From NCBI RefSeq assembly GCF_000813745.1, contig NZ_JWLC01000020.1:124001-188000 (forward strand): a stretch of DNA of 64,000 nucleotides, written 5' to 3'. The notes beneath the pieces were generated by a model, which ran no database searches, was not told the DNA's origin, and saw only the letters and a list, made by a program, of their open reading frames with translations. Positions 1 through 64,000 of this stretch are shown here, one piece after another. A program made the position numbers and the translations under genes. The DNA comes from Leisingera sp. ANG-M1. Its GTDB lineage: Bacteria; Pseudomonadota; Alphaproteobacteria; Rhodobacterales; Rhodobacteraceae. The number at the start of each line of letters is the position of its first letter. Positions within the stretch are counted from its first letter, which is position 1.

Positions 1-531
1 GTCGCCATATAGCTTGGAGAAACTGTGCAATGCGCCGCGCAGCATGCTCATCGGGTAGGGCGCGCGCGGTTCAATTGTGTTCATTGACGAGATGTTCACA
101 AAGGCTCCTCCGCCCTGTTTGATCAGGATCGGGGTGACAATGCGGGCAATCTTGACGACGTTCAGTACGTACATGTCCAGGCTTTCGTGCCACAGTTCGT
201 CACTCAGTTCGAGCAGAGGGCCATCAAAGTCGGGGTCAAAGCCAACTGTTTTGATCGCCTCGGGCACAGAGCCGCCGTGCCCCATGTTGCTGACAATCGC
301 GTCAATCCGGCCAAATTTACTCATCGTGCCGTCAACCATCGACTGCAGGTCGTCCGTGTCCAGTACCGAACCGCGCCGGCCGATGCCGCCCAGCTCTTCG
401 GCCAGCTCGACGGACCGGTTGGAGGGCGACATCAGCGATACCTTGTATCCGGCCTTCGCCATCTCGATGGCACAGCCGCGGCCGATCCCCTGACCGGTGC
501 CAGTCATCAATGCGACTTTCAGTTCGGACAT
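1..531 (-). CDS. SDR family oxidoreductase, 3' end cut by window edge
   Basis: The first 177 residues of a short-chain dehydrogenase/reductase run off the window. The N-terminal Rossmann motif TGTGQGIG lies at about residues 10-17 and an N-S-N-M-G motif stands in place of NNAG. The ISS motif that carries the catalytic Ser is present. The expected YxxxK motif reads YPMSM, so the Tyr is kept but the Lys four residues on is Met. A cytosolic NAD(P)-dependent role is expected from the family; the substrate is unknown. The gene is divergent from the LysR regulator at 669, which probably controls it. The start ATG (529-531) has AGGAGAGT just upstream on the minus strand. The family call is firm; whether the enzyme is active is open. 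Confidence 0.85.
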   Translation of the reverse strand, partial: MSELKVALMTGTGQGIGRGCAIEMAKAGYKVSLMSPSNRSVELAEELGGIGRRGSVLDTDDLQSMVDGTMSKFGRIDAIVSNMGHGGSVPEAIKTVGFDPDFDGPLLELSDELWHESLDMYVLNVVKIARIVTPILIKQGGGAFVNISSMNTIEPRAPYPMSMLRGALHSFSKLYGD

Positions 532-668
532 TTTACTCTCCTTCGGCGGTTCCTGCCCACGCTGCGCGGGCCTTCCCCGCTGTTTCACGGTGCTTGGTGA
601 CGATACTGCCTTTTGCCGCCGGAAACCTATCGAGATTATGGAGTAAAGATGTTAGGTTTTCTCACATC

Positions 669-1544
669 ATGGAAAATCTCAGACACCTGCGCGCCCTGCA
701 AGCCTTTGACGAGACCGCGGCCCATTCCAGCCTGAGCAGGGCCGCAGATGCATTAAATGTCACGCATGGCGCCGTGAGCCGCCAGATCAAGCAGCTGGAA
801 CTGTACTTAGGCGTGGCCCTGTTCCACCGCCGTCCTAACGGGGTTGAATTGACCAAGGCCGGGGAGCGGCTGCATCAGTCCACAAGGCAGGCCTTCTCCG
901 CTTTGCAGTTGGGTGTACTTGATGTGAAACGGTTGCATCGCAGACAGTCTCTCACGGTTTCCCTGTCGACTTCTCTGGCACTCAAGTGGCTGGTGCCCCG
1001 CTTGCCTTCCTTTTACAAAGCACATCCAGGCATTGCCTTGCTCCTGGACACCAATGACGCATTTACGGACTTTGATACCTCTGAAGTTGACGTTGCTCTG
1101 CGTTTCGGCGAGCCAGCATGGGAGGGCCTGTACCATGAGCAAATCGCACAGGAAGAGCTGATTGTCGTAGCCTCCCCTGCGCTTATCGGGGACACACCGT
1201 TGCCGATGCAGGCCGAGGCCATTTCCAACCTTCCCTTGTTGCACGACGCTTTCAATGTTGGCTGGGACAATTGGGCGGAGGAAGCCGGGATAAGCATGGA
1301 TCAGATACAATCGCAGCAAACAAAATACGTTGACAGCGCGGTCTTGATTGAAGCCGCGCTGGATCGTCAAGGCGTAGCGCTTACCCGGCATCTGTTAGCG
1401 GCCCGGGACCTGGAGCGTGGGCGGCTGGTGCGGTTGGACAATTCCAGGGTCGCGCTGGACCGCGGACTGTTCTTTGTTTGCCGCCGCGGAGATCAGAACC
1501 GGGCAACGATCAGGATGTTTAAGAAATGGCTGCTTTCGATTTGA
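669..1544 (+). CDS. LysR family transcriptional regulator (GcvA-like)
   Basis: This 291-residue protein has the usual LysR length. Residues 1-65 form a winged helix-turn-helix (SLSRAADALNVTHGAVSRQIKQLE), followed by a LysR substrate-binding domain. The HTH resembles the GcvA branch. I chose ATG 669 because the LysR N-terminus (MENLRHLRALQAFDE) begins there; the frame is open further upstream but that part lies in the divergent promoter. It is divergent from the SDR gene ending at 531, the classic arrangement for a LysR protein acting on its neighbour. The inducer cannot be told from sequence. Confidence 0.9.
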   Translation: MENLRHLRALQAFDETAAHSSLSRAADALNVTHGAVSRQIKQLELYLGVALFHRRPNGVELTKAGERLHQSTRQAFSALQLGVLDVKRLHRRQSLTVSLSTSLALKWLVPRLPSFYKAHPGIALLLDTNDAFTDFDTSEVDVALRFGEPAWEGLYHEQIAQEELIVVASPALIGDTPLPMQAEAISNLPLLHDAFNVGWDNWAEEAGISMDQIQSQQTKYVDSAVLIEAALDRQGVALTRHLLAARDLERGRLVRLDNSRVALDRGLFFVCRRGDQNRATIRMFKKWLLSI

Positions 1545-2019
1545 GCGGCCGGGGCTGGACGCACCATACTTATGTTGCTGAAACTGAATGCTATTCTGCA
1601 ATGCTGGTCTGCCGGTGAGTAGTTTTTTGAGCCGTTGCAGTTTTTTAGGATTGGTGTAGGCATCCTCCGCTTTGCAACTCCTTCTATTTTCGCAAAGCGG
1701 CTGGGATGAAAAATCCTGACTGCCTTAGCATCGAAAGACCGGTTGGTCCCGCATAGGCATTGCTTGGGATGAAATGCTGCACCTGGTTGCCAATGGCGGC
1801 TTTGGCGATTGTTGTATGTTGTGACGAATGTCCGCAATGGGTCCGGATGCGCTGCTTAGCGCACCAATTTTCGAACAGTTGGGCCGCAACTTTGGCCATG
1901 TGTGTTTCATGCCGGCTGGAATGATTTACTGCCCGGCGCCACCCTCTCCTCATGCTAAAACGAGAACCAAACCCGGCTTGGCTGCCGATGCTCGGGGAAG
2001 TCGCCGCTTTGGTTAAACC
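1545..2019. other. Intergenic stretch, no supported gene
   Basis: This 475-base stretch separates the LysR gene from the convergent copD gene. Small open frames exist on both strands (for example minus 1684-1953), but none has a convincing ribosome site or family resemblance. I see no RNA gene or clear terminator hairpin here. Confidence 0.5.
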
Positions 2020-2892
2020 TCAATTCGGAAGGGTCAGAACGCTGGTCAAGGTTGCGGTCGTTGCAAGCACGGCCAGTAGGATTGAGGCTTCAATTTCGAT
2101 GGAGCGGGCGAGGCGGCTGCCGGCGTGCGCCTTGCCCTCCTGCAAAGCAGGAACAAGACGCAGCTTGTTCAAGGCCGCCAGGATCAGTACCGCGGAAATC
2201 AGCATCAGTTTGAGCAGCAGCATTTGGCCATAGCCTGTTGTCAGCAGCTGCTCCGGATGAGCCAGCAGCTGCCAGGCCATCAGCAGCCCGGCAAGGAACA
2301 GCCCCGGAACGATCACCATGGCGGCCTGTCCGAACCTGTGGCCGAGCAGTGCCGCGCGGTCCAGATGCTCAGGCCTGCGGGCCAGATCGCGCAGCGGGCT
2401 GAGAACGCCGAGCCAGAATGCGATGCCGGCGAGATGCAGGAACAGCAGCAGCTGCAGGCCCGGCTGCCCGGCCGCGGGAATATGGCCAATTCGGGTGAAG
2501 GACCAGAGCAGCAGCAACCCGCCGCTCAAGGAGATCCAGGGACCAGTTCGCTGGAAAAGCAGGCCCGTAAGAAGCAGCAAAGCGCCCGCAGCCCGGAAGA
2601 CCAGCGCATTGCCGGCCGAGGTTTGCCAGAGCAGGCCCAGCATCTCGGGGTCGGCCATGCCGCCGGCGGTACCGGTCAGAGCGGCACCGCGCAGGGCAAA
2701 GCCAAACACTGCGGCTGCAAGGGCAGTTCCGGCCAGCACCGCGGTTTGCGCACGGATCCGGGCGTACAGCGGCTCGACCAGCCCCGGGTAGGCCATGCGG
2801 ATCAGCACCAGACCTGTGGCCCAGGCCGCGCCAACGTACAGCATCAGCTTGACCAGCAGCGCGGCCGTCGCCCAGAAGTCCGGCATGTTCAT
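2020..2892 (-). CDS. copD: Copper resistance protein CopD
   Basis: This 290-residue polytopic inner-membrane protein has about eight hydrophobic segments, matching the CopD/PcoD family. In that family the protein works with periplasmic CopC to move copper across the inner membrane. The conserved HLAGIAFWLG segment near residues 153-162 is typical of the CopD domain. Its ATG overlaps the copC stop in an ATGA junction (2889-2892), so translation is coupled to copC. It is the last gene of the minus-strand cytochrome c-copC-copD run. Family assignment is firm; direction of copper transport is inferred from relatives. Confidence 0.9.
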   Translation of the reverse strand: MNMPDFWATAALLVKLMLYVGAAWATGLVLIRMAYPGLVEPLYARIRAQTAVLAGTALAAAVFGFALRGAALTGTAGGMADPEMLGLLWQTSAGNALVFRAAGALLLLTGLLFQRTGPWISLSGGLLLLWSFTRIGHIPAAGQPGLQLLLFLHLAGIAFWLGVLSPLRDLARRPEHLDRAALLGHRFGQAAMVIVPGLFLAGLLMAWQLLAHPEQLLTTGYGQMLLLKLMLISAVLILAALNKLRLVPALQEGKAHAGSRLARSIEIEASILLAVLATTATLTSVLTLPN

Positions 2893-3230
2893 TCCACCGT
2901 GAACTGGAACTCGCCCTGCATCGGATGCCCGTCAATGCCCAGCCCGCGCCATTCGATCCGGTAGGTGCCCTTTCCTGCGCCTTGGAAGGGGAAGCTGAAG
3001 CTGCGGGAAAAACTCTTCTGACCGCCGAGATCCAGTACCGCGGGGGCGCTGTCCTGATGGCTTGCTTCCACCCGGGTCAGGCGGATTTCATCTGCAAAAT
3101 CAAAGGTGATTTCTGATGGCACCCCGGCGACCTGCGCACCGTCAGCGGGGGTCGTTGTGTCCACTTGGGAATGGGCAAGAGCAACAGAGGCAAAAGCGCT
3201 GAACGCCAGGCAGGCCGTGATGAGCTTCAT
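2889..3230 (-). CDS. copC: Periplasmic copper-binding protein CopC
   Basis: This 113-residue protein has a signal peptide of about 19 residues ending ALA, so the mature chain begins with His. An N-terminal His is a known Cu(II) ligand in CopC proteins. The C-terminal HPMQGEFQFTV strand is another CopC hallmark. It forms a beta-sandwich that carries copper in the periplasm for CopD. It lies 12 bases after the cytochrome c gene and overlaps copD by 4 bases, so the three are one transcription unit. Confidence 0.92.
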   Translation of the reverse strand: MKLITACLAFSAFASVALAHSQVDTTTPADGAQVAGVPSEITFDFADEIRLTRVEASHQDSAPAVLDLGGQKSFSRSFSFPFQGAGKGTYRIEWRGLGIDGHPMQGEFQFTVE

Positions 3231-3242
3231 TTAAGTGTCCCT

Positions 3243-3674
3243 TCAGTTAATCCCGTTCTCACGTTGAATAGCGCGAATGTAGCTGATTACCATGGCCACG
3301 TCGCCGCGGGTCAGCCCTTCGATACGGGGCATGTCGCCAAAAGGCCAGTGATGACTCCTGACACCTGTGGCGACGGCACGCTGAAAGGCCTCGTCGGCGT
3401 GATGTCCGGGCTCATAGATAACGTGGATCAGCGGCGGGCCCGAACCCTGGCGGCCGGTGGCGTTTTCACCATGGCAGGCGGTGCAAAAGCTGTCGAATAT
3501 CCGTTTGCCGATGACTGCATTGCCGGTTAGCGGCGGCACTGAAACTTCGGTCATGGCGGCACCCGGATCGGGCGCTGGCGGGGCGCTGTCATCAGCCCTT
3601 TCGGGCCGCATGATGAGGAAGACAGCAGCAGCCAGCACTGCAGCGGCGGCGAGGACGGGAATTGTCCGGTTCAT
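3243..3674 (-). CDS. Membrane-anchored class I c-type cytochrome
   Basis: This 143-residue protein has an N-terminal hydrophobic segment (residues 5-22) that anchors or exports it. One heme c site CTACH sits at residues 64-68, followed by a Met-containing loop (GDMPRI) near residue 115 that likely supplies the sixth ligand. I chose ATG 3674 because AAGGAAAG precedes it; a longer frame up to 3722 adds a non-hydrophobic tail. It sits directly upstream of copC-copD. A small cytochrome in a copper cluster may supply electrons to, or accept them from, the CopA oxidase system, but this is inference. Confidence 0.88.
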   Translation of the reverse strand: MNRTIPVLAAAAVLAAAVFLIMRPERADDSAPPAPDPGAAMTEVSVPPLTGNAVIGKRIFDSFCTACHGENATGRQGSGPPLIHVIYEPGHHADEAFQRAVATGVRSHHWPFGDMPRIEGLTRGDVAMVISYIRAIQRENGIN

Positions 3675-3760
3675 TGTTCTTTCCTTGTAAAGCAGAAGCG
3701 GGCCGCAGTCTGACGCGGCCATGCGGGTGGCAGCCGCCTGCGCGGGCGGCGGCGTCGGCT

Positions 3761-4138
3761 TTACAGATTGGGTGGGCGGTCACTGCGCTTTGGCGCGGCA
3801 GGCGTTGCCATTTGCGCGGCCTGCAAGTCCCATCCGCTGCGGGTCAGCGCAAGCGCGGTGCCCGCGGGCCCGGCCGGCAGGACGGCGGCAAAGCAGGCGA
3901 AGGGGTTGCAGCGGTCATGCTCCGGTGTGCCGGCATCGGGGTGCTTGCCGGCGGCTTGGGCATGGGCCGTGTGATCCATGTGGTGGGCTGGAGCCGCGGC
4001 GGTGTGGTCCGGGCAGCGGGCTCCGGCGCAGCCGCCGGGGAGCGCATTTGCAAGGCTGCCGAACACCAGCAAAAGAGCCAGCAGCGCCGTCATCAAAGTT
4101 GTCATCAGTGCAGAGGTTATTTGCCCGGGCAGTATCAC
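3761..4138 (-). CDS. Small exported His/Cys-containing hypothetical protein
   Basis: This 125-residue protein has a hydrophobic N-terminus (residues 10-33) that looks like a signal peptide. It is followed by a His-rich stretch (HHMDHTAHAQAAGKHPD) and a CNPFACF motif, both plausible metal ligands. I do not recognise a named family. It lies between the cytochrome c gene and the divergent response regulator. With a similar protein at 11057-11380 it brackets the copper island, which suggests a periplasmic copper-related role. Function is not established. Confidence 0.6.
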   Translation of the reverse strand: MILPGQITSALMTTLMTALLALLLVFGSLANALPGGCAGARCPDHTAAAPAHHMDHTAHAQAAGKHPDAGTPEHDRCNPFACFAAVLPAGPAGTALALTRSGWDLQAAQMATPAAPKRSDRPPNL

Positions 4139-4257
4139 GGCGGCAGCTTATGCCACATCTTGGGACGGGACAATGGCCGCCCGGGCCGCGGGGCTGGTAC
4201 ATTCCGATACAAAACACGCGCGGACCTTTGCAGCGGGGTGCGCTATGGTCTGAAGCC

Positions 4258-4983
4258 ATGACCAATGTCCCTCATATTCTGATTGTCGATGACCATCGTG
4301 AAATCCGCACAGCGGTGACCCGTTATCTGGAGATAAACGGGATGCGGGCCACCGGCGTTAAGGATGCGGAAGAAATGGACGCGCTGCTGGTGTCGTCCAA
4401 GGTCGACCTGATCGTGCTGGACATCATGATGCCGGGCGAAGACGGGCTGTCGGCCTGCCGCCGGCTGTCGCGCGAGGGGCAGCCGCCGGTTCTGCTGCTA
4501 ACCGCCCTGGGCGAGGAGGACAGCCGCATCACCGGGCTGGAAAGCGGGGCGGACGATTATCTAGCCAAGCCGTTCAACCCCCGGGAGCTCTTGGCGCGTA
4601 TCCGCGCGATCCTGCGCCGCACCGCCGGGCAGGAGCCGCCTGCGGGCCGGTTTGCGGGGCAGCGGGTGCGCTTTGCGCACTGGGTGCTGGATTGCGACCG
4701 GCGCGCGCTGACCGGCGAGGACGGGCGGGAGACCGGCCTGACCGGGGCGGAGTTCAAACTGCTGGTCACCCTGCTCGAGCGCAACCGGCTGGTGCTGAGC
4801 CGCGATCAGCTGATGGAGCTGACGGCCGGGCGGCCTGCCACGCCGACCGACCGGACAATAGACAATCAGATCAGCCGCTTGCGGCGCAAGATAGAAAAGG
4901 ATCCGCTGCGCCCGCGGCTCATTACAACGGTGCGCAACGCCGGCTATTGCCTGGCGGCCGATATCCAGGCGGCCGGCGAATGA
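4258..4983 (+). CDS. OmpR-type response regulator, likely copper-responsive
   Basis: This 241-residue protein has a receiver domain (residues 5-120) with acidic pair DD11-12, phospho-acceptor Asp55 (LIVLDIMMPG) and a KPF motif. A C-terminal winged-helix DNA-binding domain (residues 140-235) follows. ATG 4258 was chosen because the receiver domain begins immediately after it. The gene overlaps the histidine kinase by four bases (ATGA), so the two are co-translated. Its placement in the middle of the copper genes suggests it activates them in the way CopR or CusR does, but no binding site was identified. Confidence 0.92.
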   Translation: MTNVPHILIVDDHREIRTAVTRYLEINGMRATGVKDAEEMDALLVSSKVDLIVLDIMMPGEDGLSACRRLSREGQPPVLLLTALGEEDSRITGLESGADDYLAKPFNPRELLARIRAILRRTAGQEPPAGRFAGQRVRFAHWVLDCDRRALTGEDGRETGLTGAEFKLLVTLLERNRLVLSRDQLMELTAGRPATPTDRTIDNQISRLRRKIEKDPLRPRLITTVRNAGYCLAADIQAAGE

Positions 4984-6374
4984 AACCCTTTCCGCAGACC
5001 TTGCGCGCCCAATTGATGCTGCTGGTTCTTCTGGCCCTGGCTGCGGCGCAAGCGGTCAACCTGTTCTGGTTCGCGGATGAGCGCAGCCTGGCTGTCCGTG
5101 CGGCATTGGGGGCCGAAGCGGCAGAACGGGCTGCCAATGCAGCGCGGCTGCTGGAGGAGGCGCCGCCGTCGCTGCACCCGTCTATCATCCGCGCCGCCAG
5201 CACGCCGCTGGTCCGCTTCGATATTGCCGACGCGCCATCAGTGGATCACACGACGCATGATCAGCGGGGCGCCGCAGAAGCAAGGGTCCGGACCCTTCTC
5301 GGAGAGCGGTTCGGCGGCGAAGTCCGTGCTGAACTGCACGAGATCGACAGCGCGCAGCTGCCGCTGGCCTATCTGACCCCGGAAATGGCCGAGACCCACC
5401 GCGACATGATGCGGGGCCATATGCTGGCAATCGAGCTGAAATTCTCCATTGAGCTAAGCGACGGCCAATGGCTGAATGCGGGCACCCTGTTTGAACGGCC
5501 TCCGCTGCAATGGCCTGTGCATTCAGTTGCTACCTTCGTGCTTTCAGCCGGCTTCATCCTGACTGCGGTTTTCTGGTTCGTGCTGGCGCAAGTGGCCAGA
5601 CCGCTCGGCAAGCTCGCCAGCGCGGCCGAGAAACTGGGACCGGAAGAAAAAATCGCTGTGCTGCCGGCTGCCGGGCCGCAGGAGGTCCGCGAGCTGGCCG
5701 CTGCCTTTGACCGGATGCAGGACCGGATCTCTGGGCTGGTGGCGGAGCGGACCAGAATGCTGGCGGCCCTGGGACATGATTTGCGTTCGCCGCTGACCGC
5801 GATGCGGGTGCGGGCCGAGCTGATCGACGAGGATGAAACCCGCACCAGCATGATCACGCTGATCGAAGAGATGCAGGAGATGGCGGAAACCACTCTGTCC
5901 TTTGCGCGCGGGCTGTCGGTCGCGGGCCGGGCCGAGGATTGTGAACTCGGGCAGTTCCTGGAGGATCTGCGTCGGGAAATGCCGGGGGGATTCCAGCTGG
6001 AGCATGGGGGCACGGTTTCAGTCTGCTTGCACCCGGCTGCGATGCGCCGGGCGCTGCGCAATGTTATCGAAAACGCGCAAAACTATGGCGGTGCGGCGCG
6101 GGTTTCTTATGTCCTGCAAGAGGGGCGCATAGTCATCACAGTTGCAGACGACGGCCCCGGCATAGCGGAGGCCGATCTCGAAGCGGTTTTTGAACCTTTT
6201 CTGCGGCTTGAAAGCTCGCGGTCCCGGGAAACCGGCGGCCACGGGCTGGGGCTGTCGATTGCCCGTACGATTTTGCGCGCGCATGGCGGGAATGTCTCGT
6301 TGCGCAACAGCGCTGACGGAGGTCTCTGCGCTGAGCTGACCCTGCCTCTGGGCAACCCCGGGCGCCCGGGCTGA
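4980..6374 (+). CDS. Sensor histidine kinase partner of the copper-cluster response regulator
   Basis: This 464-residue kinase has transmembrane segments at about residues 10-28 and 178-200 flanking a periplasmic sensor region of about 150 residues. A HAMP domain follows, then the H-box LGHDLRSPLTAMR near residue 265 and an ATPase domain with N-box (RNVIENAQNYGG), DDGPGIA and GHGLGLSIA motifs. The start overlaps the regulator stop. The sensor region is not Cys- or Met-rich in a way that proves copper sensing; the assignment rests on context. The gene ends 23 bases from the convergent ABC gene. Confidence 0.92.
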   Translation: MKPFPQTLRAQLMLLVLLALAAAQAVNLFWFADERSLAVRAALGAEAAERAANAARLLEEAPPSLHPSIIRAASTPLVRFDIADAPSVDHTTHDQRGAAEARVRTLLGERFGGEVRAELHEIDSAQLPLAYLTPEMAETHRDMMRGHMLAIELKFSIELSDGQWLNAGTLFERPPLQWPVHSVATFVLSAGFILTAVFWFVLAQVARPLGKLASAAEKLGPEEKIAVLPAAGPQEVRELAAAFDRMQDRISGLVAERTRMLAALGHDLRSPLTAMRVRAELIDEDETRTSMITLIEEMQEMAETTLSFARGLSVAGRAEDCELGQFLEDLRREMPGGFQLEHGGTVSVCLHPAAMRRALRNVIENAQNYGGAARVSYVLQEGRIVITVADDGPGIAEADLEAVFEPFLRLESSRSRETGGHGLGLSIARTILRAHGGNVSLRNSADGGLCAELTLPLGNPGRPG

Positions 6375-6397
6375 TTTGAGGGTGCGGGAATTTTAAG

Positions 6398-7630
6398 CTA
6401 CGTGCGGGCTGCTGGAAAATCACTTGCGGCCCCGTCTGATCCCGCCAGGAAGATCAGTATCTCCCTGTAGCGGATCCGCGTATCTTCAAGCTGCTGATAG
6501 AAGCGGAACAGCTCTTTGAGCGGGGCCGAGAAATCCTTATGCGCCGCCAGCACCGCGATCAGGGCGCCCAGGGTGATGCGCTCCTCCAGCACGAAATATC
6601 CGCCAAGGGAGTAGAACAGGAACGGCGTCAGGGCGGTCAGAAAATTGTTCAGCGCCTTGGCCAGAAACTTCACCCGGTGGATCCGCCTGCGGATCGCCTC
6701 CAGCTGCCGCAGCGAGGCCGCCGTTGCCAGTACCTCGCCCGGGTGGTCCTGTACCGGGTCCAGCTGCCCTGCCAGGCCGCGGGCAAGGCGGCGCATCTCC
6801 TGAATACGTTCCCGGCTCAGCCGGTTCACGATCCGCTGCAAATAGGGCAGCAAAAACAGTTGCAGCGGCAAAATTGTCAAAGCTGCCGCACCCAGGATCG
6901 GGTCCTGGATGAACATGAACAGCAGAATCGTCAGCAGCGTCCCGCCCTGGGTCACCGGCAGCGCCAGCAGATCCGCTGCAAAGCCGCCAATCGGCTCCGC
7001 TTCCTGCCCTAGAATCTGGGGAAGTTCGCTTTTGCGGGCACCGCCGGCCTGTTTGCGCCAGTGGCGGTAAATCAGCAGCCGCAACCGTCTGAGGCAGCGT
7101 TCGGCAAGCCGCCCCTTCAGCACATTCAGCAGGTACTTCCCGGCGCCGTTCAGCGTGATCGCCAGCAGGAAAACACCACTCAGAACCGCCAAGTGCTGAC
7201 CAGCGCTGAGATCGTAGCCCAGCAGGTTCAGAGGTGCGTGCGATTTGCTCAGAACGTTGTTCACAATCTGCTTAGGCAGTTCCAGCGAGAGGTACAAAAC
7301 CGGCAGCAAGGACAGACTGAGGAGCAGCAGGTAAATCTGCTGGCGGCGGGTGGTCTGCAGGACCTGTGCAGTCAGATTGCGGTCAAGGCCCGCGACCTGC
7401 CTGCTCGCCGAAGTGCCCTTGCCGGATACAGAATGCGGCAGCCGCAAACGGAGCGCCCGGAACAGCAGGCGCCCGGCAGAGACGGCCAGCAGCGCCGGGG
7501 CCAGCAGCAAGACCAGGTGCATCGCCGGATGCACCCATTCCGGCGAGGTTTCGTCATAGCTGAAACCCAGCCAATTGGCGGCCTCATGTGCAAAGGAATG
7601 GTAGTGCGGAAAAGGATGCTCGGCGGGCAT
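6398..7630 (-). CDS. ABC transporter membrane domain protein without ATPase domain
   Basis: This 410-residue protein carries an ABC exporter-type transmembrane region. Six hydrophobic helices and the typical coupling region (LGQEAEPIGGF) span roughly residues 95-390. The nucleotide-binding domain that normally follows is absent: the protein stops at about the point where Walker A would begin. No separate ATPase gene lies next to it. An extra N-terminal segment (residues 1-60) adds one hydrophobic helix. A terminator at 7654-7687 separates it from the upstream copper genes. It may be a truncated exporter or use an ATPase encoded elsewhere. Confidence 0.8.
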   Translation of the reverse strand: MPAEHPFPHYHSFAHEAANWLGFSYDETSPEWVHPAMHLVLLLAPALLAVSAGRLLFRALRLRLPHSVSGKGTSASRQVAGLDRNLTAQVLQTTRRQQIYLLLLSLSLLPVLYLSLELPKQIVNNVLSKSHAPLNLLGYDLSAGQHLAVLSGVFLLAITLNGAGKYLLNVLKGRLAERCLRRLRLLIYRHWRKQAGGARKSELPQILGQEAEPIGGFAADLLALPVTQGGTLLTILLFMFIQDPILGAAALTILPLQLFLLPYLQRIVNRLSRERIQEMRRLARGLAGQLDPVQDHPGEVLATAASLRQLEAIRRRIHRVKFLAKALNNFLTALTPFLFYSLGGYFVLEERITLGALIAVLAAHKDFSAPLKELFRFYQQLEDTRIRYREILIFLAGSDGAASDFPAART

Positions 7631-7653
7631 TGAAACCGGTCTGCTTTTTGGGA

Positions 7654-7687
7654 GAAAAAACGCGGCAGCCCCTTAGGAACTGCCGCG
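7654..7687 (-). terminator. Rho-independent terminator after the cupredoxin gene
   Basis: An 8-bp stem (CGCGGCAG/CTGCCGCG, 7661-7668 with 7680-7687) is followed on the minus strand by TTTTTT (7655-7660). It lies 46 bases past the stop of the cupredoxin gene and before the ABC membrane gene, so it should end the copA-copB-cupredoxin transcript. Confidence 0.8.
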
Positions 7688-7732
7688 CCGCGGTGCTGCT
7701 GCCTGAGGGGGTAGGCAGCGGCACTCAGCAGA

Positions 7733-8218
7733 TCATTGAACTGCAACCTGGCCGTACATGCCGGACTCATAATGCCCCGGGATCAGGCAGGCGAATTCGA
7801 AAGTGCCGCCATTGCTGAAGGTCCAGATGATTTCGCCGCGCTTGCCGGGGGCCAGGGTGACGGCGTTCGGCGTGTTGTGCATTTCCATCTGCTCCGACAT
7901 GGCCTGCTTGTGCATGGCGTTGCGCTCTTGCGTGTCGAGGACGAATTCATGATCAAGCTCGCCCTTGTTCACCACCATGAAGCGGATGGTCTCGCCCTGT
8001 TTGAATTCCATCGCTGCGGGAGAGAAGATCATCTCGCCGTCATCGGTTTCTTTCATTGCCACTTTCACGGTGCGGGACACCTCGCTGCGGTTGCCAGGCT
8101 TGCCTGCCGCCATCTGTTCGCCGTGGGCGCCATGGCCGTCGCCGTGGCCCGAAACGCCGGCCAGAACTGGGGTGCCGGCCAGGGCGGCCAGCGCCGCGCA
8201 AAGGAAAAGTTTCTTCAT
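7733..8218 (-). CDS. Periplasmic cupredoxin-domain copper protein
   Basis: This 161-residue protein has a signal peptide (residues 1-20, ending VLA). A His-rich N-terminus (HGDGHGAHGEQM) is followed by a cupredoxin fold. The C-terminal type 1 copper ligands are visible as CLIPGHYESGM, with an earlier His in LDHEF. Related small cupredoxins (CopI-like) occur in copper-resistance operons and bind or oxidise periplasmic copper. It is third in the copA-copB-cupredoxin run. The fold call is firm; the exact role is inferred from context. Confidence 0.88.
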   Translation of the reverse strand: MKKLFLCAALAALAGTPVLAGVSGHGDGHGAHGEQMAAGKPGNRSEVSRTVKVAMKETDDGEMIFSPAAMEFKQGETIRFMVVNKGELDHEFVLDTQERNAMHKQAMSEQMEMHNTPNAVTLAPGKRGEIIWTFSNGGTFEFACLIPGHYESGMYGQVAVQ

Positions 8219-8286
8219 TGGTATCTCCTTGATTTCGAGAGGGGAATTTGCCCTTCCGCCGCCGGAACCATGGCAGGAAAGGGAAG

Positions 8287-8314
8287 CGCCAGGCCGGGCT
8301 GTCCCGGCCTGGCG
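8287..8314. other. 12-bp perfect hairpin between copB and the cupredoxin gene
   Basis: CGCCAGGCCGGG at 8287-8298 pairs exactly with CCCGGCCTGGCG at 8303-8314 around a four-base loop. No T-run follows on the minus strand, so it is more likely an RNA-stabilising or attenuating structure inside the copper operon than a full terminator. Confidence 0.65.
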
Positions 8315-8321
8315 CCAGGGT

Positions 8322-9029
8322 TCAGAACATCAGACGGGTCCCGAAGACGACCGAGAACACACCGTTCTCTTCACCGCTGGCGCGCAGCAGATCCGCCGTG
8401 CCGCCAAAGGATTCCTCGTAATTGACGCCGATGTAGGGAGAGACCGCCCGGTCGATCAGGTCATAGCTGAGCCGTAGCCCAGCCTCGATCGTAGCGCCGC
8501 CGGCCGATTGGCCGTAGGCAAGGTCATCCTGCAGCGGCACCGTCAGCTCCAGGTTCGGGACCAGGATCAGGCGGTTGGTCAGCAGCGCCTCATACTCGCC
8601 CTCAAAACGGAAGAACGAATAGTCCGACAGGTACAGGTCGGCGTCGATCTCGAACCATTGCGGCGCCAGCCCCTTGAGGCCCAGCACCGCGTTGTAGCGG
8701 TCCGGCAGTTCGTCCGGCGTGCTGGCCTGCACCCCCACGACAGCGTCGAAAAAGGTGGAAACCGGGAACTGCAGCCGCAGCTGGTTCTCCAGGGCTTCAA
8801 ATTCGCCGGAGCCCTGCTCCCGCTCGCCTTCGCTGCGCCAGACGAATTTCAGCTCGTCGGTGCCGATCATGGCGTCGAAGTCCCAGACAAAGGCGTCTTC
8901 GCCGTCGCTTTGCCGGTATTCCAGCTGCTCGGCCTGTAGGCCGTAGATCAGTTGCTCTGCTCCGGCGGGGGCGGACCACAGCGCCGCCACACCGGCCGCG
9001 GCGGCCGCCGAGATGCGTGTCTTGCTCAT
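8322..9029 (-). CDS. copB: Outer-membrane copper resistance protein CopB
   Basis: This 235-residue protein has a signal peptide (residues 1-24, ending AGA) and a C-terminal beta-barrel pattern ending in Phe (VFGTRLMF), as expected for an outer-membrane protein. It matches the CopB/PcoB family along its length. It lacks the long Met/His-rich N-terminal region seen in Pseudomonas CopB, so it is the short form. It follows copA at a 28-base distance and partners CopA in periplasmic copper sequestration. Confidence 0.9.
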   Translation of the reverse strand: MSKTRISAAAAAGVAALWSAPAGAEQLIYGLQAEQLEYRQSDGEDAFVWDFDAMIGTDELKFVWRSEGEREQGSGEFEALENQLRLQFPVSTFFDAVVGVQASTPDELPDRYNAVLGLKGLAPQWFEIDADLYLSDYSFFRFEGEYEALLTNRLILVPNLELTVPLQDDLAYGQSAGGATIEAGLRLSYDLIDRAVSPYIGVNYEESFGGTADLLRASGEENGVFSVVFGTRLMF

Positions 9030-9057
9030 GTTTTTGTCTCTTTCTGATCTGGCACGG

Positions 9058-10890
9058 TCAAGCCGGGCCGCCTTCGATGATCACCTTGCGGAACATGCCC
9101 GCATCTGCGTGGTAGGAGAGGTGGCAATGGAAGGCCCACTGGCCGGTCACATCGACTTCGGTCTCGGTATAGACGGTGGTGCCCGGTGCCACGCTGATGG
9201 TGTGCTTGATCGGGTCGCGGCGGCCCTTGCCGGTGTCCACGATCGTCCACATGCCGTGCAGGTGCATCGGGTGCGCCATCATGGTTTCATTGACGAATTT
9301 GAACCGGACCCGCTCGCCGTACTTCAGCCTCAGCGGCTCGGCTTCCGAGAGCTTCTTGCCGTTGATTGACCAGATGTAGCGCTCCATGTTGCCGGTGAGG
9401 CGCAGCTCGATTTCCCGTGTCGCAGGCCGGTCTCTATAGAGCGGCCGGCGGGCGCTGAGGTCATCGTAGGACAGGAACTTGCCGCCGTTTGCCGCGCTTG
9501 GGGTAAGGCCGCTGCCCGCCGCATAGAACCCTTCCTGTTCGCCAGCCATCGCCATTTGATGCCCGCCGTGGTTCATCCCGGCCATGCCGCTGTCTTTGGA
9601 TGCCTTGGCCCCGCCCATGCTGTGCTGACTGTGATCCATACCCGCCATCGGCTCTGCCTTCGCAGGCGCGGCCATATTGTGCTGGCTGTGGTCCATTCCT
9701 GCCATGGACTGGCTGTCCGAGGCGGCCTGCATCTGATGCTGGCTGTGATCCATGCCCGACATCATCATCACGCTGTCGGACGAGCCTGTGTCGCTGCGCA
9801 TCACATGGCCTTCCATGCCCATGCCGCCCATCATGCCGGCCATATCGGCCATCGTCAGCCGCGGCTTGGGCCGCATCGCGGGGACCGGCCCGGCCAGGCC
9901 TTCGCGCGGCGCCAGGGTGCCGCGCACCATCGCGGTGCGGCCCATGGATTCCGCCAAAATGCTGTAGGCACGGCTTTCGCGGGGCTGGACAATCACGTCA
10001 TAGGTCTCCGCCACCGCAATCCGCAGCTCATCCACGGTGACCGGCTTCACGTCATTGCCGTCAGCCTGAACCACGGTCATCTTCAGCCCCGGGATCCGCA
10101 CATCGAAATAGGCCATCGCAGAGGAGTTGATCAGCCGCAGCCGGACTTTCTCGCCAGGCTTGAATAGCCCGGTCCAGTTCTGCGCCGTGCTCTGGCCGTT
10201 GATCATCGGGGTGAATCCTTGGACGTCTTCGATGTCGGTCGGCATCATCCGCATCCGGCCCCACATCTTGCGGTCTTCCAGCGCCGCTTTCAGCCCCATG
10301 CTGCCGGAATCCTCGATCAGATCCTGCAGCGAGCGCTGCGAGCGGTTGTAGTAATCCGCCGACATCTTGAGATTGCGCATGATCCGCTTGCCGCGGTGCG
10401 GGTGGGTGTCCGTCAGCTGAACCACATAGTCGCGGTCCGCCCGCACTGTCTCTCCGCGTTTCGGCTCGATCACGATGGCGCCATAGGCCCCGTCGGGTTC
10501 CTGGAATCCGGAATGGCTGTGGAACCAGTAAGTACCGGCCTGCACGATCGGAAATTTATAGGTGAAGGTCTCGCCCGGCTTGATGCCGTCAAAGCTGATC
10601 TCCGGCACCCCGTCCTGGTCAAACGGCAAGATCAGCCCGTGCCAATGGATCGAGGTGTCTTCGCGCAGGTTGTTGGTGACGTTGAGGGTAACCTCTTCGC
10701 CCTCGCGGAAGCGCAGGATGGTCGGGGTCTGGCTGTTGTTGTAGCCGACACCGGACTTGCGGAAGTCCCCGGCGTCGATGCGGATCTTGTCCACGGTGAT
10801 GTCATAGGTCCCGGCCTGGGCCGCGGCAGCGGCGGACAGGGCAAGGGCGGCGCCGGCAATGGCCGCGCGCAAAGATACGATGGGGTTCAT
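9058..10890 (-). CDS. copA: Multicopper oxidase CopA, copper resistance
   Basis: This 610-residue periplasmic multicopper oxidase oxidises Cu(I) and binds copper. Three cupredoxin domains are recognisable with the ligands HWHG, FWFHSHSG, HPMHLHGMW and HCHLSYHADAGM. Between domains 2 and 3 lies a Met/His-rich insert of about 100 residues with three MDHSQH copies and a MNHGGH variant. I placed the start at ATG 10890, behind AAGGAC, giving a hydrophobic signal ending AQA; a 14-residue upstream extension has no ribosome site. The signal lacks the usual twin-arginine motif. It is the first gene of the copA-copB-cupredoxin operon. Confidence 0.95.
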   Translation of the reverse strand: MNPIVSLRAAIAGAALALSAAAAAQAGTYDITVDKIRIDAGDFRKSGVGYNNSQTPTILRFREGEEVTLNVTNNLREDTSIHWHGLILPFDQDGVPEISFDGIKPGETFTYKFPIVQAGTYWFHSHSGFQEPDGAYGAIVIEPKRGETVRADRDYVVQLTDTHPHRGKRIMRNLKMSADYYNRSQRSLQDLIEDSGSMGLKAALEDRKMWGRMRMMPTDIEDVQGFTPMINGQSTAQNWTGLFKPGEKVRLRLINSSAMAYFDVRIPGLKMTVVQADGNDVKPVTVDELRIAVAETYDVIVQPRESRAYSILAESMGRTAMVRGTLAPREGLAGPVPAMRPKPRLTMADMAGMMGGMGMEGHVMRSDTGSSDSVMMMSGMDHSQHQMQAASDSQSMAGMDHSQHNMAAPAKAEPMAGMDHSQHSMGGAKASKDSGMAGMNHGGHQMAMAGEQEGFYAAGSGLTPSAANGGKFLSYDDLSARRPLYRDRPATREIELRLTGNMERYIWSINGKKLSEAEPLRLKYGERVRFKFVNETMMAHPMHLHGMWTIVDTGKGRRDPIKHTISVAPGTTVYTETEVDVTGQWAFHCHLSYHADAGMFRKVIIEGGPA

Positions 10891-11056
10891 CGTCAGTCCT
10901 TGTATTGTTTGGGAATTCGTCGGGTGAGCCACTTTGGGCAGCCTCTGGCGCTGTGCTCAGTCAATTGCCGAGACACACGTTCAATGCGCGCGAAGCTTGC
11001 CAATGCGCACCGCAGGTTGATGGCGGCACGGCAGCAGTGGATTTAGTCTTGAAGGT

Positions 11057-11380
11057 TCACGCCTTTGGAGGCGGAATATGCGCCTCGGGCATCGCCGACG
11101 CTTGGCCGGAGCCGTTCAGCAGAACGGACAGTTTGCCTGTATTCTCAGCAACGGAAAGCTTTTGCCACGGCTGCAATGCAACGGGCACCTCGCAGGCAGC
11201 GGCCTTGTGGCAGGGGCCGGAACCCGTGTGGGTGTGACTGTCTGCCACTTCATGCTGAGCGGCGGCTGCAACCGCAGCCTGGCCTTCGGCCTCTGCAGTC
11301 AAGGGCGCAAGCAGCGCGGACATCGCCAGGACCAGTGCCAGCGCAAATGCCGTCCACAATTTCGCCGCCCGCTGGCGCAT
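11057..11380 (-). CDS. Small exported His/Cys-containing hypothetical protein
   Basis: This 107-residue protein has an N-terminal signal-like helix (residues 8-30). A short metal-ligand-like stretch, HTHTGSGPCHKAAACEVP, and a C-terminal HIPPPKA tail follow. I do not recognise a characterised family. It lies upstream of copA on the same strand, 166 bases away, and resembles the 3761-4138 product in design but not in sequence. A role in copper handling or sensing is a guess from position. Confidence 0.55.
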   Translation of the reverse strand: MRQRAAKLWTAFALALVLAMSALLAPLTAEAEGQAAVAAAAQHEVADSHTHTGSGPCHKAAACEVPVALQPWQKLSVAENTGKLSVLLNGSGQASAMPEAHIPPPKA

Positions 11381-11775
11381 CCGGAAGCCCTTTCCATTCT
11401 TGCCATGTTTAGCTAGCTGCCGCAGGCCGGCAACTCAAGGATACGTTTTGATACATTGCCCTGCAGCTGTTCAACGCGCAGCTTGCGAGCAGGAGCCTGC
11501 AAGGACGAGTTATTCGGTGCAGCATAGCTTTGATTGTGACCTCCGCCGAAGAGCCTGACAGTTCGAGTCCATGGCTGAGGTTGGCCAGCTGGAGGCCATC
11601 ACCTGCACGGCAAGTAAAGATCAATGCTATTGGGCCGTCTATCCGGGTGATGGGCCACCTCGCATGTCCCCACTTCCAAGCTAGAAGCCGTAAACACTCT
11701 GCTTGCGACCGCACATGCCTGTTAAAATTCATGCATTTATTGAAGATTCCGGCCCAAAATGGCATTGTTAGCATT
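11381..11775. other. Divergent intergenic region upstream of the MacA-type gene
   Basis: The region lies between two divergent genes and must carry both promoters. Open frames that cross it are low quality. I could not identify a defined operator. The first in-frame ATGs of the plus gene (11731 and 11776) lack a strong ribosome site. Confidence 0.4.
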
Positions 11776-13104
11776 ATGCTGAAGTTGTTCTCGATAACTT
11801 TGGCCCTTTTGGCCCTGACCGCTTTTGTTTCACTGCGGCCGGAGCCTGGCACGGAAACGACTTACCTCTCACACCCTGTAGAGCATGGCCCGCTGATCGA
11901 ACTTGTAACCGCGACCGGAACCCTGGATGCGCTGGTGAAAGTGGATATCAGCTCTCAAGTTTCAGGTCGGATTGCCGAGGTGAAAGCCGGGTTCAACAGC
12001 CGCGTCAGCAAGGGCGAAACCCTGGCCATCATTGACCGTGAAGGGTTTCAGGCACGTGTCGAAGAAGCCAAAGCCGCGGTTGAAATCGCGCTGGCAGCGG
12101 TTGAGGTTCAAAGCGCCACACTTGAAAAGGCCGCGGTAGACATTGAAACGGCCCGGCAGGAGCTGAACGTTTTCCACGCCAGAATTGATCAGGCCGCTGC
12201 CAGCCTGTCGCTTGCGCGGGCACGGCTTGCCCGCAGGGAGGCCTTGCAGAAGAACGGGACCGTCTCGGCGGCTGATGTGGAAGATGACCAGAGTGCGGTG
12301 CTGAGTGCAGAAGCACAGCTGCGCGAAGCGGAAGCGCAGCTGGCAGCGGGCAGCCAGAGGATTGAGGCAGCACGGGCCGAACACGCCCGGGCCCGGGCGG
12401 AACTTGCAGGGGCGCGGGCGAATGTGCCTCAGCGCCAGGCGGCCCTGCAACTGGCCCAGGTCGAATTGGAGCGCACCGCGATCCGGGCTCCGATCGATGG
12501 TGTTGTCATCGACCGCAGTGTGGATGAGGGGCAAACCGTTGCCGCAACGCTTGAAGCGCCGAAACTGTTTACGATTGCCGAGGAGCTGAGCCGGATGGTC
12601 GTTCATGTCAGTGTGGATGAGACCGACATAGGACACATCCGGACCGGCCAGTCAGCCGTGTTCTCCGTTGATGCTTACCCGGCAAAGCAGTTCTCAGGAA
12701 CCGTGAGCGAAATCAGGAAGTCTGCGAAAGTTTTTCAGAACATCGTCACCTACACTGTGGTTCTGAACACGGAAAATCCTGGCGACTTGCTGTTCCCGGG
12801 CATGACAGCATTGGTCGACATCGCAATCCGCGAGACCGACCCGGCCCTGAAAGTGCCAACCAGCGCTTTGGCTTTCCAACCGTCCCAGAACGGCCTGACA
12901 CAGGAGGCTGGCGGGCAGCCGGCTGTCTGGCGCCTGGATCCATCCGGCACTCCGGAGCCTGTGCCGGTTCTTCCTGGTGAGCAGGACGCCAGCCACACGG
13001 CTGTGACCTCGGAGCAACTCAAGGAGGGCGACCTGGTCATCAGCGGTGAAATCAAGACACAAGCCGAAAGCCGGTTGCAGCAGATCTTCCGGAACAGGTG
13101 GTAG
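11776..13104 (+). CDS. Periplasmic adaptor subunit, MacA/HlyD type
   Basis: This 442-residue membrane-fusion protein has an N-terminal membrane anchor (residues 1-18). A biotinyl-lipoyl half (TATGTLDALVKVDISSQVSG), a long alpha-helical hairpin rich in Ala/Glu (about residues 90-235), a second lipoyl half (IRAPIDGVVIDRSVDEGQTV) and beta-barrel domains follow. It bridges an inner-membrane MacB-type pump to an outer-membrane channel. ATG 11776 was chosen because the hydrophobic anchor begins there. It overlaps nothing and ends 5 bases before the ATPase start, so the three genes form one operon. Confidence 0.88.
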   Translation: MLKLFSITLALLALTAFVSLRPEPGTETTYLSHPVEHGPLIELVTATGTLDALVKVDISSQVSGRIAEVKAGFNSRVSKGETLAIIDREGFQARVEEAKAAVEIALAAVEVQSATLEKAAVDIETARQELNVFHARIDQAAASLSLARARLARREALQKNGTVSAADVEDDQSAVLSAEAQLREAEAQLAAGSQRIEAARAEHARARAELAGARANVPQRQAALQLAQVELERTAIRAPIDGVVIDRSVDEGQTVAATLEAPKLFTIAEELSRMVVHVSVDETDIGHIRTGQSAVFSVDAYPAKQFSGTVSEIRKSAKVFQNIVTYTVVLNTENPGDLLFPGMTALVDIAIRETDPALKVPTSALAFQPSQNGLTQEAGGQPAVWRLDPSGTPEPVPVLPGEQDASHTAVTSEQLKEGDLVISGEIKTQAESRLQQIFRNRW

Positions 13105-13109
13105 CACCC

Positions 13110-13910
13110 ATGCTCATTGAGGCGCGGAAAATCTGCAGAAGCTACCGGACCGGCACATCACGGGTTGAGGCAGTGCGCAGCTGTTCCTTTTCTTTGGCGG
13201 CCGGCGAGTTCCTGGCAATCACCGGCCCAAGCGGATCCGGAAAATCCACTCTGATGTCCATTCTTGGCCTGCTGGAGCGGCCTGCTTCCGGCTCCCTCTG
13301 GTTTCGGGGAAAGGACACAGGGGAGATGTCGGCCGGCATTCGCGCCAGGCTTCGGAACCAGGAGCTTGGGTTTGTGTTCCAGTCGTACAATCTGCTGCCC
13401 CGGCTCACCGCCTTGGAGAATGTGGAACTGCCAATGATCTATGCGGGGATGCGGGCGGCCAAGCGCAAGAGCCGGGCGCGTGCTTTGCTCCGCAAGACCG
13501 GGCTGGAGGACCGCCGGAACCACTTCCCGAACCAGTTGTCAGGCGGCGAACAGCAGCGGATTGCTATCGCCAGGGCGCTGGCCAACGACCCCGGACTGAT
13601 CCTGGCGGACGAACCGACCGGTGCGCTCGACAGCGGGAAGGGCCGGCAAATCCTTGCTCTGTTTCAAGAGATCAATGCTGAAGGACGCTCTATAGCGGTC
13701 ATTACGCATGACGAGGATGTGGCCCGCCGTGCAGACCGCATTCTGCGCATGAAAGACGGTGAAATCATCGGCGATGAACAGGTGGATCCGGACAGCCGGA
13801 TGCTGCCAGAAACCTCCGCCCGGTTTGTGCGTCATCAGACTGGAGCGGGACAGCTTGCCGCCGGTGAAGGCTCTGGCAAGAGCCGGGGAGGCGGCGATGC
13901 CTCTGTTTGA
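13110..13910 (+). CDS. ABC transporter ATPase, MacB/LolD type
   Basis: This 266-residue ATPase has Walker A (GPSGSGKST) near residue 40, a Q-loop (FVFQSYN), signature LSGGEQQR, Walker B ([12 protein letters not shown]) and the H-loop (ITHDED). This is the MacB/LolD/FtsE class. ATG 13110 is preceded by AGGTGG; a GTG at 13098 is possible but less well placed. A Gly/Ser-rich tail of about 35 residues after the core is unusual. It overlaps the permease gene by 14 bases. Confidence 0.9.
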
Positions 13911-15132
13911 AAGCCTCCGGCTTGCCTTGCGGGCGCTGCGGGCAAACCTGCTGCGCAGTTTCCTGACGATGCTGGGCATTATTGTCGGGGTCACCTCGGT
14001 TGTGGCGATGGTGGCCTTCGCGGCTGGTGCACAGCGGGAGATCGACCGGCAGATCAAAACGCTTGGCGCCAATGTGCTGATGATTGTGCCTGAGCTGAAC
14101 CGGGGAACCGATGCTAAGGCGGGCCTGTACCAAGCGGCCATCCTGCGGGAAGCCGACGCGGACGCGATTGAGGCGCATATCCCTCAGGTCATTGCTGCAG
14201 CGCCTTCCACCCGGGCCGAACTGCAAGTGATCAACAGGAACCGAAACACCTGGGTTACCGTCAATGGCACGACTGCGCGCTACTTCTCCATCCGCGAATG
14301 GCCTATAAGCCGCGGACGGCTGTTTTCCAGCAAAGAGCAAACAAACGGCGGCAAGGTTGCCCTGCTGGGGCAGGACACTGCCGAAAAACTGTTCGGGGAA
14401 AGCGACCCGGTCGGCCAGACCATCCGCATCCTTTCGGTGCCGTTCGAAGTCATCGGAATCCTGGCAGAGAAAGGCACTTCGGGCTCCGGGCGGGCGCAGG
14501 ATGAGATAATCTTCATTCCGATCAGCACCGCGCAACGCCGGTTGTTCGGGAGTGCAAATCCGGTTCATCGCGGGTCGGTCGACTACATTCTGGCCAAGGC
14601 ATCTACGGCTGCTGCGGTGCCGCTGGCAGAACAGGAGACCACCCGGCTGCTGCGGCAACGGCACCGGATACCGGCAGGCCGCGCAAACGATTTCCGCATT
14701 GTCGACCCGGCCTCGCTGATGGAGGCCCGGCACGCAGCTTCGCGCACTATCGGCTGGCTGCTGGCTGGGATCGCCGGAGTGTCGCTGGTTGTGGGCGGGA
14801 TCAGCATCATGAACATTATGCTAGTCTCAGTCGCTGAACGCACCCGCGAGATCGGGTTGCGGATGGCCGTCGGCGCCCGGCCCGGAGATGTGCAGTTTCA
14901 GTTCCTCATTGAGGCCGTACTGCTGTGTTTCCTGGGCGGGCTGATCGGCCTTGCCGCCGGGGCTGCACTGGCATTTGGCGCCAGCAAACTGGCCGGCTGG
15001 CCGGTTTTTCTGAGCCCCCTGTCGCTAATCGGTGCGGTTGGGCTGGCATCGGCCGTGGGGATGGTTTTCGGTTTCTTCCCGGCGAGGCGTGCATCGCGCC
15101 TGGATCCGGTAACGGCGCTGCGGATGGAATAA
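13897..15132 (+). CDS. ABC transporter permease, MacB/FtsX type
   Basis: This 411-residue permease has a first transmembrane helix at residues 20-42, a periplasmic MacB core domain of about 210 residues and three C-terminal helices of the FtsX domain. MacB is usually a fusion of ATPase and permease; here they are separate genes with a 14-base overlap. ATG 13897 follows GGGGAGG. With the MacA-type adaptor it forms an export pump that should need a TolC-like channel encoded elsewhere. The substrate is unknown; adjacency to the copper island may be coincidence. Confidence 0.9.
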   Translation: MPLFESLRLALRALRANLLRSFLTMLGIIVGVTSVVAMVAFAAGAQREIDRQIKTLGANVLMIVPELNRGTDAKAGLYQAAILREADADAIEAHIPQVIAAAPSTRAELQVINRNRNTWVTVNGTTARYFSIREWPISRGRLFSSKEQTNGGKVALLGQDTAEKLFGESDPVGQTIRILSVPFEVIGILAEKGTSGSGRAQDEIIFIPISTAQRRLFGSANPVHRGSVDYILAKASTAAAVPLAEQETTRLLRQRHRIPAGRANDFRIVDPASLMEARHAASRTIGWLLAGIAGVSLVVGGISIMNIMLVSVAERTREIGLRMAVGARPGDVQFQFLIEAVLLCFLGGLIGLAAGAALAFGASKLAGWPVFLSPLSLIGAVGLASAVGMVFGFFPARRASRLDPVTALRME

Positions 15133-15135
15133 GCG

Positions 15136-15171
15136 CAAAAAACTGGCGCCCCCACGAGGGGAGGGGCGCCA
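15136..15171 (-). terminator. Strong terminator for the small exported protein genes
   Basis: TGGCGCCCC (15144-15152) pairs perfectly with GGGGCGCCA (15163-15171). On the minus strand the hairpin is followed by GTTTTTTG (15136-15143). It lies between the convergent permease gene and the small exported protein genes and may also slow transcription coming from the permease side. Confidence 0.85.
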
Positions 15172-15215
15172 TGCTGATCATCTTTCGGCCGGCCGCTGGA
15201 CCGGCAAAAGATGCG

Positions 15216-15476
15216 TCAGTTCGGATCAACATCCCTTGGGTGATCCTCATCCGGCTCGAAGTAGGGGCCGGCAAAGTCCACATTCTTTATGCAGATCCAC
15301 ATTTGTTTTCTATAGCTGTACCGCAGAATTTCGCCATCATTGCCTTCGCCATTGTTACCGCAGCGGCGCTCGGCCAGTTCCCTTTCTGTTGGCTTGTTGC
15401 CATTATCGTTGCCTGCAATTGCAGCAGGTGCGATAAACCCGATTATGAGTGCGGTACCCACGAGAATTTTTTTCAT
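15216..15476 (-). CDS. Small exported protein, paralogue of 15560-15814 product
   Basis: This 86-residue precursor has a clean signal peptide (MKKILVGTALIIGFIAPAAIA) and a mature chain of about 65 residues. The mature part has two Cys (RRCGNN and MWICIK) that could form a disulfide, and it ends in EDHPRDVDPN. GGTGGAGG precedes ATG 15476, which decides the start over an upstream frame. The signal sequence and the EDHPRD tail are shared with the next gene, so the pair arose by duplication. I do not recognise the family. Confidence 0.7.
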   Translation of the reverse strand: MKKILVGTALIIGFIAPAAIAGNDNGNKPTERELAERRCGNNGEGNDGEILRYSYRKQMWICIKNVDFAGPYFEPDEDHPRDVDPN

Positions 15477-15559
15477 AACAGCCTCCACCAGTTAACAAAG
15501 ACATTCTGCGAAACAGTAAGCACCCAGAAGGATTGGGGTCTTCTGCTTCCAGACGGGTA

Positions 15560-15814
15560 TCAATCCGGCACGTTTCCTGAGTTGCCAGGGTCCTGATCAC
15601 GCGGATGGTCTTCGGATGCGTTCGGCCCCTTGATGCACTTGAATCCGCGACGCGTCAGGATAACAGCTTCTGCACCGTTGCCATGACCGTGATTGGTGCA
15701 TTTGGCGATAGCCAGCAGGTAAGGGTTCTGCCCAACCTTCAAACCATTGTCTGCAATTGCTGCAGGTGCGCTGAACCCGGCTATAAGAGCCGTAGCAATG
15801 AATAGTTTCTTCAT
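15560..15814 (-). CDS. Small exported protein, paralogue of 15216-15476 product
   Basis: This 84-residue precursor has signal peptide MKKLFIATALIAGFSAPAAIA. The mature part has two Cys (IAKCTNHGHG and FKCIKG) in positions matching its neighbour, followed by SEDHPRDQDP. ATG 15814 is preceded by GGAGGCTGTT, nearly the same leader as the paralogue. The frame is open far upstream, but that part lacks a start with a ribosome site. Function is unknown; periplasmic or secreted location is inferred from the signal peptide. Confidence 0.7.
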   Translation of the reverse strand: MKKLFIATALIAGFSAPAAIADNGLKVGQNPYLLAIAKCTNHGHGNGAEAVILTRRGFKCIKGPNASEDHPRDQDPGNSGNVPD

Positions 15815-16060
15815 AACAGCCTCCACAGTTAACGAACTCCGCCACTGAACCAGAAACACCCGCACGCCGCATCGCTCAGATAGCCGGGCTGCGGCACAGG
15901 TAATGGCCCTCAAACTAGTGGTGGATTTCGCGCCCGCCTTGAACCTGCCTCCAGTATGAAACGGGAGGTTGCGCTCGCACTGCAATTGCTTGGAATCAGT
16001 CACAAAACTTGACCGAATTGCTGCGCCGCCGAAGGAAATGCTGCAGCCTTGCCTCGGAAA

Positions 16061-16654
16061 CTAATGCTCCATATGCGCAAGCAGCGAGACCAGCTCTCCC
16101 TGGCGATGCGTATTGGTCTTTTGAAAGACCGCGCGTAAATGACTGCGCGCGGTCCAGATGGAAATGTTCAGGTGCTGGGCGGCCTGTTTGAGGCTCAGCC
16201 CTTTTGACAGCTGCACGGCTACGGATGCCTCGGCAGGCGTGAGGTGGAACTCCTGCTGCAGCAATTCCGGGCAGAGCCCTGGCTGGTTCTCCACTTCCCT
16301 AATGCTGAGCAAGGACAGCGCCCCGTCCAGTTTCTGCCGGAAAGCAGGCGGCAGAGGGATTACATCAATGTAGACGGACTTCTCGTCGGATATTGGCAGT
16401 CTGACCGGCGGCGGCAGGGGTTTTGCAGAGGTTTCATCATACTCCATACCAGCCCGGATCAGACGGGACAGTTTCGCGTTTTGCAACGTGTCGCGGATCC
16501 GTATGTTTTTCCAGTGCAGCACCAGCTGGCAGGCGGGGCTGCCATTCAGCACGAGATCCAGATGAGCCAGATTTCCGCTTTCGTCCAAGGCCATCAAGCC
16601 ATAGCTCTTGCCGCCGAGAAGTTCGGTCCATTCTTCCAGCCAAACAGAAGCCAA
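16061..16654 (-). CDS. LuxR-type helix-turn-helix regulator
   Basis: This 197-residue protein has a C-terminal LuxR/NarL HTH (residues 135-195: LTPAEASVAVQLSKGLSLKQ and the recognition helix SIWTARSHLRAVFQKT). The N-terminal 120 residues resemble the sensor-like part of roseobacter LuxR-like proteins but have no phospho-acceptor Asp or clear autoinducer domain. It lies alone on the minus strand between the small exported proteins and a gene-poor stretch. Targets are unknown. Confidence 0.75.
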   Translation of the reverse strand: MASVWLEEWTELLGGKSYGLMALDESGNLAHLDLVLNGSPACQLVLHWKNIRIRDTLQNAKLSRLIRAGMEYDETSAKPLPPPVRLPISDEKSVYIDVIPLPPAFRQKLDGALSLLSIREVENQPGLCPELLQQEFHLTPAEASVAVQLSKGLSLKQAAQHLNISIWTARSHLRAVFQKTNTHRQGELVSLLAHMEH

Positions 16655-17569
16655 CGTGCTGCCCCCTTCATCACGTTCCGCGGTAATCGCAACCGGCTCG
16701 ACCTGGCCTCGGGCGTGAAATGCTATAGGGAAGCCGCTGCGGCAAAAGATGTTTGGCGAAGAGAAAAGTTCATTGCCCCAAGCTTAGTCAGCGGGCAGGC
16801 ACTCACGTCTGGCAGTAAAGCCCTGCGTTCCACTTGCACTTCTTACACATTCCATACTTCATATGCACGGAAATGTAAATCAGAGGGTTCCGGGGCGCAG
16901 TGAGGCGTTCAAAAAGTGGAGTCTGTATTCTGAATGCTTTCAACTACTTAACTTGCAGATTGATGAACGGAAAGAATATGGCAGCCTGCAAAGGCCGCCG
17001 GTGTGTTTGCCATTCCTATATTCAACCAGGTGCAATACTGCTCATCCTTGGCGGATTTGGTCTGCTGGCAGATGTGGGGAAAACAGCACGCCCAGAAGCT
17101 GCCCGGCTTCGATGGCGTGCAGATAGTGCTGTGCAGGCATGGAGCAAGATAAGCGTATTCACGGGTTGGGCTTGTTCCAGTCATCCTCCGCGCCAGGCGT
17201 GAATGACGACAGGCAGCCCGAAACGGACGTGGCCCTCCTGTCTATTTAGCGAAAAGCACACCTTCGCGAAGGCTTCGCTGAACTTCCATACTACAGACCA
17301 AGCCAACATGGGCCGAACGGCGGCTATTAATTCCGATCTCTTGCTGTGTCATTGCCAGAATGAGCACCCTCGAGGAAACCAGCCCCCATGCAGGCCGTCT
17401 ACCGATCAGCAGCGGGGGGTGTTTACGCGATTGGCGAGTAGGATTGCAGTTTTGAAGATAGGTGACCGGTGGTCTCTTGTTTGGCGGCCGATGGTTTCCT
17501 TTGTGTCGTGTGCAGCAACCCGGACATGAGAGACAAACAATGAAGCGAAGGCTCTGAAAGGAGAAAGTG
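16655..17569. other. Gene-poor stretch of about 0.9 kb
   Basis: No open frame here has both a credible start and a recognisable family. Short frames (for example plus 16863-17126 and 17203-17529) have irregular composition. Base composition is less G+C-rich than the flanks. I see no tRNA, terminator or insertion sequence end. It may be an eroded remnant. Confidence 0.45.
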
Positions 17570-18190
17570 ATGGCATTCCAAAGGGCTCGCCAAGCGTATC
17601 AGATCGCGGAGCGCCGTGCCTCTATTCTGAAGCAGGCCCGTGCCTTATGCGCCGAGTTCGGGGTCATGGACTGGTCTTTGAATGAACTAGGGCGGAGGTC
17701 GGATGTTACGAAGTCCAATCTGTACCGGTACTTCAGTAGTCGCGAAGAAATCCTCTTGGTTCTGATGCATGAGGAAACCCGTCTCTTTGCCAGCCGGCTC
17801 CATGCGGAAACCAAAGACCGGCAGGAGATGAGCGTGGCAGAGCTCAGTGTGCTGATCGCATCGCTCTATGGCAGGCAGAGCTTGCTCTGTGATCTGCTTT
17901 GCGTTTCAGCCTCTTTGTTGGAAAACCACGCAGAGCTGGAGACTATCCGCGGCATCAAACTATCCGGCTTTGAAGACAGCGCTATGGTGGCATCGGCCAT
18001 TGCGCGTGTCCTGCGCGCTGTTGACGAAGAACAAGCGTCCCAGATTGCATTTATCTCTGGGATCATGGATTCGGGGCTTTGGCCGATGGCCCGAGCCGGT
18101 GCACCGGTCCAACGGTTCGCCGACTTGGACGGGTTGGAGCGCCTCAAGATGGACTTTCCTACTGAACTTAAGAGGATGCTTGAGGCGTAA
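17570..18190 (+). CDS. TetR/AcrR family transcriptional regulator
   Basis: This 206-residue protein has an N-terminal TetR HTH (residues 17-62, ending in the typical KSNLYRYFSSREE recognition motif). A C-terminal ligand/dimer domain resembles the TetR_C_34-like group. ATG 17570 sits behind AAGGAGAA; a GTG one codon earlier is also possible. It lies 358 bases upstream of the truncated haemoglobin on the same strand. No evidence ties it to the NO genes. Confidence 0.88.
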   Translation: MAFQRARQAYQIAERRASILKQARALCAEFGVMDWSLNELGRRSDVTKSNLYRYFSSREEILLVLMHEETRLFASRLHAETKDRQEMSVAELSVLIASLYGRQSLLCDLLCVSASLLENHAELETIRGIKLSGFEDSAMVASAIARVLRAVDEEQASQIAFISGIMDSGLWPMARAGAPVQRFADLDGLERLKMDFPTELKRMLEA

Positions 18191-18548
18191 ATTATTGGAA
18201 TCGTGGAGCAAAACTTAAACAGCAGTGCAGGCTGACAAAGCATAGTTTCGTTGCGATACCGCAATTTGACGGCTTGGGCGTACAGCGCCCAACTTTTGGT
18301 CCCATCTGTATGTCCGTTTGCAGGAACTGCCAGACTTTGCAACGGCCGCTATCTGCGCACAGCGGACGCAAGTGGGTACCTAAGCAGCGCGTGCAACGGA
18401 TTTCATTTTCATTTTGCCGAGGCGCTTTGGAGGGAGAGTGGAACACGTAGATCCATCTCATTCCCGAAATCTGGGCAGGATTAAATAGGATTTGAGAATG
18501 CGTATTATATCAAATATGCCTGTGACAAACATGTTTGGAGCGATTCCC
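18191..18548. promoter_or_regulatory. Leader region of the haemoglobin/cbb3 gene run
   Basis: No gene is supported here. An inverted repeat, ATTTGA (18490-18495) and TCAAAT (18510-18515), lies 34-58 bases before the haemoglobin start, and GCGTATT/AATATGC half-sites overlap it. The spacing does not fit an FNR box (TTGAT-N4-ATCAA). It could be an operator for a nitrogen-oxide or redox regulator; this is weak. Confidence 0.3.
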
Positions 18549-18968
18549 ATGGCAGATACGCAGCCAAAGCGGCCTAAAATGTTCGACGTCACCGCGGCAG
18601 AGATCAGCAGGCTGGTCACGGTTTTCTATGCCCGCATCCGCCAGCATGAGGAATTGGGGCCAGTCTTTGATGCGGCGGTCGCCGACTGGCCTGCGCATGA
18701 GGCAAAGATCGCGGCGTTCTGGCGCGGGGCAATTCTGCGGGAGGAGGGATACAGCGGCAATCCGATGCAAATGCATCTGGCGAATACCGCGATCCTGCCT
18801 GAGCACTTTCCCCTCTGGCTGGATTTGTTCCGGGATACCGCACAGCGGGAGCTGGATCCGGAAACTGCGCATGCTTTTGCAAATCTCGCTGACCGGATCG
18901 GCAAGGGGCTGTCCTACGGGATTGAAAACTTCCGGCAGCCCGATGGGGCGCCTCCGGTTCTGACCTAG
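18549..18968 (+). CDS. Group III truncated haemoglobin
   Basis: This 139-residue protein matches group III truncated haemoglobins (trHb-P): FDVTAAEISRLVTVFYARIR, FWRGAILREEGYSGNP and the proximal-His region MQMHLANTAILPEHFPLWLDLF. Such globins bind O2 and NO and are linked to NO or nitrite stress. ATG 18549 follows TTTGGAG; two earlier in-frame ATGs (18498, 18525) would add residues not seen in the family. It heads the run leading to the cbb3 oxidase genes and lies 6 kb from the NO-reductase-like operon. Confidence 0.88.
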   Translation: MADTQPKRPKMFDVTAAEISRLVTVFYARIRQHEELGPVFDAAVADWPAHEAKIAAFWRGAILREEGYSGNPMQMHLANTAILPEHFPLWLDLFRDTAQRELDPETAHAFANLADRIGKGLSYGIENFRQPDGAPPVLT

Positions 18969-19063
18969 GCAAGCTGCTAGCGGCAGGGGCCGGGCAGTTC
19001 CTCAAATTATGGTAATGTTGAGTTCTCCATCTGTCCGGACGGCTGCAATAAAGGAGATTGGGA

Positions 19064-19801
19064 ATGACAGAAAATGTCTACTCCAAGGCGCGGGTGATCA
19101 CCGAGGATCCCGGACATGTCGTGCAGCGCTGGCTGATCGCCGGATGGCGGGACCTGCGGGGCAACCTCGGGTTTTCCTTGTTCTACGGCTTTGCACTGGT
19201 GCTGGCCGGCTGGGGGATGATCTGGTTCCTGGCAGCCAGCGGCATGGCTTGGATGCTGCTGCCGCTGCTGGCGGGCGGGGTGCTGGTGGGGCCGGTGGCA
19301 ACGGTGGGCCTTTACGCCGTGGCCAGCGGCAAGCGGGAGGTGGCCTCGAAAGGGCAGATTGCGCTGGTGGGGGCGATCCTGATGGTCTTTGCCTTGACCT
19401 GGATCCGGGCCGCCACGGTGCTGTTTGCCATTGTCTACGGGCTGCGCCCCTTTGCCGGTTTCACCGAGACGCTGCAGCTGCTGCTGAGCACGCAGGAAGG
19501 CTGGGTTTTGATGGTGGCGGGATCGCTGACAGGCGGGCTGTTTGCAGCGCTTGGCTTTGCGGTCTCGGCCTTTTCACTGCCGATGCTGGTGGACCGCAAG
19601 ATCGACGGCTTCTCGGCCATGGGGCTGAGCTTTAACGCCGCCACTCATAACTTCTGGCTTTGCGTCTGGTGGGGCGCGGCCATCACCTTCCTGACCGCCC
19701 TGGGCATTCTGACCGGACTGCTGGGGCTTGCGATTGTCTTTCCGCTGCTTGGCTACGCCACTTGGCATGCCTACGCGGATCTGTTCCATGGAGATGCATG
19801 A
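19064..19801 (+). CDS. DUF2189 polytopic membrane protein
   Basis: This 245-residue integral membrane protein has about six transmembrane helices and matches the DUF2189 family, often found beside cbb3 oxidase or haemoglobin genes in Rhodobacterales. ATG 19064 is preceded by AAGGAGATT. The stop is immediately followed by the DUF1971 start, so the genes are co-translated. The family has no proven function. Context suggests a role with the high-affinity oxidase or NO stress. Confidence 0.85.
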   Translation: MTENVYSKARVITEDPGHVVQRWLIAGWRDLRGNLGFSLFYGFALVLAGWGMIWFLAASGMAWMLLPLLAGGVLVGPVATVGLYAVASGKREVASKGQIALVGAILMVFALTWIRAATVLFAIVYGLRPFAGFTETLQLLLSTQEGWVLMVAGSLTGGLFAALGFAVSAFSLPMLVDRKIDGFSAMGLSFNAATHNFWLCVWWGAAITFLTALGILTGLLGLAIVFPLLGYATWHAYADLFHGDA

Positions 19802-20092
19802 ATGTCTGAGGCTCTTCCCAAAGGCGCGGTGCATTACGCCACCTCGCGGTTCACGCAGGACACCTTGCCGGAGAAACTGCGCCAGGATCACAGCACCAAG
19901 GCAGGCGTCTGGGGCCAGCTGGCGGTGCACAACGGCCGGCTGCGGTTCCGGCGCGAGGACAAGGCGGAGGTGATCGTTGAGGCGGGTGGCACCGCTGTCT
20001 TTGCCCCGCAGGAGGTGCATTCGGTCGAAGCGCTTGGCGCTGTGGAATTCGAGGTCCGGTTCCACCGGGAGGAGGCCCCCGATGCAGCGTAG
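19802..20092 (+). CDS. DUF1971 (TehB-like) small protein
   Basis: This 96-residue cupin-like beta protein matches the DUF1971 family (LPKGAVHYATSRFTQDTLPEKL, then VWGQLAVHNGRLRF and FAPQEVHSVEALG). Similar domains are fused to TehB tellurite proteins. It starts directly after the DUF2189 stop, with GGAG seven bases upstream inside that gene. It overlaps the start of ccoN by 11 bases. Biochemical function is not known; conserved His residues could bind a metal. Confidence 0.85.
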   Translation: MSEALPKGAVHYATSRFTQDTLPEKLRQDHSTKAGVWGQLAVHNGRLRFRREDKAEVIVEAGGTAVFAPQEVHSVEALGAVEFEVRFHREEAPDAA

Positions 20093-21701
20093 CGTGAATT
20101 TTGAAAATGCGGGCCTCCTTGCAGCCCTGTCCCTGGTGCTGCTGGGCGGGCTGGCCATTCTGGGCTGGGGCGTGCCGCTGGGATATGTGCTGCACGGCTG
20201 GCTGATTGCGCTGGCGGCGGGCTGGGGCATCCTGTGGATGCTGAACCGGATCAGCGACGGGCCGGCAGAGGTGCCGCTGGAATATAATGACAAGGTCATC
20301 CGCTACGGTGTCATTGCGGCGCTGATCTGGGGGATCATCGGCTTTGCGGTGGGAGACATCTTGGCATGGCAACTGGCCATTCCGTCGCTCAACGGCGATA
20401 TGTCCTGGTCTAATTTCGGGCGGCTGCGGCCGGTGCATACCTCAGGCGTCATCTTCGGCTTTGGCGGCAACGCGCTGATCGCCACATCCTTTTACGTGGT
20501 GCAGCGGACCTCGCGGGCGCGGCTGGCCAGCGAAACGCTGCCCTGGCTGGTGTTCTGGGGCTACAACCTGTTCCTGGTGGTGGCCGCCTCCGGCTATCCG
20601 CTGGGCATCACCCAGTCCAAGGAATACGCCGAGCCCGAGTGGTATGCGGATCTGCTGCTGCTGGTCATCTGGATCGGCTATCTGATCCTGTACCTGCGCA
20701 CGCTGGCGCGGCGGGCCGAGCCGCATATCTACGTGGCCAACTGGTACTACCTGGCCTTCATCGTGGTGATTGCGATGCTGCACACGGTGAACAACCTCTC
20801 GGTGCCGGCCTCGATCGCCTATCCCAAGAGCTATTCGCTGTTCTCCGGCACCCAGGATGCGATGACACAATGGTGGTACGGCCACAACGCAGTGGGCTTC
20901 CTGCTGACGGCCGGTTTCCTGGGGATGCTCTATTACTTCCTGCCCAAGGCGGTGAATCGGCCGGTCTATTCCTACCGGATGTCGATTGTCGGCTTCTGGG
21001 GGATTACGTTCCTCTACCTTTGGGCCGGCTCGCATCACCTGCATTACACGGCCCTGCCGGATTGGGTGCAGTACCTGGGCATGACCATGTCGATTATCCT
21101 GCTGGTGCCCAGCTGGGCCTCGGTCTTCAACGGCATCCTCACCATCAACGGCGCTTGGGACAAAGTACGCACCGACCCGGCGGTCCGCTTCATGATGGTG
21201 GCGGTGCTGTTTTACGGGCTGTCGACATTCGAGGGCTCCTTCATGGCGATCCGCCCGGTGAACTCGCTGAGCCATTACACCGACTGGACCGTGGGCCATG
21301 TGCATGCAGGTGCCTTGGGCTGGGTCGCCTTCATCACCTTTGGCGCCATGTACAAGATGGTGCCTTGGGTCTGGAAGCGCGAAGGGGTCTATTCGCTGAA
21401 GCTGGAGGCCTGGCACTTCTGGCTCGCCCTGTCGGGCACGCTGATCTACGTCGGCGCGATGTGGAACAGCGGTATCACCCAATCGCTGATGTGGCAGACC
21501 TATGATGCCGATGGCGCCTTTCTCTATTCCTTCCTCGACAGCGTGATCGAGATGCACCCCTACTACGTGGCCAGGGCGGTCGGCGGGCTGCTCTACCTGA
21601 TCGGGGCCTGCATCGGCGCCTACAATATCTACATGACGGTGAGCGGGCCGCGGAAAACCGAGACCCGGCAAACCGGGCCCCTGGCCCAGCCTGCGGAGTA
21701 A
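20082..21701 (+). CDS. ccoN: cbb3-type cytochrome c oxidase subunit I
   Basis: This 539-residue subunit has the standard CcoN length. It carries the low-spin and high-spin heme and CuB histidines (RPVHTSGVIFGFGGNALIATS, GHNAVGFLLTAGFLGM, GSHHLHYTALPDW, GHVHAGALGW). In helix VII a Tyr sits six residues before the His-His pair (YLWAGSHH), the place of the cross-linked tyrosine in C-type oxidases. ATG 20082 sits inside the end of the DUF1971 gene behind GGGAGGAGG. It is the catalytic subunit of a high-affinity terminal oxidase. Confidence 0.97.
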   Translation: MQRSVNFENAGLLAALSLVLLGGLAILGWGVPLGYVLHGWLIALAAGWGILWMLNRISDGPAEVPLEYNDKVIRYGVIAALIWGIIGFAVGDILAWQLAIPSLNGDMSWSNFGRLRPVHTSGVIFGFGGNALIATSFYVVQRTSRARLASETLPWLVFWGYNLFLVVAASGYPLGITQSKEYAEPEWYADLLLLVIWIGYLILYLRTLARRAEPHIYVANWYYLAFIVVIAMLHTVNNLSVPASIAYPKSYSLFSGTQDAMTQWWYGHNAVGFLLTAGFLGMLYYFLPKAVNRPVYSYRMSIVGFWGITFLYLWAGSHHLHYTALPDWVQYLGMTMSIILLVPSWASVFNGILTINGAWDKVRTDPAVRFMMVAVLFYGLSTFEGSFMAIRPVNSLSHYTDWTVGHVHAGALGWVAFITFGAMYKMVPWVWKREGVYSLKLEAWHFWLALSGTLIYVGAMWNSGITQSLMWQTYDADGAFLYSFLDSVIEMHPYYVARAVGGLLYLIGACIGAYNIYMTVSGPRKTETRQTGPLAQPAE

Positions 21702-21706
21702 CGCCC

Positions 21707-22438
21707 ATGAGCACAGCACATCAGAAGCTTGAACGCCATTCGCTGGGATTTGCCATGATGATCCTGGTCGTGGCCTCGATCGGCGGCATTGTGGAAATTG
21801 CACCGCTGTTCACCATCGAAAACACGGTGGAGGAGGTCGACGGCATGCGGCCTTATACACCGCTGGAGCTGGCCGGGCGCGACATCTATGTGCGCGAGGG
21901 CTGCTATGCCTGCCACAGCCAGATGATCCGCACCCTGCGATCGGACGTGGAACGCTACGGGCATTACAGCCTGGCCGCCGAAAGCATCTATGACCACCCG
22001 TTCCAATGGGGCTCGAAACGCACCGGACCGGACCTGGCCCGGATCGGCGGCAAGTATTCGGATGACTGGCATGTGGCGCATCTGGAGGCGCCGCGCGAGC
22101 TGGTTCCCGGTTCGGTGATGCCTGGCTATGCCTTCCTGTCTGACACCCGTTTGTCCACCGGCCACCTGCCTGCGGCGCTGAAAGCGCTGAGCCGGGCAGG
22201 GGTGCCCTACACGGACGCCCAGATCGAAAACGCCGAAAAGGACGCGGTCTGGCAGGCGGATTTCGAGCAGAACTATGAGGGCGAGCTGCAGGAGAGCTAT
22301 GGCGCAAACGTGCAGGTCCGCGACTTTGATGGCCAGCCCGGGCGGTTAACGGAAATGGACGCACTGGTGGCCTATCTGCAGATGCTGGGCACCCTGGTCG
22401 ATTTCGACTCACTGAACATGGAGGAGGTGAACCGATGA
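21707..22438 (+). CDS. ccoO: cbb3-type cytochrome c oxidase subunit II (monoheme)
   Basis: This 243-residue protein has one transmembrane helix (residues 13-33) and a single heme c site CYACH at residues 66-70. A MPGYAFL loop supplies the axial Met. It passes electrons from CcoP to CcoN at the periplasmic face of the inner membrane. It starts 5 bases after ccoN and its stop overlaps the ccoQ start (ATGA). Confidence 0.96.
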   Translation: MSTAHQKLERHSLGFAMMILVVASIGGIVEIAPLFTIENTVEEVDGMRPYTPLELAGRDIYVREGCYACHSQMIRTLRSDVERYGHYSLAAESIYDHPFQWGSKRTGPDLARIGGKYSDDWHVAHLEAPRELVPGSVMPGYAFLSDTRLSTGHLPAALKALSRAGVPYTDAQIENAEKDAVWQADFEQNYEGELQESYGANVQVRDFDGQPGRLTEMDALVAYLQMLGTLVDFDSLNMEEVNR

Positions 22439-22602
22439 CCCATGATGCAGTATTGGTTTTCTCCAAGACCTGGGGTGCGATCTACCTGCTGACCGTCTTT
22501 CTGGCTGCGGTGGTCTGGGTCTACTGGCCCTCGCGGCGGCGGATGTACGACGATGCGGCGCAGTCCCCGCTGGACGGGCGGGAGGACCAGCCATGGCGGT
22601 AA
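22435..22602 (+). CDS. ccoQ: cbb3 oxidase small subunit CcoQ
   Basis: This 55-residue protein has one transmembrane helix (WGAIYLLTVFLAAVVWVYWP, residues 13-32) and a charged C-terminus. Its size, topology and position between ccoO and ccoP identify it as CcoQ, which stabilises the oxidase complex. It overlaps ccoO by 4 bases and ccoP by 10 bases, so all are co-translated. Confidence 0.92.
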   Translation: MTHDAVLVFSKTWGAIYLLTVFLAAVVWVYWPSRRRMYDDAAQSPLDGREDQPWR

Positions 22603-23465
22603 GGGAAAAGGATCCGGTCTCGGGTACCGAGCTGACGGGCCACGAGTGGGACGGGATCAAGGAGATGGACTCGCCGGTACCCTGGGCCTCCCGCTGGGCG
22701 CTGTGGATCAGCATAGCGGTGTCGGTCCTTTACTGGATCCTCTACCCGTCCTTTCCGCTGGTTTCGGAGTATGCACGGGGCGTGCTTGGCTATTCCTCGC
22801 GGGCAGAGGTGACGGCAGCGGTGACCGCGGCGGATGCCGGGCGGAAGCAGGCCTTTGCGCCGTTTGCCTCCGAAGACATTGAGGCCCTGGCTGCGGACAC
22901 ATCGCTGGAGGCGCGTTATGGCGCGTCTATCGCCAAGCTCTACGCGGACAATTGCGCGGCTTGCCATACCGAGAACCTGAAGGGGCAGCCCGGGTTCCCC
23001 AGCCTGGCGGACGGGCATTGGCTGTGGTCAGGCACCCCGGAAGAGATCGAGTACACTATCCGCTATGGCATTAACACCCTGCATGACGAGACGCGGATTG
23101 CCCAGATGCTGGCCTTTGGCGCCGACGGGATGATCGAAAAGCCGCAGGTCAAAGAGGTGACTGAATTTGTGCTGTCGCTGTCAGGGCAAGACCATGATGC
23201 GGTGGCGGCTGAGGCGGGCAGGGTGGTTTTTGAAGAGAACTGCGCCTCCTGCCATGGCGATGACGGCCGTGGCGGCTATGAAAACGGCGCGCCGGATCTG
23301 GGGGATGGCCATTGGATCTACGGCGGCAGCCGGGAGGACATCTATCAAAGCGTCTATTACGGCAGGCAGGGAGTCATGCCCGCCTGGGAAGGCCGGTTGA
23401 GCGATGCGCAAATCCGGATGCTGACGCTCTATCTGCTGTGGAACGCTGAAGATGCCCCAAGCTGA
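22593..23465 (+). CDS. ccoP: cbb3-type cytochrome c oxidase subunit III (diheme)
   Basis: This 290-residue protein has an N-terminal FixP-type region (GIKEMDSPVPWASRWALWIS) and a transmembrane helix (about residues 33-52). Two c-type heme sites follow, CAACH (121-125) and CASCH (217-221). It receives electrons from soluble cytochrome c. ATG 22593 is inside the end of ccoQ. No ccoGHIS assembly genes follow in this window, so maturation factors must be encoded elsewhere. Confidence 0.96.
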   Translation: MAVREKDPVSGTELTGHEWDGIKEMDSPVPWASRWALWISIAVSVLYWILYPSFPLVSEYARGVLGYSSRAEVTAAVTAADAGRKQAFAPFASEDIEALAADTSLEARYGASIAKLYADNCAACHTENLKGQPGFPSLADGHWLWSGTPEEIEYTIRYGINTLHDETRIAQMLAFGADGMIEKPQVKEVTEFVLSLSGQDHDAVAAEAGRVVFEENCASCHGDDGRGGYENGAPDLGDGHWIYGGSREDIYQSVYYGRQGVMPAWEGRLSDAQIRMLTLYLLWNAEDAPS

Positions 23466-23616
23466 GGAAAACCCGCGGTTCCGCAGGGCCATGTATCTGC
23501 TGATACTGGTCCTGCTGGCCGGTTACATCGGTTTCAAGGCCTGGCACTTGTCTGTGGCGTTTGATGCCTGGGAAGATCAGCCGTTGAAAGACGTGGTTTC
23601 GGGCGCCGCCAAGTAG
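23452..23616 (+). CDS. Small single-helix membrane protein after ccoP
   Basis: This 54-residue open frame begins at ATG 23452, overlapping the end of ccoP by 14 bases. It has one strong transmembrane helix (YLLILVLLAGYIGFKAWHL, residues 15-33) and a short acidic tail (FDAWEDQPLKDVVS). The overlap and codon use match a co-translated subunit. It is not CcoQ, which is already present, and I do not recognise it. It may be an extra oxidase subunit or an assembly peptide. Confidence 0.6.
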   Translation: MPQAEENPRFRRAMYLLILVLLAGYIGFKAWHLSVAFDAWEDQPLKDVVSGAAK

Positions 23617-23661
23617 GCTTCTTGCGGAATATATGCGCATGCTGTTTGCGTATTAGCGGCT

Positions 23662-24117
23662 TCAAGCAGCTCCGCGGCCCGCCTCCAGCGCCCGAATCAG
23701 GTTCTTCATGCCGCGGTTTCCGTTCAGAACATCCTGCAAAGTCTTGCTGTCGAGCGCGGCAAAGAACACTTCCTGCGCTTCGTTCAGAATCGGCAGCAGC
23801 CCGCAGGCCGGAGTCATCACGCAGCAGCCGCCATCCTCTTTCATGCACTCCACCAGCGGTGTGCCGCGTTCGGATTTGCGCAGCAGCCCGCCGATGGAGA
23901 TCGCCTCCGGCGGCAGCGCCAAACGCATGCCTCCATTGCGACCGCGGATGGATTCCACATAGCCCTCGTGGGTCAGCCACTGGGAGATTTTGGCCAAGTG
24001 GTTGAAGGGCAGGTTCTGCATCCCGGCGATCTCGCGGGTCGACATCAGCCCCTCCTCGTGAGTGGCGAGGTGGATCAGGATGCGCAGGGCGTAGTCTGAG
24101 AACTTGGTGATCTGCAT
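23662..24117 (-). CDS. nsrR: Rrf2 family repressor, NsrR-like
   Basis: This 151-residue protein matches Rrf2 regulators: MQITKFSDYALRILIHLATH at the N-terminus and winged helix residues LPFNHLAKISQWLTHEGYV. Cys91, Cys98, Cys99 and Cys105 lie in the iron-sulfur ligand loop. NsrR uses three such Cys to hold an NO-sensitive cluster. The gene is divergent from the CuA/heme-copper operon, with operator-like repeats between them. NsrR is preferred over IscR or RirA because of that context; sequence alone does not fully separate them. Confidence 0.82.
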   Translation of the reverse strand: MQITKFSDYALRILIHLATHEEGLMSTREIAGMQNLPFNHLAKISQWLTHEGYVESIRGRNGGMRLALPPEAISIGGLLRKSERGTPLVECMKEDGGCCVMTPACGLLPILNEAQEVFFAALDSKTLQDVLNGNRGMKNLIRALEAGRGAA

Positions 24118-24134
24118 AAGCGTTCATCCCACAA

Positions 24135-24161
24135 AAAATACGTTTTGAAAATACGTATTTT
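24135..24161. promoter_or_regulatory. Candidate Rrf2/NsrR operator 1
   Basis: AATACGT (24137-24143) and ACGTATT (24153-24159) form an inverted repeat, and AAAATACGTATTTT (24148-24161) is a perfect 14-bp palindrome. The site lies 18 bases upstream of the nsrR-like start, so it could serve autoregulation and control of the divergent operon. A/T-rich dyads of this size fit Rrf2-type operators. Confidence 0.6.
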
Positions 24162-24191
24162 ATTGACTCGGGCTGGGCGTAGCAAATAATA

Positions 24192-24210
24192 GGCATTGAA
24201 AATACCGATT
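24192..24210. promoter_or_regulatory. Candidate Rrf2/NsrR operator 2
   Basis: GGCATTGAAAATACCGATT repeats the pattern of operator 1 (CGTTTTGAAAATACGTATT, 24141-24159) with most bases identical and a shared TTGAAAATAC core. The two copies are 51 bases apart, about five helical turns. This copy ends just before the ribosome site AAGGGAG of the CuA subunit gene, so a bound repressor would block transcription. Confidence 0.55.
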
Positions 24211-24224
24211 AAGGGAGACTGCAC

Positions 24225-24734
24225 ATGCAGCCAGTTGTTCTATTGATCTCGCTGATCCTGATGGCGGCGCTGACGGCGGCCTTCTGGCTGGCGGCCCGTG
24301 CGTCGCGCGGGGAAGCGCCCGGTCCGAAGGCAAACAGCAAACGCACCGGTTTGATCTGGGCGATGACAATCGCGGGCGTAATCATCTCTGTTGGTTCGCT
24401 GCGGCAGTGGCCGCATGCGCTGGCCAGCACCGGCGATGCGCTGGAGGTGCACGTCAGCGGCGGCCAGTGGTGGTGGGATATCGACACTACCGAAATCCCG
24501 GCCGGAACGCCGGTCAATTTCAATGTGACAACCGAGGACGTGACCCACGGCATGGGCATCTATGACAGCGGCCTCACGCTGCTGACCCAGGTGCAGGCGA
24601 TCCCCGGCTATACCACCAAGGTCACCTACACCTTCACAGAACCGGGGACCTATCAAGTTCTGTGCATGGAGTTCTGCGGAGTGGCCCACCACGACATGGT
24701 CAATGAATTCGAAGTTGTAGCGGCGGAGGAATAA
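24225..24734 (+). CDS. CuA-containing subunit II of a heme-copper NO reductase-like complex
   Basis: This 169-residue subunit has two transmembrane helices (residues 3-23 and 43-58) and a periplasmic cupredoxin domain. All CuA ligands are visible: His108, Cys147, Glu149, Cys151, His155 and Met158 (CMEFCGVAHHDM). It is shorter than the subunit II of aa3 oxidases. AAGGGAG precedes ATG 24225. It is adjacent to the catalytic subunit gene with no gap and to a SCO chaperone gene that probably loads CuA. It should take electrons from a soluble cytochrome or cupredoxin. Confidence 0.88.
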   Translation: MQPVVLLISLILMAALTAAFWLAARASRGEAPGPKANSKRTGLIWAMTIAGVIISVGSLRQWPHALASTGDALEVHVSGGQWWWDIDTTEIPAGTPVNFNVTTEDVTHGMGIYDSGLTLLTQVQAIPGYTTKVTYTFTEPGTYQVLCMEFCGVAHHDMVNEFEVVAAEE

Positions 24735-26207
24735 ATGAGCACTGCATCTGAACCTGCTGCGGCCGGGCATGCCGCAGTTGAACCCTCAGCGGCCCCTCAG
24801 GCCGGAGCGGTCAAGCTGACGATGATCCTGTCGGGCGCGGTTTTTGCGCTGATGATGGTCTTTGGCCTGATCATGCGCGCGGCCCAGGGCCAGTGGATCG
24901 AGCTGGACCCGGCGCTGTTCTATCAGATCCTGACCGCGCATGGCGCGGGCATGGTCGGCACTGCGGCGCTCTCGGGCGCGGCCATCCTGTGGTATTTCAG
25001 CGGCCGCCATGTGGTGCTGACCGCGGGTATCTTCTGGGCCTTCCTTGGCCTGTTCCTGCTGGGGGTCGTGCTGATCCTGGGCGCGATCTTCGTCGGCGGC
25101 TACGGCGGTGCTTGGACCTTCCTGTTCCCGCTGCCCGCCCTGTCCGGCGGCGCCTGGGAAGCTGGGGCAGCCGCGGCCTTCATGTTGGGCTATGTCTCCA
25201 TTGGCGTCGGCTTTCTGCTGTATTATCTTGAGCTTGGCCGCCAGATCCATGCCCGTTACGGCAGTCTGGCGCGGGCGCTTGGCTGGAACCTGATCCTGGG
25301 GCGCGAGGACAAAAACCCGCCGCCGCCGACCATCGTAGCCGCCGCAGCTGTGACCATCTTCAACTCGATCGGCATCATCCTGGGTGCAGCCGTTCTGGTG
25401 GCCAGCCTGGTGCATCTTCTGGTGCCGGGGTTCGAGGTCGACGCGCTTCTGGCCAAGAACCTGATCTATTTCTTCGGCCATGTCTTCATCAACGCCTCGA
25501 TCTATATGGCGGTGACAGCTGTCTACGAGATCCTGCCGGAATACACCGGGCGTCCGTGGAAATCGAACCGGCTGTTTGCCATTGCCTGGAATGCGGTGCT
25601 GATCTTCGTGATGGCGGTCTACTGGCACCACCTGCTGCAGGATGTGGTGATGCCGCCCTGGATGCTGGTGGTGGGGCAGCTGGTCTCCTACTTCAGCGGC
25701 ATTCCCCTGATCGCGGTCACGGCCTTTTCCACCTTCCTTTATGTGCGCGGTTCCAGGATGACCTGGGACCTGGCGTCATCGCTCTTGGTGCTGTCGGTGG
25801 CAGGCTGGTCGGTGGGGTCGATCCCGGCTTCCATCGACGGGATGATCAGCGTCAACAAGGTGATGCATAACACCATGTGGGTGCCGGGGCACTTCCACAC
25901 CTACCTGCTGCTGGGCGAGGTTGCGATGGCCTTTGGCTTTATGGCCTGGCTGGTGCGCGGCAAAACGATCTCGCAGATGGGCGGTTTGGATCGTGCGGCC
26001 TTTGTCACCTATCTGGCGGGTGCGGCTGGCTTCGTGACGGTGTTTCTGTTCTCGGGTGCCGCCTCGATCCCGCGCCGCTGGGCGGTGCATTACGAGGAGT
26101 GGCTGACCCATGACCGCATCGGCACCCTGTTCAGTGTGCTGGTGGTGCTGGGGACGATGGTTTTCGTGCTGCGCTTCGTGGCGCGGCTGGGGCGGAGCGG
26201 CGACTGA
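24735..26207 (+). CDS. Heme-copper subunit I lacking the active-site tyrosine, probable NO reductase
   Basis: This 490-residue, roughly 12-helix protein belongs to the heme-copper oxidase superfamily. His69 and His388 should bind the low-spin heme, His386 the high-spin heme, and His249, His298 and His299 the active-site metal. In A/B-type oxidases the cross-linked Tyr is four residues after the first metal His; here that position is Asn253 (HVFIN). In C-type oxidases it is six residues before the His-His pair; here that is Val292. The lack of both tyrosines argues against O2 reduction and for NO reduction. The pattern agrees with my memory of the proposed sNOR family, which I cannot verify here. 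Confidence 0.85.
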   Translation: MSTASEPAAAGHAAVEPSAAPQAGAVKLTMILSGAVFALMMVFGLIMRAAQGQWIELDPALFYQILTAHGAGMVGTAALSGAAILWYFSGRHVVLTAGIFWAFLGLFLLGVVLILGAIFVGGYGGAWTFLFPLPALSGGAWEAGAAAAFMLGYVSIGVGFLLYYLELGRQIHARYGSLARALGWNLILGREDKNPPPPTIVAAAAVTIFNSIGIILGAAVLVASLVHLLVPGFEVDALLAKNLIYFFGHVFINASIYMAVTAVYEILPEYTGRPWKSNRLFAIAWNAVLIFVMAVYWHHLLQDVVMPPWMLVVGQLVSYFSGIPLIAVTAFSTFLYVRGSRMTWDLASSLLVLSVAGWSVGSIPASIDGMISVNKVMHNTMWVPGHFHTYLLLGEVAMAFGFMAWLVRGKTISQMGGLDRAAFVTYLAGAAGFVTVFLFSGAASIPRRWAVHYEEWLTHDRIGTLFSVLVVLGTMVFVLRFVARLGRSGD

Positions 26208-26806
26208 TGCTGGCTCGGGTTCTCCCCTCAGTTCTCGCCGCCGCGGTCGGTGGCGGGATTCTGTGGCAGGCCACTGACGGGGCGCAGGCCTTCACCAGCG
26301 AGGCGGCCCGTCGGCTGGATGTGGTGCGCGCGCCCCGTGCCGTTCCGGAGGTGCGGCTGGAGGATATGGCCGGCCGGCAGGTGCCGCTGCTGCCGCAGGC
26401 GGGCGAGGTGGTGCTGGTTGAGTTCATCTACACGGTCTGCGGCGATATCTGCCAGATTGCCGCCGCGGACTTTGCCGAGATCCGCGACCGCCTGCAGGCG
26501 CGGGGGCTGAGGGTCCGGCTGCTCTCGGTCAGCTTCGACCCGGAGCGGGACACGCCGGAGCAGATGGCGATCTATGGCGATGCGCATGACGCTGACGGCG
26601 CCATGTGGACCGTTGCGCGGCCATTGCAAAAGGATCTTCCGGACCTGCTGGAGCTGTTTGACGTGACCGTCATCCCGGATGAATGGGGCGGCTACCAGCA
26701 CAATGCCGCGATCCATGTGATCACCAGCGATAGCCGGTTTTCCGCCGTCTATGACACGGATGCGGTGGAAGCCGTGCTGGCCCATGTCGGCGGGGTGCAG
26801 CCATGA
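26207..26806 (+). CDS. SCO1/SenC family copper chaperone
   Basis: This 199-residue protein has an N-terminal anchor or signal (residues 1-20) and a thioredoxin-like SCO domain. The copper motif CGDIC lies at residues 78-82 and the third ligand His165 in YQHNAAIHV. SCO proteins deliver copper to the CuA site of subunit II. It overlaps the stop of the catalytic subunit by one base and the next gene by four. Its presence supports a functional CuA centre in this complex. Confidence 0.92.
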   Translation: MLARVLPSVLAAAVGGGILWQATDGAQAFTSEAARRLDVVRAPRAVPEVRLEDMAGRQVPLLPQAGEVVLVEFIYTVCGDICQIAAADFAEIRDRLQARGLRVRLLSVSFDPERDTPEQMAIYGDAHDADGAMWTVARPLQKDLPDLLELFDVTVIPDEWGGYQHNAAIHVITSDSRFSAVYDTDAVEAVLAHVGGVQP

Positions 26807-27363
26807 GGATGATCTGCCTCGCCCTGCTTGCCTTTGCCGAAGCGGTTGCGCTGCGGGAGGCGGCAGTGGCCAGCCCGGTCCAGCATGTTCTGGTGCAGAT
26901 GCCCTTGCTGGTGCTGGCAGGTTTCATGGCGGCCTGGGACCTGAAAGCGCCGCGCGGCTGGGCTGTGCCGTTGCTGCTGTTGGCGCTGACCGCTTTCCTG
27001 TTCTGGATGCTGCCGCGCAATGTGGACTGGGCGCTGTCCCTGGCGGGAGAAGCGGCCAAATACATCACCCTGCCGCTGCTGCTGGGACTGCCCCTGCGAC
27101 TCTCCTGGCCCTGGCTTGGCCCCATTCTGCGGGGCTTTTTGAAAGCCAATGCGCTGTCGATGCTGGGGGTGCTCGGGTTCCTTTACACCCACGCGCCGGT
27201 GCGGATCTGCAATTCTTACCTGGTTTCAGCCCAGCAGGACCTGGGTTTTGCCTTCCTTTACCTTGCCGCGGCTCTGGCCTGCCTCTGGGCTATCCCGGTT
27301 TTGTTCGGGCATCCGCGCTGCGGGCCGCTTGGCGCAGCCGGATGCTCAAGATGCGGAGCTTGA
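26803..27363 (+). CDS. Polytopic membrane protein with Cys-rich C-terminus
   Basis: This 186-residue protein has about five hydrophobic segments and ends in HPRCGPLGAAGCSRCGA. It contains a QHVLVQMPLLVLAG segment that faintly recalls CtaG-type oxidase assembly proteins, but the match is not strong enough to name it. It overlaps the SCO gene by 4 bases, so it is part of the operon. The Cys cluster and single His could bind copper. A role in assembling the heme-copper complex is likely from context only. Confidence 0.7.
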   Translation: MRMICLALLAFAEAVALREAAVASPVQHVLVQMPLLVLAGFMAAWDLKAPRGWAVPLLLLALTAFLFWMLPRNVDWALSLAGEAAKYITLPLLLGLPLRLSWPWLGPILRGFLKANALSMLGVLGFLYTHAPVRICNSYLVSAQQDLGFAFLYLAAALACLWAIPVLFGHPRCGPLGAAGCSRCGA

Positions 27364-27369
27364 AGTGAC

Positions 27370-28209
27370 ATGACCTATGCCGAAACCGTCCTGGGATTTG
27401 CGCAGCTGGCGCAGAAGAAGGGGGAGGCTCTGCGGAACGATCTGCTGGCCTTTCTGATCCTGGCCATGAAAGCGGGTGCATTTGTTGGCGCGGGCATCCT
27501 GCTGATCTTTTCCGTGGGGCAGGGGGTGGACGGTGCTATCCGGCCTATCGTGATGGGCGCGAGCTTTGGGATCGCGCTGACGCTGGTGGTGTTTGCAGGC
27601 GCCGAGCTGTTCACCGGCCACACCATGTATATGACCCACGGCCTGCTGACCGGGCAGAGCGGGCTGGGCGATCTTTTGCGCTGTTGGGCGGCCAGTTGGG
27701 CGGGCAACCTGGCGGGCGCCCTGCTGCTGGCGCTGCTGTTCGTGGCAGGTGGCGGGGGCCTGATCCTGGGCGCGGGCGAAGACGCGCTGCTGTACAAGGT
27801 GGCGGCCAAGAAGATGCACGGAACCGGTCTTCAGCTCTTTGCCAAGGCGGTGCTGTGCAACTGGTTGGTCTGCCTTGCCTTATGGTGTTCGGCGCGGGCC
27901 AAGGATGACGTGACTAAATGCATTGTGATCTTCTGGTGTCTCTACGCCTTTATTGCTGCCGGTTTCGAGCATAGCGTGGCCAATATGACCGTGTTCTCAT
28001 TGGCGCTGCTGTCCAGCCACCCGGACAGCATCTCGGTCGCGGGCGCAGCCCATAACCTGCTGTTTGTCACCTTGGGCAACGCTGCCGCCGGCGTCGGCAT
28101 CATGGGCTACGGCTACTGGCGTGCTGCCTCCCGCCCGCGGGTTCCGGGCGTCGCGCCGGTTCCGCCGGCCAACAGCAGCATTGAACAAAACAGGCAGCAA
28201 AATGGCTGA
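27370..28209 (+). CDS. Formate/nitrite transporter family channel
   Basis: This 279-residue protein has six transmembrane helices with the FNT pattern (KAGAFVGAGILL, AELFTGHTMYMT, NWLVCLALWCS, AGFEHSVANM, NLLFVTLGN). FNT pentamers conduct formate, nitrite or hydrosulfide. In an operon with an NO-reductase-like enzyme, nitrite (NirC-like) is the more likely substrate. It starts 6 bases after the previous gene and overlaps the next one by 8 bases. Confidence 0.88.
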   Translation: MTYAETVLGFAQLAQKKGEALRNDLLAFLILAMKAGAFVGAGILLIFSVGQGVDGAIRPIVMGASFGIALTLVVFAGAELFTGHTMYMTHGLLTGQSGLGDLLRCWAASWAGNLAGALLLALLFVAGGGGLILGAGEDALLYKVAAKKMHGTGLQLFAKAVLCNWLVCLALWCSARAKDDVTKCIVIFWCLYAFIAAGFEHSVANMTVFSLALLSSHPDSISVAGAAHNLLFVTLGNAAAGVGIMGYGYWRAASRPRVPGVAPVPPANSSIEQNRQQNG

Positions 28210-28714
28210 AAATCAAATGCCAGCCGGTGCCGCCTGCACAAAGGTAGGCCCCCCGGCTGCCAAGGGAATCGAAAACGCCGCCCGGAGTCTGTTATTCACC
28301 TGGGCTGGCGGAGCAATTGCCGGCAATATGATCGCGGCGCCCGCCAAATTCCAGGCGCCGTCTCTGACACTGCCGGTGGCGTTGGAGGTGGGCCGGGCGC
28401 AGTTCTTCTGGCTCGGCGTGGCCGAAGCTGTTTGTGCTTGCGCGCTCCTGCTGCTGCTGTGTGCTGCGCGGCGGCGCCCCTCCTTGCCCCTAGCGGCGGC
28501 CCTGAGCCTGTTTGCAGTGCAGAGGTTATGGATCATGCCGGTTCTGGACACTCGAACCCTTGCCATCATCACCGGCGGACAGGTGGCGGAAAGTTCTTTC
28601 CATCTGGTCTATGTCGCTTGCGAAATACTGAAAATCTGTTGCCTGATCTGGGCAGGCTCCGGGGCAAAGCCAGCGAAAATGGCAGCCTTGTCCCGCTCAG
28701 CCGTCTTTCTTTAG
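28202..28714 (+). CDS. Small membrane protein, DUF4149-like
   Basis: This 170-residue protein has four hydrophobic helices with the layout of DUF4149/TMEM205-type proteins (LLFTWAGGAIAGNMIAAP near the start, then AQFFWLGVAEAVCACALLLL and an ESSFHLVYVACEILK helix). The start ATG 28202 lies inside the end of the FNT gene and was chosen over a longer frame from 28064, which would be antiparallel to coding evidence. It is the last gene of the operon. Function unknown. Confidence 0.65.
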   Translation: MAENQMPAGAACTKVGPPAAKGIENAARSLLFTWAGGAIAGNMIAAPAKFQAPSLTLPVALEVGRAQFFWLGVAEAVCACALLLLLCAARRRPSLPLAAALSLFAVQRLWIMPVLDTRTLAIITGGQVAESSFHLVYVACEILKICCLIWAGSGAKPAKMAALSRSAVFL

Positions 28715-28846
28715 GCACCTTAAAAAGGCGGCTTAGTGCAGATTTCAGACTGCTGGACTCGCCAAGAGGCGCCCGGAGGTAGATGACCGCATCCACACAG
28801 GAAGTTCGCGGTGTTGTTCCGCATGCGGTGTCTGCATACAGTAGAC

Positions 28847-29212
28847 TCAGAAGCTGGCCTGAATTGCAACCGCAGCAAACGACGGCTCTGTCCCGGCTGT
28901 GAATTCGATCATCTCCAGATTTTGCACGCTCGGCGAATGGCCGGTAAGCGGGCTGCGGCTGCAGCACATTTCGCCCGTAGTGGGCGGCGGTTTAAGGTCG
29001 ATTTTGCGAGCGGATTGGCAATATCCTAATTTATAGCTTAGGGGTTTACTTGCTGTTTCGTCTCTCTTGAAATCAAAGTTTTGACCAACTGTGCCGCCAT
29101 ACTTTGCTACAAGTTTCGACCCAAATCCCGCCTCTTCGCGGGCTTCTCTACAGCAAGCAATAAGAAGCCGCACTTGCGCTTCCGGAATGTCTTTGACAGT
29201 CAGATTTTTCAT
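28847..29212 (-). CDS. Hypothetical protein with strong ribosome site
   Basis: This 121-residue open frame starts MKNLTVKDIPEAQVRLLIAC behind an excellent AAGGAG seven bases upstream. The first 60 residues look like a folded soluble protein with a Cys-Cys pair; the rest is lower in quality, so the 3' part may be altered. I recognise no family. It lies between the NO operon and the IS21 element and may be a truncated accessory gene. Confidence 0.45.
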   Translation of the reverse strand: MKNLTVKDIPEAQVRLLIACCREAREEAGFGSKLVAKYGGTVGQNFDFKRDETASKPLSYKLGYCQSARKIDLKPPPTTGEMCCSRSPLTGHSPSVQNLEMIEFTAGTEPSFAAVAIQASF

Positions 29213-29448
29213 AGCCGAGCTCCTTCCAGAAACATCGGCCATCGCACGCGTTCATTCCGTAGAGCCTACAGACGTCTTTGATCGGTGATGTGGACGAGAC
29301 AATAAAGTTGCTAAAGGCGAAACGGTCCATCCCGGATGCGAACAGGCATGCAATTTTGACCCCTTAGTGGGGAAATCGGCGTTCAAAAATGACCCCCTTA
29401 CACCGATGTGAATCATGCCCCCGAGGTTATCGGGGAGCACAGATTGGG

Positions 29449-31017
29449 ATGTTGGTCGTGGAGACGATAGCAAAGATCCGGCGCGCGTGTTTTCAGGACA
29501 GGAAGCCGATCAAGCAAATCTGCCGGGAACTGCTGGTATCGCGGAATACGGTGCGGAACGTGGTCCGGTCGGGTGTGACGGAAGTGACCTACGAACGCAG
29601 GGTTCAGCCTCTGCCAAAGATCGGGCCGTGGAAAGACAAGCTCGAAGAGATGCTGGCGGCGAATGCGAGGAAGCCAAAGCGCGAGGGGTTAACCCGCATC
29701 CGGATCTTCGAAGAACTGAGAGCCCTTGGATATGACGGCGTCTATGACGCTGTCCGGCGTTACGCGGCCACGTGGTCCAAGGAAGAACAAGAGGCCTCCG
29801 CGGCCGCCTATGTCCCGCTGATTTTCGATCCGGGCGAGGCCTGCCAATTTGACTGGAGCCACGAGATTGTTGTGATCGACGGCGCGGCCACCACTGTGAA
29901 GGTGGCGCATGTCCGGCTCTGCCACAGCCGCATGCTGTTTGTCCGGGCCTATCCGCGCGAGACGCAGGAGATGGTGTTCGATGCCCATGACAAGGCCTTC
30001 GCCTTCTTCAGCGGGGCCTGCACGCGCGGGATCTACGACAACATGAAGACGGCGGTAGACACGATCTTCGTTGGCCGCGACCGGGCCTACAATCGGCGCG
30101 TCCAGCAGATGTGCGGGCATTATCTTGTCGATCCCGTTGCCTGCACACCGGCGTCTGGCTGGGAGAAAGGGCAGGTCGAGAACCAGGTCGGCGTTGTCCG
30201 GCGACGCTTCTTCGTGCCCAGGTCCAAGTTTAAGAGTTACGCCGAACTCAACGCCTGGCTCGAGGACCGCTGCGTTGCTTGGGCCAAGTCCCATCCGCAT
30301 CAGGAGCTTCGAGACCGCACGATCTGGGAGGTTTTCGAGGACGAGCGGGCGAGTCTGGTGCCATACGTCGGCCCCTTTGATGGTTTCCACGCTGTGCCGG
30401 CATCAGTCTCGAAGACCTGTCTCGTCCGGTTCTACAAAAACCGCTACTCGGTGGATGGCCGCGCCGTCGGCCGGCCAGTCGAGATCCGCGCCTATGCCGA
30501 GCGGGTCGAGTTCTGGCGGGACGGCAAGATCGTAGGGCGGCATGAACGAGCCTTCGGGCGCGACAAGGCCATCTACGATCCGCTGCACTACATCCCGGTG
30601 CTGGCCCGGAAGCCTGGCGCTCTCAGGAATGGGGCTCCCTTCAAGGACTGGGAGCTGCCATCAGCGATCAGGCGCATTCAGCGCAAACTGGGCAAGGTGC
30701 CCAATGGCGACCGGCAGATGGTCCAGATCCTGAGCATGATCCCCACCGATGGGCTGGGTGCAGTGGATGCTGCCTGTGCCGAAGCGCTGAACGAAGGGCC
30801 CCCCGCGGCCTCGGTCGTCATCAACATTCTGGCCCGGCATCGTCAGCCGCCGCCGCCGCTGACCATCGATACGCCCGACGCGCTGCGACTGACCTGCGAG
30901 CCCGTGACCGACTGCAAACGCTATGACAGCCTAAGGAGACACATCCATGGAAAGATCACAGGTGCTGGACGCGATGACCCAGCTGAAGCTCTACGGCATG
31001 AAGGCCGCCTACGATGA
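29449..31017 (+). CDS. istA: IS21 family transposase IstA
   Basis: This 522-residue transposase has an N-terminal HTH (KQICRELLVSRNTVRNVVRS) and a DDE integrase core: Asp in CQFDWSHE, Asp in GIYDNMKT and Glu in GQVENQVG. A C-terminal Mu-type domain follows. ATG 29449 was chosen as the usual IstA start. The gene looks intact, but its partner istB is broken, so the element is probably immobile unless helped in trans. Confidence 0.93.
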   Translation: MLVVETIAKIRRACFQDRKPIKQICRELLVSRNTVRNVVRSGVTEVTYERRVQPLPKIGPWKDKLEEMLAANARKPKREGLTRIRIFEELRALGYDGVYDAVRRYAATWSKEEQEASAAAYVPLIFDPGEACQFDWSHEIVVIDGAATTVKVAHVRLCHSRMLFVRAYPRETQEMVFDAHDKAFAFFSGACTRGIYDNMKTAVDTIFVGRDRAYNRRVQQMCGHYLVDPVACTPASGWEKGQVENQVGVVRRRFFVPRSKFKSYAELNAWLEDRCVAWAKSHPHQELRDRTIWEVFEDERASLVPYVGPFDGFHAVPASVSKTCLVRFYKNRYSVDGRAVGRPVEIRAYAERVEFWRDGKIVGRHERAFGRDKAIYDPLHYIPVLARKPGALRNGAPFKDWELPSAIRRIQRKLGKVPNGDRQMVQILSMIPTDGLGAVDAACAEALNEGPPAASVVINILARHRQPPPPLTIDTPDALRLTCEPVTDCKRYDSLRRHIHGKITGAGRDDPAEALRHEGRLR

Positions 31018-31066
31018 GACCATCGCCACGGCGGCGAAGCGTCAGCACGAACCCTCGCGCAGATAG
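30947..31066 (+). pseudogene. istB: Truncated IstB helper ATPase
   Basis: The frame starts MERSQVLDAMTQLKLYGMKA, the usual IstB N-terminus, behind AAGGAG and overlapping the end of istA. It ends after 39 residues (KRQHEPSRR) instead of about 250, so the ATPase domain is missing entirely. A deletion or another insertion has replaced the rest. Confidence 0.85.
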
Positions 31067-31296
31067 ACTGTCAACGCCGGAAGTTATTCATCAACATATA
31101 GAGGAGCGCAACGTCGGTCTGAGGAGGACTTAGATACCTGTGTAACGGGCATTGCGTTGGCTTCAGTCGCTCTGAGGAAATATCCCTGTGCCCCTTTAGC
31201 GGATGTTTTGCGCATCCGTTCTTCAAGCACGACCTGCGGGATCAGGTCACCGCCTTTGAAGCCCTGAGCATTCCCAGTTTCCGCGACGCGCAGCCC

Positions 31297-31794
31297 TCAT
31301 GGTAGTCGTCTTTTCTGGTGGAGGTACCGCATGCTATGGTCGAACTTGTCGTCGATGGCTGTGATTTCGCGGATGTCTGTTTCCAGTTGGTCCCAGCAGG
31401 TGGAGTAATAGTCCCAGATCACATTCGGGTCGATATCACCTTGCCAGTGGTCGCGAAGCTGCGCGTCGGCGTTCTTGCCGTGTCGTTTGGCTAAAACCTC
31501 TGTCACTCGGCGGCTCAAATGGCTGCTCGCAAACAGCAGATGGATATGAATAGATTTGTTGCCCGACCACACGACAGTGTAGCCTCGGTAATCGCGATAT
31601 AGCTGAGCTAGGTGCTGATCGAGTTTGTCCAGCAAGGTTTGACCCGTTGTGTCTTTCGACCAAATCCAATCACATTGATCTTGCAATGGAGTTTCGTCAG
31701 CCTCGAACGTACACGCCCAAAATGGAGCCACCGCACAGCGTTCTTTCGGTCGTTGCCACGTCGCATCATCATACCGAAATGTGGGCTGTTGCAT
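31297..31794 (-). CDS. Primase-like (archaeo-eukaryotic primase fold) fragment
   Basis: This 165-residue frame carries features of AEP-type primases: an acidic motif (ACTFEADETP) near residue 30, an SGNKSIHIHLLF motif near residues 77-88 and a downstream IDPNV motif. Such proteins are encoded by plasmids and integrated elements. The frame stays open upstream of ATG 31794 for about 15 residues before the IS3 remnant, so the N-terminus may be cut. It is shorter than known primases. The family call is tentative. Confidence 0.5.
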   Translation of the reverse strand: MQQPTFRYDDATWQRPKERCAVAPFWACTFEADETPLQDQCDWIWSKDTTGQTLLDKLDQHLAQLYRDYRGYTVVWSGNKSIHIHLLFASSHLSRRVTEVLAKRHGKNADAQLRDHWQGDIDPNVIWDYYSTCWDQLETDIREITAIDDKFDHSMRYLHQKRRLP

Positions 31795-31819
31795 TTGTTT
31801 CCGGCGCAGGCGGCCGGTA

Positions 31820-31900
31820 TCCCAAGGCGCTGTTCCGACACTTTCATTTCGCTGCGTATCAGCTCGATGCAGGCGCGCCGACGGGCGGGGCTCAGAAGTT
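31820..31900 (-). pseudogene. Stump of IS3-family orfB transposase
   Basis: Just after orfA, in a shifted frame, the translation reads LLSPARRRACIELIRSEMKV, the usual start of the IS3 OrfB protein. The resemblance stops after about 25 residues and the sequence passes into the primase-like frame. The limits given are approximate. Confidence 0.6.
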
Positions 31901-32170
31901 TCCCCGAGCCGCCTCCTTCAGGATGAGTTTGTCCAAGGTCAGGTCCGAGACGGCTTTCCGCAGCCGTTCGTTCTCCTTCTGAAGCCGTTTGAGTTCTTTC
32001 AGTTGGTCGGTTCCCATCCCGCCATACTGTTTGCGCCAGCGGTAGTAGGTCTGCTCAGTGATGCGCACTTCGCGGATCGCATCCACGCGCTGCATCCCCT
32101 GGCCGACAAGCACATCAACTTGCCGCAGCTTCTGAACTATTTCCTCCGGCTTGTGCCGCTTGTTCGCCAT
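31892..32170 (-). CDS. IS3-family transposase OrfA
   Basis: This 92-residue HTH protein (KPEEIVQKLRQVDVLVGQGM, then TYYRWRKQYGGM and a Leu-zipper-like tail) is the IS3 OrfA. The gene itself is complete. Its partner orfB is cut after about 25 codons, so the insertion sequence is dead. Its start lies 18 bases from the stop of the hydantoinase gene on the same strand, so the element landed right behind that gene. Confidence 0.88.
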   Translation of the reverse strand: MANKRHKPEEIVQKLRQVDVLVGQGMQRVDAIREVRITEQTYYRWRKQYGGMGTDQLKELKRLQKENERLRKAVSDLTLDKLILKEAARGNF

Positions 32171-32187
32171 TCTCAGTCCTCCGTTTC

Positions 32188-33636
32188 CTAAACATAACGG
32201 TGGACCAGTTCAGATGGGGCATTCCAGGCGGGGTCCATGTGCAGCTTGCGCTTAAGGAAGCCTCCCTCCCCAGGCGCGCCGGTAATTTCGCCGTCGTTCC
32301 AGATGGTGCGGCCGCGCAGGATAGTGCGGACCGGCCAGCCCTTTACAACGGTGCCTTCGTAAGGCGAGTAGTCGCAGCCGTCGTGCAGGTTTGCGTGTTT
32401 GATCTCGACTTCGCGTTCCGCATCCCACAATGCGAAATCCGCGTCGGAGCCGATGGCGATTGTCCCCTTCTGAGGGTAGATCCCATAGAGCTTGGCCGCA
32501 TTGGTGGAGGTAAGCGCAACGAAGCGGTTGATATCCAGCCGGCCGTTCGAAACCATCTCGTTGAACATCAGCGGCAGCCGCACCTCGATCCCCGGCACGC
32601 CGGGTGCAATGCATTTGAAATGCGGGTGGCCGCCTTCGTGCGCGTGGTACTGCTTGCCTGCGTCCCCTTCGTAGGAATAGGGGCAGTGGTCCGAATGCAC
32701 CACGTCGAACACACCGTTCTTGATTGCCTGCCACAGCTTGCCCTGGTTGCTCTCTTCGCGCGGCGGCGGCGAGCAGATGAACTTGGATCCCTCCCAGCCG
32801 GGCCGGTCGAAATCCTCCTCCTTCAGATAGAGGTACTGCGGGCAGGTTTCGGCGTGGATGTTCAGCCCCTTGGATTGCGCCCAGCGGACCTGCTCCATCG
32901 CCTCGGCTGAAGAGACATGCACGATCAGGATCGGGGTGTCGACAATCTCGGACAGCGAGATGGCCCGGTGGGTGGCTTCCCGCTCCACCACATGGCCGTG
33001 GGCCTTGGCATAGTATTTGGGTTCGGTCTGGCCCAGCTCTTCCAGCTTGCTGCCCAGCCAGGAAATGCAGTGGTCGTTTTCCGCATGGATCATGACCAGC
33101 GCGCCTTCCTGCCGGGCAGTGCCCAGAACATCCAGGATCTGGCGGTCGTCGATCATCACGTCTGAGTAGCACATGAAGACCTTGAAGGAGGTGAAACCGT
33201 CCTGGATCGCCTGCGGCAGCTCGCGCGAGATCACATCGGGCGTGGCGTCCGAGACGATCAGGTGAAAGCCATAATCGATGTAGGAGTTGCCTTCGGCAAG
33301 CTTGCGGTAATCCTCGATTGCCTCCAGCAGCGACTGCCCCCGGGCCTGGTTGGCAAAGGGGATGAAAGTGGTGTTGCCGCCGCAGGCTGCCGAGCGGGAG
33401 CCGGTCTCAAACGTGTCGGCGCTTTCGACCTTGCCGATTGGGGGCTCGTTGATATGGCAATGGGCTTCGACGCCGCCCGGCAGAACGAACTTGCCTGAGG
33501 CGTCGATCACTTCCTCAGCGCCTTCGAGGTGCTCGGCGATTGCGATGATCTTGCCGCCTTTCACGCCTATGTCGGCGCGATAGGTATCCGAGGCAGTGGC
33601 GATGGTGCCATTCTGGATGATCAGGTCATAGGACAT
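32188..33636 (-). CDS. D-hydantoinase/dihydropyrimidinase
   Basis: This 482-residue cyclic amidohydrolase has the metal motif HCHIN (His59, His61), a Lys in TSFKVFMCY that should be carbamylated, and HAEN, HVSS and HSDHCPY motifs. It opens hydantoin or dihydropyrimidine rings to N-carbamoyl amino acids. The nearby N-carbamoyl-D-amino acid hydrolase and racemase point to hydantoins rather than uracil breakdown. It is the last gene of the minus-strand ABC transporter operon. Confidence 0.88.
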   Translation of the reverse strand: MSYDLIIQNGTIATASDTYRADIGVKGGKIIAIAEHLEGAEEVIDASGKFVLPGGVEAHCHINEPPIGKVESADTFETGSRSAACGGNTTFIPFANQARGQSLLEAIEDYRKLAEGNSYIDYGFHLIVSDATPDVISRELPQAIQDGFTSFKVFMCYSDVMIDDRQILDVLGTARQEGALVMIHAENDHCISWLGSKLEELGQTEPKYYAKAHGHVVEREATHRAISLSEIVDTPILIVHVSSAEAMEQVRWAQSKGLNIHAETCPQYLYLKEEDFDRPGWEGSKFICSPPPREESNQGKLWQAIKNGVFDVVHSDHCPYSYEGDAGKQYHAHEGGHPHFKCIAPGVPGIEVRLPLMFNEMVSNGRLDINRFVALTSTNAAKLYGIYPQKGTIAIGSDADFALWDAEREVEIKHANLHDGCDYSPYEGTVVKGWPVRTILRGRTIWNDGEITGAPGEGGFLKRKLHMDPAWNAPSELVHRYV

Positions 33637-33667
33637 GGAACAGTCTCGTCAGTAAGCGGGAGGAGCA

Positions 33668-34465
33668 TCAGGATTGGTGCTCGTAAGCCCCTAGAAGTTT
33701 AGGCAGGTTTCCGAAGATGCCGATCAGGCCGAAGACCAGAAAGGACAATAGGATGAACACAACCGAAGCCGAAGCGATGGTGGGTGAATAGCCGCCGCGC
33801 AGGCTCGAGAAGATCTGCACTGGCAGGGTCACCACTTGCGATTGGCCGACGAAAAAGGAGATCACGAACTCGTTCATCGACAGCACAAAGACAAAAGCAA
33901 AGCTGGATACCAGGAAGGGCGCCACGATCGGCAGCACTACGGTGGTGAAGACTTCGCGCCGGTTGGCTCCCATGGTTTCCGCGGCTTCCAGCAGCTCTTT
34001 GGAAATGGATTCAAATCCCAGAGAGATCATCGCCAGCGGCATCGCCAGCAGGAAGATCATATGGCCCAGCACCACGTTTTCGATGGCGCCGACATGGCCC
34101 AGGCTGACCCACAGCAGCAGCATGCCCATGGCAGTGATCACCGGCGGGAAGGCGAAGGGCAAGAGGCCGACAGTAAACAGGATCTTGGCGTAGACGATCT
34201 TGTAACGCCACAGGAAGTAGGCCACCGGCAGTGCCACTGCGAGCGCCAGCAGGGCGGTCATCACCGCCACGGCCAGGCTTGTCATCAGCGGTTCGAACCA
34301 CTGCGGGTTTACGAACAGCTCGCTGTACCATTTGCCAGAGACGCCGCGCGGCGGGAAAAACAGAACTTTCTTTTCGTTCAGCGAGACGCCGAACACGATT
34401 ACCAGCGGCAGCATCAGGATGGTCAGGAAGATACCGGTGTAGACGTATTTCAAGCGGTCGATCAT
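33668..34465 (-). CDS. ABC transporter permease, PotC-like
   Basis: This 265-residue permease has six transmembrane helices and an EAA loop (ELLEAAETMGANRREVFTTV, near residues 160-180). It belongs to the spermidine/putrescine-type (PotC) group. The first codons overlap the partner permease stop by 4 bases. In this cluster the likely cargo is a hydantoin, N-carbamoyl compound or related amine rather than polyamine; this is inference. Confidence 0.9.
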   Translation of the reverse strand: MIDRLKYVYTGIFLTILMLPLVIVFGVSLNEKKVLFFPPRGVSGKWYSELFVNPQWFEPLMTSLAVAVMTALLALAVALPVAYFLWRYKIVYAKILFTVGLLPFAFPPVITAMGMLLLWVSLGHVGAIENVVLGHMIFLLAMPLAMISLGFESISKELLEAAETMGANRREVFTTVVLPIVAPFLVSSFAFVFVLSMNEFVISFFVGQSQVVTLPVQIFSSLRGGYSPTIASASVVFILLSFLVFGLIGIFGNLPKLLGAYEHQS

Positions 34466-35316
34466 CGGGTCTCTCCTTTCTCATTGCCGGCCATCTTGTT
34501 GGCCACGGTCACCAGGACGACGGTCACCAGCAGGAACACAACTGACAGTGCTGCCGCGAAGGGAATGTTGCCGAGCTGGACCGCCTGCTTGCTGATATGC
34601 ACCGCCAGCATCCACTGATCCGGCTTGCCCAGCCATTGCGGTGTGACCACCGCGCCCATGGTAAAGACAAACAGCACAATCCACGTTGAAATCAGCGGTT
34701 TCCGCAAGATCGGCAGGATGATCTTGTAGCTGGTGCGCAGCGGCGAGGTGCCCATGGTGCGCGCGGCCTCGGTATAAGAGGGGTCCAGCCGGGTGCAGTG
34801 CGGATAAAGGATCAGGATTGCAATCGACAGATTGAAGTAGCTGAGCGCAATCAGGATTGCCGGCAGGCCGCGGGCCCAGGACGCCGGACGGTCCATGACG
34901 CCAAGCCAGACGAACAGGTTGCTGATGCCGGCAGGCCGCGACAGCGCGTTGGACCAGGAGAAGGCGACGATCACTTCAGACAGGGACAAAACGCCCAGCA
35001 CGATTACCAGGATTACCGTCTGCACCCGCCGCGAGTAGCCAGCCAGGAAGTAAGTGAAGGGAAAGGCCAGCATCACAGCCAGGGTCGCGGCGATGACCGA
35101 AAGCCGCACCGTGTTCCACATGGCGCTGAGGTACAGCCAGTCAAAGGCGCGCAGGTAATGGGTGAATTCAAACCCGCGCTCATAGTAGGTTTCGGTGCGA
35201 TGATAGAAGGAGCTGGCCAGCATGATCGCCATCGGCACCGCAAAACCGATGAACAGCAGAATTGCGGGATAACTGAGCAAAGTCGCGCGGGTGAGGTTGA
35301 GAGGTCTGCCGCTCAT
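34462..35316 (-). CDS. ABC transporter permease, PotB-like
   Basis: This 284-residue permease has six transmembrane helices and an EAA loop (YTEAARTMGTSPLRTSYKII). It pairs with the PotC-like permease. It overlaps the ATPase gene and the second permease gene by 4 bases each (ATGA junctions), so all are co-translated. Confidence 0.9.
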   Translation of the reverse strand: MSGRPLNLTRATLLSYPAILLFIGFAVPMAIMLASSFYHRTETYYERGFEFTHYLRAFDWLYLSAMWNTVRLSVIAATLAVMLAFPFTYFLAGYSRRVQTVILVIVLGVLSLSEVIVAFSWSNALSRPAGISNLFVWLGVMDRPASWARGLPAILIALSYFNLSIAILILYPHCTRLDPSYTEAARTMGTSPLRTSYKIILPILRKPLISTWIVLFVFTMGAVVTPQWLGKPDQWMLAVHISKQAVQLGNIPFAAALSVVFLLVTVVLVTVANKMAGNEKGETR

Positions 35317-36371
35317 GACAGATGCACCCGGATATCGGCAGGGTCGAAGTACAGCACGACTTCATCGCTTTCCTTTAGCGTCGGGTTGGACTTCGGCATC
35401 CATTTGGCAATGATGCGTGTGCCGCCGACCGTCACATGCGCCTCAACCTCAGCCCCCAGATCACGCATGAAGCTGACGGTGCCGGGAATGCAGTTTTCCT
35501 TGCCTTGGCTTTCCGTGCTCAGCTCCACATCTTCGGGGCGGATCGAAAGAGTCACCTCGGTGCCCGCCGCATTGGCGCCTGCGGCATGCTCGGCCTTCAG
35601 GCGGCGGCCGAAAGCCTCAACCGAGGTCGCATCAGCGATGCGCGCGCCCTCTATCAGGTTGTTGCTGCCGACAAAACCGGCCACGAATTTATTGGCCGGG
35701 TACTGGTAGACCTCCAGCGGGTGGCCGATTTGCTCGACCCGGCCCGCGCTCATCACCACAATCACGTCGGCGGCAGTCATCGCTTCGCTTTGGTCATGGG
35801 TCACCATCACCGTGGTCACGCCCAGGCGGCGCTGCAGCTGTTTCAGCTCCACCTGCATGTCCTCGCGCAGGTTTGCATCCAGCGCCGACAGCGGCTCGTC
35901 CAGCAGGAACAGTTTCGGCTTCAGAGCCAGGGCGCGGGCAATCGCCACTCGCTGGCGCTGGCCGCCCGACAGTTCGGTGATAGTGCGCTTCGCAATGTGC
36001 GGCAGCTGCACCAGCTCCAAAAGCTCTTGCGCGCGGGCCAGAGCCTCGGCCTTCGGCACCTTGCGCAGGCGCATGCCATAGGCCACATTTTCCGCAACAT
36101 TCAAATGCGGGAACAATGCCAAAGACTGGAACACAACGCCGGTTTCACGCTTGTGCGCGGGCAGGCTGGTCACATCATCGCCATCCACCAGAATCCGTCC
36201 GGCGGAGGGCAGTTCCAGCCCGGCAATCATCCGCAACAGGGTGGTTTTGCCGCACCCGGACGGCCCCAGAAAGCAGACAAAGCTGCCGTCATCCAGTTTC
36301 AGATTGGCATTCTTCACGGCGGTGAATTTGCCGTACTTCTTGTCGATATTTTGCAGGACTAGCTCGGTCAT
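35313..36371 (-). CDS. ABC transporter ATPase, PotA-like
   Basis: This 352-residue ATPase has Walker A (GPSGCGKTT), Q-loop (VVFQSLALFPH), signature LSGGQRQR, Walker B (LFLLDEPLSALD) and H-loop (VTHDQ). A C-terminal TOBE domain (about residues 245-350) follows. This is the PotA/FbpC/MalK length and layout. It is second in the operon, 61 bases after the binding-protein gene. Confidence 0.92.
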   Translation of the reverse strand: MTELVLQNIDKKYGKFTAVKNANLKLDDGSFVCFLGPSGCGKTTLLRMIAGLELPSAGRILVDGDDVTSLPAHKRETGVVFQSLALFPHLNVAENVAYGMRLRKVPKAEALARAQELLELVQLPHIAKRTITELSGGQRQRVAIARALALKPKLFLLDEPLSALDANLREDMQVELKQLQRRLGVTTVMVTHDQSEAMTAADVIVVMSAGRVEQIGHPLEVYQYPANKFVAGFVGSNNLIEGARIADATSVEAFGRRLKAEHAAGANAAGTEVTLSIRPEDVELSTESQGKENCIPGTVSFMRDLGAEVEAHVTVGGTRIIAKWMPKSNPTLKESDEVVLYFDPADIRVHLS

Positions 36372-36432
36372 GCGGCACCTGTTCCTTAACTGCGGCTGGC
36401 GGCCTGCTGCCCGCGGGCCGCCGCTTTCCGGG

Positions 36433-37506
36433 TTACGCGGCTGCCAGGATCTTGGCCCATTCCTCGGTCACCCAATCGGCCTCTTTCAGCTGGAACTGAT
36501 AGTCCACAAAGATCGGGTCGATCGGGCTGGAGACCAGCGCGAACTCTTCGTCCGACATGCCTGCAGCGGACTGTGAGACCACCGGTGCGGTGCCAATTGC
36601 GCGGCTCATGTCGCCCTGCACGGTCGGATCGCAGCAGTAGTTCAGGAATTGTTCAGCGGCATCGGTGCGCTGAGACCCTTTCAGAATGCCCCAGGAGCCG
36701 AAGTCTATCACGCCGCCCTCTTTCGGGAACACTGAAGTGACCGGGAAGCCATCGGCGATCATGATTTGGGTCACGTCGTGGTAATACTGCCCTGCCGGGA
36801 TCTCGCCGGACTGCAGCCCCTGCTGGAACTGGCCCTCGTCACGGTACCAGAGCGTCACGTTGTCCTTCAGTTCGGCGATCTTCATCAGCAGTTCGCGGGC
36901 CCCTTCGCGGCTGGCCAGCATGTGCTGACCTTCGAAGAAGGTGCGCTGGGTGATTTCCAGCAGGCCGGATATGGTGATGTCCTCGGTCCAGCCCAGCGAG
37001 TTGGAGAACTTGGGATCCCAGATGTCCGCCCAGGACTGGATCGGGTCGGGGAAGTAGTCTGTGTTCTGAACGAAGGTGGAGTACCAGGCCAGCACAGCGG
37101 TGGCATAAGGCGCACCGTCCTCGCCGCGGGCGACAAAATCTTCGCTCAAGTTGCCCAGGTTCGGCACATTCTTCGGGTTGAAGCGGTGGAACACATCCTG
37201 GAAGCGCAGGATTTCGCCGCCGCCGGTCATGCCCACGTCGATTGGCGGATTGCCCGAGGCAACGGCTGGTCGGATGCCCGCGTAATATGCTGTGCCGGAG
37301 GATGTCGCGACCGAGCTGGCCGGAATGCCTGTGGCCTCGGTGAATTTCGGCAGCACTTTTTCGCGTACCGAGTCTTCAAAATAGCCGCCAAAGCTGCCCA
37401 CGATCAGCGGCTCGGCCGCCCAGGCTTGTTTCAGGTAAACCGGGCTTGCCAGCGTTGCGGTGGCAGCTGCCGTGGTCTGCAAAAAGGCGCGTCTGTTCAG
37501 TTTCAT
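36433..37506 (-). CDS. Periplasmic binding protein of the PotD type, Tat-exported
   Basis: This 357-residue binding protein begins MKLNRRAFLQTTAAATATLA, a twin-arginine-like signal ending AWA. The rest is a type 2 periplasmic binding fold of the spermidine/putrescine group. ATG 37506 is chosen since GGAGAGA precedes it and the Arg-Arg signal follows; a 12-residue upstream extension is less likely. It is the first gene of the ABC/hydantoinase operon and divergent from the carbamoylase. Ligand unknown. Confidence 0.9.
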   Translation of the reverse strand: MKLNRRAFLQTTAAATATLASPVYLKQAWAAEPLIVGSFGGYFEDSVREKVLPKFTEATGIPASSVATSSGTAYYAGIRPAVASGNPPIDVGMTGGGEILRFQDVFHRFNPKNVPNLGNLSEDFVARGEDGAPYATAVLAWYSTFVQNTDYFPDPIQSWADIWDPKFSNSLGWTEDITISGLLEITQRTFFEGQHMLASREGARELLMKIAELKDNVTLWYRDEGQFQQGLQSGEIPAGQYYHDVTQIMIADGFPVTSVFPKEGGVIDFGSWGILKGSQRTDAAEQFLNYCCDPTVQGDMSRAIGTAPVVSQSAAGMSDEEFALVSSPIDPIFVDYQFQLKEADWVTEEWAKILAAA

Positions 37507-37856
37507 TGGTCTCTCCGCTGCTGTGTCCTCCGCTTGGTTCATGCCGGAGCTGGACCGCGGAAGTTTCGGCCAATGTCCCTGTGAATACCCGTCCGCACAA
37601 TCGAAGTATTTGCACTCCTTCTGTGAGTAAAATTCACATTGAGAGGGGGTTTCTGGAAGTTTCTTTTTCTAAATAGCGGGGTAGATTGGCCCTTTGCTTG
37701 TTCATGACACTATTTCTGACGATGGTGTGAAATTTCGGCACAAGTTGTGTGCTCCTATTTCGATTGTGCCGGCTCCGGCGCCTCCTAGGGTATTGGCCAG
37801 TGATACTGCCCGGAACCGTTCAGAAACGGGCATGGAACCCAAGACAGGAGCAGACA
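37507..37856. other. Divergent promoter region of the hydantoin cluster
   Basis: This 350-base gap separates two operons of opposite strand. It is less G+C-rich than the flanks and should contain both promoters. I found no clear palindromic operator. A LysR protein encoded at 39679-40554 is a candidate regulator. Confidence 0.4.
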
Positions 37857-38792
37857 GTGGCGCGATTTGTAAAAGTGGCGGCAGCCCAAATGGGGCCGGT
37901 TCAGCGCAGCGAAGACCGGGCGTCGGTCGTGAAGCGGCTGGTCAGGATGATGCAGGAGGCGCATGGCTGGGGCTGCGACATCGTTGTTTTCCCCGAACTG
38001 GCGCTGACCACATTCTTCCCGCGCTGGCTGATCGAGGACGAAGACGAACTCGATTCCTACTATGAGACAGCCATGCCGAACACGGATGTGCAGCCGTTGT
38101 TTGACGAAGCCAAAAAGCTGGGGATCGGATTTTGCCTTGGCTATTGCGAGATCGTCCATGAAAACGGCCGCAAGCGGCGGTTCAATACCTCCATCACCGT
38201 GGACAAGTCCGGCGAAATCATCGGCAAATACCGCAAGATCCACATGCCGGGTAACAGCGAAGTCTGGGACAAGCCTGCCCAGCATCTGGAGAAGCGCTAT
38301 TTTGAAATTGGCGACCTGGGCTTCCCGGTCTTCGAAGGCTTCGGCGGCAAGCTGGGCATGGCCATCTGCAATGACCGCCGCTGGCCGGAAACCTACCGCT
38401 GCATGGGGCTGCAAGGTGTCGAGATGGTGATGATCGGCTACAACACCCCGGTTGGCATCGACTATAACTTCGACCACGATGTGCTGGCGTCCTTCCACAA
38501 CCACCTGGTGCTGCAGGCCGGCGCGCATCAGAACTCGACCTGGGTTGTTGCCGTCGCCAAATGCGGGATTGAGGAAAGCTCCAAGATGATCGGCCAAAGC
38601 TGCATCATCGCGCCGTCCGGCGAAATTGTCGCCATGTCCTCGACGCTGGGGGATGAGGTGATCGTTCACAAATGCGATCTGGACGCGGGCCTCTCCTACA
38701 AGGAAGATCTTTTCAATCTCGGCCTGCACCGCCGCCCGGAGCATTACGGGCTGATCGTCGAGACCGCCGGTCCGGTGACCCCTCAGAAATAG
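37857..38792 (+). CDS. N-carbamoyl-D-amino acid hydrolase
   Basis: This 311-residue nitrilase-superfamily enzyme hydrolyses N-carbamoyl-D-amino acids to D-amino acid, CO2 and ammonia. The catalytic triad is Glu47 (FPELAL), Lys127 (YRKIHM) and Cys171 (AICNDRRWPE). The pattern TTFFPRW, GFCLGYCEIV and LEKRYFEIGDLGFPV is close to the Agrobacterium enzyme, as I remember it. GTG 37857 is the start, behind CAGGAG. It completes the hydantoinase pathway with the 32188-33636 product. Confidence 0.92.
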   Translation: MARFVKVAAAQMGPVQRSEDRASVVKRLVRMMQEAHGWGCDIVVFPELALTTFFPRWLIEDEDELDSYYETAMPNTDVQPLFDEAKKLGIGFCLGYCEIVHENGRKRRFNTSITVDKSGEIIGKYRKIHMPGNSEVWDKPAQHLEKRYFEIGDLGFPVFEGFGGKLGMAICNDRRWPETYRCMGLQGVEMVMIGYNTPVGIDYNFDHDVLASFHNHLVLQAGAHQNSTWVVAVAKCGIEESSKMIGQSCIIAPSGEIVAMSSTLGDEVIVHKCDLDAGLSYKEDLFNLGLHRRPEHYGLIVETAGPVTPQK

Positions 38793-38801
38793 GAAGTTCA
38801 G

Positions 38802-39632
38802 ATGGCAGATTTCATTTGGCCCGATGGCGCCCGCTGCGCGGTGATGCTGACCTGCGATTTCGACTCGGAGTCGCTGTGGTTCTCCGAGGACGCAACGGCT
38901 CACCGCAAACCTTCAATCCTGTCGCAAGGCACTTACGGGCCCAAGCGCGGCGTCTACAAGATGCTGGACGTATTCAGGGATTTCGAAGTTCCGGCCAGTT
39001 TCTATGTGCCTGGGTGGACGGCAGAACAGCACACAGCAGCGATCGAGGCCATTCTCAAGAACGGGCACGAGGTGGGGCACCACGGGCATATGCACAAGTG
39101 GATCGATCCGGCGAATTACGAGGAAGAAGTCGAGGAAATGGACAAGGGCCTCGAGGCCCTGAAACGCACTGTAGGCGTCGTGCCCAAGGGCTACCGGGCG
39201 CCCGCGGGCACCTCCAGCGACCGCACGCTGGAGCTCGTCCGGGACCGGGGGTTCCTCTACAACAGCGGCTTCCTGGATGATTATGTGCCTTACCGCCATA
39301 CCCTGGCCGATGGCAGCGAAGGTCCGATTGAGCTGCCCTTCCATTGGCAGCTCGATGACTCCGCGCTGTCGCTCTACATCATCCAGGAGCAATCCACGAT
39401 CCTGACCAACGATCATATTTTCCAGGTCTGGAAGGAAGAGTTCGACGCGCTTTACGAATGGGGCGGCCTGGCAAACTATACCCTGCACCCGCAGATATCC
39501 GGGCGGCCCGCGCGCAACATGCTGCTGCGGCGGATCGTTGAATACATGCGCTCCAAGGAAGACGTTTGGTTTGCCACAGGCACTGAGGTTGCCGAAGCTT
39601 TCGCTGCCGGAACAGCACGTCCGGCCGCATAG
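38802..39632 (+). CDS. Polysaccharide deacetylase-fold (NodB) amidase
   Basis: This 276-residue protein carries a NodB fold: the catalytic Asp pair in TCDFDSES near residues 18-21, and metal His in EVGHHGHMHKW. The family includes peptidoglycan deacetylases, but soluble forms of this kind (PuuE/allantoinase-like) act on small ureido compounds. No signal peptide is present. Nine bases separate it from the carbamoylase gene, so a role in ureide or carbamoyl substrate breakdown is more likely than cell-wall modification. Confidence 0.85.
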   Translation: MADFIWPDGARCAVMLTCDFDSESLWFSEDATAHRKPSILSQGTYGPKRGVYKMLDVFRDFEVPASFYVPGWTAEQHTAAIEAILKNGHEVGHHGHMHKWIDPANYEEEVEEMDKGLEALKRTVGVVPKGYRAPAGTSSDRTLELVRDRGFLYNSGFLDDYVPYRHTLADGSEGPIELPFHWQLDDSALSLYIIQEQSTILTNDHIFQVWKEEFDALYEWGGLANYTLHPQISGRPARNMLLRRIVEYMRSKEDVWFATGTEVAEAFAAGTARPAA

Positions 39633-39678
39633 CAACGCGCAAAACCGGCTCCGGTCCCGCTCTCAGGCCGGAGCCGGC

Positions 39679-40554
39679 CTATTCCACAGTGGTGATCCAG
39701 TCGATGAACGCCTGGGACCGCTGCGTCTTCTGATCGTCTTTTCCTGAAATCACATAGTAGGAATAGGGCGATCGGATTGTGTTTTTGAAAGGCCGGATCA
39801 GGGCGCCGCTCTTCAGGAAATGGCGGGCCGTGACCGTGTCGCCAAGGGCGACGCCCAGGCCTTCGCGGGCAGCGATGAGCAGCTGATGCACATCGGTTAT
39901 ATAGTGGTTGGACTTGACCGACTGCATCCCGGCCCGGGCTGACACTAGCCACTTCGCCCACAGCGCGCCGCTGTCTTCATGCAGCAAGGGGAACCGCTTC
40001 AGGTCCGAGACTTTGGCCAGGGGATTGCGGCCAAGGGTCAGTTCTGGGCTGCAAACCGGGAACAGCGAAATGTCCCTTAGCAGCGTCACGTCCCGGTCCG
40101 GCCAGTTCGGGCGCCCGTAGCGGACGGTCACGTCAATCGCCGCATCCGGTTCGCGCAGCATCTCCGGCGAGGATTCCAGTTTGAGGGAAATCTCCGGATA
40201 AAGCGTGGTAAATTCCGGCAGCCGCGGCATCAGCCAATAGGCAGCAAAGGCAGGCGGCATCAGCAGGCGCAGTTCGCCGGACAGTTCGTCCTGATTGCCT
40301 TCTGACAAGGTCCCGATCAGGGTTTGCAGCACCTCTGCGACCGCCTTGTGGACCCGCTGGCCGCGCGAGGTCAGGCGGACCTCGGTGGAGGTGCGGATAA
40401 ACAGCTGCGCGCGGTAAAACTCCTCCAGTTGGCGGATCTGCTTGCTGACGGCGCCATGGGTGAGGTTCAGTTCTTCGGCCGCTTTGACAAACCGGCCATG
40501 GCGGGCGACCGCGTCCAAGGCGCGCAAGGCGTTGATCGGGGGAAGGTGCTGCAT
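39679..40554 (-). CDS. LysR family regulator (GcvA-like)
   Basis: This 291-residue LysR regulator has an N-terminal HTH (FVKAAEELNLTHGAVSKQIRQLE) and a substrate-binding domain. It is convergent with the deacetylase gene and divergent from the amidohydrolase at 40659, across a 104-base gap. It probably regulates one or both parts of the hydantoin/ureide cluster. Confidence 0.9.
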   Translation of the reverse strand: MQHLPPINALRALDAVARHGRFVKAAEELNLTHGAVSKQIRQLEEFYRAQLFIRTSTEVRLTSRGQRVHKAVAEVLQTLIGTLSEGNQDELSGELRLLMPPAFAAYWLMPRLPEFTTLYPEISLKLESSPEMLREPDAAIDVTVRYGRPNWPDRDVTLLRDISLFPVCSPELTLGRNPLAKVSDLKRFPLLHEDSGALWAKWLVSARAGMQSVKSNHYITDVHQLLIAAREGLGVALGDTVTARHFLKSGALIRPFKNTIRSPYSYYVISGKDDQKTQRSQAFIDWITTVE

Positions 40555-40658
40555 GGTGTGCCCGCCTCGTGAAATTTCGTCACATAGGCCCTTACATCAA
40601 TTCGCTTGTGTGTGAAAGTTTGGCTTTCTATCACTTCCTTAAGTCAAGGGAGGCAGCC

Positions 40659-42176
40659 GTGAAGCTTGTCATCAAAAACGCCCGTATCCTGGCGGATGCT
40701 GCTAGTGAAGAAATCGTTCGGGGCGACATCGTCTGCGAAGACGGAAAGATCACCGCTATCGGCCGCAGTGCTGTCAGTGATGGGCTGCCTTCCGGCCATT
40801 GCAAAGTCATTGAGGCCAATGGCCAGCTGGCGATGCCGGGTCTGGTGAATGCCCATTTCCATTCGACAAGTGCATTTATGCGCGGTGCTATCCCCGGGTC
40901 GCACCTCGAGCCCTACATGATGCTGGAGGCACCGCTGGATAGCTTCTCCCATTCCCCGCGGCTCTATTATCTGCGGGCGATGCTGTCGGCCATCGGCATG
41001 CTGCGCCAGGGTGTGACCGCGCTACGGGACGATGTGCATTTCTTTGGTGGCCCAACGCTGGAGAACGCCGATGCGATATTCCGTGCCTATCAGGAGACCG
41101 GCCTGCGCAGCTCGGTTGGCTTCGGCATTCCGAACGTGCTGGAGTACACCAAGGTTCCGTTCCTGACAGATTTCCTGACACCAGAGCAGAAAGCGCAGAT
41201 GGAAGCGGAGCGCTGGCCGTCGCAAAAGGAAATCCTGGATTTCTACGAGGCTGTTTTTGCCAAGTGGCATAAAGCAGAAGGCGGGAGACTGACGGTTCAC
41301 ACGTCCTGCTCCACCCCGCATAGGGTGGACGCAGAGACTTTGGCGGCCCTGTCGGATCTCGCGGTAAGGCGCAATGTGTCCCTGGACACGCATCTGCTGG
41401 AGACAAAGACCCAGGCCATTCACAGCCACCGGCGCGACGGCAAGACGCTGGTGCAGTTCCTGCAGGATCTTGGCGTGCTGAACGAACATTTGGTGGCCAT
41501 TCACTCGATCTGGCTGGATGACGGGGATCTGGATTTGCTTGCAGTCTCCGGAGCCGTGGTTGCTCATAACCCGGTGTCAAATCTGAAACTGGGCAGCGGC
41601 GTCATGCCGATGATCGGAATGCTCCGCCGCGGCATCCCGCTTTGCCTTGGAACGGACGAGGCTGCCGTTGACGAGGCAAACAACCTGTGGATCAACGCCA
41701 AGCTGGGCATGCTGCTGCAAAACATCACCAGCCCGGACGCCAGCACCTGGCCAGGCCCGGAGCCGCTGCTGAAGGCAATGACCCAGGGCGGCGCCCGGGC
41801 GATGCGGCGCAACGCGGCCGGGACATTGGCGGCAGGACAGGATGCAGACATCATTCTGCTGGATCTCGACCCGGCCGCGCATCTGCCCTTCAATCAGCTG
41901 CCCCTGCATCTTGCCGGCGCAGAAACAGGCCAGTCCGTCACTGCCGCAATTGTGGCAGGGGAAGTGATGATGGAGAACGGCCGCCTGACCCGCATTGATG
42001 AAGGCGCTATCCTCGAAGAAATCCGCGGCATCTGGGACCGCTATTCGGACCTGCGGGATCAGGCCAATTCCGACACGGCGGGTCTGGTAACGGCTTATAC
42101 GCAAGCCGCAAACCGGGCGCAGGCTGAACATTTGGGTTTCAGCCGCCATGTCACCGGCAAGATGGGAAACTACTGA
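40659..42176 (+). CDS. Amidohydrolase of the cytosine/guanine deaminase (ATZ/TRZ) group
   Basis: This 505-residue protein has metal motifs AHFHST (near residue 66), a later His (DTHLLET), HNPVSNLKLG and GTDEAAVDEANN, the pattern of the ATZ/TRZ/S-adenosylhomocysteine deaminase group. It removes an amino group or hydrolyses a C-N bond in a ring or side chain. GTG 40659 is the start, preceded by AAGGGAGG. Its stop overlaps the racemase start, so the two are translated together. Its substrate may be a hydantoin or pyrimidine-like compound; not provable here. Confidence 0.88.
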   Translation: MKLVIKNARILADAASEEIVRGDIVCEDGKITAIGRSAVSDGLPSGHCKVIEANGQLAMPGLVNAHFHSTSAFMRGAIPGSHLEPYMMLEAPLDSFSHSPRLYYLRAMLSAIGMLRQGVTALRDDVHFFGGPTLENADAIFRAYQETGLRSSVGFGIPNVLEYTKVPFLTDFLTPEQKAQMEAERWPSQKEILDFYEAVFAKWHKAEGGRLTVHTSCSTPHRVDAETLAALSDLAVRRNVSLDTHLLETKTQAIHSHRRDGKTLVQFLQDLGVLNEHLVAIHSIWLDDGDLDLLAVSGAVVAHNPVSNLKLGSGVMPMIGMLRRGIPLCLGTDEAAVDEANNLWINAKLGMLLQNITSPDASTWPGPEPLLKAMTQGGARAMRRNAAGTLAAGQDADIILLDLDPAAHLPFNQLPLHLAGAETGQSVTAAIVAGEVMMENGRLTRIDEGAILEEIRGIWDRYSDLRDQANSDTAGLVTAYTQAANRAQAEHLGFSRHVTGKMGNY

Positions 42177-42826
42177 TGCGCATTCTGGTTTTGAACCCCA
42201 ACAGCAACCCTGAGTTTTCCGCCCAGATGGACAAGGCGGTCGAGCCGCTGCGCTTTGGCGGCGCTGTGCGGATCGACTGCATCTCGCTGACCGGAACGCC
42301 ACTCGGCATTGAAACCCAGCGCGACATTGATGCGGTGCTTGATCCGGTGTGCGATGCCATCGCTGCAAAAGAGGCTGAGTATGATGCTTTTGTGGTTGCC
42401 TGTTTTGCCGACACCGGCGTGGCCTCTGCCCGCGAGGTGACCAGCAAGCCAGTGCTGGGCATCTGCGAAGGCGGGCTCAGTGCAGCGCTAAATGCCGGTG
42501 AAAGGTTCGGTGTGATTTCCACGTCCAACGAAGCCCGCAACGCCGAGCTGCGCCTGATCCGCAGCCACGCACTAATGGAACGCTGTGCGGGCATGGAGCC
42601 GGTTAACATTCCGGTTGTTGAGATGATGCACTCGAATGAATTGGCTGAACGGATGGTTTCTGCAGGTCGCAGGCTGGCCGCCCAAGGCGCTGAGGTCGTT
42701 GTCTTGGGCTGTGCTGGCATGACGCGGCATCAGGCTCTGCTGCAAGACGAGCTGGGAATTCCAGTCCTCGATCCTGTAGTGTCCACGGCAGCTATGGCTC
42801 TGGGAGCAATTGCCGGCCGGGGCTGA
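42176..42826 (+). CDS. Asp/Glu/hydantoin racemase family protein
   Basis: This 216-residue protein has the two catalytic Cys of the family: Cys75 region (VVACFADTG) and a second (VVLGCAGM) near residue 182. It starts MRILVLNPNSNP, typical of hydantoin racemases and allantoin racemase. Racemising the hydantoin would feed both isomers into the D-specific hydantoinase and carbamoylase of this cluster. It overlaps the amidohydrolase gene by one base. Confidence 0.9.
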   Translation: MRILVLNPNSNPEFSAQMDKAVEPLRFGGAVRIDCISLTGTPLGIETQRDIDAVLDPVCDAIAAKEAEYDAFVVACFADTGVASAREVTSKPVLGICEGGLSAALNAGERFGVISTSNEARNAELRLIRSHALMERCAGMEPVNIPVVEMMHSNELAERMVSAGRRLAAQGAEVVVLGCAGMTRHQALLQDELGIPVLDPVVSTAAMALGAIAGRG

Positions 42827-42935
42827 GGAATGCTGAGAAACTGTGAGGCGGCGCAAAATCTCTGCTATGCGGGATGCTTGTTCTGGCAAGAGAGTGCTGT
42901 GTCCGCCAGACGCTTTATAGCCCTTGCACAGCCTG

Positions 42936-43823
42936 TCATGGTTTCATCTTCAGCCGCAGATGCTGCAAAAACAGGCTGACTCGGCGGGGCTGAAAGGCTC
43001 TATTTGGATAGACTGCAAACACGCCCACATCCGGGAAACGAGCATCCAGAGCCACCGGGCTAAGCAATCCGGCTTCGACCAGGTCTGCGGCCATGATTTC
43101 CGGCAAGAGCCCAATGCCCATGCCTCTCACCAGCGCGTCGCGGTAGATATGGGTCTGGTTCATCACCAGCCGCCAGGGCTGGCGCAGCTTCTGCACGCCG
43201 GTTTGACTGACCAGGGGCCAGCTGTCTCCGAAACGGGATCCACCGAAGGCAAGGCAGGCGTGGCTGCCGAGATCCGAAACGCCCGCGGGTGTTCCATTCT
43301 TCTCCAGATATGAGGGCGCGGCAAACAGGCCCAGGCGGGTGTTTGAAAGTTTGGAAACAATCAGGGAGCTGTCTTCAAGCGAAATCGCCAGCCGCACTGC
43401 AATATCCACATTGGCACTGACGAAATCGGTCTGGGCATTATCGAAGATCAGATCGAACAGCACCTCAGGGTATTGCGCCTGAAAGCTTTCGGCTGCGTCC
43501 AGCAGCAGCGAACCCAACCCCTCAGGCGCGGCCAGCCGGATGATGCCCGCGGGCCGGCTGCCGTGCTGATCCGAAACCTCCTGCTCCAGAGCATCCAGCT
43601 GTACGAGCATGGCTTTGCAGCCGTGATAATACCGCTGCCCTGCTTCGGTGATCTCCATCGAACGGGTCGTGCGGTTGATCAAGCGCTGGTCCAGCATCGC
43701 CTCCAGATCCGCCACATGGCGGCCGACAATCGCCGGGGTGACATTCTGATCCGCAGCGGCGGCGGCAAAGCTGCCCAATTCGACCACACGGGCGAAGACC
43801 GCCATTTTCCGCAGCTTGTCCAT
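42936..43823 (-). CDS. LysR family regulator
   Basis: This 295-residue LysR regulator starts MDKLRKMAVFARVVELGSFA, with an HTH at residues 17-38 and a substrate-binding domain. This sub-branch (CrgA/DmlR-like) often regulates a divergent neighbour. Here the divergent gene is the metallo-beta-lactamase-fold protein at 43918, 94 bases away. Ligand unknown. Confidence 0.9.
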   Translation of the reverse strand: MDKLRKMAVFARVVELGSFAAAAADQNVTPAIVGRHVADLEAMLDQRLINRTTRSMEITEAGQRYYHGCKAMLVQLDALEQEVSDQHGSRPAGIIRLAAPEGLGSLLLDAAESFQAQYPEVLFDLIFDNAQTDFVSANVDIAVRLAISLEDSSLIVSKLSNTRLGLFAAPSYLEKNGTPAGVSDLGSHACLAFGGSRFGDSWPLVSQTGVQKLRQPWRLVMNQTHIYRDALVRGMGIGLLPEIMAADLVEAGLLSPVALDARFPDVGVFAVYPNRAFQPRRVSLFLQHLRLKMKP

Positions 43824-43917
43824 TCGATACCTTTAGTAACTTCTGATCTTATCCGGGCAATAATTATCACACCTTCAGTCATAGATATATTGCCTTCAGC
43901 AAAAGGAGGCCCATCCC

Positions 43918-44775
43918 ATGAAACGTATTTTTGCAGCCCTTGCCGCGGCAGCCGCCTTCACCGGCGCTGCATTTGCCGCAGATGATGAAATGAAACCTGT
44001 CATGACCAAGCTGAAGGACGGCGTCTATCAGTTCCACATGGCGCATTACTCCAGCCTGGTTGTCACCACCGAAGACGGCGTTCTGGTCGTCGACCCGAAC
44101 CAGGAATTCCGCGCCAAAGCGATGCGGGCCGAGATCTCTAAGCTGACCGATCAGCCGGTGGTCAAGGTGCTGTACTCGCATCCGCATTTTGATCACTCGC
44201 GCGGGGGCCAGCTATTCAAGGACGAAGGGGCGGAGTTCATCACTCACGCCGGTTGCACAGAATTGCTGAGCCGCGACCTGGAAAACCGGGTGGTGCAGCC
44301 GGACGTGACCTACGAGGGTGATGCACACCGGATCGAGCTCGGCGGCAAGGTGGTCGAAATGCGCTATTATGGTGCCAATGACGGCCAGTGCAACAGCGCC
44401 ATCTATATGCCCGACGACAAGGTTCTGATGGCGGTGGACTGGCATCTGCAAGGCTTTGTGAACATGCCTGGGCGCTTGAACACGCATGATTATGTCGGCT
44501 CGCTCAACACCCTGCGCCGGGTCACCGCCGAGCTGGATTTCGACACTGTCATCTCAGGCCACATGCATGAATCCTCCCCCGGGCAGCTGGCCGAGGACCT
44601 GGCCTTCAACGAGGCGCTGTTCAAGGCGGTCTGGGACGGGATGCAGGCCGGAAAGTCGGTCGAAGAGCTGAAGGAAACGGTCAAACTGCCCGAGTTCAGC
44701 CACTGGCACATGTACGAGCAGAACTTGCCCGCCCATGTGGAGCGCATGGCCTATTCGATCTGGCACGGCCAGTAA
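43918..44775 (+). CDS. Exported metallo-beta-lactamase-fold hydrolase 1
   Basis: This 285-residue protein has a signal peptide (residues 1-20, ending AFA) and a metallo-beta-lactamase fold. The metal motif HPHFDHSRGG, a later GHMHES and an Asp-containing strand are visible. HxHxDH with the second His of the usual pair kept should hold two zinc ions. AAAGGAGG precedes ATG 43918. It forms a set with the cupin and a second MBL protein. It resembles SoxH-like proteins; substrate unknown. Confidence 0.85.
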   Translation: MKRIFAALAAAAAFTGAAFAADDEMKPVMTKLKDGVYQFHMAHYSSLVVTTEDGVLVVDPNQEFRAKAMRAEISKLTDQPVVKVLYSHPHFDHSRGGQLFKDEGAEFITHAGCTELLSRDLENRVVQPDVTYEGDAHRIELGGKVVEMRYYGANDGQCNSAIYMPDDKVLMAVDWHLQGFVNMPGRLNTHDYVGSLNTLRRVTAELDFDTVISGHMHESSPGQLAEDLAFNEALFKAVWDGMQAGKSVEELKETVKLPEFSHWHMYEQNLPAHVERMAYSIWHGQ

Positions 44776-44843
44776 CCCCCGCGGCACGGGCGGCATTCCC
44801 GCCCGTCCCCAACCCGCAGATCCCGCCACTCAGGAGGCTTGAT

Positions 44844-45305
44844 ATGTCCAGGAAAACCGAAACCACGGCAAAGCGAACAGTCGTCAGCGGCTGGCACGAG
44901 GGCCGGAAATACTTCATGGCGCCGGATGAATACACTTCGGTCGCGGCCGGCAAGGACGACACCGGATCAGACTACGTCTTCGGCGCAGGCGAGATCGCGC
45001 CGGGCAGCTGCATCCCGGACCATTACCACAAATGGGAAGACCAGACCTTCCACATCATCGAAGGCGAGCTTGAGGTCAAAATCGGCGACGAGGTGTTCCA
45101 GGCAGGCCCCGGCGCCAGCATCCAATGCCCGCGCGGCGTCTCCCACTATATGAAGAATTCCGGCAGCAGGACGGCGAAGATCATCAGCTACATCTTCCCC
45201 GGCGACTGGGCCGAAGAGTTTATGGCCGAAACCTCCCGCCAGAATGAAACCGGAGAGCGTGACCTGAAGCTGATCGAAGAGCGCTTTGGCGTGGTCTACC
45301 TCTGA
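44844..45305 (+). CDS. Cupin-domain protein
   Basis: This 153-residue single-domain cupin has motif 1 (GSCIPDHYHKWEDQTFHIIEGE) and motif 2 (PGASIQCPRGVSHYMKN), with His and Glu metal ligands. It has no signal peptide, unlike its neighbours. CAGGAGG lies upstream of ATG 44844. It sits between two MBL-fold genes on the same strand, 68 and 23 bases apart, so they are likely co-transcribed. It may be a dioxygenase, isomerase or binding protein. Confidence 0.85.
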   Translation: MSRKTETTAKRTVVSGWHEGRKYFMAPDEYTSVAAGKDDTGSDYVFGAGEIAPGSCIPDHYHKWEDQTFHIIEGELEVKIGDEVFQAGPGASIQCPRGVSHYMKNSGSRTAKIISYIFPGDWAEEFMAETSRQNETGERDLKLIEERFGVVYL

Positions 45306-45328
45306 GGCATGCGGAAAGGGAAACGAAC

Positions 45329-46207
45329 ATGAAACGGACAATCACCGTGTTGGCCGCAGGCCTTGCTGCAGCCAATATTATGACCGCCAGCACATCGGCT
45401 GAAGAAACCGCGGTCAAAACCCAAAAGCTCGATGAATACGTCTATGCGATGAGTTTCGGGCATTACACCAGCCTTGTTGTTCTGGGGACCGAGGGCGTGC
45501 TGCTGGTGGATCCGGCCAACCCTTACCGCGCGTCGCTCTTACGTGCAGAGATCGCCCGGCTGACCGATCTGCCGGTCACCCGGATTGTGATGACCCACGA
45601 GCATTTTGACCATATCGGCGGCACCGAAGTGTTTCCCGGCGCAGAAATCATTGCACATGAGAACATCGAAATGTTCTTTGATCAGGACCCGCTCGGCCTG
45701 ACGCCGGGCAAGGTGGATGTGACCTATGAAGACCGCATGAGCATCGGCATGGGCACCACCAAAGTTGATCTGCTGCATTTCGGTCCGGCAGACGGGGTCG
45801 CGGTTTCAGTGATCCACTTGCCGCAGGAACGGATTGCCGTCGCGGCCGACATGTACCTGGATGGCGCGCTGACGCCGGGCTGGGCCCTGACCGACACCAA
45901 CCTGCTGGGCTCGCGCCAGATTTTGAACACGCTGGACGGCTGGGCGCTGATGCACGCGGTGAACACTCATTCGCACAGCACCGATCCGGCGCTGCTTTCA
46001 GCCGCAGCCGAATTTTACAACGACCTCTATGATGCGGTCTTCCCTGTGGTCGAACAGGTGAACCGGGAGAACCCGGCCGGATCGGTTCAGGCGGTGCTGG
46101 AACTGAGCAGGACGCTGGAGCTGCCCGAATATGCTGACTGGGGCAATTACGAGGACCTGCCGGATTATGTGGTGAAAATGGGTTTTGCGCTGATTCATGG
46201 CGGCTGA
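45329..46207 (+). CDS. Exported metallo-beta-lactamase-fold hydrolase 2
   Basis: This 292-residue protein has a signal peptide (residues 1-24) and the MBL-fold metal motif HEHFDHIGG near residue 90, and a later NTHSHSTDP. It is a distant paralogue of the 43918-44775 product: both share the YxxxxxHYxSLVV...GVLLVDP opening and a similar C-terminal helix region. Two exported hydrolases in one operon may handle related substrates. Confidence 0.85.
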   Translation: MKRTITVLAAGLAAANIMTASTSAEETAVKTQKLDEYVYAMSFGHYTSLVVLGTEGVLLVDPANPYRASLLRAEIARLTDLPVTRIVMTHEHFDHIGGTEVFPGAEIIAHENIEMFFDQDPLGLTPGKVDVTYEDRMSIGMGTTKVDLLHFGPADGVAVSVIHLPQERIAVAADMYLDGALTPGWALTDTNLLGSRQILNTLDGWALMHAVNTHSHSTDPALLSAAAEFYNDLYDAVFPVVEQVNRENPAGSVQAVLELSRTLELPEYADWGNYEDLPDYVVKMGFALIHGG

Positions 46208-46256
46208 TCAGCCCCGACTGTCACCTCAACCCGCCCCGATGAATTGGAGATCCCCC

Positions 46257-46910
46257 GTGAAACTGCATGTCTTTGAAACTTGCCCATACTGCTTGCGCGT
46301 CCGGATCTTCGCGGGGTTGAAGGGCCTGCCCCTGACCATTGTGCCGATGACTCCCGGCGAGGTCCCGGAACATTTGCGAAAGCGTGTGGGCAGAACCACC
46401 GTACCCATTCTGGAACTCGGCGACGAGGTGCTGCAAAACAGTGCTGAAATCATCTGCCAGCTCGATGCGCAAGGCACGCAGCTCCTGTCCGGCTATCAAA
46501 CCTCTGCCGCGTTTGAGGCGTGGCGTGCAAGCATCAGGGCGCCGCTGGATGCACTGTGTTACCCCCGCATGCCGGGTCTCTCTCCCGCCGAATTGGCCAG
46601 CCCCGGCGCGCGGTGCTGGGTCAAATCCGAGATGCCAAAGCGGATTGGCATGAGCTTTGCCGAGGCTTTGGCGAAGACCGGTCAGCTTACTGATGAAATT
46701 GCCGGGCTCCTCCCCGCAGCCTTGCGGTGGCTGGACAGTCCCTTGCGGTTTGACACCATCGCCGCGCTGGCTGATCTGCAAAGCCTGACCATGGTCGCAG
46801 AACTGCATTGGCCGAATTCAGTCGGATCACGCTTCCAAACCCTGATGCACCGCGCCGGGATGGCGCCGTTCCCACCTGTGGATCAAACTGGTTACTATCT
46901 TGATGAGTGA
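46257..46910 (+). CDS. grxB: Glutaredoxin 2 family protein
   Basis: This 217-residue protein matches E. coli Grx2 in length and layout: an N-terminal thioredoxin-like domain with CPYC at residues 9-12 and a VPIL cis-Pro, then an all-helical GST-like domain. It should reduce disulfides with glutathione in the cytosol. GTG 46257 is the start, behind TTGGAG, because the CPYC spacing then matches the family. It lies 49 bases after the second MBL gene. Confidence 0.88.
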   Translation: MKLHVFETCPYCLRVRIFAGLKGLPLTIVPMTPGEVPEHLRKRVGRTTVPILELGDEVLQNSAEIICQLDAQGTQLLSGYQTSAAFEAWRASIRAPLDALCYPRMPGLSPAELASPGARCWVKSEMPKRIGMSFAEALAKTGQLTDEIAGLLPAALRWLDSPLRFDTIAALADLQSLTMVAELHWPNSVGSRFQTLMHRAGMAPFPPVDQTGYYLDE

Positions 46911-47288
46911 CCAGCAGGGTCATTAGCGGTTTTCCGAAGTGTGTTTTGCTTGTGCCGGAGCGGGAAAGGCCTCATGCAAGTCTTTCCAGCCTGGCAGCCT
47001 CGCCTGGCTGCCACGAAAAATACTCAATCGATCCATGCGGCCCCTGAGGGGATGGTCTGATACGCTGACAGCGGTGCGATCCGCACCGGCCAGTTCCTGT
47101 CGTCCCTGGCGTTCCAATTGCCGCGCGATCTACGAACGGCAGCTTTCGGGAGGCTGCGCTGCGGTTGGAATGGCAGTGATGAACGTCTGGTATGGGCCGC
47201 CCTGGTCTCACTGCAGGTATGGAATTGCGAGGGCACAGTGACACAGCCTGTATGCAGAGATGTTGTATCCGATCATGCCCTAGTTCTC
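46911..47288. other. Intergenic stretch with a hairpin
   Basis: No gene is supported here. TGGCAGCC (46992-46999) pairs perfectly with GGCTGCCA (47006-47013). It lacks a T-run on either side, so it is at best a weak terminator between convergent genes. Confidence 0.4.
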
Positions 47289-48041
47289 CTAAATCAGCTG
47301 CTCGTGGATATTGCGGGCGATTAGCCCCATCGGATCGCGCTCGAGAGCTCCGACCAGGGAATACTGCCAAGGACCGTCCTGCCAGGAAATGGTCAGATAG
47401 CCCTTGGCTTCATGAAATCGAAACGACTGGCTGCCGCGGGAGGTTCCGTGAGTGGCCAGCAGGCTTAGCCTGTCGCCGTTTGCGTTTTCATACATGAAGA
47501 GCGCTGAGGCCTGATCGCCGGCAGGCAGCAACCGGCCGCCGATGAGGCTGAACCCTGTGCCGCCCAGCTGGGGCGCGATGATTGCGGCTCCAAGACGGTT
47601 CGAAAGCCAGGTTTGAAGATGGTCCTTTTCGGTGGCGGCGACTTCGACCGGGTGCATGACCTCGCTGACATAGAGGGAATGTGCGGCACGGGCGTGCTCT
47701 GCAAAGACAGCAATATCACCAATTGCGGAGGGATCATGCTTTGGAAGGACGTAGCCAAAACCAAGGCCCGCTGCAAACAGCGCCACAGATGCGGCGATAC
47801 GCCAGCCGGCTGCAGGTGCTGCAGCGCGCTCGGCACGCTTTTTGAGGCCGCTCAAATGCGCCTCGGAAGGGACTGGAACAGCCTCCCCGATCAGACCGGA
47901 ATGGCGCTGCATCTCTCGCATACGGGCGGCATCCTCCGGGTGGGATGCTAGGTGCTTTTCAAGCCGGGCGCGTTCTTCCGCCGGCAATTCCCCGTCGATT
48001 GCGGATTGGATCAGCTTTTCAATGGCGTTGCGCTGGGTCAT
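47289..48041 (-). CDS. Anti-sigma factor
   Basis: This 250-residue protein starts with a zinc-finger-like anti-sigma helix region (IEKLIQSAIDGELPAEERARLEKHL) without the usual His/Cys finger. A transmembrane helix near residues 80-100 and a periplasmic domain of about 150 residues follow. It overlaps the ECF sigma gene by 4 bases. It probably holds the sigma factor at the membrane until an envelope signal arrives. Confidence 0.85.
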   Translation of the reverse strand: MTQRNAIEKLIQSAIDGELPAEERARLEKHLASHPEDAARMREMQRHSGLIGEAVPVPSEAHLSGLKKRAERAAAPAAGWRIAASVALFAAGLGFGYVLPKHDPSAIGDIAVFAEHARAAHSLYVSEVMHPVEVAATEKDHLQTWLSNRLGAAIIAPQLGGTGFSLIGGRLLPAGDQASALFMYENANGDRLSLLATHGTSRGSQSFRFHEAKGYLTISWQDGPWQYSLVGALERDPMGLIARNIHEQLI

Positions 48042-48547
48042 TTCACGCTCCTGATCTTCGTCGCGGCAGATGCGTCCATTTCCGCCTTCAGCCTGCAGCG
48101 CGCGCGGGAAATGCGCGACATCAAAGTTCCCTTCGGGATGCGCAGCGCTCTTGCGGCTTCATCATAGCTCAACCCCGCAATCACGACAGCAAGGAGGGCT
48201 TGCCGCTGATCCTGAGGGAGCTTGCCGAGGCATTTCCAAACAGCGAGAATTTCCAGGCGTTCCTCTGAACTGACGTCGAGACCCGCGATATCACCGATTT
48301 GCTCCAGCGCCACGGTCGGACGCCGGCTATCATGCCGCCAGCGGTCGCGGAACAAGTTGAGCAGCATCCGGGTGAGCCAGGGTTTTAGCGGCCGCCCGGG
48401 GATCCACAGCAAGCGCTTGCGCAGGGCGCGCTCAATGCAGTCCTGCACCAGGTCGTCAGCTGCGTCCCGGTCGCGTGTCAGCGACCAGGCATAGCGCCAC
48501 AGATCAGGCAGGCAGTCTTCCAGCTGAGTGTCGAATGAACGGATCAT
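48038..48547 (-). CDS. ECF sigma factor
   Basis: This 169-residue ECF sigma factor has region 2 (DLWRYAWSLTRDRDAADDLVQD) and region 4 (LSYDEAARALRIPKGTLMSRISRA). ATG 48547 is chosen because it gives the normal length; a longer frame to 48634 would run through a terminator-like hairpin. The next gene is its anti-sigma factor. The promoter must lie upstream of the hairpin at 48556-48585 or inside the upstream gene. Confidence 0.9.
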   Translation of the reverse strand: MIRSFDTQLEDCLPDLWRYAWSLTRDRDAADDLVQDCIERALRKRLLWIPGRPLKPWLTRMLLNLFRDRWRHDSRRPTVALEQIGDIAGLDVSSEERLEILAVWKCLGKLPQDQRQALLAVVIAGLSYDEAARALRIPKGTLMSRISRARCRLKAEMDASAATKIRSVK

Positions 48548-48549
48548 GC

Positions 48550-48585
48550 AAAACAGCCGGGGGCGGGCCTTTGCCGGCCCCCGGC
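48550..48585 (-). terminator. Hairpin between the small secreted protein and ECF sigma genes
   Basis: GCCGGGGG (48556-48563) pairs with CCCCCGGC (48578-48585). On the minus strand it is followed by TGTTTTGC, next to the sigma factor start at 48547. It looks like a terminator for the 48594-48986 gene, or an attenuator in the sigma factor leader. Confidence 0.6.
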
Positions 48586-48593
48586 CCCTTTTG

Positions 48594-48986
48594 TTAGGGG
48601 CGGGCGGTGTGCCAAACGCCTTTGACGCCATCACCGGTCATGTCACCGGGCTTCTTGTCCTTGAACCACAGGTATAGCGGCTGGCCTTTGTAAGCGACTT
48701 GCTGTGAGCCGTCTTTTCGCTCGACCAAGCTGTAGTGCCTGGGCAGGTCCATACCGGTTTCGCTTGCCAGCGGCGGCCACTTCTCGGCGCAGGCGTCATA
48801 GCAGCTGGAGACGCCATTCTTGTCCTTGTCGAAGGTGTAGAGGGTCATCTTGCGGGTATTCATCAGATAGGTCTTGCCGTTGTACTTGCCGGTAACAGCC
48901 GGTGCCCCGGTGTGGCCTTCAGCGCTTGCCGAAATTGCGGATACTGCCAAGGCTGCGCCAGCCAGGACGAAGGATTTCAAATTCAT
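48594..48986 (-). CDS. Small secreted COG4315-type protein
   Basis: This 130-residue protein has a signal peptide (residues 1-22, ending ASA) and two copies of the 'secreted repeat' pattern (YLMNTRKMTLYTFDKDKNGVSSCYDACAEKWPPL and a later YKGQPLYLWFKDKKPGD segment). Such proteins often lie beside ECF sigma/anti-sigma pairs. The two Cys probably form a disulfide. It is upstream of the sigma gene on the same strand and may be a target or part of the same response. Function unknown. Confidence 0.85.
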   Translation of the reverse strand: MNLKSFVLAGAALAVSAISASAEGHTGAPAVTGKYNGKTYLMNTRKMTLYTFDKDKNGVSSCYDACAEKWPPLASETGMDLPRHYSLVERKDGSQQVAYKGQPLYLWFKDKKPGDMTGDGVKGVWHTARP

Positions 48987-49111
48987 GCCGTTTCTCCAGA
49001 TTTGCCGAGGCCTGCTAAAACGCAGACATGAGAACTACGCTTCGGTGGCAGGAAAATTCCCTGGCGTTGAAAAAATTCGGGTTTGCGGCCCCCGGCGGCT
49101 GCAAGCATTTG

Positions 49112-50329
49112 TTATGTATGCAGTTTCAACGCAACCCGGGAGGGGCTCGGCAGAGCACATGCGCAGCAAAATGCAAGCAATCCGCCCGCAGCCAGTGTCA
49201 GGAAGCCCAATCCCCACGCCGCAGTGGCGGGTGCCGCATCCAGGACCATGCCAAAGTTGACCGGTGCAATGGCGCCTGCGCCGATACCCAGCACCGAACG
49301 CACGCCCAAGGCCCGGCCAAGGTAACCCGGTGGAACCGCGTCTGTCATCGCTGAAGACAGCACTGCAGAATCTCCAATCGTGGCAAAGCCATAGAGGGCA
49401 ATCAGCAGAATGAGAAGCGAGGGCGGCATCGATGCTGCCCAGCCTACCGACGCTGAACACACGCACCCCAGCAAGGCAAAGCCAATCAGGACCCGGCGTG
49501 TACCCAGTTTATCCGCCGCCATGCCTGACAAAAAAGAGGCAAAAAAGCCGGACAGATGCAGCGCCAGGGCGGTCCAGATCCCCAGCTCCACCGCGCTCAT
49601 ACCGGAGGCCCCTGACAAGGCTGCAACCAGGAAGGCAGGCACCCAGGCCCACATGCCGAGCAGCTCCCACGTATGGCCGATGTATCCCAGGATCAGCAGC
49701 CGCGAATTACGCCGCTGGCCTGGGGACAAAGCGGAGGCTGCTGATTTAGCGGCTGCCTCAATATCCTTCGCATGGCGGACCGAAAGATATGAAAACAGCC
49801 CGCCCGCCGCAGTGAGTACGGCTGCAGAAAGAAACGCTGCGCGGTAGTCCGTCAGATCAAGCATCAGGTTGCTGAGAATGATCGACACGACATAGCCCGC
49901 CGACATGCCGGCGAGCACCCAGCCTACCGCTGCGTTCTTTCGTGCAGCTGGCGCATTGGACGAGGCCAGCATGATTGCAGGCGTATAGGTTCCGCCCTGG
50001 GTCAGCCCGATCAGCGACATAGTGATCAGCCCGCTGGTAAAATCCCGGGCAAATGCCGCGGCTGCCAGCGCCGCCAAGGCGGAGGCCGCCGCTGACAGGG
50101 TGAACACCCGCCGCGCTCCGCATCTATCGCAAAGAAAGGACGCGGCCAGCAGCGAAACTGCCATTGCCACGGTAAACCCGCCCTGGATTAGCCCGGCCTG
50201 GGTTGCCGTCATCTCCCACTCAGAGCGCAAAACACTGAGGCAGGCGGGAAACACCATGAACACTGCTGTTGTGCAGACACGGGCCAGAACCAGCAGCGGA
50301 AGATTGAGTTTTGGCGGTTTAGCGGTCAT
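49112..50329 (-). CDS. MFS transporter (CynX/NimT-like)
   Basis: This 405-residue protein has 12 transmembrane helices of the major facilitator superfamily. Loops 2-3 and 8-9 carry the DRCGARRV and DKLGTRRV motifs. It is divergent from a MarR regulator across a palindromic operator, so it is probably a drug or metabolite exporter under MarR control. ATG 50329 was chosen since the first helix follows it; a longer frame runs into the operator. Substrate unknown. Confidence 0.9.
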   Translation of the reverse strand: MTAKPPKLNLPLLVLARVCTTAVFMVFPACLSVLRSEWEMTATQAGLIQGGFTVAMAVSLLAASFLCDRCGARRVFTLSAAASALAALAAAAFARDFTSGLITMSLIGLTQGGTYTPAIMLASSNAPAARKNAAVGWVLAGMSAGYVVSIILSNLMLDLTDYRAAFLSAAVLTAAGGLFSYLSVRHAKDIEAAAKSAASALSPGQRRNSRLLILGYIGHTWELLGMWAWVPAFLVAALSGASGMSAVELGIWTALALHLSGFFASFLSGMAADKLGTRRVLIGFALLGCVCSASVGWAASMPPSLLILLIALYGFATIGDSAVLSSAMTDAVPPGYLGRALGVRSVLGIGAGAIAPVNFGMVLDAAPATAAWGLGFLTLAAGGLLAFCCACALPSPSRVALKLHT

Positions 50330-50363
50330 GGTTGCAGCGGCTTTGAAAATTACAATACCGCTT

Positions 50364-50394
50364 ATGCAATAGAGTTGCATTAGCGCTAATGCAA
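50364..50394. promoter_or_regulatory. Palindromic MarR operator between MFS and MarR genes
   Basis: TTGCATTAGCGCTAATGCAA (50375-50394) is a perfect 20-bp palindrome. Upstream, ATGCAA (50364-50369) and TTGCAT (50375-50380) form a second inverted repeat that shares a half-site. The palindrome abuts the MarR start and lies 46 bases before the MFS start, as expected for a repressor that controls itself and the transporter. Confidence 0.75.
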
Positions 50395-50402
50395 GGTGTG
50401 GC

Positions 50403-50882
50403 TTGGCAGAGGCAAAGGAAGTCGGGATCGGGGAGCTGCTCCGCCATCTCAGTGATCTCTTCGACAAGGATGCGGAGCGGATTTACGCAGGCATGGATCT
50501 GGGCGTGCATTACCGGGCCCGCTACACACCTATTATAAGGGCTTTTGACGGCGAACCCCTGTCCATTGGCGATCTTCACGACCGGATCCGCGTCACTCAG
50601 GGTGCGATCAGCCAAACCGTCAAGCTGATGAAAGAGGCAGGGCTGCTGGTGCCGGTCAAAGCGAGCGACCAGCGCGTCAGCCGGGTTGACCTGACCCCTT
50701 TGGGCCGCGAAATCAAAGCCAGGCTCACAGCGGAATGGGAGCTGCACATCGGCGTGATTTCGGAGCTTGAAGCAGCGATTGGCACACCTCTGCGCGCCGC
50801 ATTGGGCGAAACCATAAATTCCCTTGAAAGCACCAGTTACCTAGACCGAATTGAGAAAAAGAGGCGCGAAGCCAACAAGTAA
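50403..50882 (+). CDS. MarR family transcriptional regulator
   Basis: This 159-residue regulator has the winged HTH pattern (LSIGDLHDRIRVTQGAISQTVKLMKEAGLL, then SDQRVSRVDLTPLG wing). The likely start is TTG 50403, behind GCAAGGTG, because no in-frame ATG upstream is available; ATG 50493 would cut the first helix. The gene is divergent from the MFS transporter and probably represses it through the palindrome at 50364-50394. Confidence 0.88.
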   Translation: MAEAKEVGIGELLRHLSDLFDKDAERIYAGMDLGVHYRARYTPIIRAFDGEPLSIGDLHDRIRVTQGAISQTVKLMKEAGLLVPVKASDQRVSRVDLTPLGREIKARLTAEWELHIGVISELEAAIGTPLRAALGETINSLESTSYLDRIEKKRREANK

Positions 50883-51154
50883 GGCGGCGTCTGTATGTTA
50901 CGGCGGGCCTGCATTGCAAAATGCTCCTTGCTGTGGAATTGAAAAGCGGGCGGCTGGTGCGCTGCGCCAAGCTGCCTGGCGCCTTGCGTTATCAGAGTCC
51001 TTTATGGCCGCGCTTAGCGCCAGAGCCGAACGGGGAGGACCCGCGCCCAGCTGACGCACCGGCAAGCGAAGGTAACAAATCGGCGCACTTCACAAAACTC
51101 GTGAAAATCGACTACGACTTCTCGTCGGTAGTGGATCGGTTTACGGAGGGACGA

Positions 51155-52927
51155 ATGAGTAAGCTCTTGTGGGTCAAGTTCGGTTGGTCTGATTTCTATC
51201 GCGGTGGCCCGATCGACGGCAATTTCCCTTTCATCAAGGATGGCGAGCAAGGTCATGAAGCCTGGAACTTCCTCCCTAAGATGATGGTACGTATTATTGC
51301 TATACGCCGCCACAAGGAGGCAGCGGGGCGCCGTGGAACAATGACCCCTATGGGCGGACTGTCGTGTGCCTTGCGAAGGATCCCGCGCGCAAGGGTTTGC
51401 ATCTCGTCGGCTGGTACGAGGATGCCGAACTGATCGGCAATTATGCCATTCGGCCAACTGGGTTTGACGCTGGTGGCACAGCACCGTTGGATGAGGTCTT
51501 AGCCAGTGATGAGCAACCATTCTCGATCCTGACCCCTGGCCTGTCCGGCATATCTATGGGCGAGGAGTGGAGAACAAAGGCGGCGATGGATGCTGCGGTT
51601 ATGCACGGAGACGCCAACCTGTACTTGCGCACTGTGCTCGACCATCTTTTGAAACGTGATCTGGATGAAGGTGCACGGACTGCATGGCTCCAGCAGCGCT
51701 CGATTGATGCGCTACCAAAAGCGAGCGGCTGGAAGGCGTTCGCCGAGCTGCTGGACCGTTGCTACGACGGCGCGCGCGTTTTGGTTAAACACGATCCGCA
51801 CCATGATCGGTTCATCAACGCAGAGGTTGAAACCCCCCGTGCAACGGTGACGCTCGACATGGCGTCCACTGGAATGTTGCAGGTCATTCAGATCGTCGCA
51901 TACGTTTGCTTCTACGCGCCGCCCCTTGCTACTTCTGGACGAGCCAGACGCCCATTTGCACGCGGACAGTCAATCGCGTCCCTACGAAGCCCTCAAGGGT
52001 GTTGCAGCAGAAACTCAGACCCGCATTCTCTTTGCCAGCCATTCCCCGCAGTTGATCAAACGGTTGATGCACGACTTTAATGCCGAAGCCGTTTGGATGG
52101 CAGAGGGTGCGAAGGTGCCCCTGGACGAGGCGCAGCGACCAGCCATCCCGATCATGATGACACTCGGTGCACTTGCCGCTGGCGCGGAAATTTTCGATCC
52201 AGCGCGGCAGGTCATACTCATGACCGAAGACAAGGACTCAGAGCCGGTTAGGGTTCTTGCCTTGGCAAATGGGGTCCCGGAAATTTTGACAGTGTTGTCT
52301 TACAACGGCTGTGGCAATCTGCCAGCAGCGCGACTTCTGGCGAACATGATCTCGGATATGAGGCCAGACGCCCAGATCACAATCCACCGGGATCGAGACT
52401 TCCGAACCGAGCAAGAGATGGTATTCGAGCTAGCGACGGCATCGGCTGAACGAGACCGAAACGGTATTACTGGTGTTTCTGAGCTTTTTACGCCGCTCAA
52501 CGACGTTGAACACTCCTTCGCGCAATCGGACCACCTAAAAGCCATTTTTCATGATGTTGCTCCGGCTCTAATCGATGCCGCAATCACCGATGAAACTGCA
52601 CTGAGACGGGATAACCTGGTTCAAGCCGCTCATGTAGCCCGAGAGCAAATTCGCGCGAACACCTATGTCCCTCGGAAGCAAACCAAGGAAGAATGGGGCG
52701 CCACTGGTATGCCAAACCAGGCTCCAGGTGTTGCGGGATTCAAGCCTGCCAATAGTCTGGTTCCGGTTTCCTTCGAGCATACCCATGGCAAAAAGCCGAT
52801 GGCGGGCTTGAAACTAAGGATACACGCCCACGTTGGGGGAGCTTCTCAAGAAACTGCAACGAGGCTGTTTTCAGTTTCTGAGCACCTGCGAGCGGAAGCT
52901 TGGACGAACGCGTTCCAGCCCGACTAG
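51155..52927 (+). pseudogene. Frameshifted AAA/OLD-type ATPase remnant, possibly chimeric
   Basis: The gene starts MSKLLWVKFGWSDFYRGGPI behind GGAGGG. The frame shifts near 51278 (one base missing) and again near 51926 (one base missing). Joined, the frames give a protein of about 590 residues. The N-terminal 120 residues do not look like an ATPase. The middle and C-terminal parts carry a LPGLSGI-like region, TLDMASTGMLQVIQI, Walker B (LLLLDEPDAHLHADSQ) and a switch SHSPQLI, as in AAA_15/OLD ATPases of defence systems, but no Walker A is present. It is probably a dead fusion. Confidence 0.7.
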
Positions 52928-53314
52928 ATTGCGGCGTCGAATTAGGTTTTTTCGAGCAAGAGGGCGCAAAAGGTCCTTGCATGTCGCGTCTCGATAGTTT
53001 GGCCACCGATCAATGTCCGTTTTTTTCATAACGCAGTATCAGCACACGAGCATAGTGAAAGACCGGCCTCCGACCCGTCTGCCTGGAGATTCTGATGCTG
53101 CAGTAGCAAAGACCATGTCCGCTTTGGGCTCCGCGTTCGCCACGTGGCAGATCAGCAGGAACAGGCGGCTTCGCCGACTGTACCTGCTGATCAGCCCTGA
53201 TTTTCCGGAAGGGAAGTCAGATCAAACGTAACAGAACACGCGGGCCAAAACGGATTTTGGGTCAGCAAACTGACAAGAAGGTCAGTTTTGCTTGGCGTCC
53301 AACAAAGAAGACAG

Positions 53315-53391
53315 TGGCGGACCGAGGAGGATTCGAACCCCCGACCCCTTGATTCGTAGTCAAGTACTCTATCCAGCTGAGCTATCGGTCC
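53315..53391 (-). tRNA. tRNA-Arg (ACG)
   Basis: The minus strand reads GGACCGATAGCTCAGCTGGA at the 5' end, with an anticodon loop CTACGAA giving anticodon ACG, a T-arm GGGTTCGAATCC and acceptor end TCGGTCCG plus encoded CCA (53315-53317). All four arms pair well over 77 bases. The 3' end faces the ATPase remnant, a usual place for integrated elements. Confidence 0.96.
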
Positions 53392-53803
53392 ACTGCGGCG
53401 GGGTTTAATCCTAGGACTGCAGAGGCGCAACCCCAAAAACCTTCCGCAGCGGGATTTCTTTCTCTTTGCTGCTGCAGAGGGGAAACCTGCCTGCTCAGGT
53501 CGCCTGCCCGAAGCTCTTGAGGATGCAGTGTGCCGGAATGACCCTTAAGCGCGGGAACCACTTGCGCCGCGTCAGGGGTTCAGCCGCGGCGGCACCGGGC
53601 CCGGAAAGGAACAGAAGGGGCGGGACGGCCAGTCCAAGTGTTGAGGGCGTTTTGAGAGTTCCCGGTGGTCCATTGAGCGGGGCCTCAGGCAAGCTGAAGG
53701 GATGCGGAGCCAGGAGCGCTTCCAATGGCTCTCGAACAAGGACAGTTTCTGCCAATGCCGGGGAAAGTCTGCAGCACTTGGCGGCGCCCCTCCGTAACAG
53801 CGG
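53392..53803. other. Region between tRNA-Arg and the dehydrogenase gene
   Basis: The tRNA promoter should lie here. A minus frame at 53495-53755 is open but has no convincing family or ribosome site. I see no repeated copy of the tRNA 3' end. Confidence 0.4.
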
Positions 53804-54742
53804 CTACCGCGAGTCTTCCACAGCCCGCAGAGCTTGTTGGATTGCCACGATCATCGCGTCCCGGCGTGCGGATAACTCGCTGACCGGGGCGCCTTGCGTT
53901 GCCTCTGCAAGCCCGTCCGACAGCCTCTGCGCGGTTTCCGCTGTCAGTTGCGGCGTTCCGAGGTCGTCCCACCAGCCGTTGAACGTGCCGGCGAAGTGGT
54001 CGCAGAATGACGCCAGGCCGCCTGGTCCGGCGCCTAAACCGAACAGTGTTGTCGGCCCCATGGCGGCCCATCGCAGGCCGGGACCAGCCGACATTGCCGT
54101 GTCAACGTCGCCTACACTGGCGACGCCGCTTTCGACCAGATGAATCGCCTCGCGCCAGACCGCAGCCTGCAGCCGGTTTGCCACATGGCCCGGCACCTCC
54201 TTGTTTATCCGGATCGTGACTTTGCCAAGGCCGGCATAAAAGGCTTCTGCTGTTTCGACAGCGTCTGCATCAGTCCGGCTGTTGCCCATGACTTCGACCA
54301 GGGGAATGAGGTGCGGCGGGTTGAACGGGTGGCCGAGGACAAAGCGGCCGGGGTTCTGCCAGCCCGCCTGCATTTGACCGAGGGTCAGGCCGGAGGCAGA
54401 GCTTGCAATGACCGCATCCGGGGCGAGAACAGATTCGATTTCGGCAAAGAGCGCATGTTTGACGGGCAGCCGCTCCGGCACGTTTTCCTGAATGAAACCG
54501 GCGCCTGCCGCGGCTTCCCGGGCCGTTTTGCAAAACGTTACACGGTCGGGGTTTCCCCGCTCCGTGAGGCCCAGGGCAGACATCGCGGGCCAGGCTTGTT
54601 CTACATAGGCTTTTACACGCGCCTCGGCGCCCTCATCGGGATCATAAACCGCAACCGAACGGCCTGAGGCCAGGAACAGAGCCGTCCAGCTGGCGCCGAT
54701 GACGCCTGCGCCAAGGACGGCAGTATGGGAAATGCTGGTCAT
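53804..54742 (-). CDS. 3-hydroxyacyl-CoA/carnitine dehydrogenase-type NAD enzyme
   Basis: This 312-residue protein has an NAD-binding GAGVIGASW motif at residues 11-19, the HPFNPPHLIPLVEV motif near residue 140 and the GLRWAAMGP region. This is the 3-hydroxyacyl-CoA dehydrogenase/lambda-crystallin/carnitine dehydrogenase group. It is the last gene of the minus-strand cluster with a Rieske oxygenase and choline-sulfatase, which favours a short hydroxy-acid or carnitine-like substrate. The exact substrate is unproven. Confidence 0.85.
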   Translation of the reverse strand: MTSISHTAVLGAGVIGASWTALFLASGRSVAVYDPDEGAEARVKAYVEQAWPAMSALGLTERGNPDRVTFCKTAREAAAGAGFIQENVPERLPVKHALFAEIESVLAPDAVIASSASGLTLGQMQAGWQNPGRFVLGHPFNPPHLIPLVEVMGNSRTDADAVETAEAFYAGLGKVTIRINKEVPGHVANRLQAAVWREAIHLVESGVASVGDVDTAMSAGPGLRWAAMGPTTLFGLGAGPGGLASFCDHFAGTFNGWWDDLGTPQLTAETAQRLSDGLAEATQGAPVSELSARRDAMIVAIQQALRAVEDSR

Positions 54743-55483
54743 CTAGAATAGCCCCGTATTGATGGGTGAAGCGGCGGTCAGGCCGCCATCGACGGTGAAC
54801 AGCTGGCCGGTGGCAAAAGCGGCTTCGTCCGAGGCCAGCCACACAGCCATTGCGGCAATATCGGCGGGCTTTCCAAAGCGCCGCGCAGCGTGGCGGGACA
54901 GGGCGTCCTTGCGGGCGGCCTGCGGATCTGCGGACAGGTCAAAACCTGCTTCCAGCATACCGGTTTCGATCCAGCCGGGGCAGATGGCATTGCAGCGGAT
55001 CTGAGGGCCGTGGTCGACGGCGATTGAGCGGGTCAGCCCATGCACAAAAGCCTTGGAGGCGTTGTAGAGAGCCATCGACGGATCCGCGGCCTGGCCGGAG
55101 ATCGAGCCGATATTGGTGATTGAACTGCCCTCCGGCATCCGAGGGATGTAGGCCCGGCAGAGGTTGAACACGCCCTTGCAATTGGTTCCAATCACGGCAT
55201 CCCAATCGACGTCCGTGCTGTCGGGGACGGTTTTCTCTACTTGAACGCCTGCGTTATTTACCAGGACGTCGGTGCCGTCTGTTGTCCAAGCCAGTTCTTC
55301 CACCGCTGCGGCATCAGTGACGTCCAGAGTGTGCCAGATGATGTCTTCGGCCAGCCCCTTCGGCCGCGGGCCTCGGCCGCAGATTGTGACTGCGGCGCCT
55401 TCGTTGCGGAAGGCTTCGGCGATTCCCCGGCCGATACCCTGGCGGCCGCCGGTAATCAGCGCTCTTTTCCCTGCCAGCCGCAT
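54743..55483 (-). CDS. SDR family oxidoreductase
   Basis: This 246-residue SDR has TGGRQGIG (residues 10-17), NNAG, the Ser of GSISG and the catalytic YNASK motif. All key residues are present. ATG 55483 was chosen because the Rossmann strand begins there, overlapping the aldehyde dehydrogenase stop by one base. A longer frame to 55678 is the shadow of that upstream gene. It directly precedes the dehydrogenase at 54742 with no gap. Confidence 0.9.
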   Translation of the reverse strand: MRLAGKRALITGGRQGIGRGIAEAFRNEGAAVTICGRGPRPKGLAEDIIWHTLDVTDAAAVEELAWTTDGTDVLVNNAGVQVEKTVPDSTDVDWDAVIGTNCKGVFNLCRAYIPRMPEGSSITNIGSISGQAADPSMALYNASKAFVHGLTRSIAVDHGPQIRCNAICPGWIETGMLEAGFDLSADPQAARKDALSRHAARRFGKPADIAAMAVWLASDEAAFATGQLFTVDGGLTAASPINTGLF

Positions 55484-56901
55484 CAGTGGGCCACCATCAC
55501 ATGGCGCACGGAGGTATAAGCATCCAGTGCATAGACGCTCATGTCGCAGCCGGTGCCGGAACCCTTCATTGCGGCCCAGGGCATTTCGGCAGCGGGCATG
55601 CCGTGGGTGTTGACCCAGGTCATGCCATAGCGCAGTTGCGACGTCATTTTCATGGCAGTGGATATGTCCTTTGTCCAAACCGACGAGGCCAGCCCGTAGC
55701 GGCTGGCATTGGCAATTTTGAGCGCTTGCCCGCCTTCTGTGAAGCGGGAGATTGTGACCACCGGGCCAAAGATCTCGTTGCAGGCAATTTCTGCATCATT
55801 GCTGACGTTGGCAATGACGGTGGGCTGGTAGAAGAAACCGGCTCCCTCTCCCGCGCTGCCGCCGGTAGTAACCTCAGCTGTGCCCCGGGCCCGGTCGACA
55901 AACCCGGAGACCCGGTCGCGCTGCGCAGCTGAAATGACGGGGCCCATTTCGGTGCCCTCTGCCTTGGGGGCGCCGGTTTGGATTTCCGCAACATGATCGG
56001 TGACCGCTGCAACCAGCCGGTCGTAGATCCCATCCTGAACCAGCAAGCGGCAGGGCTGGGCGCAGTCCTGGCCTGCGTTGAAGAAGGAACCGTAGCGGAT
56101 GGTTTCAGCCAGTGCCTCGATGTCGGCATCGTCAAAGACAATAACAGGTGCTTTGCCGCCGAGTTCCAGATGAACATGCCGGATCTGATTTGAGGCGGCA
56201 CGCATCGCGGCCATGCCAGTCGCGGGGGAGCCGGTGATGGAAATCCCTTCCATCCTCGGGTCGTTGATCAGCTGGTCGCCGGTGGAGGCGCCGCGTCCGT
56301 GAACCACGTTGAGCACGCCCTTGGGCAGCACGTCCACCAGCAGCTCGCCCAGGCGCAGGGTGGCCAGCGGCGTGAGTTCCGAGGGCTTCAGCACCACAGT
56401 GCAGCCCGCCGCCAGCGGAGCAGCGATCTTCCAGGCTGCCATCATCAGCGGGTAGTTCCACGGTGCGATCGAGGCGACCGGGCCAACCGGGTCTTTGCGG
56501 ATCATCGACGTGTGGCCGGCCGCGTATTCGCCGGCCGCAGAACCCGTCATGGTGCGTGCAGCGCCTGCCATGAAGCGGAAAGTATCGATGGTTAGCGGCA
56601 TCTCCTCGTCCCGGGCCATTGGCCAAGGCTTGCCAACATCCCGGGTTTCGAGTTCTGCGAGTTCGTCAATGTTGGCTTCGATCACATCGGCGATGGCAAG
56701 AAGATGGGTGGAACGTTCGGCCGGGGTGGACAGCCGGTAAGTTTCGAAAGCTTCGTGAGCTGCCTGTGCTGCGGCTTCGATCTGCTCAGGCGCGGCTTCC
56801 GCCGCGTAGGTGATAGTTTCGCCGGTGGCTGGGTCTACAACTGGCAGCGCCTCGCCACTGCCTTCCGTCAGTTCTCCATTGATCAGCATTTTCGTCTGCA
56901 T
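55483..56901 (-). CDS. NAD-dependent aldehyde dehydrogenase, betaine/aminoaldehyde type
   Basis: This 472-residue aldehyde dehydrogenase has the catalytic Cys280 (NAGQDCAQPC) and Glu246 (ELGGKAP). It resembles the betaine-aldehyde and gamma-aminobutyraldehyde dehydrogenase group. In this cluster it may oxidise the aldehyde released by the Rieske oxygenase from a quaternary amine. It overlaps the following SDR by one base. Confidence 0.9.
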   Translation of the reverse strand: MQTKMLINGELTEGSGEALPVVDPATGETITYAAEAAPEQIEAAAQAAHEAFETYRLSTPAERSTHLLAIADVIEANIDELAELETRDVGKPWPMARDEEMPLTIDTFRFMAGAARTMTGSAAGEYAAGHTSMIRKDPVGPVASIAPWNYPLMMAAWKIAAPLAAGCTVVLKPSELTPLATLRLGELLVDVLPKGVLNVVHGRGASTGDQLINDPRMEGISITGSPATGMAAMRAASNQIRHVHLELGGKAPVIVFDDADIEALAETIRYGSFFNAGQDCAQPCRLLVQDGIYDRLVAAVTDHVAEIQTGAPKAEGTEMGPVISAAQRDRVSGFVDRARGTAEVTTGGSAGEGAGFFYQPTVIANVSNDAEIACNEIFGPVVTISRFTEGGQALKIANASRYGLASSVWTKDISTAMKMTSQLRYGMTWVNTHGMPAAEMPWAAMKGSGTGCDMSVYALDAYTSVRHVMVAH

Positions 56902-56926
56902 GGTGTTTCCTTTCAGAATGCGGCTT

Positions 56927-57721
56927 TCAAAGCTTCATCTGCTGGACCTGGGCCGACAGCCCGCCGTCCAGAACCCACAGCTGGCCTGAGGCATAGCGGG
57001 CCTCGTCGCTGGCCAGCCAGTTGACCAGATTGGCGATGTCCTCCGGCGTGCCATAGGTGCGGGTGGGGTGCACATCGCGCACCGCCTGCTGCAGCTGGTC
57101 AATGGTCTTGCCGTCGCCGCCGGAACCTTCACCGGTGAAGAAGCTTTGCAGCATTGGAGTATCGACATACCCGGGGCAGATCGCATTGACCCGGATGCCT
57201 TCGGGGCCATGATCGCACGCCATCGCCCGGGTCAGCGCATGCACTGCGCCTTTGGTGGCGCAATAGGCGGCGAGGCCGGGATCGGCGATGAAACCGTCAT
57301 AGCTGCCGAAGTTGATGACAGAGGCGGTGCGGCCCGTGGCTGCCGCCTTGCGCAGCAGCGGCAGTGCGTATTTTGAGGTCAGGAAGGTGCCCGTCGCATT
57401 GACTGCAAAGGAGAGGTTCCATTCCTCCAGACTGGTGTCCTCAATGGTTTTTTCGATCTCAATGCCGGCAGCGTTCACCAGGATATCCAGCTGGCCGACC
57501 TCCCCGGCGACCTGTTCCATCGCGGCTATAGCGTCGCTTTCCCGGGTGACATCCAGCTTCAGGAAGATGCTGCCGTCCTCGTCATGCGCGGCCAGCGAGC
57601 CTTCGGGCGTGAGGTCTGCTGCATAGACCCGCGCGCCTTCGCGCAGAAAGCGGGCGGCGATGGCGCGGCCGATGCCGCCGCGACCGCCGGTGATCAGAGC
57701 GGTTTTGCCTTCCAGCATCAT
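56927..57721 (-). CDS. SDR family oxidoreductase
   Basis: This 264-residue SDR has TGGRGGIG (residues 10-17), NAAG and the YCATK catalytic motif. ATG 57721 follows AAGGAGAACG; a second ATG directly after could also be used. It overlaps the sulfatase stop by four bases. Together with the second SDR gene it provides two NAD(P)-dependent oxidation steps to the cluster. Confidence 0.9.
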   Translation of the reverse strand: MMLEGKTALITGGRGGIGRAIAARFLREGARVYAADLTPEGSLAAHDEDGSIFLKLDVTRESDAIAAMEQVAGEVGQLDILVNAAGIEIEKTIEDTSLEEWNLSFAVNATGTFLTSKYALPLLRKAAATGRTASVINFGSYDGFIADPGLAAYCATKGAVHALTRAMACDHGPEGIRVNAICPGYVDTPMLQSFFTGEGSGGDGKTIDQLQQAVRDVHPTRTYGTPEDIANLVNWLASDEARYASGQLWVLDGGLSAQVQQMKL

Positions 57722-59253
57722 CTGTCGTTCTCCTTGAGAGGGGGATAGCGGTAGCGTGCTGCGGCCACCGTCCAGTCCATGTGGTTGCGCACGTATTCCT
57801 GAGTGGCGTCGCGCGGCGGGTTGTAGTCCCAAGCCTCGCCGGCGCCGGCTTCCATCGCGGCATGCAAGGCGCGGCGGGATTTCTGGGTGGCAATCACGTC
57901 CTTGCGCAGCTGCTCGCTGTTCCAGCGCTGTGCGGTTTCCGAGGCAAAGTCTGCGGCAACCTCCGCGTAAGCCGGGTCGCCGGCTAGGTTCCGTGTTTCC
58001 AGCGGATCGCAGGACAGGTCAAAGAGCTGCGGCGGGTCCGGATCGCAATGGATGTATTTCAGCGGCCCGCGCCGGATCATGAACACGGGATAAGGGGTCA
58101 TCTCGGCGCAATATTCACCAATCGCCTCATCCAAGGGATCCGCTTGCCCGCGCGCCAGCGGCATCAGCGAACGGCCGTCTATGGGTTCGCCCAAAAGCGT
58201 TTCATCGCCGCCGCCGATCTCGACAAATGTGGGCAGCAGGTCCAGCAGGGAGCAGGCGTTGGCAGTGGTTCCCGGCACCACTCCGGGGCCGGCCATGATC
58301 AGCGGCACCCGGGCGGAGTGTTCGAAGAAGTTCATCTTGTACCACAGGCCGCGTTCGCCCAGCATGTCGCCGTGATCGGCGGTGACGACGACAATCGTGT
58401 TATCCAATTCGCCGGTATCCTCCAGCGCCTTCACCATCGCGCCGACCTTGCTGTCGAAATAGCTGACATTGGCCAGATAGGCGCGGCGCGCGCGGCGGAC
58501 TTCCTCTTCACTCAAGGGCACATGGCTAGCCTCAATCCCATCCATCACCCGGCGGGAGAACGGGTCCTGCTCTTCAGGCGCCAGAGTGAATTCCGGCATC
58601 GGGATTTCGCCGTCGGCATAGAAGTTCCACCATTCCGGCTTGGCCACATAGGGGTCGTGCGGATGGATGAAGCTGGCGACCAACAGAAACGGTGCCTCAT
58701 CCCCTGCGGCGCGGTCGCGGCCGCGGTCGATCAGCCAGCGGCGGGCGGCGAATTCGACCTCGTCGTCATAGTCGGTTTGGAAGGTGGCAACCGCTTCGCC
58801 GCTTTCCTTGACCGTTTGCATGTTATGGTACCACTTATCGATCCGCTCGTCCGGCGCCTCCCAGTCGGGGGTCCAGGCAAAATCGGCCGGGTAGATGTCG
58901 GTGGTGACCCGCTCCTGAAACCCGTGTTTCTGGTCGGGGCCTACAAAATGCATCTTGCCGGACAGGCAGGTGCGGTACCCAAGCGCCTTCAGGTAATGGG
59001 CGAAAGTCGGCACCGAGGCGCGGAATTCACTGGCGTTGTCATAGGCCGCGATGCGGCTGATCAGCTGGCCGGACATGAAGGCAAAGCGCGAGGGCGCGCA
59101 GAGCGGCGAGTTGCAATAGGCCGCATCAAACCGCATACCACGAGCGGCGAGCGCATCCATATGCGGGGTTTTGGCGACCGGATGGCCGTAGGCGCCGGTC
59201 CAGTGCGGTGCCAGCTGGTCAGCCATCACGACCAGGATGTTGGGCCGTCTCAC
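57718..59253 (-). CDS. betC: Choline-sulfatase-like sulfatase
   Basis: This 511-residue type I sulfatase has the formylglycine motif CAPSR (Cys52-Arg56), matching C-x-P/A-S-R. The metal residues near the start (MADQLAPHW) and the ADHGDMLGERG motif are present. The C-terminal 60 residues match the choline-sulfatase C-terminal region, as I remember it (DVIATQKSRR, AWDYNP). It should release choline from choline-O-sulfate. No signal peptide is seen, as in the cytosolic BetC. It overlaps the Rieske gene by 4 bases. Confidence 0.85.
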   Translation of the reverse strand: MRRPNILVVMADQLAPHWTGAYGHPVAKTPHMDALAARGMRFDAAYCNSPLCAPSRFAFMSGQLISRIAAYDNASEFRASVPTFAHYLKALGYRTCLSGKMHFVGPDQKHGFQERVTTDIYPADFAWTPDWEAPDERIDKWYHNMQTVKESGEAVATFQTDYDDEVEFAARRWLIDRGRDRAAGDEAPFLLVASFIHPHDPYVAKPEWWNFYADGEIPMPEFTLAPEEQDPFSRRVMDGIEASHVPLSEEEVRRARRAYLANVSYFDSKVGAMVKALEDTGELDNTIVVVTADHGDMLGERGLWYKMNFFEHSARVPLIMAGPGVVPGTTANACSLLDLLPTFVEIGGGDETLLGEPIDGRSLMPLARGQADPLDEAIGEYCAEMTPYPVFMIRRGPLKYIHCDPDPPQLFDLSCDPLETRNLAGDPAYAEVAADFASETAQRWNSEQLRKDVIATQKSRRALHAAMEAGAGEAWDYNPPRDATQEYVRNHMDWTVAAARYRYPPLKENDR

Positions 59254-60389
59254 GGTGCGGCCTGCGCGTAGGCATCCAGCACCAGTCCGTGGAAATGGTG
59301 CACTGCATGTTCCGACTTGCCGGAGCCGGTTGGGTCGTTGACGATGCGCCCCTGGGTGAAGGCCGGGGTGTTCATGCCGCGCTGCACACTTTCCACCAGG
59401 CTGATGTCTTCAACCTGAAGCACTTCGTCCAGATAGCGGATTGCATCCAGCTCTCCCTCAGTAGGGTCTGGCGTTTCCAGAAAGAAATCATAGGTTTCCA
59501 GCGTCCGGTCCGGGCCGACGGGGATGATGTTCAGCACGATCATCGAGGACCGGCCGGGGTATCGCATCAGGCAGGTTGTGGGCCACAACCACCAGACGGC
59601 ATGGGTCCGCACAGTGGCGTTGGAGACATCATAGGCGGAGTTTGCAGACTTTCCTGCGTCGGCCATGTGGCTGGAGTAGATCCCGTGGGTTGTGACCTTG
59701 TAGGTGTCCATGTCCACCAGATCGCAGAAGTCTTTGTGCGCGGTGGGGCAGTGGTAGCATTCCAGGAAATTGTCGACGACATTCTTCCAATTCGACTTGA
59801 TGTCGTAGGTCAGCCGGTGGCCGAAGGTCAGCCGGTCAATGTCAGGAGCCCAGTGGCGGATCTCGGTTTCCAGATCGCCGGATTGCTTGCGCAGCGGCGG
59901 CGCGGAGGGGTCGAGGTTGACGTAAATGAAGCCCGCAAACTCCTCCACCTGCACCTGGTCCAGGCAGATGTCGCCGGTGCTGAAGTTCGCCAGATGCTCG
60001 GTCTCCGGGGCGCGGACCAGCTGGCCGTCCAGCTTGTAGACCCAGGCGTGGTATGGGCACATGATGCGGGTGGTGCTGCCTTCGCCGCTCAGCAGCTCAT
60101 GGGCGCGGTGCTTGCAGACATTGTAGAAGGCTCGCAATTCGCCGTCGCGGCCGCGCACCGCGGCGACCGGCTGGCCTGCGATCTCGGCGGTGACATAGGC
60201 GCCGGGCTCGCGCAGCTTTTCCACGTGGCAGAGCCATTGCCAGGACTTGGCAAGAATTTTCTGCTGGTCTGCCGCAAACCACTCAGCCCGGGTATATGCG
60301 TCAGCCTGAAGGGACTGCGAGTTGCCCGCATCTTTTGAATACCCCTGTCCGATGGCAGCAAATTGCGCTGGCGATGGCTGGCCCGTCAT
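59250..60389 (-). CDS. Rieske oxygenase of the CntA/GbcA/choline monooxygenase type
   Basis: This 379-residue alpha subunit has a Rieske [2Fe-2S] centre (Cys92, His94, Cys111, His114: CKHRAH and CPYHAW). The mononuclear iron site follows (His213 and His218 in NFLECYHCPTAH). Glu210 stands three residues before His213; canonical ring dioxygenases have Asp there, and Glu is known from carnitine oxygenase CntA. This points to a quaternary amine substrate. ATG 60389 follows GGAG; a GTG at 60398 is possible. No reductase subunit lies next to it. Confidence 0.9.
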   Translation of the reverse strand: MTGQPSPAQFAAIGQGYSKDAGNSQSLQADAYTRAEWFAADQQKILAKSWQWLCHVEKLREPGAYVTAEIAGQPVAAVRGRDGELRAFYNVCKHRAHELLSGEGSTTRIMCPYHAWVYKLDGQLVRAPETEHLANFSTGDICLDQVQVEEFAGFIYVNLDPSAPPLRKQSGDLETEIRHWAPDIDRLTFGHRLTYDIKSNWKNVVDNFLECYHCPTAHKDFCDLVDMDTYKVTTHGIYSSHMADAGKSANSAYDVSNATVRTHAVWWLWPTTCLMRYPGRSSMIVLNIIPVGPDRTLETYDFFLETPDPTEGELDAIRYLDEVLQVEDISLVESVQRGMNTPAFTQGRIVNDPTGSGKSEHAVHHFHGLVLDAYAQAAP

Positions 60390-60479
60390 GTTGATCACTC
60401 CGTTGGAACGCTTCGCTCCCCGGTATGATCTGCCACAAATTACAACAGTGGCCGCATTCCATTTGCCGTCTGTTTAGCT

Positions 60480-61502
60480 TTATTCGCCATTCTGTCCGGC
60501 GCCTTCAAAACGGTACATCGGCCATGCCCGGAACTCGAAGGGCACGCGGCTTTCCAGCCGGTCGCGGGCCGGCGGCAGACCAAAACGCTTCTTGTAGGCG
60601 CGGGAGAAATGCACTTGGCTGGCAAAGCCGGATGCCAGGGCAATTTCGGACATGCGCAGCTCGGTTTGGGTGACCAGCCCGCGCGCCCGGTCCAGCCGGA
60701 TATCGCGGTAGTAAAGCTGTGGGCTGGTCCTGACACAGTCCTGGAACAGCCGGTTCAGCTGGCGCTGGGAAACCCCGGCCAGCCGGCAAAGTTCTGGAAT
60801 GGTGACCGGGGTCTCCAGATGCTGCTCCATGATCTCGATTGCTTTGCGCAGTTTGGCCGGAGCGGTGTTGCCCAGCGGCTCCAGGTGCGCATCGGTCTGA
60901 TGGGCGCCGGGGCCGCGGACGGTGCTGTGAAAAAGGTACTTGGCACAGTCGCTGGCCAAGGCATCCCCGGCCATGCTGCGTAGCAGGAACAGCGCGTACT
61001 CCCCTGCCGCAGCACCGCCGCAGCAGGTGCCGGCGCTGCCCTCATGCACAAACAAGTCCTCGCAGATCCCGACTTGCGGGTATTTCTCGCCAAAGGCATC
61101 GATGTGCTCGTAGTGCACAGTTGCACGGCGGCCGTTCAGCAGGCCGGCTTCGGCCAGAATAAAGGCGGCGGTATCGAGCCCGCCGATATAGCTGCCAGAT
61201 CGGGAAAACCGCCGGATGGCCGCCAGCAGCGGGGCGCTGGTGAACGCCTCCGGCGTCCAGCTGCTGGAAACAACCACCAGATCCGGTTGCGCCTGCGCCA
61301 GCGCTTGCAGAGGCTCGACACTGATCTCCAGCCCGTTGCTGGCGCGGCAGAGCCCGGCGTCTTCGGCCGCCAGCCGCCAGCGGAAATGCTGGCGGCCGCT
61401 GAGATAGTTCGCGGCCCGGAACGGATCGAGAAAAGCCAATGTTGCCGCCATGTTGAAATGCGGTGTCACCAGCACGGCGATTTCTGCGATGTCAGGCTGC
61501 AT
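60480..61502 (-). CDS. AraC-family regulator with DJ-1/PfpI domain (GlxA/GbdR type)
   Basis: This 340-residue protein has an N-terminal DJ-1/PfpI-like domain (residues 8-190) and a C-terminal double HTH AraC domain (residues 215-310). The layout is that of GlxA, GbdR and CdhR, known regulators of glycine betaine and carnitine catabolism. It is upstream of the Rieske gene on the same strand and is probably its activator. Confidence 0.88.
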   Translation of the reverse strand: MQPDIAEIAVLVTPHFNMAATLAFLDPFRAANYLSGRQHFRWRLAAEDAGLCRASNGLEISVEPLQALAQAQPDLVVVSSSWTPEAFTSAPLLAAIRRFSRSGSYIGGLDTAAFILAEAGLLNGRRATVHYEHIDAFGEKYPQVGICEDLFVHEGSAGTCCGGAAAGEYALFLLRSMAGDALASDCAKYLFHSTVRGPGAHQTDAHLEPLGNTAPAKLRKAIEIMEQHLETPVTIPELCRLAGVSQRQLNRLFQDCVRTSPQLYYRDIRLDRARGLVTQTELRMSEIALASGFASQVHFSRAYKKRFGLPPARDRLESRVPFEFRAWPMYRFEGAGQNGE

Positions 61503-61809
61503 CAGGTCTCCACGGTCTTTAAGGGACTATGCCGGGCAGGCGGCAGCTTCCGCAAGCGGAAGCCTTTTGCGTCAAACCGCCGGGGAAGTTGTAAAGCAGA
61601 TTGCTCCGCCAGCTATTGAAGTCCGCCGGATTTGGATGGATATGTATGCCAAATTTGAGTTGGATTTTTCGGGAAAAAGATCTCAGGGCCCGCATTCGAT
61701 GCTTTGCCCGGGGTTTTGTTCAGACAGGCTGGCGTGCCGGTCCCCGCATTTCGATCCGCGGATTAAGTGCCCCTAGGGCTGCAAAAATTGTTCTTAATGG
61801 AGTTGTTCG
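61503..61809. other. Divergent promoter region
   Basis: The region lies between the GlxA-type regulator and a MarR-like gene on the opposite strand. No gene or defined operator is visible. Confidence 0.4.
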
Positions 61810-62361
61810 TTGGATAACAAAGCCGATCCTTCTGTATTGCCGCTTCCGGCCTCTGGCCTGGCTCTGGACATTGTGGATGACCCGTTGCCTGATGGCGGGT
61901 TGCATCGGCTGGAAATGGCGATGCTTAAGGCGGTCGAGGGGCTGACCCGCTGGCAGGCGGGGTGTTTCGAACAGGTGAGCAGCGTGCCGCTGACCGGAGC
62001 TGAAACGACCTTGCTGCTGCTGATTGGCAGCGGCGGCCGTTCCAAGACAATCAAGGAGCTGGCCCGCGCCACCAACCGCATTGATATTCCCAATATTCAG
62101 TATTCACTGCGCAAACTGGCGTCGGCCGGGCTGACGTCCAAGCAGGGGGCCGGCCGTTCGGGCGTCACTTATAGCCTGACCGCTGAAGGCATGCGGGCCT
62201 CAGAAAAGATGCACGGGCTTCGCCAGCAGCTTCTTCTGCAAGCGGTGGCGGGGCAGCCCGATCTGACCGGGCAGCTGCAAGGCGCGGCAGCGGCGCTGGA
62301 AGAGCTCGCCGAGCTGTACGGGGCAGCGTCCCGCCAGGCCGAAGCCAAGAGCGAAGCCTGA
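61810..62361 (+). CDS. MarR-like winged-helix protein
   Basis: This 183-residue protein has a winged-helix domain (KTIKELARATNRIDIPNIQYSLRKLASAGL followed by a SGVTYSLTAEG wing) and an acidic helical C-terminus. The start is likely TTG 61810, behind TGGAG; no in-frame ATG is near. It lies 52 bases upstream of the LysR gene for the formate dehydrogenase operon. Confidence 0.75.
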   Translation: MDNKADPSVLPLPASGLALDIVDDPLPDGGLHRLEMAMLKAVEGLTRWQAGCFEQVSSVPLTGAETTLLLLIGSGGRSKTIKELARATNRIDIPNIQYSLRKLASAGLTSKQGAGRSGVTYSLTAEGMRASEKMHGLRQQLLLQAVAGQPDLTGQLQGAAAALEELAELYGAASRQAEAKSEA

Positions 62362-62413
62362 CAGCGGCGGCGCCCCATTGCGCGGCCTGCCTGCGGCGGC
62401 GTAAAGTCCGGTC

Positions 62414-63322
62414 ATGATCGAACTTAAGGATCTTCAGCTGCTGACCGCGCTGGCGCGGCACCAGCATTTTGCCAAGGCAGCCGCCGACTGCGGCATGTCG
62501 CAGCCGGCTTTTTCTATGCGGATCCGCAATCTGGAGGAACGGCTGGGCCTGTCCATCGTACGCCGGGCCAATCGGTTCCAGGGGCTGACCGAAGAGGGCA
62601 TGATGATTGTGCGCCGGGCGCGCTCGATCCTGGATGATGCCAAGGCTCTAGAGCAGGAGATTGCGGCATCACGCGGCGAAGTGACCGGCAATCTGGTGCT
62701 GGGGGTGGTTCCGACCGCCACTGCCTGGGCGGCGCAGCTGGTGGATCAGGTGCGTCAGGCCTATCCGAGGATTTTGGCCCAGGTCGAGGTCACCACATCG
62801 CTGGCTATCCAGCAGCGGCTCTATGATGGTACTATTGACGCTGGAATTACCTATACCGACAGCATGGGCCGGGAATTGGTGACGGTGCAGCCGCTTTATG
62901 AGGAAAGCTATGTGCTGCTGGCACCCGAAGAGATGGTGGCAGGCCGCGGCGATGCGATCAGCTGGGCGGAGGCGGCGGAGCTGCCGCTGAGCTTGCTTGA
63001 TCAGCAGATGCAGAACCGGCGCATTCTGGATCGGATCTTTGCCGATTTGGGGCTGAAGCCGGAGATCGTATCCGAATCCAACGGATTCATGGCCTCGATG
63101 GTAATGGCGCGGGAGGGTTCGGTGGCAACGATTCTGCCGCGGGCGCTGATGCAGGCCCTGGGCGGGCTGGGCGGAACCCGGGTTTTGTCGCTGAATGAGC
63201 CTGAGCAATCCCGGCCGATTTGCATCGCAACTCTGGACAGGACACCGGAATTGACCACGGTTCAGGCATTAAAAGAGGTGGTTGCGACGTTTGTAGACAA
63301 CGGGATGCCGCAAATGGCGTGA
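62414..63322 (+). CDS. LysR family regulator, probable FdsR
   Basis: This 302-residue LysR regulator has an N-terminal HTH (HFAKAAADCGMSQPAFSMRIRNLE) and a substrate-binding domain. It lies 95 bases upstream of a formate dehydrogenase gene on the same strand. LysR proteins in this position regulate formate dehydrogenase operons in related bacteria. The ligand is not proven. Confidence 0.88.
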   Translation: MIELKDLQLLTALARHQHFAKAAADCGMSQPAFSMRIRNLEERLGLSIVRRANRFQGLTEEGMMIVRRARSILDDAKALEQEIAASRGEVTGNLVLGVVPTATAWAAQLVDQVRQAYPRILAQVEVTTSLAIQQRLYDGTIDAGITYTDSMGRELVTVQPLYEESYVLLAPEEMVAGRGDAISWAEAAELPLSLLDQQMQNRRILDRIFADLGLKPEIVSESNGFMASMVMAREGSVATILPRALMQALGGLGGTRVLSLNEPEQSRPICIATLDRTPELTTVQALKEVVATFVDNGMPQMA

Positions 63323-63417
63323 TAAGCAATCCTTATCGTGCAATCGGTTTTCTAGATTTGACGATATTCATTTCTGATGGCATTCCGGGATGAAAGACGT
63401 GCTGACTGGAGGACCCC

Positions 63418-64000
63418 ATGGCACCATTGGATGATAGCAAGGGCGTATGGAAGTCCGGCCGCGGCAAGGGGCGCAAAACCCCGAAGGGCCGCCAGGTCGA
63501 TGACTCTGCGCTGAGCGAGGTTCAGGAGCTGCTGGGTGACCGCCCGCGCAACCGCGACCTTCTGATCGAGTTCCTGCACCTGATTCAGGACAAATACGGC
63601 TGCCTGAGCGCGGCGCATATCCGGGCTTTGGCCGAGGAAATGCGCACCGGCCAGGCGGAGATCTACGAGGTGGCTACTTTCTATGCCCACTTCGACGTGG
63701 TGAAAGAAGGCGAGACCCCGCCGCCGGCGCTGACCATCCGGGTCTGCGACTCGCTGTCCTGCGAACTGGCGGGCGCCCAGCAGCTGCAAAAGGCGCTGGA
63801 AGACGGTCTGGACGCCTCTCAGGTCCGCGTTTTGCGCGCACCCTGCATGGGCCGCTGCGACACTGCCCCGGTGCTGGAAATTGGCCACAACCACATCGAC
63901 CATGCAACGGTGGAGAAAGTGGAAGCGGCGATTGCGGCAGACGACACCCATGCACACGTGCCCGAGTATGAAACCTTCGCAGCCTACGAGGCCGAAGGCG
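63418..64000 (+). CDS. NAD-dependent formate dehydrogenase small subunit, FdsG-like, cut by window edge
   Basis: The frame starts at ATG 63418 behind CTGGAGG and runs off the window after 194 residues. Residues 35-170 form a NuoE/FdsG-type domain with the four [2Fe-2S] Cys residues: Cys110, Cys115, Cys143 and Cys147. Residues 1-25 are a basic extension. A normal FdsG would end near residue 160; here the frame continues (PEYETFAAYEAEG), which looks like the start of the NuoF/FdsB domain. An FdsG-FdsB fusion is likely. Confidence 0.88.
   Translation, partial: MAPLDDSKGVWKSGRGKGRKTPKGRQVDDSALSEVQELLGDRPRNRDLLIEFLHLIQDKYGCLSAAHIRALAEEMRTGQAEIYEVATFYAHFDVVKEGETPPPALTIRVCDSLSCELAGAQQLQKALEDGLDASQVRVLRAPCMGRCDTAPVLEIGHNHIDHATVEKVEAAIAADDTHAHVPEYETFAAYEAEG

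Follow-up and report, generated by a model that had tools for sequence, protein, structure and literature searches.

A norSY-senC-orf1 cluster of Leisingera sp. ANG-M1 is assigned to the sNOR family and encodes asparagine in place of the active-site tyrosine

The window, a stretch of 64,000 nucleotides from Leisingera sp. ANG-M1, carries a norSY-senC-orf1 cluster which, judged by its sequence, is a member of the described sNOR family. NO is probably the main physiological substrate of NorSY (a probability of about 0.78), with the sNOR probably removing NO. The family assignment follows from Asn253 of NorY, the phylogeny, the norSY-senC-orf1 order, the 88.9% identity of NorY to the megaplasmid copy of Ruegeria pomeroyi DSS-3 (a species which we take to be the former Silicibacter) and the listing of Silicibacter as an sNOR host. 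An earlier note, which had read norY from the DNA letters as encoding the catalytic subunit of a non-canonical CuA nitric oxide reductase, had named the sNOR-type group tentatively, and the asparagine, the phylogeny, the gene order and the Ruegeria identity bear this out. What this analysis adds is the confirmed sNOR assignment, together with candidate operators and counts of gene neighbourhoods; in other respects, the cluster is an unremarkable member of a family that is described but under-studied. The features are collected in Table 1.

Table 1. Position of the sNOR cluster, its candidate control sites and the adjoining cbb3 operon in the window.
Feature	Position	Strand	Description
ccoN-ccoO-ccoP	20079-23465		cbb3 oxidase operon, upstream of the sNOR cluster
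NsrR-like Rrf2 repressor	23662..24117	-	PF02082, E 7.4e-33; Cys91, Cys99, Cys105
Candidate NsrR operator 1	24138..24158	+	21-bp dyad, upstream of the -35
Candidate norS promoter	24163..24190	+	TTGACT-16-AATAAT, 10/12 matches
Candidate NsrR operator 2	24189..24209	+	21-bp dyad, starts where the -10 ends
norS	24225..24734	+	CuA subunit II, 169 aa, full CuA ligand set; Pfam COX2 E 1.2e-7; NCBIfam CoxB E 5.2e-25, under cut-off
norY	24735..26207	+	haem-copper catalytic subunit of sNOR, 490 aa, ATG start, Asn253 replacing the active-site Tyr
senC/SCO	26207..26806	+	copper chaperone, 199 aa; Pfam SCO1-SenC E 1e-15; CxxxC and His
orf1 of norSY-senC-orf1	26803..27363	+	186 aa, hydrophobic
Formate/nitrite transporter	27370..28209	+	PF01226, E 1.7e-62; closest NCBIfam model NirC, 259.6 of 293 bits

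NorY shows a near full-length match to Pfam COX1 (PF00115, E 9.6e-45), and its only NCBIfam matches, CtaD (39.2 of 670.75 bits) and SoxB (32.7 of 700 bits), are both far under cut-off. In an alignment of NorY with 38 other rows, including ba3, His69, His249, His298, His299, His386 and His388 align with the haem and CuB ligands of ba3, and Asn253 aligns with Tyr237 of the T. thermophilus ba3 oxidase (1EHK). This column holds asparagine in 24 of 24 other sNOR rows and tyrosine in six of six B-type and four of four A-type rows; NorY shows Asn253 where the cross-linked tyrosine of A/B-type O2 reductases is due, four residues past the first CuB histidine. Six residues before the His-His pair, where a tyrosine would presumably be the cross-linked one of C-type (cbb3) oxidases, NorY has Val292, which aligns with the tyrosine of the window's own CcoN; the sNOR rows have valine (22/24) or alanine (2/24) at this position. 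Translation and alignment found all eight residues where the earlier note had placed them, and its central observation stands, since the comparison with oxidases gave no tyrosine at an equivalent active-site position, whether of the A/B type or of the C type.

The six histidines are invariant in all 85 full-length relatives (83 distinct, as two pairs are identical), and position 253 is asparagine in 84 of them and X in one. The set was made up of 80 loci, the best of 153 relatives, plus L008-L011 and L013; two self-matches and the broken, short copy L012 were left out. In L012 (8001-9415, on a Parasedimentitalea marina plasmid), the norY match is split in two with a longest ORF of 357 aa, and the incomplete gene table of the plasmid shows no CDS for it. 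Tyr296, two residues before the His-His pair, was considered as a stand-in tyrosine; it is tyrosine in 63 of the 85 relatives and is not a strictly kept substitute, because the other 22 have phenylalanine. Among Tyr244, Tyr248, Ser309 and Thr312 of ba3, which we take to be K-path residues, part is lost in NorY (Tyr244 to Val260, Ser309 to Leu325) and part is kept (Tyr248 as Tyr264, Thr312 as Thr329). The T. thermophilus ba3 oxidase, a B-type enzyme, thus resembles NorY in its haem and CuB ligands and differs at Asn253, Val260 and Leu325; ba3 oxidases are also the best PDB sequence matches of NorY. A structure model of NorY (mean pLDDT 85.5) matched haem-copper oxidases in general with Foldseek, with query TM of 0.70-0.81 and identities of 14-21% in the 50 rows listed, and among these rows the comparison did not tell subfamilies apart.

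A phylogenetic tree of 39 rows groups NorY with sequences of Ruegeria, other Alphaproteobacteria, Rhodocyclaceae and the ammonia oxidisers Nitrosospira and Nitrosovibrio, in a clade apart from the A-, B- and C-type oxidases sampled. This phylogeny, proposed earlier as a check, places NorY outside the sampled O2 reductase clades, and an ordinary cytochrome oxidase is ruled out by the active-site residues together with the tree. In 100% of 200 bootstrap trees, a branch separates the sNOR set from the other rows; the branch that leads to T. roseum and the sNOR rows together is supported at 92/99 and is not starred. The program flags NorB and T. roseum as long branches, and the rows are without bNOR. 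NorY is about 51% identical to the NorY of Nitrosospira and Nitrosovibrio, and its nearest named relative is that of Leisingera sp. ANG-Vp (99%, among the best 80 of 153 relatives). In table A4 of PMC8756737, which goes back in modified form to Hemp and Gennis 2008, sNOR is entered with N as active-site residue, 0 proton channels and the hosts Betaproteobacteria, Silicibacter, Deinococcus and Geobacillus. CuANor of Bacillus is entered there with N as well, and the asparagine alone therefore cannot decide between the two. The norSY-senC-orf1 gene order is described for ammonia oxidisers in PMC4940428. The record of the R. pomeroyi orthologue gives no NOR name and labels the protein a cbb3-type oxidase subunit I, just as the earlier note had expected automatic annotation to call such a protein a cytochrome oxidase.

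The genes form a tight run, with the NsrR-like Rrf2 gene divergent from norS, norY, the SCO gene, orf1 and the formate/nitrite transporter gene. NorS has His108, Cys147, Glu149, Cys151, His155 and Met158, which we take to be the CuA ligands; 78 or 79 of 80 relatives share each of them. The ligand set of subunit II is complete, in agreement with the earlier reading. The SCO chaperone, also named there, keeps its CxxxC motif and histidine (79, 79 and 78 of 79 relatives), and orf1 gave no family match in Pfam or NCBIfam. Ahead of ccoN, window positions 18492-20092 contain the gene of a protein that resembles the annotated group III truncated haemoglobin of R. pomeroyi, without a Pfam match, and then DUF2189 and DUF1971 genes; R. 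pomeroyi shows the same order minus DUF1971. Just downstream of the cluster are a transposase-like gene with an integrase core and a Mu-type C-terminus (29389-31017) and a transposase-like HTH_Tnp_1 fragment (31892-32170).

Gene neighbourhoods were counted in 80 loci, the best 80 of 153 relatives, and distant sNORs are therefore under-represented. Gene calling by GC position missed norY in five of the 80 loci and served only for spotting neighbours, not for the counts. In these 80 loci, norS adjoins norY (at 250 nt or less, or as an overlapping extended ORF) in 79, the SCO gene is present in 79 and orf1 in 77. Of the 74 loci with enough room, 30 carry an NsrR-like gene divergently at 1.5 kb or less, and three carry it upstream on the same strand; five of the 80 have it downstream within 3 kb. 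Eighteen of the 80, all beta- or gammaproteobacterial by record title, show a different regulator, a PAS and sigma-54 activator with a Cys motif, which is possibly another NO or redox sensor. It is upstream of norSY on the opposite strand in 17 of the 18 and downstream in L070; in the two copies read (L059:5896-7302 and L073:5763-7145, both on the minus strand), the motif is C-x8-C-x3-C-x5-C. One or the other regulator is present in 57 of these 80 loci; 23 show neither the sigma-54 activator nor, within 3 kb, an NsrR-like gene, some of them for want of DNA. Within 2.5 kb of norY, 47 of the 80 have a gene of the nitrite channel family (42 downstream, five upstream), 28 lack one despite enough DNA, and five end too soon; such a gene also adjoins the T. 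roseum copy.

The sNOR clusters of ammonia oxidisers share with the window the subunits, the gene order, the active-site asparagine, the CuA subunit, the SCO gene and orf1, as well as a nitrite transporter downstream in Nitrosovibrio (L081); PMC4964001 describes such a transporter after norSY-senC-orf1 in Nitrosospira briensis, like many ammonia oxidisers. They differ in the identity given above for Nitrosospira and Nitrosovibrio, and no NsrR-like gene was found near the ammonia-oxidiser loci L081 and L090. The operon of R. pomeroyi DSS-3 (SPO_RS20765-20740), on the megaplasmid, is the same as in the window, and genes for cbb3, DUF2189 and truncated haemoglobin precede it there too; what sets it apart is its oxidase label.

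The earlier note had also proposed an NsrR-like repressor, and this holds at the level of the models: the Rrf2 protein is over the cut-off of the Rrf2 superfamily model (102 of 73.3 bits), and NsrR is its top-scoring curated model but under cut-off (105.4 of 182 bits; RirA, 92.4 of 193). In addition to the Rrf2 fold match, the protein has three cysteines, each present in 39 of 40 relatives, with a spacing of x7/x5. The cysteines of B. subtilis NsrR are similarly spaced. Two dyads flank the candidate norS promoter, promoter-like sites being found twice in 23900-28400 against 0.8 expected, and the dyad pattern twice in the window against 0.01 expected. The 21-bp pattern is present in 24 of 33 upstream regions (the window and 32 more, among them the near-identical L014), a count that is partly circular, as the pattern was drafted from those regions. 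A whole-genome scan is fairer, though the window region was among those read: in the 5.37-Mb genome, both norS dyads are the two best matches, with two mismatches each, and three mismatches yielded two other sites; the reversed-pattern control gave one per strand. The dyad was also considered as the mark of a genome-wide regulon, and at up to three mismatches no site was found at norCB/nnrS (contig C3) or nirK (contig C18). The divergent NsrR-like gene and the two candidate operator dyads suggest a regulation that points to NO.

The host genome also contains NorC-NorB-NorQ-like genes (L005), so named by reading, the only family hit among them being a COX1 match. The cNOR NorB presumably catalyses the same reaction, 2 NO to N2O; unlike norY, its gene is adjoined by a NorC-like cytochrome c gene, as read, and not by a CuA subunit gene, and in the tree NorB is a long branch whose place is unsure. 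NorY is without the NorB glutamates according to PMC6967387. Furthermore, the genome has NnrS, a Cu nitrite reductase (NirK) over cut-off, two aa3/caa3-type oxidases and a second cbb3. The sNOR is rare: counting the window's own genome each time, it occurs in four of 149 genomes of the order sample and in five of 385 of the class sample. A tight linkage between sNOR and NirK was not seen: NirK is over cut-off in one of the five sNOR-bearing genomes, namely the window's, versus 23 of 385 in the class sample. The enzyme is thus not simply part of the denitrification set, and NO detoxification seems to fit it better than a role in denitrification.

In the pathway that we infer, cytochrome c would be the electron donor and the CuA of NorS the point of electron entry. 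Electrons would then pass in NorY from the low-spin haem (His69/His388) to a site formed by the second haem (His386) and a metal, presumably copper, at CuB (His249, His298, His299). Without a cross-linked tyrosine to donate an electron and a proton for O-O cleavage, this site would convert 2 NO to N2O, and SenC would serve in copper loading. The NsrR-like repressor, as a putative NO sensor, would bind the dyads on either side of the promoter and shut the operon until NO damages its iron-sulfur cluster; the neighbouring FNT channel would transport nitrite.

The loss of the tyrosine, the NsrR-like control and the neighbouring nitrite channel were counted for NO as the substrate. Against it were counted the adjoining cbb3 operon, the norCB-like genes already present, the dyad pattern with no site at norCB/nnrS or nirK, the 23 of 80 loci without either regulator, the NirK link not seen and the Bacillus enzyme being filed as bNOR. 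PMC11388526 places sNOR among the NORs proposed but not biochemically characterised, and files the purified Bacillus CuA-NOR as a characterised bNOR; PMC3475470 gave the name sNOR to that purified, NO-reducing CuA enzyme of B. azotoformans, in which the tyrosine is likewise changed to asparagine and which comes with a CuA subunit and a linked SenC gene. One rival reading is a high-affinity O2 reductase working without the cross-linked tyrosine, for O2 limitation and tolerant to NO. PMC6967387 argued that the sNOR of N. europaea may be a high-affinity O2 oxidase, from transcriptomics (its genes are up 2.7-10.8-fold under O2 limitation) and resemblance to B-type enzymes; the same paper cites indirect evidence of NO reduction in Nitrococcus. 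The cbb3 operon next to the sNOR cluster, in the window and in R. pomeroyi, and the best PDB matches being ba3 oxidases also speak for such an enzyme. However, asparagine replaces the tyrosine found in all ten A/B-type rows compared, the control is NsrR-like and the clade is separate from the sampled O2 reductases, and we regard this explanation as quite unlikely. A variant of it, in which the tyrosine-less enzyme would physiologically reduce O2, with the NO-sensing repressor as a switch that allows respiration at NO levels poisoning the adjoining cbb3, appears decidedly improbable.

A bifunctional NO/O2 reductase, whose NO removal would matter while O2 is present, agrees with the aerobic NO reduction suggested for the sNOR family in the literature and with neighbour genes that cover both O2 and nitrite handling, and may be called unlikely. 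That NorSY belongs to the B-family bNOR/CuA-NOR and not to sNOR is hardly credible: the asparagine at the same position in CuANor (PMC8756737 table; PMC3475470 for B. azotoformans) and a similar cluster with SenC reported for CuA-NOR (PMC3475470) favour it, but NorY shares about half of its residues and one clade with the NorY of Nitrosospira and Nitrosovibrio (in a tree with no named bNOR row), the norSY-senC-orf1 order matches sNOR, and Silicibacter is listed under sNOR (PMC8756737). By description, the B. azotoformans enzyme is further set apart by an extra 46-aa membrane subunit and the use of menaquinol (PMC3475470), and CuA-NOR has 1 proton channel versus 0 in sNOR (PMC8756737 table). 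The eNOR enzymes are likewise haem-copper NORs related to B-family oxidases, with a cupredoxin subunit II and no active-site tyrosine (PMC11388526, PMC8756737), but have glutamine for asparagine (PMC8756737). A plasmid of Thermus thermophilus TF28 (L105, 4282-6978) contains a haem-copper gene with glutamine at the tyrosine position, annotated as a ba3-type oxidase, that adjoins an Rrf2 gene and is near nirS; its product looks eNOR-like and in the tree falls with the B-type rows, not with NorY.

Removal of NO by an sNOR is the reading that we prefer. Where genes like norY are annotated as cytochrome oxidases, surveys would undercount NO reduction and N2O formation, a point already in print (PMC11388526, PMC8756737). 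With their dedicated NsrR-like repressor and their two clear candidate operators, the copies of marine Roseobacter would be convenient for deciding between NO and O2 in sNOR.
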